A stretch of 21,872 nt of DNA, taken from a virus. The notes beneath the pieces are model-generated. The model worked only from the letters and a program-made list of their open reading frames with translations, had not been told where the DNA came from and ran no database searches. The stretch lies in IMG/VR virus record IMGVR_UViG_3300005664_000114, positions 1 through 21,872 of that record; one strand, given 5' to 3'. Position numbers and translations under genes: made by a program. Shown one piece after another: positions 1 to 21,872 of the stretch; position 1 is the first letter of the stretch; every line of letters starts with the position of its first letter.

Positions 1-21
1 AAAAAAATAAATATGAGGTGT

Positions 22-56
22 TTTGTTCGTTTTTGCATAAAATAGTTATAATATTG
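22..56 (+). promoter_or_regulatory. Weak Bacteroidota-type promoter candidate
   Basis: TTTG at 22-25 is followed 23 bp later by TAATATTG at 49-56, one mismatch from the Bacteroidota -7 consensus TAnnTTTG. It lies 18 bases upstream of the first gene. The spacing is longer than usual and the match is imperfect, so this is only a candidate. Confidence 0.3.
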
Positions 57-74
57 CCAAACAATTAGCGGTAC

Positions 75-281
75 ATGGAAAGGTTAAAACAAATCAAAAG
101 TATAGTAAATGACTTCGGTATATCATTGTCGATTATGTCGAAAGGTATTGATATGAATATTTCTTCATTCAAGGCTAGGTGGTACGATAGAGTCCAGCCT
201 TATGAGTTTTCGGAATCAGAAATTACAGGCATGGCTAATTTTTTGAAGGAAACTATAGGTTCAAGAATCAATAATTTATGA
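75..281 (+). CDS. Small HTH-like protein upstream of the replication gene
   Basis: Encodes 68 residues. I do not recognise a named family. The segment from about residue 13 to 40 reads like a compact helix-turn-helix: a helix around VNDFGISL, a second around SIMSKGI, then SSFKARWYDRV with Arg/Lys suited to DNA contact, ending in a further helix (ESEITGMANFLKE). The size fits a Cro/XRE-like phage DNA-binding protein. It ends in TGA three bases before the primase-helicase gene, so the two are probably co-transcribed and it may regulate that gene or serve as a replication accessory. The DNA-binding role is inference from pattern alone. The TGA stop matters for judging the internal TGA at 3416. 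Confidence 0.6.
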   Translation: MERLKQIKSIVNDFGISLSIMSKGIDMNISSFKARWYDRVQPYEFSESEITGMANFLKETIGSRINNL

Positions 282-284
282 TAA

Positions 285-2738
285 ATGACGGAAATCCAAA
301 AAGCCCTTACGTCATTAGTAAACGAAGGGCTGTGCGTAATACCTACGAAGGATGATAAAACTCCTAAGTTTAAATATGGTCACATTGATTCTCCGCTACC
401 GATATTAACGGTTTTTGACGAGTACCAAAGGACTGGCGCAGATAGTTTTGGACTTTTGTGTGGTCGGGCAAGCGGCGGATTAATAGGAATAGATGTTGAT
501 ACGAAGTTTAAGCCTGGATTTTGGGAAGAATTTTGGGAAGATTTGAATACTTTCTACCCTGAAATAATCAAAAAATGCAGGATTGAAAGAAGTAAAAGTG
601 GCGGGGCTCATATATTATATAGGGTTATAGCCGACATAGGAAGTTGCAATCTGGCCCACAGACCAAAGACGGATAGCGAAATATTGGAAAATCCTAAGTC
701 TAAAGATAGGTTTCAATGTTTTTTAGAGCTGAAAGGAAAGGGGATGTTAATACATTCGTATCCTTCAGTTGGCTACAAAAGGGTTAGTGGTGACGTTGGA
801 ACACTTTCGATAGAGGAACACGAACAACTGATTATTCTTTGCAGGACGTACGATTCTAAGCCGGAGGAAAAACCGCTGGAGTTTAAAATGTCCAGTAAAT
901 CTTCCGAAAGGTACGATTTAAAACCTTACGAAGATTACAATAATTCAGATGAAGCTTCGGCCATACTTTTAAATCTTGGGTGGGAGTTTTTATCTTCGGT
1001 TGGAAATAAAGATAGGTATAAAAAACCTGGGCGCAAAGGTAGGGTTGTTGATGCCATATTCGATAGGGATACAAGGATCTATAGAATATTTTCTACTAAG
1101 TGTGATTTTCAAAAACTTGTCTATAGGCCGTCATCACTTATATGCGAGGTTAACTTTGGAGGTAGTTGGGAATCTGCTACGTCTTGGTTTGAGGCCAAAG
1201 GATATGGAAAGCTACGCAGGGGCATCGAGAAGCAAATTATTTTTAACTGCTCTAGGTCGAAAACTCCACTTCCGCAGAATATATCTAAAGATGGTAGGGC
1301 TGAATACGAACAGGAGATAGAGAAAATAGGCGAACAGTACCCATTTGGTATCTTTTGGGCCGAGGATAATACTATATCTAGGGAGGATTTGTACAAAGTA
1401 TCTTTCAAAGTTGGGTTCCGGTTGCTAAAATATAACCTTGTATATATAGAAGGTCATATAATAAAGAAGGTAAGTAAGAAGTTTTACATAGATAAGATGA
1501 AGTCTTACATAAAAGAAGATGTTGAACAACACAAAAAGCTGTACAATAATTACGAATCTTTTATGCAAAGTTCCGGAGATTTTACTATGGAAAGGCTTGA
1601 GGAACTAGATTTAACAAGTATTCTTAGATCCACAAACAAGATATCTTACAAATTCTACCGAAATTGCTACGTTGAAATCACAGAAAACAGTGTATCTGAA
1701 ATTTCTTATGAAAATTTTGACAAATTAATTTTTGAAGAGGACATAAGAAATCGTGATTTTAGGAAAACTAAGCTAGGAATTGGCCTGTATCATGAGTTTA
1801 TCTCTAACGCAATTGGATGGAGTGAATATGTACAGAATTGTATTGGCTTCTATTCTCACGAGTACAAAGATACGAACTCTTACATGATTATCGCCTCGGA
1901 GATTTCTGACAGCGGTAAGGGTGGTGGTAATGGTAAGAATATTTTCTGGAGTTTGTTTAAGGAAATCACTACTTATACATCTGTAAATGGTGCCACCGCA
2001 CCTAAGGATGATAGTTTATTGCAGTCTTGGGATGGCGAAAAGATATTTATCCTTGCCGACTTACCCAGGGGATATGGACTAGAATGGATGAAAGAGATCA
2101 TCAATGACGGTGCTATAGTGAAAAAACTCTTTAAGGATAAGTACAGAGTTCCGGTTGAGGATATGTGTAAGTTTGGTGCTTCTACGAATTATACATATGA
2201 TGACAGTGACGGTGGTGTTGATAGAAGGGCAAGGATGCTTGAATTTACCAACTTTTACAAGGATAACGGTGGTGTGGATTCGTATCATGGCGACAAAAGG
2301 TTCCCGAAAGACTGGGACGAGGACGAATTTTCGTACTTTGACAATACGATAATTAGCTGCATACAAGTGCATCTAAAGAATAAGGGCAAAATTGAAAAAA
2401 ATAAAACATCTACTGGTAGCTTTAATAAGCAGTTTGACTTTAAGTATCCGAATTTAAGACAGTTTATAGAGGATAATATTGAAAGATATTTGGGTTCTGT
2501 AAATATCGGTAACGACGATTTAAGAAAAGGTCTTAGGGATTATTATGACGAAACAGATACGCCTGTGAAATTTAGGGTTAGTCTTGGTAAGTTATCTAAA
2601 GCCCTTACTGATTATTGCGCTAACATTGGAGTAACAGTAGAAGATTGCGTTTTTAGATTAGGAAGCTCGATTAGAGGTAAGAAATTTACAAAAAAGGGAT
2701 ACGAAGCCCCTGAAGTTTCGGAAGATTTACCATTTTAA
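285..2738 (+). CDS. Bifunctional primase-polymerase / SF3-type replicative helicase
   Basis: 817 residues. The N-terminal part is a prim-pol (AEP) domain: the metal-binding GIDVD at 68-72, the SGGAHIL motif at 105-111 (the sGGxHlyf motif of this family), and a third motif around LELKGKGMLIHSYPS at 148-162. The C-terminal part is a D5/DUF5906-like helicase ATPase: a P-loop GKGGGNGKN at 544-552, Walker B KIFILAD at 586-592, a sensor-1 segment ending GASTNY near 635, and an RRARM arginine pair near 648. The residue after the P-loop lysine is Asn rather than Ser/Thr. Such proteins prime and unwind DNA at phage or plasmid origins, so this is probably the main replication protein. The middle region (about 230-540) is lineage-specific and I cannot assign it. 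Start ATG 285 directly follows the stop of the HTH-like gene. Confidence 0.9.
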   Translation: MTEIQKALTSLVNEGLCVIPTKDDKTPKFKYGHIDSPLPILTVFDEYQRTGADSFGLLCGRASGGLIGIDVDTKFKPGFWEEFWEDLNTFYPEIIKKCRIERSKSGGAHILYRVIADIGSCNLAHRPKTDSEILENPKSKDRFQCFLELKGKGMLIHSYPSVGYKRVSGDVGTLSIEEHEQLIILCRTYDSKPEEKPLEFKMSSKSSERYDLKPYEDYNNSDEASAILLNLGWEFLSSVGNKDRYKKPGRKGRVVDAIFDRDTRIYRIFSTKCDFQKLVYRPSSLICEVNFGGSWESATSWFEAKGYGKLRRGIEKQIIFNCSRSKTPLPQNISKDGRAEYEQEIEKIGEQYPFGIFWAEDNTISREDLYKVSFKVGFRLLKYNLVYIEGHIIKKVSKKFYIDKMKSYIKEDVEQHKKLYNNYESFMQSSGDFTMERLEELDLTSILRSTNKISYKFYRNCYVEITENSVSEISYENFDKLIFEEDIRNRDFRKTKLGIGLYHEFISNAIGWSEYVQNCIGFYSHEYKDTNSYMIIASEISDSGKGGGNGKNIFWSLFKEITTYTSVNGATAPKDDSLLQSWDGEKIFILADLPRGYGLEWMKEIINDGAIVKKLFKDKYRVPVEDMCKFGASTNYTYDDSDGGVDRRARMLEFTNFYKDNGGVDSYHGDKRFPKDWDEDEFSYFDNTIISCIQVHLKNKGKIEKNKTSTGSFNKQFDFKYPNLRQFIEDNIERYLGSVNIGNDDLRKGLRDYYDETDTPVKFRVSLGKLSKALTDYCANIGVTVEDCVFRLGSSIRGKKFTKKGYEAPEVSEDLPF

Positions 2739-2751
2739 AATAAAATTTATT

Positions 2752-2964
2752 ATGATTATTCTGTTAACGACTTGGTTTGTTTTTGGTTTTATATACACTT
2801 GCGCCCTTATGGCGGTAAGTTTAGACGATGTTGCCACTCATATATATCTTACTGAGAAATCAGTAGAAAAACTTGAGATATACTTTCGTATAGTAGTTAT
2901 GTTTTTGAGTCTGATTGTAGTTTCTCCATTTATTTTTGTTGTTGATGAATTTTTGGAAGCGTGA
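2752..2964 (+). CDS. Small membrane protein, two predicted transmembrane helices
   Basis: 70 residues. Hydrophobic segments at about 1-21 (IILLTTWFVFGFIYTCALMAV) and 44-65 (FRIVVMFLSLIVVSPFIFVV) flank a short polar stretch with several acidic residues. No family recognised. It lies 13 bases after the primase-helicase and ends in TGA overlapping the GTG start of the next gene (GTGA), suggesting translational coupling. It could be an early inner-membrane protein that modifies the host envelope, but nothing in the sequence decides this. Confidence 0.6.
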   Translation: MIILLTTWFVFGFIYTCALMAVSLDDVATHIYLTEKSVEKLEIYFRIVVMFLSLIVVSPFIFVVDEFLEA

Positions 2965-3257
2965 TAACTGGATATAAAATAAACGAACAGGAGTTTGTTA
3001 TAATTGATGTTCCGATTGAAGCTAAAGTTTTTGAAACTAATTCAAATAACTTGATTTGGAACACAGATTATGATGCTGGAAGTTTGGAGTTACCGGCAGG
3101 AGAGTACGAAATTTTGTTCATAGCAGAGGATGCCACTATTGATCATCTTGAACATTCCAAAGTGCCATTTAATATATTTTCTAATATGGTAAAATTTATA
3201 AAATCAAAAAAGATTTCTTGTATTAAGAAGCATTTGATACTTAAAAAATTGGACTAA
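2961..3257 (+). CDS. Unknown 98-residue protein, intact copy of a tandem paralogue pair
   Basis: 98 residues from a GTG start at 2961 that overlaps the preceding TGA by 4 nt. The sequence looks like a small beta-rich domain with the segment LELPAGEYEIL at about residues 42-52, a pattern seen in small Bacteroidota phage proteins of unknown role. It ends in KKHLILKKLD. The next reading frame begins at the last base of its stop (TAATG) and encodes a homologous protein with the same internal LxLP..xY.I segment and the same C-terminal HxILKKL(D/N) ending, so the pair arose by tandem duplication. No function can be assigned. Confidence 0.65.
   Translation: MITGYKINEQEFVIIDVPIEAKVFETNSNNLIWNTDYDAGSLELPAGEYEILFIAEDATIDHLEHSKVPFNIFSNMVKFIKSKKISCIKKHLILKKLD
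3237..3251 (+). repeat. 15-nt direct repeat at paralogue C-termini, copy 1
   Basis: ATACTTAAAAAATTG here is repeated exactly at 3518-3532. Both copies encode the ILKKL segment just before the stop of the tandem paralogues and are followed by a similar (g)actaATGG junction. It is a remnant of the gene duplication. Confidence 0.7.
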
Positions 3258-3538
3258 TGGTAAAGTATTACACATTAAAAACAGGAGAAGAAGAGTATAT
3301 TATATCAGAAATTCCAGCTGAATGCAGAGAAATTTCTTTATCAAGTAGGCCATGTGGTAATGTTTTGTTATTTACAAATTGGCCTGAAAAGATAGAAGAG
3401 TTAAAACTACCTCCATGAAGATACGCTATTTATTCTGTGGCTGAGCATTGCGAAGAAGGATTGTTTTTTAAAGATATTATCAAAACAAATTTTAAAGATA
3501 CTACTAATAGACATATTATACTTAAAAAATTGAACTAA
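3257..3538 (+). pseudogene. Tandem paralogue interrupted by an in-frame TGA
   Basis: Reading from ATG 3257 gives 53 residues, then TGA at 3416-3418, then 39 further codons in the same frame to TAA at 3536-3538. The two halves together match the upstream 98-residue protein: GEEEYIISEIP against EQEFVIIDVP, LKLPP*RYAI against LELPAGEYEI, and HIILKKLN against HLILKKLD at the C-terminus. In this alignment the TGA sits where the intact copy has GGA (Gly), so a single G-to-T change explains it. TGA is the normal stop of several neighbours (gene ends at 281, 2964, 3864 and 4759), so a changed genetic code is unlikely. Stop-codon readthrough or a sequencing error remain possible. The frame is otherwise uninterrupted, suggesting recent loss. 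Confidence 0.75.
3518..3532 (+). repeat. 15-nt direct repeat at paralogue C-termini, copy 2
   Basis: Exact copy of 3237-3251, 281 bases downstream, at the end of the TGA-interrupted paralogue. The spacing equals one gene length, as expected for tandem duplication. Confidence 0.7.
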
Positions 3539-3864
3539 TGGAAATAATAGACATAACAAACGAACTACCAGAAGATTTCAAAAGCTGGTTTGAACTTTAT
3601 AAATACGCTAAATATATACTTCGTACAGAGTCTATCGGTATTTTTAAATTATCTTTAGATAAAGAAAATGTACGAAAAATATACACTATACATCCTGAAT
3701 TTTTAAAAGCAAAATGTTTTGATGAGATAATGGATAATGTATCTTTTGATCATAAAGATATTAAAGTATTAAAATTTTCTACTTTTGGTTATGGTGGCAA
3801 TTTTAATGAGAATGAAAAGGAAAGCATAGGCAGCATTTTTAAACTTTTACATTCATTAGTATGA
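3538..3864 (+). CDS. Unknown 108-residue cytoplasmic protein
   Basis: No recognised family. The protein is soluble-looking, with an aromatic N-terminal helix (residues 13-30: FKSWFELYKYAKYILR), a central mixed region and a C-terminal helix (ESIGSIFKLLHSLV). The ATG overlaps the stop of the interrupted paralogue by one base (TAATG) and its own TGA overlaps the next ATG by 4 nt (ATGA), so it lies in a tightly coupled run of small early genes. If translation stops early at the TGA at 3416, coupling to this gene could be weakened. Confidence 0.6.
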   Translation: MEIIDITNELPEDFKSWFELYKYAKYILRTESIGIFKLSLDKENVRKIYTIHPEFLKAKCFDEIMDNVSFDHKDIKVLKFSTFGYGGNFNENEKESIGSIFKLLHSLV

Positions 3865-4097
3865 CAAATAGAGATAAATGGACAATGCTAATATTGTCAG
3901 TTTCTGTATTGGTATTATCCATATCTAGCAATAGAAAATGGAAACACATAGAAATGCTTGAAAAACACCAGTTACATCAAGATTCGGTAACAATCAAGTG
4001 TTTGAAAAACGACATAATTATGTTGGATATGTTTAATGCACACTTGCGGATAGAAATTGTTAAGTTAAAATCAGATAGTATTCATGCACGAAGATAA
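3861..4097 (+). CDS. Small single-pass membrane protein with helical tail
   Basis: 78 residues. A short charged N-terminus (MTNRDKW) precedes a hydrophobic helix at about 8-22 (TMLILSVSVLVLSIS). The rest is polar and predicted helical (KHIEMLEKHQLHQDS... LRIEIVKLKSDS), consistent with a membrane-anchored coiled coil. This is the outline of an inner-membrane spanin, but there is no overlapping lipoprotein partner, holin or endolysin nearby, so I do not assign that role. The gene starts inside the previous stop (ATGA) and overlaps the next gene by 14 bases. Confidence 0.55.
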   Translation: MTNRDKWTMLILSVSVLVLSISSNRKWKHIEMLEKHQLHQDSVTIKCLKNDIIMLDMFNAHLRIEIVKLKSDSIHARR

Positions 4098-4314
4098 AAC
4101 ACCAACACCGTTAACTCATGATGATCCTCAATATCTAAAAGGACTCGGAACTCCTATGCCACTCCACAGCCACAGCGAGTACATGGCAGCCAGAAAAGTA
4201 GCAGATGAAATAATAAGAAGATGGTATGTAGGACGTGAACCATCAGCATCAGATCAAGCCGAACTTGAACATTTACAAGTTAGGATATCAAATTATGAAA
4301 AACAACGTACATAA
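4084..4314 (+). CDS. Unknown 76-residue protein
   Basis: Soluble and polar. It has a Pro/His-rich N-terminus (residues 1-30, including TPTPLTHDDP and MPLHSHSEY) and a helical C-terminal half (YMAARKVADEIIRRWYVGREPSASDQAELEHLQVRISNYEKQ). No family recognised. It overlaps the upstream gene by 14 bases and its TAA directly abuts the next ATG. Membership in the early small-gene run is all the context provides. Confidence 0.55.
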   Translation: MHEDKTPTPLTHDDPQYLKGLGTPMPLHSHSEYMAARKVADEIIRRWYVGREPSASDQAELEHLQVRISNYEKQRT

Positions 4315-4533
4315 ATGATAGTATTATTTTTAATGACCGTACACATAATATTAGCCGTAGTAAGTTACAGGCTAAATAGAAATATTATTAAAAAGTCATA
4401 TTTAAAAGACAGATTTACCTATACGTGGGAAGATGTATTTTTCATAGGATCGATGTCGTTTGTGGCACCAATTTTATCTGTAGCAATAATTTACTTTAGC
4501 CACACCGATTCTGAACCTCCTAAGTATTTATAA
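4315..4533 (+). CDS. Small membrane protein, two predicted transmembrane helices
   Basis: 72 residues with hydrophobic helices at about 1-17 (MIVLFLMTVHIILAVVS) and 42-62 (VFFIGSMSFVAPILSVAIIYF), joined by a basic loop (YRLNRNIIKKSYLKDRF). The positive loop suggests it faces the cytoplasm with both termini outside. No homologue recognised. It is the third small membrane protein in this early cluster. It begins immediately after the previous stop. Confidence 0.55.
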   Translation: MIVLFLMTVHIILAVVSYRLNRNIIKKSYLKDRFTYTWEDVFFIGSMSFVAPILSVAIIYFSHTDSEPPKYL

Positions 4534-4534
4534 C

Positions 4535-4759
4535 ATGAAAACAGCAATACAGCAAGCAATCGAAGCTTGCGACGAACTAGCGGCAAAATCAGAACACGCA
4601 TCGCTGTGTGTAAAGATTATGAAAGAGTTTCTGATTAAAGAAAGGATATCTATAGAACGTGCTTATGGTTCTGGATTTAATCAAGGATTGATATCTGTAT
4701 TTCGACAAACAGATTATAAAAATACATCAGATTATTACGAAAAAACATTTGAACAATGA
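4535..4759 (+). CDS. Unknown small helical phage protein (conserved Bacteroidota phage type)
   Basis: 74 residues, all-helical and charged. The layout (MKTAIQQAIEACDELAAKS..., then KERISIERAYGSGFNQG, then an ending SDYYEKTF) is, from memory, one I associate with a recurring family of small uncharacterised proteins in Bacteroidota phages and mobile elements that have an AYxxGxxxG motif and a YYxxTF end. The function of that family is unknown to me. It starts two bases after the upstream stop and ends in TGA overlapping the next ATG by 4 nt (ATGA). The family assignment is tentative. Confidence 0.6.
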   Translation: MKTAIQQAIEACDELAAKSEHASLCVKIMKEFLIKERISIERAYGSGFNQGLISVFRQTDYKNTSDYYEKTFEQ

Positions 4760-5166
4760 GTTATTTTAAATTACAAACAAGCAGTGGCGACCTATCTATG
4801 TGCATGGTTAACATTGATGACGAGGAAAGGAAAAAAGGTTTATGGAAAGCCTTAGATATCGTTATTGGAAAGATAGATGGAATGAAGAGTTCTGGAGTTG
4901 ATATTGCCAAATATACAATAGAACGCTATCAGCGTTATCTACAGTTATTTTATGCTGGGTCGTGTGATTGTATTTTTGTTGCAAAACCATATTTAAGGTT
5001 TGCCTGTTTTTATGTTAATAGTGTGTGGCATTGTTATGAAATATCTGTTGCTTATGGTATGGATAATGGGCGTTATTGTAGCGAGTTTCCTAGAGGAAAG
5101 TTACTGTTTAAGATTCCTGGACAAAAACTCATTGAAGAATCAGAAATTCCTTTTGATAATAGATAA
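4756..5166 (+). CDS. Unknown 136-residue protein
   Basis: A soluble mixed alpha/beta protein of unknown family. The N-terminal third is helical (DEERKKGLWKALDIVIGKIDGM). The middle is rich in aromatics and cysteines (residues 60-105: YQRYLQLFYAGSCDC, then FACFYVNSVWHCYEIS) and looks like beta strands. Cysteines occur at about 70, 72, 82, 91 and 106 without a clear metal-binding spacing. The gene starts in the preceding TGA (ATGA) and is the last of the early small-gene run, 15 bases before the helicase. Confidence 0.55.
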   Translation: MSYFKLQTSSGDLSMCMVNIDDEERKKGLWKALDIVIGKIDGMKSSGVDIAKYTIERYQRYLQLFYAGSCDCIFVAKPYLRFACFYVNSVWHCYEISVAYGMDNGRYCSEFPRGKLLFKIPGQKLIEESEIPFDNR

Positions 5167-5181
5167 TATCTTAAAATAACT

Positions 5182-6357
5182 ATGGAACTAAATAAAGAAC
5201 AATCAGAATTTTTTGAATTAGCCAAATCAGGTGCTAATATATATCTTTCAGGTAAAGCCGGAACAGGAAAATCTTTCGTGATAAGGAAAATTATAGAGTA
5301 CTTTCAAGAGATTAGCGCAACTTTTGTAGCTGTTGCACCAACCGGAATAGCAGCAAACAACATAGGAGGGGCAACGATACACTCAACTTTCTTGATTAAA
5401 CCTTTTGGGGTTTCGTCTTTTGAAAATTGTACAAGATGTAACAGTAAAAAAAGAGAGATGTTTAAGTCTATCGAAACAATAATAATAGATGAAGTGTCAA
5501 TGCTTAGGCCGGATACTTTAGATGCTATACATTGGACTCTACAAAAAAACGGAGTAAAAGGAGGATTAACTTCTAAGCAAGTTATTTTTGTTGGTGATAC
5601 GAAACAGTTACCTATAATTGTTGACGATAATACAAAGTCTGTTATGTACGAAACGTATAAAGGCGAATCGTTTATGGACGCTTTGGTTTATCAGGAGTTG
5701 GGAGTGAAAGAAATTAATCTATCTGAAATACTAAGACAAAACGATCAAGATTTTATTAACGCCTTAAACGTGATAAGAGATGGTGGTAAGTCTGAATATT
5801 TCAGGCAGTTTGTGAGTAATGAATCTATAGGTATAGTTATAGCCCCACATAACGATACGGTAGAACAATACAACGAAGTAGGATTAAGATCTCAAGAAGG
5901 TGAATTGATAGAACTTTTTGCTGAAATTTCAGGTAACGCCAAACCTGATGAGTTTAATTTAGATCCATTAATACGAGTTAAAAATGGATGTAAAATAATG
6001 TATCTTGCAAATAAAAAAAATTCTGGTTTAATAAATGGCACACTCGGAGTATTTGTTGTTGAAGGTGGAATTTATTTTATAGAAACAGAAAATGGCCGTT
6101 TTGTTTTAGAGCAAAAAAGATTCGAAAAAGTAAAATACGAGTGGGATTCTGTGAAAAAAAAGATGGAGTTAATAACTGTAGGATCTATAGTACAGTATCC
6201 TTTCAGATTAGCGTATGCTCTTTCTATACACAAATCTCAAGGTTTAACCTTCGATAAACTAACAATAGATTTAAGAAGGTCGTGTTTTGCAAAAGGGCAG
6301 CTTTATGTTGCGTTATCAAGAGTTAAGTCACCGGAAGGTTTAAGGATAATTTGTTAA
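5182..6357 (+). CDS. PIF1/RecD2-like SF1B DNA helicase
   Basis: 391 residues with the complete SF1B motif set: motif I GKAGTGKS at 24-31, motif Ia VAPTGIAANNIGGATIHS at 51-68, Walker B DEVSML at 103-108, motif III GDTKQLP at 138-144, motif IV LRQ at 184-186, motif V SIHKSQGLTFD at 348-358 and motif VI QLYVALSR at 373-380. PIF1 helicases move 5' to 3' and unwind duplex, fork and G-quadruplex DNA. In a phage this would assist fork progression or recombination alongside the prim-pol helicase (compare T4 Dda). It is near the minimum size for a PIF1 core, with no extra domains. A CxxC at residues 83-86 (CTRC), also found in other PIF1-like phage proteins as far as I recall, is not enough to propose a metal site. 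Confidence 0.92.
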   Translation: MELNKEQSEFFELAKSGANIYLSGKAGTGKSFVIRKIIEYFQEISATFVAVAPTGIAANNIGGATIHSTFLIKPFGVSSFENCTRCNSKKREMFKSIETIIIDEVSMLRPDTLDAIHWTLQKNGVKGGLTSKQVIFVGDTKQLPIIVDDNTKSVMYETYKGESFMDALVYQELGVKEINLSEILRQNDQDFINALNVIRDGGKSEYFRQFVSNESIGIVIAPHNDTVEQYNEVGLRSQEGELIELFAEISGNAKPDEFNLDPLIRVKNGCKIMYLANKKNSGLINGTLGVFVVEGGIYFIETENGRFVLEQKRFEKVKYEWDSVKKKMELITVGSIVQYPFRLAYALSIHKSQGLTFDKLTIDLRRSCFAKGQLYVALSRVKSPEGLRIIC

Positions 6358-6378
6358 TAATCAATAATAGTAAATTTG
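6350..6378 (+). promoter_or_regulatory. Bacteroidota-type promoter candidate
   Basis: TTTG at 6350-6353 and TAAATTTG at 6371-6378, 17 bp apart, match the Bacteroidota -33/-7 elements, the -7 box perfectly (TAnnTTTG). The pair overlaps the end of the helicase gene and lies 22 bases before the ATG at 6401. The region is AT-rich, so a chance match is possible. Confidence 0.45.
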
Positions 6379-6400
6379 TTAATAAACTTAAAATAGAATC

Positions 6401-6577
6401 ATGCAATTAGAACTTTTTAAAAACGAAAGTACGCAAAAGAACATCAAATTTGAAATAGGTTTTCACCGATCAGTAGCTGTAGAGTTTCGGTATAACGGAT
6501 ATAGAGTAAGCGAAAGTCATTTTAATAAACTAAAATCATCAGAAGGAGGAAGAGTTTTACTTTATAAAATATTCTAA
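6401..6577 (+). CDS. Unknown 58-residue protein
   Basis: An uninterrupted frame from ATG 6401 to TAA 6575-6577 fills the gap between the helicase and the next gene. The product begins MQLELFKNEST, continues with beta-strand-like segments (KFEIGFHRSVAVEFRYNGYRVS) and ends in a basic helix and strand (FNKLKSSEGGRVLLYKIF). It looks like a small one-domain beta/alpha fold. No family recognised. A TAnnTTTG promoter candidate lies just upstream. Same strand, tight spacing (9 bases to the next ATG) and plausible composition support a real gene. Confidence 0.55.
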   Translation: MQLELFKNESTQKNIKFEIGFHRSVAVEFRYNGYRVSESHFNKLKSSEGGRVLLYKIF

Positions 6578-6586
6578 AATAGATTT

Positions 6587-6874
6587 ATGTCAACACACGC
6601 AGGATTGGATAAGCTGCTAAATCCAAAAAAGAAAGCAGTAAAGATTAAAATACAATCAAATGCTCAATTAGAGTTTTTGATTCCTAAAGGAAGGATAAAG
6701 GAGTTTGTAAAACAGGCTGTATCTGAGCTAAAGACACTTCTGATAGTTCCTCTTGATATCAAGTATTGGTATCCGAGAAGAGGCGAGGAAGGATTTGGTA
6801 AAGCAAGAGTAACAATATTTCTTTATCTAAAAGATAGGCACCCTCAAACATTGGAAAAATTAGATTACGAATAA
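6587..6874 (+). CDS. Unknown 95-residue basic protein
   Basis: The protein is Lys-rich, with an N-terminal basic stretch (residues 10-22: KLLNPKKKAVKIK) followed by a probable beta-alpha-beta core (IQSNAQLEFLIPKG, helix RIKEFVKQAVSELKTLLI, then ARVTIFLYLK). Its charge and position next to replication genes would suit a nucleic-acid-associated protein, but no family is recognised. It is the last gene before the hairpin/promoter element that precedes the terminase genes. Confidence 0.55.
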   Translation: MSTHAGLDKLLNPKKKAVKIKIQSNAQLEFLIPKGRIKEFVKQAVSELKTLLIVPLDIKYWYPRRGEEGFGKARVTIFLYLKDRHPQTLEKLDYE

Positions 6875-6886
6875 TAATAAAATAAA

Positions 6887-6919
6887 TTTGTTAGGTACGA
6901 GTTTTGGCTCGTACCTTTG
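6887..6919 (+). promoter_or_regulatory. Late-type promoter candidate upstream of terminase genes
   Basis: TTTG at 6887-6890, 21 bp, then TACCTTTG at 6912-6919 (perfect TAnnTTTG), 17 bases before the terS ATG. The 12-nt string ACCTTTGTTATA at 6913-6924 recurs exactly at 17029-17040 in front of the protease-scaffold gene, also at the right spacing from an upstream TTTG. A second perfect -7 match (TAAATTTG) lies at 6883-6890. The recurrence at two module boundaries suggests a phage late promoter. Confidence 0.55.
6893..6916 (+). terminator. Hairpin overlapping the terminase promoter
   Basis: Perfect 9-bp stem AGGTACGAG (6893-6901) / CTCGTACCT (6908-6916) with a 6-nt loop TTTTGG. Only a short T run follows, so it may be a weak terminator for the upstream genes or a regulatory structure. 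Its right arm overlaps the -7 box TACCTTTG. Confidence 0.5.
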
Positions 6920-6936
6920 TTATAATATAGCGAACT

Positions 6937-7464
6937 ATGGCAACCGAAAGACATAAACTAACAGAGGTGATGGTAGCTGGTAAAGATCCAGCTAGAGTTT
7001 TCGCTCAAACTGCAAAGTTTGATATAGAGTTATTTCAGGATATCCTGAAGGATTTAATGACTGGCCAGTATGGCAGCTTAAAAAGAATATGCGAAAGAAA
7101 AGATATCCACGTAACTACATTCTATAATTGGATTCATGTTGATCCGGATTTGATGGAGGCGTATAAGGTTGCTAGAAAATTTCAGGCGCACATCCTTGTG
7201 GATGACGCAATGGAAGATGCTAATGAAGAGATAGACGGCAGAAGTACAGCCCACGCCATGATGGCTAAACTTAAAGTTGATACCAAAATGAAGGTAGCCG
7301 GAATGTTCAATCGTGAATGGTACGGTAACAAGACTGAAGAGATTAGTACTGTAGCCGTTAAACATGAGATGACGGAGGACCAGTTCATTAAAATACGTCA
7401 GGCTATGCTTGAAAAAAAGAAGGCAGACAATACAGGTATTGAGGATGCTAAAATTGTAGAATAA
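6937..7464 (+). CDS. terS: Terminase small subunit
   Basis: 175 residues. A helix-turn-helix is visible at about 45-67 (YGSLKRICERKDIHVTTFYNWI), followed by the helical segment DPDLMEAYKVARKFQAHILVDDAMEDA typical of small terminase subunits, then a C-terminal helix. It would bind the packaging site of the phage DNA and deliver it to the large subunit. Its stop overlaps the ATG of the large terminase by one base (TAATG), the usual gene pair. It is the first gene after a hairpin and a TAnnTTTG promoter candidate, so it probably opens the late operon. Confidence 0.85.
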   Translation: MATERHKLTEVMVAGKDPARVFAQTAKFDIELFQDILKDLMTGQYGSLKRICERKDIHVTTFYNWIHVDPDLMEAYKVARKFQAHILVDDAMEDANEEIDGRSTAHAMMAKLKVDTKMKVAGMFNREWYGNKTEEISTVAVKHEMTEDQFIKIRQAMLEKKKADNTGIEDAKIVE

Positions 7465-9260
7465 TGCCCCTAACCGTAAACAAAGATGGAATTTTAGTAA
7501 CAGATTCAGGTAAGTTTAAAATCATACCTGGATCTGAGTGGGCATTGCTTAAAGATGTTATTCACGACGAAGATAGTCCAGATAGTCCAGAGTTTGACGT
7601 TTGGGTTGAAAACGACGTGATAGATCTCTATAGGCAAAACTCGTGCATCTTTGTTAACGATGCATTTATAGAACTTTGGGATAAAACCACCGGTATAATG
7701 TTCTTAGCCGGTGGATATGGTAGTTCTAAAACTACATATGTAATCACAAGGTTACTTGTTAAGTGTATCGAAAATAAACAATTTAAGTGTTTTTATGGCC
7801 GTCAGAAAAAAACAGAGGCAAGAGAACTTCATGATAATATCGTCAGGGAAATAATAAGAAACGGATGGGAAGACGACTTTGATTTTTCAATGAAAGATAC
7901 CGGAACTACCGGTATAACATACATTCCTAACGGAAACTGTTTTAAACTTTTTGGTTGCGATGACGAAGATTCTTTGAAGGGTATAGATAACCCTACCGAT
8001 ATATTTATTGACGAAATTAATCAGCTTACCTTCACTGCGTTTGGTAGGCTTGTTTCTCGATTAAGAACACCAGGTGTTGATTTGCAACTTGTTGGCTGTT
8101 TTAATAATTGTGACGTTTACGAGGACCATTGGATATATAAATACATATATTCCGGTGAAGATTCTAAAGATGCTAACGAGGTTCGTGTACAAAAGGCGTT
8201 AAAGAAAAAGAAGATAGTAAAACATCATTCGATTTACACAGACAATAAGTTTGTAAATCCTGATAACTATAGGGCTGCACTGGAGATTAATGCTGGTGGT
8301 GATCTTGTAAAAATAGGTCAATACATAAATGGTGATTGGGGTGTTAAGTTGTCTAAGCAGCCATATTACAAGCAGTTCAAGGCACTAACTCACGTTTCTG
8401 AGGATATATATTACGATCCAAATTTACCTTTACATATATCATTTGACAAAAATAAGCAGCCGTATTTCCCTTGTTTGATTGCTCAATTAAACGGTGGCGA
8501 TATAAATCTAATTGACGAAATAGCCGCTACGAATCCAAACAATACAACTGATTGGATATGTGCCGAGTTTGCAAGAAGATACGAAAATCACAAATCTGGA
8601 CTTTACATATATGGTGATGCAACATCTGCTATAGGTGATGTTACTCATGAAAAGGGTGAAAATATGTACACGATAATTGCTTCTAATCTAAAGCAGTTCC
8701 ATCCTGAGATACGTGTAGATAATAAAAATCCAAATAATAAAGACAGAGGTAACTTTATTAATCTTGTTTTTAAATCGAATTACGGTGGCCTTGACGTTAA
8801 GGTACACCCTGATTGTGTTCACATGATTTCTGACTTTACCAATTGCGAAGAGGCCCCTGATGGTAAAGGTAAGGATAAGAAAACATCAATGGTTAATGGC
8901 GTAAAGGGAGTTCAAAGATATGGCCACTTCGGTGATGCATTTGATTATCTAATATGTTCAGCGCACTCTGATGTTTACGAAAAATGGCGTGCTGGAGATA
9001 TTACTTATGATACAGTTTCAGGTGGCAGAACTATCAGGAATGGAATTTCGGCAGCAATGAAAGAAGTTGTTAAGGAGATTGCGCCTAAGCCTACACTAAG
9101 TAAGAGGTTAATAATAGATCAGTACGGGATAAGAGAGGTTGATGAAAAAATAAAAAGAGGTAAAATAATAAAAGATAGGTTCGGGATAAGAGAGGTTGAG
9201 GATGATTATGAAGCAGATGAAATTGTTTATGTTAGAGTATCTAGGAATAGAATGAATTAG
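7464..9260 (+). CDS. terL: Terminase large subunit (packaging ATPase/nuclease)
   Basis: 598 residues. The ATPase domain has Walker A GGYGSSKT at 83-90 and Walker B DIFIDE at 179-184. The RNase H-like nuclease domain carries candidate metal-binding aspartates at 328 (ISFDKN), 385 (YIYGDAT) and 491/494 (HFGDAFDYLI). The protein powers DNA translocation through the portal and cuts concatemers. It overlaps the small subunit by one base. The C-terminus (548-580) carries an internal duplication: IDQYGIREVD and KDRFGIREVE, encoded by an 18-nt exact repeat. The Walker A form with a second Ser before Lys fits phage terminases. Confidence 0.95.
   Translation: MPLTVNKDGILVTDSGKFKIIPGSEWALLKDVIHDEDSPDSPEFDVWVENDVIDLYRQNSCIFVNDAFIELWDKTTGIMFLAGGYGSSKTTYVITRLLVKCIENKQFKCFYGRQKKTEARELHDNIVREIIRNGWEDDFDFSMKDTGTTGITYIPNGNCFKLFGCDDEDSLKGIDNPTDIFIDEINQLTFTAFGRLVSRLRTPGVDLQLVGCFNNCDVYEDHWIYKYIYSGEDSKDANEVRVQKALKKKKIVKHHSIYTDNKFVNPDNYRAALEINAGGDLVKIGQYINGDWGVKLSKQPYYKQFKALTHVSEDIYYDPNLPLHISFDKNKQPYFPCLIAQLNGGDINLIDEIAATNPNNTTDWICAEFARRYENHKSGLYIYGDATSAIGDVTHEKGENMYTIIASNLKQFHPEIRVDNKNPNNKDRGNFINLVFKSNYGGLDVKVHPDCVHMISDFTNCEEAPDGKGKDKKTSMVNGVKGVQRYGHFGDAFDYLICSAHSDVYEKWRAGDITYDTVSGGRTIRNGISAAMKEVVKEIAPKPTLSKRLIIDQYGIREVDEKIKRGKIIKDRFGIREVEDDYEADEIVYVRVSRNRMN
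9125..9142 (+). repeat. In-frame repeat in terL 3' end, copy 1
   Basis: CGGGATAAGAGAGGTTGA is repeated exactly at 9182-9199, 57 bases (19 codons) on. The wider unit (9111-9145 against 9168-9202) is similar, giving two copies of a (D)(Q/R)(Y/F)GIREV(D/E) peptide at the terminase C-terminus. Confidence 0.8.
9182..9199 (+). repeat. In-frame repeat in terL 3' end, copy 2
   Basis: Second exact copy of the 18-nt unit at 9125-9142. The reading frame is kept, so it adds a duplicated GIREV peptide and does not disrupt the gene. Confidence 0.8.
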
Positions 9261-9275
9261 CAAAAAATAAATATG

Positions 9276-9299
9276 CTAAAATAAGCCCTGTTATTTTGG
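9276..9299 (+). terminator. AT-rich hairpin between terL and the connector gene
   Basis: CTAAAATAA (9276-9284) can pair with TTATTTTGG (9291-9299), 9 bp with one G-U, around the 6-nt loop GCCCTG. No T run follows, so it is a weak terminator or a processing/regulatory hairpin. A TAnnTTTG match (TACATTTG, 9308-9315) follows it. Confidence 0.35.
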
Positions 9300-9307
9300 A
9301 AAGTACT

Positions 9308-9315
9308 TACATTTG
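9308..9315 (+). promoter_or_regulatory. TAnnTTTG -7 box candidate upstream of the connector gene
   Basis: TACATTTG followed by CTTATATGG resembles the TTTGTTATATG context at 17032-17042. No clear TTTG lies at the expected distance upstream. It ends 5 bases before the ATG at 9321, so transcription from it would give an almost leaderless message. Low confidence. Confidence 0.3.
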
Positions 9316-9320
9316 CTTAT

Positions 9321-10358
9321 ATGGTTACTCGGCCTACGTTCGTCCCTTACCTACGTTTACAGGACTACTTAACGACTATACAAACAGGGCAACTTTCACA
9401 GCAGATCCTCGATCCACTAAGGGCCGGAGGTATGCAGTTGATTGATGCAGAGTCGTGGGCGATAGGTAAAGTTGTGGAACACATCGAGCAACAGTATGAT
9501 GTATATTTCGAGATTACTGAAACTAAACCATACGATTTTACAAAAAAATACTACGCAGGATCAAGAGTTACTTTAGATTTTCCAGCATGGATACCAGGAA
9601 CTGGCGGAAGCGAAGGAGATGTAATTTATCTTATTGGTAATTGTGTTATATACGAAAAGGTAGCTTATATATGTATCTACGAAAATTCAGATTCAACATT
9701 CAAGCCATACAACTGGCAAAGAATGGGGATGCAGTATGATATATATTATATAGATTTCCCTTATCCTATATTTAGACAGCAGCCACAACAGCAAAAAGGA
9801 TCTTATCGTCAAGGCGTTTACTCTAATGGTTCAGCAAAGATACCTAAGAGTAAGGTTTGGTGGGATAATAAAACTTACGAGTGTCTCGTATCTACAGCCG
9901 TTTATGGCGACCAGTACAATATCCAGTTTTCTCAATTTGACGATATACCAAAACCAAATGTCTTTCCAAACGATTTACAATCAGGCAGTCAATACTGGAA
10001 AGATAACGGTGAATATTCTTTTGTAGGACAATACCCAAATCAATATACTGGAGATCAGCAAAACCTAAGTGAAGGTATGCCTGCCGATTATGATCCTAGT
10101 AAACCTGTTTGGATTCTTGGTGATAATAGAAATCCAATTATAAAAGAAATACTTGTTTCTTTATCATTGTGGTTGCTTCATTCAAGAATATCACCTACTA
10201 ACATCCCTGAACTTAGAGAGCGAAATAAAAATTCAGCTATAGAGAATCTAAGAGCCTATAAAAAGGGAACTTTAAATCTAAGCATGGAGCCATTGCAGCC
10301 GGAACAAGGATCTGATATACAATGGGGATCTAAACCAAAATACTCAAACAGATACTAA
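9321..10358 (+). CDS. Mu gp36-like (DUF1320) head-tail connector with inserted carbohydrate-binding-like modules
   Basis: 345 residues. The ends look like the two halves of a DUF1320 connector: residues 10-64 (LRLQDYLTTI... LIDAESWAIGKVVEHIEQQYDVYF) and 271-322 (NPIIKEILVSLSLWLLHSR... IENLRAYKKGTLNL). DUF1320 proteins are normally about 130-150 residues, and here about 200 extra residues lie between. The insert contains at least one CBM5/12-like unit at 74-134 (YYAGSRV, then VIYEKVAYICIYENSDSTFKP, then W) and a more divergent one at 160-227 (GSYRQGVYS, KVWWDNKTYECLVS, SQYWKDN). It probably sits at the neck, joining portal to tail, with surface-exposed modules. It lies 60 bases after terL. Confidence 0.65.
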   Translation: MVTRPTFVPYLRLQDYLTTIQTGQLSQQILDPLRAGGMQLIDAESWAIGKVVEHIEQQYDVYFEITETKPYDFTKKYYAGSRVTLDFPAWIPGTGGSEGDVIYLIGNCVIYEKVAYICIYENSDSTFKPYNWQRMGMQYDIYYIDFPYPIFRQQPQQQKGSYRQGVYSNGSAKIPKSKVWWDNKTYECLVSTAVYGDQYNIQFSQFDDIPKPNVFPNDLQSGSQYWKDNGEYSFVGQYPNQYTGDQQNLSEGMPADYDPSKPVWILGDNRNPIIKEILVSLSLWLLHSRISPTNIPELRERNKNSAIENLRAYKKGTLNLSMEPLQPEQGSDIQWGSKPKYSNRY

Positions 10359-10359
10359 A

Positions 10360-10674
10360 ATGACTATAATAGATCTTTTATGTTACGTTTTGATATTCTT
10401 AATTTTTTGCCATTACTCTACTAAGATATTTGAGTGGTGGTCAGTTAGGAATAAAAAAGAAACAAATCTGGCCGAATTTATGGCTGACCTTTATAAACTT
10501 CAGGATAAGTGGAGCAGAAAAGGCGAGTTTCATTTCTGTAAGGCGATCGAGTTGATAAAAAACGCAGCCGCCCCTGACGAGCAAGAGGCAGAGCAGCCAA
10601 CTGATGAAGGTAGAAGGATGGTTCGTGCCATGAAGGAACAAATTGCAGAAGAGATTATACAAGACTATAAATAA
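10360..10674 (+). CDS. Unknown 104-residue protein with N-terminal membrane helix
   Basis: A hydrophobic N-terminal segment at about 3-18 (IIDLLCYVLIFLIFCHY) is followed by a charged helical body (FEWWSVRNKKETNLAEFMADLYKLQDKW) and an acidic, Glu/Gln-rich C-terminal third. No signal-peptidase site is obvious, so it is more likely membrane-anchored than secreted. No family recognised. Its place between connector and portal, one base after the connector stop and overlapping the portal ATG by one base (TAATG), ties it to late expression. It could be an assembly factor at the membrane, but that is a guess. Confidence 0.55.
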   Translation: MTIIDLLCYVLIFLIFCHYSTKIFEWWSVRNKKETNLAEFMADLYKLQDKWSRKGEFHFCKAIELIKNAAAPDEQEAEQPTDEGRRMVRAMKEQIAEEIIQDYK

Positions 10675-12176
10675 TGAACAAACTTTCTTTATCTTCTTTA
10701 AGCAGAAATATAGCAACTCCAAGCTACGGTTTAAATCCTGCTGGATTGTATAGGAGAGATGCGTCGTATAATCATATAAGTGATTACATTACTCCTGCTC
10801 AGTTTGAAAGGTGGGCTCATGATGTTTCATCGTGGAGGGCTGCGATAAGAGAAGCTGAATGGGCTTATTACCCACAAAGGGTAAAGATGATGAGGATGTA
10901 CATCGATACTGTAGAAAACATCGAAGTAAAAGCTGTTCTCGATAGACTGTACGAAATTTGCCTACAAAGAGATATTTCAATATATCAAATGAAGGGTGGC
11001 GAGATAATAGAATCTAAAGACTTGTCACAACAACTAGAATCTCAAAGATGGTTTCGTGACTATAGAAAAATGGTCTTAGATGCTATGCTTTGGGGTTTTA
11101 CTCTTATTGAACTTGGTGATATTGTTGAAGATTCTTTTCCTAATATAACATTTACTAGAAGGCAAAATTTAAGGCCGGATGGTAACGGCGAAGGTGCTGT
11201 ATTGACATCAATGATTTACGGAATAGACGGATTGCGTGTTGAAAGTGATCCGTTAATTGCTATGTGTAATCATTGGATAAATACTCCTTCTAATATAGGC
11301 GTTAGTAGATGTGGATACGGATTGCTTTATAATATAGCTTACAATGAAATCCATTTAAGACATATCATAGAGTGGAATGTTGACTACATCGAAATGTATG
11401 GCCAGCCAACAAGAGTTGGTAAAACTACAAAAACCGGTGCAGCTAGAAAAAAATTCGAGCAATTTCTAAGGAACGCAGGTCAGGATGCTTACATTGTTTT
11501 GGACAATCAAGATAGTGTTGAATTTGTAGATGGTAAAGGTGCAGGTACTGCTTGGAAATGTTACGAAAATCTTGAAAATAGATTAAAGGCTGGTATATCA
11601 AAAGTAGTACTTGGTCACGAAGATGCAATATCAGCAACAGCCGGTAAGTTAGGTGGTCAGCAAGCTGCATCAAAAGATGGTTTCCACGAAAGTCTTATCG
11701 AACAAGCTATTGGTAGCAAGCAGGTTTATTACGGAAACTTCGAGTGTTCTAAGATAAATGAAGTTTTTGCACCTAAGATGAGGGCTCTTGGCAAATATGT
11801 TGGCTCTAAAAAGATAGCAAACTTTATACCTGACGGATACTTTTATGGATTAAAGAACGACAGGGAAGAAGATTATGTATCTAGAAGATTGAATTCTAAA
11901 AGAGTTACAATATCAACTTATGTTAAAAGCATGAATGATGCTGGTTGGGATATAGATAAAGATCAACTTTCAGCTTTGTTTGGAATGAAACTTACCGCAT
12001 CTGTTCCTGAAAGAAAACTTACAGAGTTCAAGACTACGGAGGCTACTATACATAAACCAGATGATGACGGAACACCATTTGATGGTTATAAGAAACTCGT
12101 TAAGCCTACAGAAGAACCTGCTAAAGATAAGAAAATAAAAAATTCACTTGCTAAAGATATTTTAAATGGAATTTAA
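10674..12176 (+). CDS. Portal protein, DUF935 / Mu gp29-like
   Basis: 500 residues. Features of DUF935 portals are present: the helical stretch around KMMRMYIDTVENIEVKAVLDRLYEI at 71-95, the region FRDYRKMVLDAMLWGFTLIELGD near 122-144, and the characteristic IIEWNVDYIEMYGQPTRVG near 226-245. The portal dodecamer forms the packaging channel at the head vertex and docks the connector. The C-terminal 40 residues are charged and low in complexity (KLVKPTEEPAKDKKIK). The start ATG overlaps the previous stop and the end overlaps the ferritin gene by 11 bases, so portal and ferritin are translationally linked. Confidence 0.88.
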   Translation: MNKLSLSSLSRNIATPSYGLNPAGLYRRDASYNHISDYITPAQFERWAHDVSSWRAAIREAEWAYYPQRVKMMRMYIDTVENIEVKAVLDRLYEICLQRDISIYQMKGGEIIESKDLSQQLESQRWFRDYRKMVLDAMLWGFTLIELGDIVEDSFPNITFTRRQNLRPDGNGEGAVLTSMIYGIDGLRVESDPLIAMCNHWINTPSNIGVSRCGYGLLYNIAYNEIHLRHIIEWNVDYIEMYGQPTRVGKTTKTGAARKKFEQFLRNAGQDAYIVLDNQDSVEFVDGKGAGTAWKCYENLENRLKAGISKVVLGHEDAISATAGKLGGQQAASKDGFHESLIEQAIGSKQVYYGNFECSKINEVFAPKMRALGKYVGSKKIANFIPDGYFYGLKNDREEDYVSRRLNSKRVTISTYVKSMNDAGWDIDKDQLSALFGMKLTASVPERKLTEFKTTEATIHKPDDDGTPFDGYKKLVKPTEEPAKDKKIKNSLAKDILNGI

Positions 12177-12645
12177 ACCATCAGAAGAAATAGTAAAAAT
12201 AATTTTAGATAGACTTAGAAACGAACTTCAAGCCAGTTTCCACTATCAGTACTTATCTAACTGGTGCGATTCTGCAGGATTTGATGGTTTTGCCAAATTC
12301 TATAAGCAAGAATCTGATCACGAAATTTCACATGCTAGAGTACTTCAGTCTTATCTTAATGGATGGGGTGTTCAGTATAATATACCTGCTATATCAAATA
12401 CTACTTCTGTTTCATCCTTGATGGACTCTATCGAACAGTCAAGGGAAATTGAACAATCTCTATATGTCGCATACAATAACGACTGTTTATTCTTAGTAAA
12501 TAAGGATTTTTCAGCATTAAGTTTATTTGTAAAAATGGTTGATATACAAAAAGAAGCTGTCTTTGAGTATAATACTCTTTTAGAAAAATGCAGAAACAGC
12601 AGAGATCTTTTCCTTTTCGATAAAGAAGTTTTCGACAATGAGTAA
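12166..12645 (+). CDS. Ferritin (ferroxidase-site-containing ferritin-like protein)
   Basis: 159 residues, about the length of bacterial FtnA (165). By recalled alignment to E. coli FtnA the ferroxidase ligands are kept: Glu20 (for E17), Glu53 and His56 (the ExxH of HEISHA, for E50/H53), Glu96 (for E94) and Gln128 (for Q127), plus Tyr27. The FtnA site-C residue E130 appears to be Ala131 here. The C-terminal LFLFDKEVF resembles the LYFIDKEL of FtnA, so similarity runs to the end. Ferritins oxidise Fe(II) and store it as mineral in 24-mer cages; Dps-type proteins form 12-mers. The gene overlaps the portal stop by 11 bases and the gpG-like start by 8, in the slot where Mu-like phages usually carry MuF. 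Role in the phage is unknown: iron storage, oxidative protection or a virion part. Confidence 0.85.
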   Translation: MEFKPSEEIVKIILDRLRNELQASFHYQYLSNWCDSAGFDGFAKFYKQESDHEISHARVLQSYLNGWGVQYNIPAISNTTSVSSLMDSIEQSREIEQSLYVAYNNDCLFLVNKDFSALSLFVKMVDIQKEAVFEYNTLLEKCRNSRDLFLFDKEVFDNE

Positions 12646-13051
12646 ATTAGGCTTTGATAAATTAATAAAAAATCTCCCCGTAATAAAGAGGAGATTTCTT
12701 ATTAATGGAATAAAGCTGGCCCAAAAGGAAATGAAAAAAAACTTTGATGGCGAGGTTAATTCCGAATCAGGCGAAATGTGGGAAGATGTAAAAAGACCAG
12801 TACCTCCTAAGATTCTAATAGAAACGGGATCTATGAAGTCTGAAACGCAAAACAATCAACCTGCAATTTCAGAAAACAAAGCCGTACTAACGATAGATCC
12901 AATGGACTCCAGAGGTAGAAGTTATGCAGCTTATCACCAGGAACATCCATCTAAAGGTAGAAATATTCAAAGGGAATTTGTAACTCAGTCAATGTCGTTA
13001 GATAGGGAACAGTTGCAGGAACTTAAAGATCAAGTAGAAAAGTTTTTATAA
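12638..13051 (+). CDS. Phage virion morphogenesis protein, Mu gpG-like
   Basis: 137 residues with the hallmarks of the phage virion morphogenesis (tail completion) family: a basic N-terminal helix, then W at 48 followed by VKRPVPPKILIETGSM at 51-66 (the family's PpkiLvdTG-type motif), then SYAAYHQEHPSKGRNIQREF at 95-114 and a C-terminal helix. Members act at the head-tail joining stage. The gene overlaps the ferritin end by 8 bases, so it belongs to the same translational run. The family's usual length is about 150 residues. Confidence 0.75.
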   Translation: MSKLGFDKLIKNLPVIKRRFLINGIKLAQKEMKKNFDGEVNSESGEMWEDVKRPVPPKILIETGSMKSETQNNQPAISENKAVLTIDPMDSRGRSYAAYHQEHPSKGRNIQREFVTQSMSLDREQLQELKDQVEKFL

Positions 13052-13068
13052 AAAATAAAATTAAACAC

Positions 13069-13611
13069 ATGAACAATTTTAAAGTAGGAGATGTTTTATA
13101 TTTGAAATCAGACAACTCAAGATGTGTAGTCTGCTGCGAGAATCCTTTCAAAGTAATGTTTGAAAAGTCTACTCTTTGCGACTGGATACCTAAAGAGTGT
13201 TTTTCTACAGAAAAGTTCAATGAAAAAATATCTTACGAGATTGAACTTAAAGATTTAGTATCGGAAGGACTTTCTAATATTTTAAATAAAGTTAACAGAG
13301 ATGTACTTATTCAAAGTATAAAAGAATCTGAAACTGAGGATAACTTTTCGTTTTCAGAAAAGCCAAATGGTGATATGTCTGTAACTATAAAAACTCAGGA
13401 GTCGGTAGAGAAACTTTCAGATATTACTGCTACTCTTTCAGAAGTAAAATCAAACCAAAAAACAATTATCGTTGTAAGAGTGGATAATAATGTTACTAAT
13501 GAAAGACTAAATGAAATCTCTGAAATGGCAAAATTTATATCAAATTCAGACGTTATTGTTTTCAGAGATGCACCTGATTTTGAATTACAATTTATGGACA
13601 TATATCTATAA
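13069..13611 (+). CDS. Unknown 180-residue protein with YodC-like N-terminus
   Basis: The N-terminus (FKVGDVLYLKSDNSRCVV, residues 4-21) resembles the opening of small YodC/DUF2158-type beta-barrel proteins (VGDvVyLKSGgp-mtV), with Cys at 19, 22 and 23 and a CDWIPKECF segment near 37-45. The rest is acidic alpha/beta (ELKDLVSEGLSNILNKVNRDVL, then KTIIVVRVDNNVTNERLNEISEMAKFI). The last 50 residues, with a strand, a helix, and then DVIVFRDAP, may be a small separate domain. No firm family. It lies between gpG-like and terminator-like genes, and its stop overlaps the next ATG by one base, so a neck or assembly role is possible. Confidence 0.5.
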   Translation: MNNFKVGDVLYLKSDNSRCVVCCENPFKVMFEKSTLCDWIPKECFSTEKFNEKISYEIELKDLVSEGLSNILNKVNRDVLIQSIKESETEDNFSFSEKPNGDMSVTIKTQESVEKLSDITATLSEVKSNQKTIIVVRVDNNVTNERLNEISEMAKFISNSDVIVFRDAPDFELQFMDIYL

Positions 13612-14420
13612 TGGCCTCACGAACAGCTAAAATATACACCGACCTATTAGATATTGTAAAGTCAATACCTAACATCTATGACCAAAACAGGCCATCGGAT
13701 TATCCTTTCTTTGTTTATTGCAATGTTTGGGATGACCAGATAGACGAATCTATACTTTCTGAAAATTACGCATTTAACTATCCTGCTTGTTTCATAGAGG
13801 TTGATTTAGGTGAAGGTGTGCAGTGGATGGCTGGAATGTCGTCTTATCCTGATACTATAATTTCGTTCCATATAGTTGGTTATTTACTAGACGGAGGAAA
13901 TGATAATATGGAGCAAAACTTGCCGATTTTTGAAATAAAAGATTTGATTAAATCAAAGATTTTAGGAAAGAATCCGTCACACTGCTCTTCTTTACAGGTA
14001 TGTGCAGATAAACAAGACTTTAAGCATAAAGGAGTTTATAAGTATGTTTTATCTTTCAGAACAAACTTTATAGACAAAGCTGGTTCTGATTACGATCCTC
14101 TAGGTAGAGATCAGAAGTTTGGATACATAACAGACGGTACAATGAATTTAAATTCATTTAAGTTATGGGAGGCTGGTAATGATTATACATCAGGACTTAA
14201 TGCCATTTCTTACAGAGGTTCAATTTACCTTTGCGTTATCTCTAATTCTGACGACACTTTTGATGAAGGCAAATGGGAGTTAATACCTATTTGGCAACCT
14301 AAAAATTCATATATCGTAAATGACTTAGCAGCGTTTGGATCTTCAATTTACGAATGCTCTACTGATAATTCAGACGAAGTTTTCAATCCAGCTAATTGGA
14401 ATAAAATTTATCCATTATAA
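13611..14420 (+). CDS. Tail-terminator-like protein with two C-terminal CBM5/12-like modules
   Basis: 269 residues in two parts. Residues 1-155 resemble tail-terminator/tail-completion proteins: an N-terminal helix (AKIYTDLLDIVKSIPNI), strands around PACFIEVDLG and TIISFHIVGYLL, the helix EQNLPIFEIKDLIKSKIL, and a final KYVLSFRTNFID strand. Residues 185-266 contain two tandem modules of the form W-x-x-G/K-x-x-Y-x(n)-Y/F-x-G-x-x-Y-x-C-x(6-8)-F-x(3-4)-W: LWEAGNDYTSG to EGKWEL, and IWQPKNSYIVN to NPANWNKI. These look like chitin-binding type-3 (CBM5/12) folds, which bind glycans. The modules would decorate the neck or tail tip. Family assignment of the N-terminal half is by shape and position only. 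Confidence 0.6.
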   Translation: MASRTAKIYTDLLDIVKSIPNIYDQNRPSDYPFFVYCNVWDDQIDESILSENYAFNYPACFIEVDLGEGVQWMAGMSSYPDTIISFHIVGYLLDGGNDNMEQNLPIFEIKDLIKSKILGKNPSHCSSLQVCADKQDFKHKGVYKYVLSFRTNFIDKAGSDYDPLGRDQKFGYITDGTMNLNSFKLWEAGNDYTSGLNAISYRGSIYLCVISNSDDTFDEGKWELIPIWQPKNSYIVNDLAAFGSSIYECSTDNSDEVFNPANWNKIYPL

Positions 14421-14421
14421 T

Positions 14422-15285
14422 ATGGCAAGGACTGTATCACAAATAAAAGAAAACTTAAAGGATGCTTTAGTGGCAGCAGCCGCTACTGTTGGTCTAGTTA
14501 TAGATCCTGCTATATGGAGTAAGTCTGATTATAAGGATTTGTTCTGTGAAATAATTGCATCTCAGCAAGCTATAGAAGAGCAGTTGTATGATGATTTCGT
14601 TCAGACTAGCGAGTTGTTAATATCTAAGGCTGCTCCGCAAACTTCTGTTTGGTTAAGAGATAGGATGATTAACTTGTTCGAGTATGATTCAACTAACGCT
14701 CCTATTGTTCGTTTGAAGATACCTGAATTGTATCCTTATTACGAATCTCCTGTTCCTGCTTATAGAGTTGTTAAATATTGTTCTGTAACATCAGGCGTGG
14801 CCGGAACTGTAGATATAAAAATAGCTGGCGATAATGGAGTTCCGTATAAGTTGTCTGCGCCTGTTGTTTTTGCTGCACAATCATTTATTAACATAATAAC
14901 ACAGGATGGTATAAATTACAACGTAGCCTCTTACGATCCTGATTATTTGTATTGTGGGGCAACGATATACTACAATGGAATTTATTCTGCTGTAATATCT
15001 ACTAACGTAAAACTTGCAATTTCTAATTATTTAAAATCTATACCTTTTAATGGTCAAGTTTCGTTGGACGATTTGATTTTGATAATAAAGGCTGTTCAAG
15101 GAGTTACTAGGGTTATCTTAAATAATGTTTACACTCGTAGGAATACAGTTCCTTTTGGATATGGCACTACTATGGTTGCTGGAAACACTTGGATAAACGA
15201 TATATATCAGACTTATGCTGGTTATATTTTTCCTGACGTTTCACCTAATGATATGGACTCTTCTTTGACTTTTATTTCTGTATAA
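14422..15285 (+). CDS. Baseplate J-like protein
   Basis: 287 residues from ATG 14422, one base after the upstream stop. A longer frame beginning at 14335 lies inside the upstream gene and is not used. The N-terminal region (LFCEIIASQQAIEEQLYDDF, then PQTSVWLRDRMINLFEYD) and the C-terminal segment (FNGQVSLDDLILIIKAVQGVTRVILNNVY) match the layout of Baseplate_J (P2 gpJ, Mu gp47), where a helical arm is followed by a beta domain and a final INxAVxxVxGV-type stretch. Six or more copies form the baseplate wedges of contractile tails. Its length is close to P2 gpJ (about 300) and shorter than Mu gp47. It indicates that the phage is a myovirus. Confidence 0.75.
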   Translation: MARTVSQIKENLKDALVAAAATVGLVIDPAIWSKSDYKDLFCEIIASQQAIEEQLYDDFVQTSELLISKAAPQTSVWLRDRMINLFEYDSTNAPIVRLKIPELYPYYESPVPAYRVVKYCSVTSGVAGTVDIKIAGDNGVPYKLSAPVVFAAQSFINIITQDGINYNVASYDPDYLYCGATIYYNGIYSAVISTNVKLAISNYLKSIPFNGQVSLDDLILIIKAVQGVTRVILNNVYTRRNTVPFGYGTTMVAGNTWINDIYQTYAGYIFPDVSPNDMDSSLTFISV

Positions 15286-16007
15286 TGATAATAAATCAAG
15301 AAAATATAGCTTTAAACATCTTACCTCCATCTAAGAGAGTAAATGTAGTAACTGGCTCTGTTCTTAACAAATGGATAGGATGGATAAAAGGTATTGCATC
15401 TCAGATGGTTTGGCTCCATACTATTTTCTCTGATTATACAGAAGGTTCTGATTATCCTTATTGGGTTGCTGGAACTTATAACAAAGGCGACAGGGTTAAT
15501 TCAATCTATGGTGCTTACGAGTGCTTAGAAGATGGTAACTCAAATATACCAACAGGTGAAGGATGGATGAGGTTAACTCCTTCTATAATTGGATCATCTG
15601 AAAGATTGCTTTATACTGGTATGCGTATAAAGTTAGAATATGCTTTAAATAAGGTCTTTAGTAATGAATTGGCATTAAATGGCTATTCCGGTTTTAAACA
15701 GCCAGTAACCTATTCAGGAACAGGCCAGCTCCCACTTTCCGACATATATATTACCACCAGTCTGCCTGTTTACGTTTCCTTTGCATTTAGCAACGCAACG
15801 CAATCTCTAGGAGGTATAAGTCAAGTATCTTTAACTAATGGTATATGTAATAGTACAATAAACACAATAGCATCTTCTTATGTATTTATAATACACATTC
15901 CTTCATCTGTTTATTCTTTAATAGGATCTGAGGCTGAAAATATAATAAGAGGCTTTGTAGATAAGTATGTTATGGCTGGGATACAATATTCAATAACTCA
16001 ATATTAA
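15285..16007 (+). CDS. Baseplate/tail protein with CBM5/12-like module
   Basis: 240 residues. Position right after the J-like gene (1-base overlap, TAATG) is where P2 gpI or Mu gp48 lies, so a baseplate wedge or tail-tip role is likely, although sequence similarity is not evident. Residues 1-48 are helical (KRVNVVTGSVLNKWIGWIKGIASQMVWLHTIF). Residues 60-97 form one CBM5/12-like unit (W-VAGTYNKGDRV, YGAYECLEDG, then W94). The rest mixes helix (LLYTGMRIKLEYALNKVF) and beta segments. The CBM-like unit parallels those in the connector and terminator-like proteins. Confidence 0.55.
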   Translation: MIINQENIALNILPPSKRVNVVTGSVLNKWIGWIKGIASQMVWLHTIFSDYTEGSDYPYWVAGTYNKGDRVNSIYGAYECLEDGNSNIPTGEGWMRLTPSIIGSSERLLYTGMRIKLEYALNKVFSNELALNGYSGFKQPVTYSGTGQLPLSDIYITTSLPVYVSFAFSNATQSLGGISQVSLTNGICNSTINTIASSYVFIIHIPSSVYSLIGSEAENIIRGFVDKYVMAGIQYSITQY

Positions 16008-16012
16008 TAATA

Positions 16013-16807
16013 ATGAAAAAATTAGACGTATCAGCTTGCACGTCAAGCAACATACTTTTTACAAAATCTGGAACATTTGAGTTTTTGCAGTTAGCTTTCA
16101 GAGAGATAGGTGACGCTGCGTTTAAGTCACTAATAGGATCAGATTACGATCCAACTAAAATGTACAGATTAGTTGGTGCTGAATTAACATCAACCGGAGC
16201 AGATGATTACACTGTTTCGGAAGGTTATGTTTTTCACAATGGAGAGATTTATAAAGTAAATGCTATAGGTGGATCTGGGGTTAATCTATCTGGAAGATAT
16301 ACATATTTAGTTCCTGTAAGAACTCAATATAATATATACGCAGATCCTACAGATTTTTCTGATGGCGTACAAAGGGATGTTCATAACATCTACGAAATGG
16401 AATTTACGAACAGTGACGATCCTTTGAATAGGAATGATGTTGTTGATTTCATTTTGATAAATCCGAGAGTTGAAAGTAGGGTTTTTGCAGATCCACTTGA
16501 AACTGTTTACATGGATAGGAATAGGACTTATTTCTTTACTGGATATGAAGATCCTTTAGGTGGTGCGCATCATTATACAATAGGAAGTCCAGTTGGAGGA
16601 TCTTTAGTTGTAGGCAGTGAGATTAATATTTATACTCCAGTTTCTACTTTAGATTATCCGGTTTTAGATACTCCTGCAAACTCTGTTATACTTCAATTGA
16701 ACGCAACTCCTAGTTTTACTCCATCTGGTAATTTGTTAATAAAGATAAAGTATATAGGAAACGACGGTACAGATAATTATTTTACTCTTGAAATGTATAA
16801 ACTCTAA
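16013..16807 (+). CDS. Tail fibre-like protein
   Basis: 264 residues. The N-terminal 95 residues have the look of tail-fibre base domains common in Bacteroidota phages: FLQLAFREIGDAAFKSLIGSDYDPTKMYRLVGAEL, then DYTVSEGYVFHNGEIYKVNAIGG. The rest is beta-rich with many Gly, Ser, Asp and Tyr, as expected of a trimeric fibre or receptor-binding region. No enzymatic motif is visible. It follows the baseplate genes by 5 bases, and its stop overlaps the ATG of a 59-residue protein. It is short for a complete fibre, so it may be an adaptor to further fibre genes outside the window. Confidence 0.6.
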   Translation: MKKLDVSACTSSNILFTKSGTFEFLQLAFREIGDAAFKSLIGSDYDPTKMYRLVGAELTSTGADDYTVSEGYVFHNGEIYKVNAIGGSGVNLSGRYTYLVPVRTQYNIYADPTDFSDGVQRDVHNIYEMEFTNSDDPLNRNDVVDFILINPRVESRVFADPLETVYMDRNRTYFFTGYEDPLGGAHHYTIGSPVGGSLVVGSEINIYTPVSTLDYPVLDTPANSVILQLNATPSFTPSGNLLIKIKYIGNDGTDNYFTLEMYKL

Positions 16808-16986
16808 TGGATATAGACCAATACAAAAAAAGACGACTAGTATCGTATCCGACAGAAACAATAATGAACAAAATCCACGAGCATGTGGATAGTAAAAATA
16901 AAGAGTGTGATAAAAAAGAATATTCAGCATCTCAATTTGTTGTTGACGCTGTAAAGTTCTACTTTAAACACTTAGAAAAAAAATAA
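16807..16986 (+). CDS. 59-residue ribbon-helix-helix-like protein
   Basis: The frame runs from ATG 16807 (one-base overlap with the fibre stop) to TAA 16984-16986. After a basic N-terminus (DIDQYKKRR) there is a strand-like segment LVSYPTE, a helix TIMNKIHEHVDSK, then YSASQFVVDAVKFYFKHLEKK. The strand plus two helices, with SASQFVVDAVKFYF matching the second helix of Arc/MetJ-type repressors, suggests a small RHH DNA-binding protein. If so, it would be a regulator placed at the end of the neck/baseplate operon, directly before a strong terminator and a new promoter. The RHH call is inference from pattern and needs a profile search. Confidence 0.55.
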   Translation: MDIDQYKKRRLVSYPTETIMNKIHEHVDSKNKECDKKEYSASQFVVDAVKFYFKHLEKK

Positions 16987-17023
16987 AAAAGGTGGCACAC
17001 AAATTTGTGCCTCCTTTTTTTTT
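16985..17023 (+). terminator. Strong intrinsic terminator after the baseplate/fibre genes
   Basis: Stem GGCACA (16994-16999) / TGTGCC (17006-17011) with loop CAAATT, extended past a T-T mismatch by GG/CC (16991-16992 / 17013-17014) and six A-T pairs (16985-16990 / 17015-17020). It is followed by T's through 17023, nine in a row. The A run on the left arm could also allow function on the other strand. Confidence 0.85.
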
Positions 17024-17035
17024 GCCCCACCTTTG
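17004..17035 (+). promoter_or_regulatory. Promoter candidate for the protease/scaffold/capsid genes
   Basis: TTTG at 17004-17007, 20 bp, then CACCTTTG at 17028-17035 (one mismatch from TAnnTTTG), ending 4 bases before ATG 17040. The 12 nt ACCTTTGTTATA (17029-17040) are identical to those at the terminase promoter (6913-6924). The -33 box lies in the terminator stem, so termination and restart share sequence. A transcript from here would be nearly leaderless. Confidence 0.45.
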
Positions 17036-17039
17036 TTAT

Positions 17040-18269
17040 ATGAATTATTGCATTGACTCAGACAATCAATTTCCCATCTTTCAAATAAATGAAAAGATAG
17101 GAATTGACGAGGATACAAAGTCTGGAATTGATGGCAGTATTTTTTCAAAAGAGTTCTTTCAAATAGATGGCAAAAAACCTTCGCTGATAACTTACTACAC
17201 AAATAGTACAGGCGGTGATGTTCAGGACGGCATATCGATGTTTACATCAATAATAAATGCTAAGTCTAAAACGAAATCGGTAATATCAGGTTTTTGCTAC
17301 TCAACTGCCGGATGGTTAGCTTTGGCTGCTGACGAGGTTGTGATGTATAATCACTCTCATTGGATGGCGCACATGCCAGTTTCTGAAAATGAAACTAAGA
17401 TGCTTAAAGCTGCTAGAAGCATGATAGCTACTGTTATATCTGAAAAGTCAGGTAGAAACAATAAGCCTAAAAAAACTAAGCAGCAAATACTCGACATGAT
17501 GGAAAGTACAACCTACATGTACGCTGATGAAATGAAAGAGCAAGGGTTAATAAACGACATATTAGATTCTAACAATCAAAGAATACTCAATGTTGTTTCC
17601 GTAGATAAAGAATACCTTAAACAACAAAAGATTCTTAATTCCTTATTAATAAAAACAGAAAAAAATATAGTTATGCCGGATAATTTTTCAGCTAAGATAC
17701 TAAACAGATTGAATCTTGCAACTGGTTCTGACGAATCAGATGTACTTTCAAAAATAGCTAAGATAGAAAACAGGGCCAACGACCTCGCAGAGGATCTCAA
17801 GATTTCAAATGAGAAGTTGAAATCTTCTGGCGAAACTTTCAATGCTTTGAAAGATGATTTTTCTAAAATCGAAAACTCGCTAAAGCAAAAAGAAACTGAA
17901 CTATCCGAAATTAAAGAAAAACTAAGAATCCTTAACGAAGAAAAGGTTTCACTGGAGTCTAAAGTAATCGAAAACGAAAGGATTGCTAACGAACAGAAAG
18001 CTACGATACAGCGTTCTGCTTCCGAAGTTATCATTAACGGATTTATTGCATCCGGTAAGATTAAAGATGAAGTAGCTTCAGTATGGATTGAAAAACATAT
18101 AGAAGATCCTATTGGTATTGAGAAGATATTGAACTTCCAGCCAGTATCATTAAAGGTTCCGTCGCCGATAGATCCTAAGCAAAAAATTGACAATCTCGGC
18201 CTGCCGCTTGAAGCATCAATTTCTGACTTTATGGAATTGAACAGGAAAAAAAGAGAAAATAAAATATAA
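17040..18269 (+). CDS. ClpP/S14-like prohead protease fused to scaffold
   Basis: 409 residues from ATG 17040. An upstream in-frame GTG at 16992 lies in the terminator stem and is rejected. Residues 45-180 look like a ClpP-type serine protease: TNSTGGDVQDGISMF near 54-68, nucleophile candidate Ser88 in GFCYSTAGW, His111 in MAHMP, and a DEMKEQGLINDIL ending near 163-175. The position equivalent to the ClpP catalytic Asp seems to be Thr (ESTTYM), so a full triad is not obvious. Residues 225-340 form a long Glu/Lys/Ser-rich coiled coil, followed by a capsid-binding-like C-terminus, as in phage scaffolds. Protease and scaffold are separate or nested genes in Mu (I and Z) and lambda (C and Nu3). 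Met212 (ATG 17673, MPDNFSAKIL) could start a scaffold-only product. It lies directly before the capsid gene. Confidence 0.8.
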   Translation: MNYCIDSDNQFPIFQINEKIGIDEDTKSGIDGSIFSKEFFQIDGKKPSLITYYTNSTGGDVQDGISMFTSIINAKSKTKSVISGFCYSTAGWLALAADEVVMYNHSHWMAHMPVSENETKMLKAARSMIATVISEKSGRNNKPKKTKQQILDMMESTTYMYADEMKEQGLINDILDSNNQRILNVVSVDKEYLKQQKILNSLLIKTEKNIVMPDNFSAKILNRLNLATGSDESDVLSKIAKIENRANDLAEDLKISNEKLKSSGETFNALKDDFSKIENSLKQKETELSEIKEKLRILNEEKVSLESKVIENERIANEQKATIQRSASEVIINGFIASGKIKDEVASVWIEKHIEDPIGIEKILNFQPVSLKVPSPIDPKQKIDNLGLPLEASISDFMELNRKKRENKI

Positions 18270-18297
18270 GATAACATTGTATCATCTACAAAAAACA

Positions 18298-18316
18298 CCC
18301 GCTATAACACAGCGGG
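18298..18316 (+). repeat. 19-nt repeated hairpin core, copy 1
   Basis: CCCGCTATAACACAGCGGG, exactly repeated at 19943-19961. Identity includes the loop, which pairing alone does not demand, so the element was probably duplicated or is under loop-sequence selection. Confidence 0.85.
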
Positions 18317-18322
18317 GTTTTT
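18298..18322 (+). terminator. GC-rich hairpin terminator between scaffold and capsid genes
   Basis: CCCGCT (18298-18303) / AGCGGG (18311-18316) around loop ATAACAC, followed by G and TTTTT. The 19-nt core is identical to the hairpin at 19943-19961. It probably causes partial termination or stabilises the 3' end of the scaffold message, setting the scaffold-to-capsid ratio. Confidence 0.75.
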
Positions 18323-18340
18323 GGATAAAAAACTTTCAAA

Positions 18341-19357
18341 ATGCTTCTGATACTTGACGATTCATTTAGCGGGCAATATAGCCCTTACTTAATCAAGCGG
18401 GCTATGTTCCAAATGGATACTCTTCAAAAGGGTTTAGTTTGGTTGAAGTCTGATATAACAAAAATTTATCACATCGACAGGATGGACTTGCAAAACCCAT
18501 TGAGTGTTTATCAGGATACTCCAGTTGACTCTGGTTTGAATCCTATAACAATTGATGGAAGGATACTGATCCCTCAGCCAGTTCAGGCGGTAAAGTATGT
18601 TAATCCTCAGGATTTAACGACAAGTCAACTTGGCCTACTTTTGGCTCAGGCTATCCAATCAAGGATTATTCCAAACGAAATAGCCGCTCAAATATTCAGT
18701 TTGATACTGTCAAGGGCTGGCGAGCAGTTTGAGTTGATGGCATGGCAGGGTTCTGTTGCGTATCGTGGCCATTATGTAGAAACCGATGCTCTTTATCAAT
18801 TACAGTTTTTTGATGGCTACATCACTAAATGCGTAAGTGATCCTCTTGTTAAAAAAGTTTCGGGTGCAGTTGCCTTAACAGCGAGCAATACAACTCAGGC
18901 ACTTGACGCATTGATGGATTTGATTCTTGGGGTGAATCATGGAGCGTTACTATCCGACAAAGATAGTTTTGAGGATATGAAGTTCATGATGGGCCCTAAA
19001 GCGTATCTTTACTATCTTACTCAGCTTGGTGCAGGTTTTGACTTTAAGGGTGCAACTTTGGCGCAAGCGATACCGGATCGTTGGAAAGGCTACAGGATAG
19101 AAAGATGCTCAGGTATGCCTGACAACACTATCATGTTCGCCAGGGCATCTGACAATATGGAGAAATCAAATCTTTGGATGGGTTGCAACTCAGAAAAAGA
19201 TTGGGAATTGAGGATTGACCGTATCCAGCCGCTTTCTGATACTTATGGTATAGTAGGCAAGTGGAAATGGGATGTAAACTATGGTTACTCTGACGAGATA
19301 GCCATCTACACAACCTTAACACCAGAATCATTTATACCTGCAGAATCAGGTGAATAA
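18341..19357 (+). CDS. Major capsid protein
   Basis: 338 residues. Position directly after the protease-scaffold, a typical capsid length and a composition of mixed alpha/beta with few Cys support an HK97-fold capsid protein. The N-terminus (YSPYLIKRAMFQMDTLQKGLVWLKSDITKIYHIDRMD) could be the N-arm. The LTTSQLGLLLAQAIQSRIIPNEIAAQIFSLILSRAGEQFELMAW stretch near 95-138 resembles the spine helix. The segment DNTIMFARASDNMEKSNLWMG at about 273-293 followed by the late strand region resembles those of other capsid proteins. The gene has its own hairpin before and after, and an A-rich leader (GATAAAAAACTTTCAAA-ATG) without Shine-Dalgarno, suited to high expression in Bacteroidota. No domain signature is decisive, so the call rests on context and shape. 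Confidence 0.8.
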   Translation: MLLILDDSFSGQYSPYLIKRAMFQMDTLQKGLVWLKSDITKIYHIDRMDLQNPLSVYQDTPVDSGLNPITIDGRILIPQPVQAVKYVNPQDLTTSQLGLLLAQAIQSRIIPNEIAAQIFSLILSRAGEQFELMAWQGSVAYRGHYVETDALYQLQFFDGYITKCVSDPLVKKVSGAVALTASNTTQALDALMDLILGVNHGALLSDKDSFEDMKFMMGPKAYLYYLTQLGAGFDFKGATLAQAIPDRWKGYRIERCSGMPDNTIMFARASDNMEKSNLWMGCNSEKDWELRIDRIQPLSDTYGIVGKWKWDVNYGYSDEIAIYTTLTPESFIPAESGE

Positions 19358-19376
19358 TTTCGTTGTTCAAAATCTG

Positions 19377-19398
19377 CCCCGCTCTAGTAGCGGGGTTT
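19377..19398 (+). terminator. GC-rich hairpin after the capsid gene
   Basis: Seven-bp stem CCCCGCT (19377-19383) / AGCGGGG (19389-19395) with loop CTAGT, followed by TTT. It has the same stem sequence family as the other two hairpins but a different loop. Short T run, so probably leaky. Confidence 0.65.
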
Positions 19399-19432
19399 GA
19401 TGATAAAAAAACTTAAAACTTAAAAAAATTTT

Positions 19433-19915
19433 ATGAAACAAATCTCTTTCTTTCTTGTTTTCGCACTGCTTTTTTGCTTATCAGGATTTTCACAAGGAAC
19501 ATATCCAGGCCGGCCACAGTTCGGAACTGCACCAAACCAAAATCAAACAGGTGCTACTCTAACGTATGCCAAAGCTAATATAGCTGATACTGCTGGAGCA
19601 ACTCCTGATACGATAACAATCATACCAGCATCGTATGATAAGACTTATGTTCTTACTCTTACCGATAGCTGCGTTATAGCAATAAAAAATACCGGCACAT
19701 CCTGGTCGTACAGTACATTGAATCTAATTATAGAAAACACTTCTGGTTCAAGTCACTGGGTTAAACTTCTTGGATACTCCGGACTCGCTACACAATGGGT
19801 ATTAGCAAGCGCACAATCCACTAAGATTTCGCCAAATTCCGGCAACAGATGTTTTATATCTTTTATCTGTGACGGTACGGCCTGGGTTCAAAAAACAACA
19901 CTGATTACACAGTAA
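19433..19915 (+). CDS. Secreted or envelope-directed protein with Sec signal peptide, unknown function
   Basis: 160 residues. The N-terminus is a textbook signal peptide: MKQ, a hydrophobic core ISFFLVFALLFCLSGF, then SQG with likely cleavage near residue 20-22. No Cys follows in a lipobox position at the predicted site, although C15 (LLFCLSG) makes a lipoprotein worth testing. The mature part is beta-rich with Gly/Ser/Thr/Asn (TSWSYSTLNLIIENTSGSSHWVKLLGY and ISFICDGTAWVQ), resembling small beta-sandwich virion or fibre domains. It is flanked by hairpins at 19377 and 19939. A signal peptide between capsid and sheath genes is unexpected. It may be a moron acting on the host surface, or a virion protein whose hydrophobic N-terminus has another role. 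Confidence 0.7.
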   Translation: MKQISFFLVFALLFCLSGFSQGTYPGRPQFGTAPNQNQTGATLTYAKANIADTAGATPDTITIIPASYDKTYVLTLTDSCVIAIKNTGTSWSYSTLNLIIENTSGSSHWVKLLGYSGLATQWVLASAQSTKISPNSGNRCFISFICDGTAWVQKTTLITQ

Positions 19916-19938
19916 AAAGCCAACTTTGATTTTTTTAC

Positions 19939-19965
19939 AAAACCCGCTATAACACAGCGGGTTTT
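19939..19965 (+). terminator. GC-rich hairpin terminator after the signal-peptide gene
   Basis: Ten-bp perfect stem AAAACCCGCT (19939-19948) / AGCGGGTTTT (19956-19965) with loop ATAACAC. The core from 19943 to 19961 is identical to 18298-18316. Strong by structure, with T's inside the stem. Confidence 0.75.
19943..19961 (+). repeat. 19-nt repeated hairpin core, copy 2
   Basis: Exact copy of 18298-18316, including the ATAACAC loop, 1645 bases downstream. The stem is longer here because flanking AAAA/TTTT also pair. Confidence 0.85.
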
Positions 19966-19996
19966 GATAGATAGAACAACTTAAAAGTTTAAAATT

Positions 19997-20515
19997 ATGA
20001 GGCCAATATCAAAATCTCTTCAGGAAACTCTTTTAATGCATCCTGAGCACAAGAAAGTTTACTTCGATATAATGGGTAATTTCTACTTCAATGCTTTTCT
20101 TTTGAAAAAAAGCAAAGACGATACAGATCCACCTGAACTTTATGGTGCTGGAATACATTCACATCGTGAAGTAATTGACTCTGTTTTCAATGTAGACAAA
20201 AGGACTACGCAGATTGCAAAGGGTGATCCTTTGACTAAAATCGTAGAAATTCTTACAAGGAAAGAGGTTCTGGATGCAAATCCAAAAGTTGAAGGAAACA
20301 ATATTGCACAGCAGCTTGCTCTACTTAGTGATAACGACAAAGCAACAGCGTTGGCTCAACTTGGCCTTACGCCTGAGGTTATAGATGCTTTAAAGAAATT
20401 TAAAGAATCACAATCAGTTGCTATGGTTGAACCACCTGCCGCAGTTGTAACGCCATCGGCCACAGTTGTAACGCCAACAGCTACTGTAGTAGATGCTGGT
20501 AAGCCAAAAAAGTAA
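19997..20515 (+). CDS. Unknown 172-residue protein between capsid and sheath genes
   Basis: No family recognised. The N-terminal 60 residues mix helix and strand (SKSLQETLLMHPEHKKVYFDIMGNFYFNAF, then GAGIHSHREVIDSV). Residues 60-135 are helical (DPLTKIVEILTRKEVLD, NNIAQQLALLSDNDKATALAQLGLTPEVIDALKKFKES). The C-terminal 30 residues are a Pro/Val/Thr/Ala linker with a 7-residue repeat (AVVTPSA, TVVTPTA, TVVDAGK), encoded by a 14-nt exact DNA repeat. By position it could be a head-tail joining, head decoration or tail chaperone protein. A late, A-rich leader (TTAAAAGTTTAAAATT) precedes the ATG. Confidence 0.6.
   Translation: MRPISKSLQETLLMHPEHKKVYFDIMGNFYFNAFLLKKSKDDTDPPELYGAGIHSHREVIDSVFNVDKRTTQIAKGDPLTKIVEILTRKEVLDANPKVEGNNIAQQLALLSDNDKATALAQLGLTPEVIDALKKFKESQSVAMVEPPAAVVTPSATVVTPTATVVDAGKPKK
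20442..20476 (+). repeat. 21-nt in-frame repeat encoding VVTPxAT
   Basis: CAGTTGTAACGCCA occurs at 20442-20455 and again at 20463-20476, a 21-base (7-codon) period. A third, diverged unit (ACTGTAGTAGATGC) follows. It forms a flexible Pro-containing tail. Confidence 0.75.
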
Positions 20516-20544
20516 ATCTAACTTTAATTTCTAAATAAATTATA

Positions 20545-21872
20545 ATGTCATTTCCTAATTTAACTCTTGTTCAGAAGCAAGGCAATAGCGGCCGTCCGAT
20601 ACAGGGACAGGACCATCTAAGTGGAATGTTGTTCTACGGTGATGCTCCATCTGTTTCAGGAAAATGGGCTACATATGCCGGATCGCCATCAATAAAGGCG
20701 CAGCAGTTGTTTTCTACAGCAGATGCTACTTCTGCCGGAATAGTTCCATATTCTGACAACACAGCCGCTACATCTACGCATACATTAGTTAAAGGATCGA
20801 CAGGCGACACGATAACTATCTATGCAGCTATACCAGTAGTTGTTTCTGATACTTATCCAACTGGTTTTAAGACAGTAACTCTTTGCACTTACGCTCAAGT
20901 TGCTGGCGACTCTACCGATACTTTATTGGCAGTTTCTGTTAAAAATGCAATTAACGCATTAACTTACTCGACAGGATTCTCTGCAACTTCTGCTCTTGGT
21001 GTTGTTACAATTGTTGCTCCAAAGTCTGCCGGTATATCACTTAATACAGGAACTGTTTACACAAAGACTATCGTTGGAACAATGACTGATACTATCGTTC
21101 AGAATGTTGTTGCCGGAACAGCTTCAAATCACGCTCTTTGGTATTATCAAATATCTGAATTTTTCAGAATATTCCCGAAGGGCTCGAATATCTGGGTTGG
21201 TATTTGCGCAGTTGCTGACAGGTCATCTTTTAACGAAGTTGTAACATTGCAAAGAGTTGCAGCTAAATCTACTTTGCGCCAAATCGGCATAAGTGATATT
21301 TCTACAACTACCGGACTTGCTGCAAATATATCTGGAAGTATATCTACATTGCAAACAGCTGTAGAAACTTGTTTTCAGGATGCGCCTTTTGAAGCTGTTT
21401 ATTCTCCGAATATTGCTGCTGTTTCTGATTTATCAACATTGCCTGATCAGAATCTAAACACAGCGCCGAGAATACAAACTGTTCTTAGTCAGGATGGCGG
21501 AAATGATGGAGCGCAACTATTCATAAGAAATGGTATATCTACCGGCTCTATGGGTGTTAAACTTGCTACTATTGCAATATCCAGGGTTTCAGCATCTGAC
21601 GCACAGGCTATAACTGCTTTTTCAGTTTCATCTGGAACTGAAAATAACATACCGGCCTTTGCAAACGGCCAGTTACTATCAGCAGTTTCTGATTCTTTAC
21701 AGTTGCAGTTGAACGACAGGAATTACACATTCTTTAGGTCTTGGGGTGATGTGGTAGTTGGAACATTCTGGAATGATAACAGAACATGCGTGGACAATTC
21801 ATCTGACTACGCTTATGTTAACGACAACAGGACTTTTCAAAAAGTCCAGAGGATATGTAGAAAAACTTATGT
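20545..21872 (+). CDS. Tail sheath protein, DUF2586-like (partial, runs off window end)
   Basis: The frame opens at ATG 20545 and continues 442 codons to the window edge without a stop, so the 3' end is missing. N-terminal segment: SFPNLTLVQKQGNSGRP then DHLSGMLFYGDAPS. Central features are YQISEFFRIFPKGSNIWVGI, VLSQDGGNDGAQLF and the late stretch NGQLLSAV then LQLQLNDRNYTFFRSWGDVVVGTFWND, then SSDYAYVNDNRTFQKVQRICRKTY. This order (EFF..PkG..iWv, a QDGgn-type strand, then a SSDY.Yi..NRt..Kv.R segment near the C-terminus) is that of the DUF2586 tail sheath family. The sheath polymerises around the tail tube and contracts on infection. An insertion of about 120 residues near 60-195 with a Thr/Ser/Val-rich beta domain may be a surface domain. 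Confidence 0.8.
   Translation, partial: MSFPNLTLVQKQGNSGRPIQGQDHLSGMLFYGDAPSVSGKWATYAGSPSIKAQQLFSTADATSAGIVPYSDNTAATSTHTLVKGSTGDTITIYAAIPVVVSDTYPTGFKTVTLCTYAQVAGDSTDTLLAVSVKNAINALTYSTGFSATSALGVVTIVAPKSAGISLNTGTVYTKTIVGTMTDTIVQNVVAGTASNHALWYYQISEFFRIFPKGSNIWVGICAVADRSSFNEVVTLQRVAAKSTLRQIGISDISTTTGLAANISGSISTLQTAVETCFQDAPFEAVYSPNIAAVSDLSTLPDQNLNTAPRIQTVLSQDGGNDGAQLFIRNGISTGSMGVKLATIAISRVSASDAQAITAFSVSSGTENNIPAFANGQLLSAVSDSLQLQLNDRNYTFFRSWGDVVVGTFWNDNRTCVDNSSDYAYVNDNRTFQKVQRICRKTY

What the first reader, a model, noticed from the sequence alone, without database searches (positions are those of the whole stretch)
12166..12645. A complete ferritin embedded in a phage head-assembly operon
Seen: a 159-residue protein with Glu20, Tyr27, Glu53-x-x-His56, Glu96 and Gln128 in the FtnA ferroxidase pattern, and a C-terminus like that of FtnA. 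It overlaps the portal gene by 11 bases and the gpG-like gene by 8, so it is translated in step with virion proteins. Known: ferritins build iron-storing cages. Mu-like phages usually carry a MuF-type protein at this place, and none is seen here. Inference: the phage may carry a ferritin that is co-expressed with, or built into, the particle. It might protect packaged or replicating DNA from Fenton damage, hold iron for the tail or baseplate, or contribute a cage-like scaffold. I am not aware of a described ferritin with this neighbourhood.
Basis: partly seen in the sequence, partly recalled or inferred. Interest (0 to 1): 0.82.

Follow-up and report, generated by a model that had tools for sequence, protein, structure and literature searches.

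The report
Phage-specific ferritin beside portal gene
This virus of bacteria carries, wedged between two genes for building its head, a gene for an iron-oxidising ferritin that belongs to a previously undescribed family found in dozens of uncultivated phages, which suggests that some phages make, and perhaps carry, their own iron-handling protein.

Summary
Window 12166-12645 encodes a 159-aa ferritin (PF00210, E=2e-14). It overlaps the Mu-type portal gene by 11 bases and a gpG-like gene by 8. With relatives as alignment it models as a four-helix bundle plus short fifth helix (pLDDT 93) matching solved ferritins at TM about 0.9.

It is not a host gene caught in passing. It belongs to a ferritin family found in about 65 uncultivated phage contigs of several unrelated lineages, in one phage-like contig among 84,980 prokaryotic species genomes, and by tblastn in no clear phage record of GenBank. 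All ferroxidase ligands are invariant (66/66), while the FtnA third-iron-site glutamates are lost and E49/V132/E134/Y135 are gained. Three diverged relatives carry it in the same operon (terminase, adaptor, portal, MuF, ferritin, gpG). Five other contigs with different portal types carry it just after the portal region; most others have it between giant genes, 14 of 50 with polyvalent-protein or zeta-kinase domains.

Best reading: a catalytic phage ferritin made late with head proteins, likely virion cargo delivered with DNA (inferred), otherwise a late iron/ROS sink. It is accessory: the closest relative lacks both it and MuF. New variant of a known kind.

The parts
12166..12645 (+). phage-family ferritin, 159 aa; ferroxidase ligands E20, E53, H56, E96, Q128 and Y27
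   Evidence: PF00210 E=2e-14; AF2 pLDDT 93; Foldseek TM about 0.9 to solved ferritins; ligands invariant in 66 family members
10674..12176 (+). portal protein, Mu gp29/DUF935 type, overlaps ferritin by 11 bases
   Evidence: PF06074 E=2.8e-30
12638..13051 (+). gpG/PF05069-like virion morphogenesis protein (weak), overlaps ferritin by 8 bases
   Evidence: 33% to L012 7846-8226; aligns with lotta8-1 gp30, PF05069
10360..10674 (+). small protein with a hydrophobic N-terminal stretch, conserved at the same place in L012
   Evidence: 28% over 96 aa, E=1e-8; sequence
9321..10358 (+). head-tail adaptor (Mu gp36-like) with CBM5/12-like stretches
   Evidence: phrog_195; PF07030 weak; sequence
6937..7464 (+). 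terminase small subunit
   Evidence: PF20901 E=7e-16
7464..9260 (+). terminase large subunit
   Evidence: PF04466 E=1e-22
14335..15285 (+). baseplate protein (weak), conserved in relatives
   Evidence: phrog_6 baseplate wedge E=5e-4; 37% to L110
16992..18269 (+). head maturation protease (ClpP-like)
   Evidence: PF00574 E=3e-13, phrog_2976
18341..19357 (+). virion structural protein, by position and homology the major capsid protein
   Evidence: phrog_1623/20525; 37% to L012

Best explanation
The gene encodes a working ferritin of a phage-specific family. Shown: ferritin sequence and predicted fold; complete ferroxidase ligand set, invariant across the family; a tight operon with portal/MuF/head genes here and in relatives. 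Inferred from the operon: it is translated late, in step with head proteins. Inferred from the chemistry of the family: subunits bind and oxidise Fe(II), form a cage, and so hold iron and consume O2/H2O2 near phage DNA. Inferred from position: like MuF proteins and polyvalent proteins, which occupy the same places, it is most likely packaged in or bound to the head near the portal and delivered with the DNA, where it buffers iron and oxidative damage at the start of the next infection.
For: PF00210 in the window and in all 20 relatives tested. AF2 model pLDDT 93, pTM 0.87; best PDB matches are PfFtn, EcFtnA, TmFtn and CjFtn at TM 0.87-0.91. Ligands E20, Y27, E53, H56, E96, Q128 invariant in 66/66. 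Codon-third-position GC 0.256 equals the portal's 0.257, so not an obvious recent import. Same slot in three diverged relatives, L110/L169, L172 and L127. Next to or just after the portal in two other portal families (L010/L158/L159 and L106/L107). In 65/65 members with a visible upstream same-strand gene the gap is -14 to +26 bases. MuF adjacent in 3/50 contigs; zeta-kinase and/or LPD38 domains in the adjacent or next-but-one giant gene in 14/50. Polyvalent and MuF-type proteins are argued to be virion-packaged and injected (PMC5512222; PMC5576092).
Against: No virion proteomics and no iron assay exist. None of 80 portal relatives (L012-L091) carries it in the fetched DNA, so it is accessory and not part of the assembly core. 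A 12-nm 24-mer cage would not pass a portal or tail tube, so delivery would need subunits or partial unfolding. The window's copy is highly diverged (end branch 3.12 in the tree).
Confidence: 0.5

Rival explanations
1. The ferritin works only in the infected producer cell. Made late from the structural operon, it mops up free Fe(II) and peroxide released as host metabolism collapses, so that newly made and packaged phage DNA is not damaged; it is not in the particle.
For: Intact ferroxidase ligands. Phage Dps and Mn-catalase are interpreted as stress protection in gut phages (PMC8008677). Patchy presence fits an accessory gene.
Against: Does not by itself explain why the gene sits so consistently beside portal, MuF or polyvalent-type genes in unrelated phages, although late expression alone could.
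Confidence: 0.37
2. The protein has a structural role in the virion (plug, minor head or connector part) and its iron chemistry is incidental.
For: Location between portal and gpG with overlapping reading frames.
Against: Invariance of all catalytic ligands in 66 proteins implies selection on metal chemistry; the closest relative has portal and gpG adjacent without it (L012).
Confidence: 0.06
3. Iron store for tail or receptor use ('Ferrojan horse'): the ferritin loads iron ions onto tail or baseplate parts for entry by siderophore receptors.
For: A published proposal for Vi01-like phages, where a protein called ferritin by structure matching is encoded near a tail gene and seen by mass spectrometry (PMC10892097).
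Against: Here the neighbours are portal and head genes. The Vi01 study found no dependence on TonB or FeoB.
Confidence: 0.04
4. A sporadic, host-derived insertion without function.
For: Long branch of the window sequence; presence is patchy.
Against: Phage and cellular ferritins split at 100/99 support. The window shares 9 of 15 phage-diagnostic residues and 4 of 22 cell-diagnostic ones. Same slot in three relatives. Intact ligands and native codon composition.
Confidence: 0.03

Closest known systems
Bacterial non-heme ferritin FtnA (EcFtnA 1EUM; also TmFtn 1VLG, PfFtn 2JD6)
   Same: PF00210 fold, short C-terminal fifth helix, ferroxidase ligands E, Y, E-x-x-H, E, Q
   Different: Third-iron-site glutamates (window positions 52, 127, 130, 131) are absent or mostly absent; phage-only E49, V132, E134, Y135; far below the NCBIfam FtnA equivalog cut-off
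Phage Dps and Mn-catalase of Gratiaviridae/Flandersviridae (PMC8008677)
   Same: Ferritin-superfamily iron/ROS proteins carried by phages
   Different: Different families; not reported as a portal-linked FtnA-type protein
MuF (Mu gp30 / SPP1 gp7) and polyvalent proteins
   Same: Same genomic place: directly after the portal, or in giant late genes argued to be packaged and injected
   Different: No sequence relation. The word ferritin does not occur in PMC5512222
Encapsulins with ferritin-like cargo (PMC8346489)
   Same: HK97-fold shell genes beside a ferritin-superfamily protein
   Different: Encapsulin shells are domesticated cellular compartments with targeting peptides; here a complete phage morphogenesis operon. 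No targeting peptide was tested
Vi01-like phage gp217 'ferritin' (PMC10892097)
   Same: Phage protein called ferritin, near a structural gene, detected by mass spectrometry
   Different: Assigned there by structure matching only; tail context. tblastn with window and relative proteins gave no match in such phages

Membership tests
Ferritin superfamily PF00210 | profile score above curated cut-off | tested here: met
   54.1 bits against 24.5
Ferritin superfamily PF00210 | four-helix bundle fold | tested here: met
   AF2 model pLDDT 93 with 18-row alignment; Foldseek TM about 0.9 to solved ferritins. The single-sequence model failed, pLDDT 42
Classical (FtnA-type) ferritin | ferroxidase ligands E17, Y24, E50, H53, E94, Q127 (FtnA numbering, from memory) | tested here: met
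   E20, Y27, E53, H56, E96, Q128 in 66/66 family members (window included) and 19/19 cellular sequences
Classical (FtnA-type) ferritin | third iron site glutamates (FtnA E49, E126, E129, E130, from memory) | tested here: not met
   window H52, I127, E130, A131; cellular sequences have E at all four
Classical (FtnA-type) ferritin | NCBIfam FtnA equivalog PRK10304 cut-off | tested here: not met
   39.6 bits against 178
Classical (FtnA-type) ferritin | 24-mer cage and Fe(II) oxidation | not testable with these tools
   no multimer prediction or assay available
Dps | 12-mer mini-ferritin without C-terminal fifth helix | tested here: not met
   helix 148-156 present; the 50 listed PDB matches are ferritins or bacterioferritins. 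Oligomer not tested
MuF / polyvalent injected cargo | place beside portal or in giant late genes | tested here: met
MuF / polyvalent injected cargo | sequence relation to MuF (PF04233) or LPD domains | tested here: not met
   only PF00210 found in the protein
MuF / polyvalent injected cargo | presence in virion and ejection with DNA | not testable with these tools
   needs proteomics

The most novel reading that the evidence does not exclude
Phages carry ferritin as virion cargo: a dedicated phage ferritin family is packaged beside the portal and injected with the genome to control iron and oxidative chemistry in the new host, a viral counterpart of ferritin-loaded encapsulins.
Probability: 0.4. 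Interest if true: 0.9.

Novelty: new variant of a known kind. Interest (0 to 1): 0.72.

Why it matters
Phage iron proteins are usually treated as stray host genes. Here a ferritin family is nearly confined to phages, keeps its catalytic site strictly, has its own diagnostic residues and sits in tight operons beside portal, MuF or giant late genes in unrelated phages. That makes a direct test possible of whether virions carry iron-oxidising enzymes, relevant to marine iron budgets, to oxidative stress during infection and to the evolutionary link between phage heads and ferritin-loaded encapsulins.

Tried and rejected
Single-sequence pattern scans with the window ferritin or portal found no relatives; alignments were needed. 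GenBank phage hits MT836766, OR845001 and OR850087 and the IMG/VR contig L011 were set aside as probable chromosomal contaminants: L002, L003 and L011 show host-type genes around a cellular-type ferritin; OR850087 (2.7 kb) was not opened. Single-sequence AF2 was useless (pLDDT 42). I considered 'ferritin replaces MuF' and rejected it: L110, L172 and L127 have both, L012 has neither. A clade of the window with its three syntenic relatives was mildly rejected (AU p=0.025); long branches make its exact place unsure. Searches for PF05136, PF12236 and phrog_12082 portals in the giant-gene phages found almost none, and PHROGs/Pfam left most of those giant genes unannotated. Literature searches found no description of this family. 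The record MT838721 (H65, 23% identity, E=6e-3) was fetched but not analysed.

Full report
Observation. Window 12166-12645 is an ATG-started 159-aa ORF. It overlaps the portal gene 10674-12176 (PF06074, E=2.8e-30) by 11 bases and the following gene 12638-13051 by 8. Pfam gives one family, Ferritin PF00210, 54.1 bits, E=2e-14. PDB sequence matches are ferritins or ferritin chimeras, led by Thermotoga maritima (E=7e-11). E20, Y27, E53, H56, E96 and Q128 are present as stated. The surroundings are a Mu-like phage operon: terminase small and large subunits, adaptor, a small protein with a hydrophobic stretch, portal, ferritin, gpG-like, baseplate, ClpP-type protease and capsid protein. The last ORF, 20545-21870, looks to me like a tail sheath (by eye, not tested), so a contractile tail is likely. 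G000 is a 21,872-base IMG/VR record, so no host genome is attached. A Bacteroidota host is inferred from relatives that infect Flavobacterium.

Structure. Alone, the sequence folded badly (pLDDT 42). With an alignment of 17 phage relatives it gave pLDDT 93, pTM 0.87, helices 7-37, 40-65, 85-110, 115-143 and a short 148-156. Foldseek against the PDB ranks P. furiosus, E. coli FtnA, T. maritima and C. jejuni ferritins at the top, TM 0.87-0.91. Against predicted viral proteins the best match is a 'putative bacterial non-heme ferritin' of an uncultured marine phage.

A phage family. One alignment scan with two chromosomal ferritins led to L010, a lambda-like phage with a ferritin right after its PF05136 portal. 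Aligning it with the window protein found 20 viral loci, and the resulting 18-row profile found 70. In one genome for each of 84,980 prokaryotic species only one locus matched: a 6.4-kb contig in a Burkholderiales MAG with the same giant-gene neighbours, hence probably a phage. In 200 genomes of that phylum, all other matches are cellular ferritins scoring at most 112 bits, against 135-271 for the phage members. tblastn with six members finds no clear family member in 50,697 GenBank phage records; the few hits are probable contaminants (L002, L003) or unexamined fecal or short fragments.

Residues. Over 66 distinct full-length phage-type proteins (including the window) and 19 cellular ones, E20, Y27, E53, H56, E96 and Q128 are invariant in both. 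Cellular proteins have glutamate at positions 52, 127, 130 and 131, the third iron site of FtnA (site assignment from memory). Phage proteins have lost 52 and 131 entirely and mostly lost 127 and 130. Phage proteins instead have E49, V132, E134 and Y135 in all 66. Caution: VGEY was one of two search patterns in the last scan, and the first family scan used a pattern that contains E20 and Y27, so invariance at these positions is partly by selection; the window itself was not so selected and still has these residues, and E49, E53, H56, E96 and Q128 lie outside the patterns. The window shares 9 of 15 phage-diagnostic and 4 of 22 cell-diagnostic residues. The tree separates phage from cellular sequences with 100/99 support, but the window has an end branch of 3.12 and its exact place is unsure.

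Neighbourhood. Three phages related to the window in terminase, adaptor and portal (portal about 34% identity) carry the order TerL, adaptor, portal, MuF, ferritin, small gene, gpG: L110/L169, L172 and L127. The closest relative, L012 (portal 43%), has portal overlapping gpG directly, with neither MuF nor ferritin. L013-L015 and the Winoviridae members lotta8-1 and FPSV-S27 have MuF without ferritin. Among 80 portal relatives none has a ferritin in the fetched DNA. The gene is therefore an accessory occupant of a fixed slot, and MuF and ferritin come and go independently. In L010, L158 and L159 it follows a lambda-type portal or a gene of the same cluster; in L106 and L107 it is one small gene after a phrog_12082 portal. 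In most other contigs it lies between two giant genes. Of 50 contigs, 10 have a zeta-kinase domain and 5 an LPD38 polyvalent domain in a giant gene next to it or one gene away, 14 contigs in all. In 65 of 65 members with a visible upstream gene the gap is -14 to +26 bases.

How it likely works. Shown: a real ferritin by sequence and predicted fold, intact catalytic ligands under strict conservation, and a tight operon with structural or giant late-type genes across phage lineages. Inferred: late co-expression, Fe(II) oxidation, cage assembly. The place after the portal is the classical place of MuF proteins, which bind the portal in SPP1 (PMC5576092), and polyvalent proteins are argued to be packaged and injected (PMC5512222). 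This makes virion carriage and delivery the reading I favour, at about even odds, over a late iron/ROS sink confined to the producing cell. The cage size problem (12 nm against a narrow portal) is a real objection to delivery of assembled particles.

Known and new. Phage Dps and Mn-catalase (PMC8008677) and a ferritin-called tail-region protein in Vi01-like phages (PMC10892097) are known, and PHROGs holds a related unknown-function family, phrog_16594. I found no description of a portal-linked, phage-restricted ferritin family with these residues; only open-access papers were searchable. I file it as a ferritin, not as FtnA, because the equivalog score and the third-site feature were tested and not met.

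Noticed in passing
window 9321-10358 and 13611-14420: CBM5/12-like tryptophan/tyrosine repeats appear inside the head-tail adaptor (345 aa against 139 aa in L006/L007) and in tandem at the end of 13611-14420 (Pfam CBM_5_12 just below cut-off); similar stretches are visible in relatives L012, L013, L015 and L110.
   Followed up: partly
window 10360-10674: Small protein with a hydrophobic N-terminal stretch between adaptor and portal, conserved in L012 at 6152-6442; role unknown.
   Followed up: no
L119 3689-9973 and relatives: Giant 1,000-3,000-aa genes flank the ferritin in most phage-family contigs; most have no recognisable domain, some hold zeta kinase or LPD38.
   Followed up: partly
GenBank OR845001.1 (L003) and MT836766.1 (L002): Records labelled as phages that look like bacterial chromosome: a Staphylococcus contig with housekeeping genes around a ferritin, and a gut bacterial contig with a two-component system.
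   Followed up: partly
BFVD hits A0A6J7XDU5, A0A6J7WPK9, A0A6J7WIS1: Weak structural matches between the ferritin model and 'prohead protease' proteins of uncultured Caudovirales; a ferritin-like domain fused to head proteases might exist.
   Followed up: no
L176 / CAIVGK010000053.1: A phage-like contig carrying this ferritin is binned into a Burkholderiales MAG, a possible host clue for that branch.
   Followed up: no
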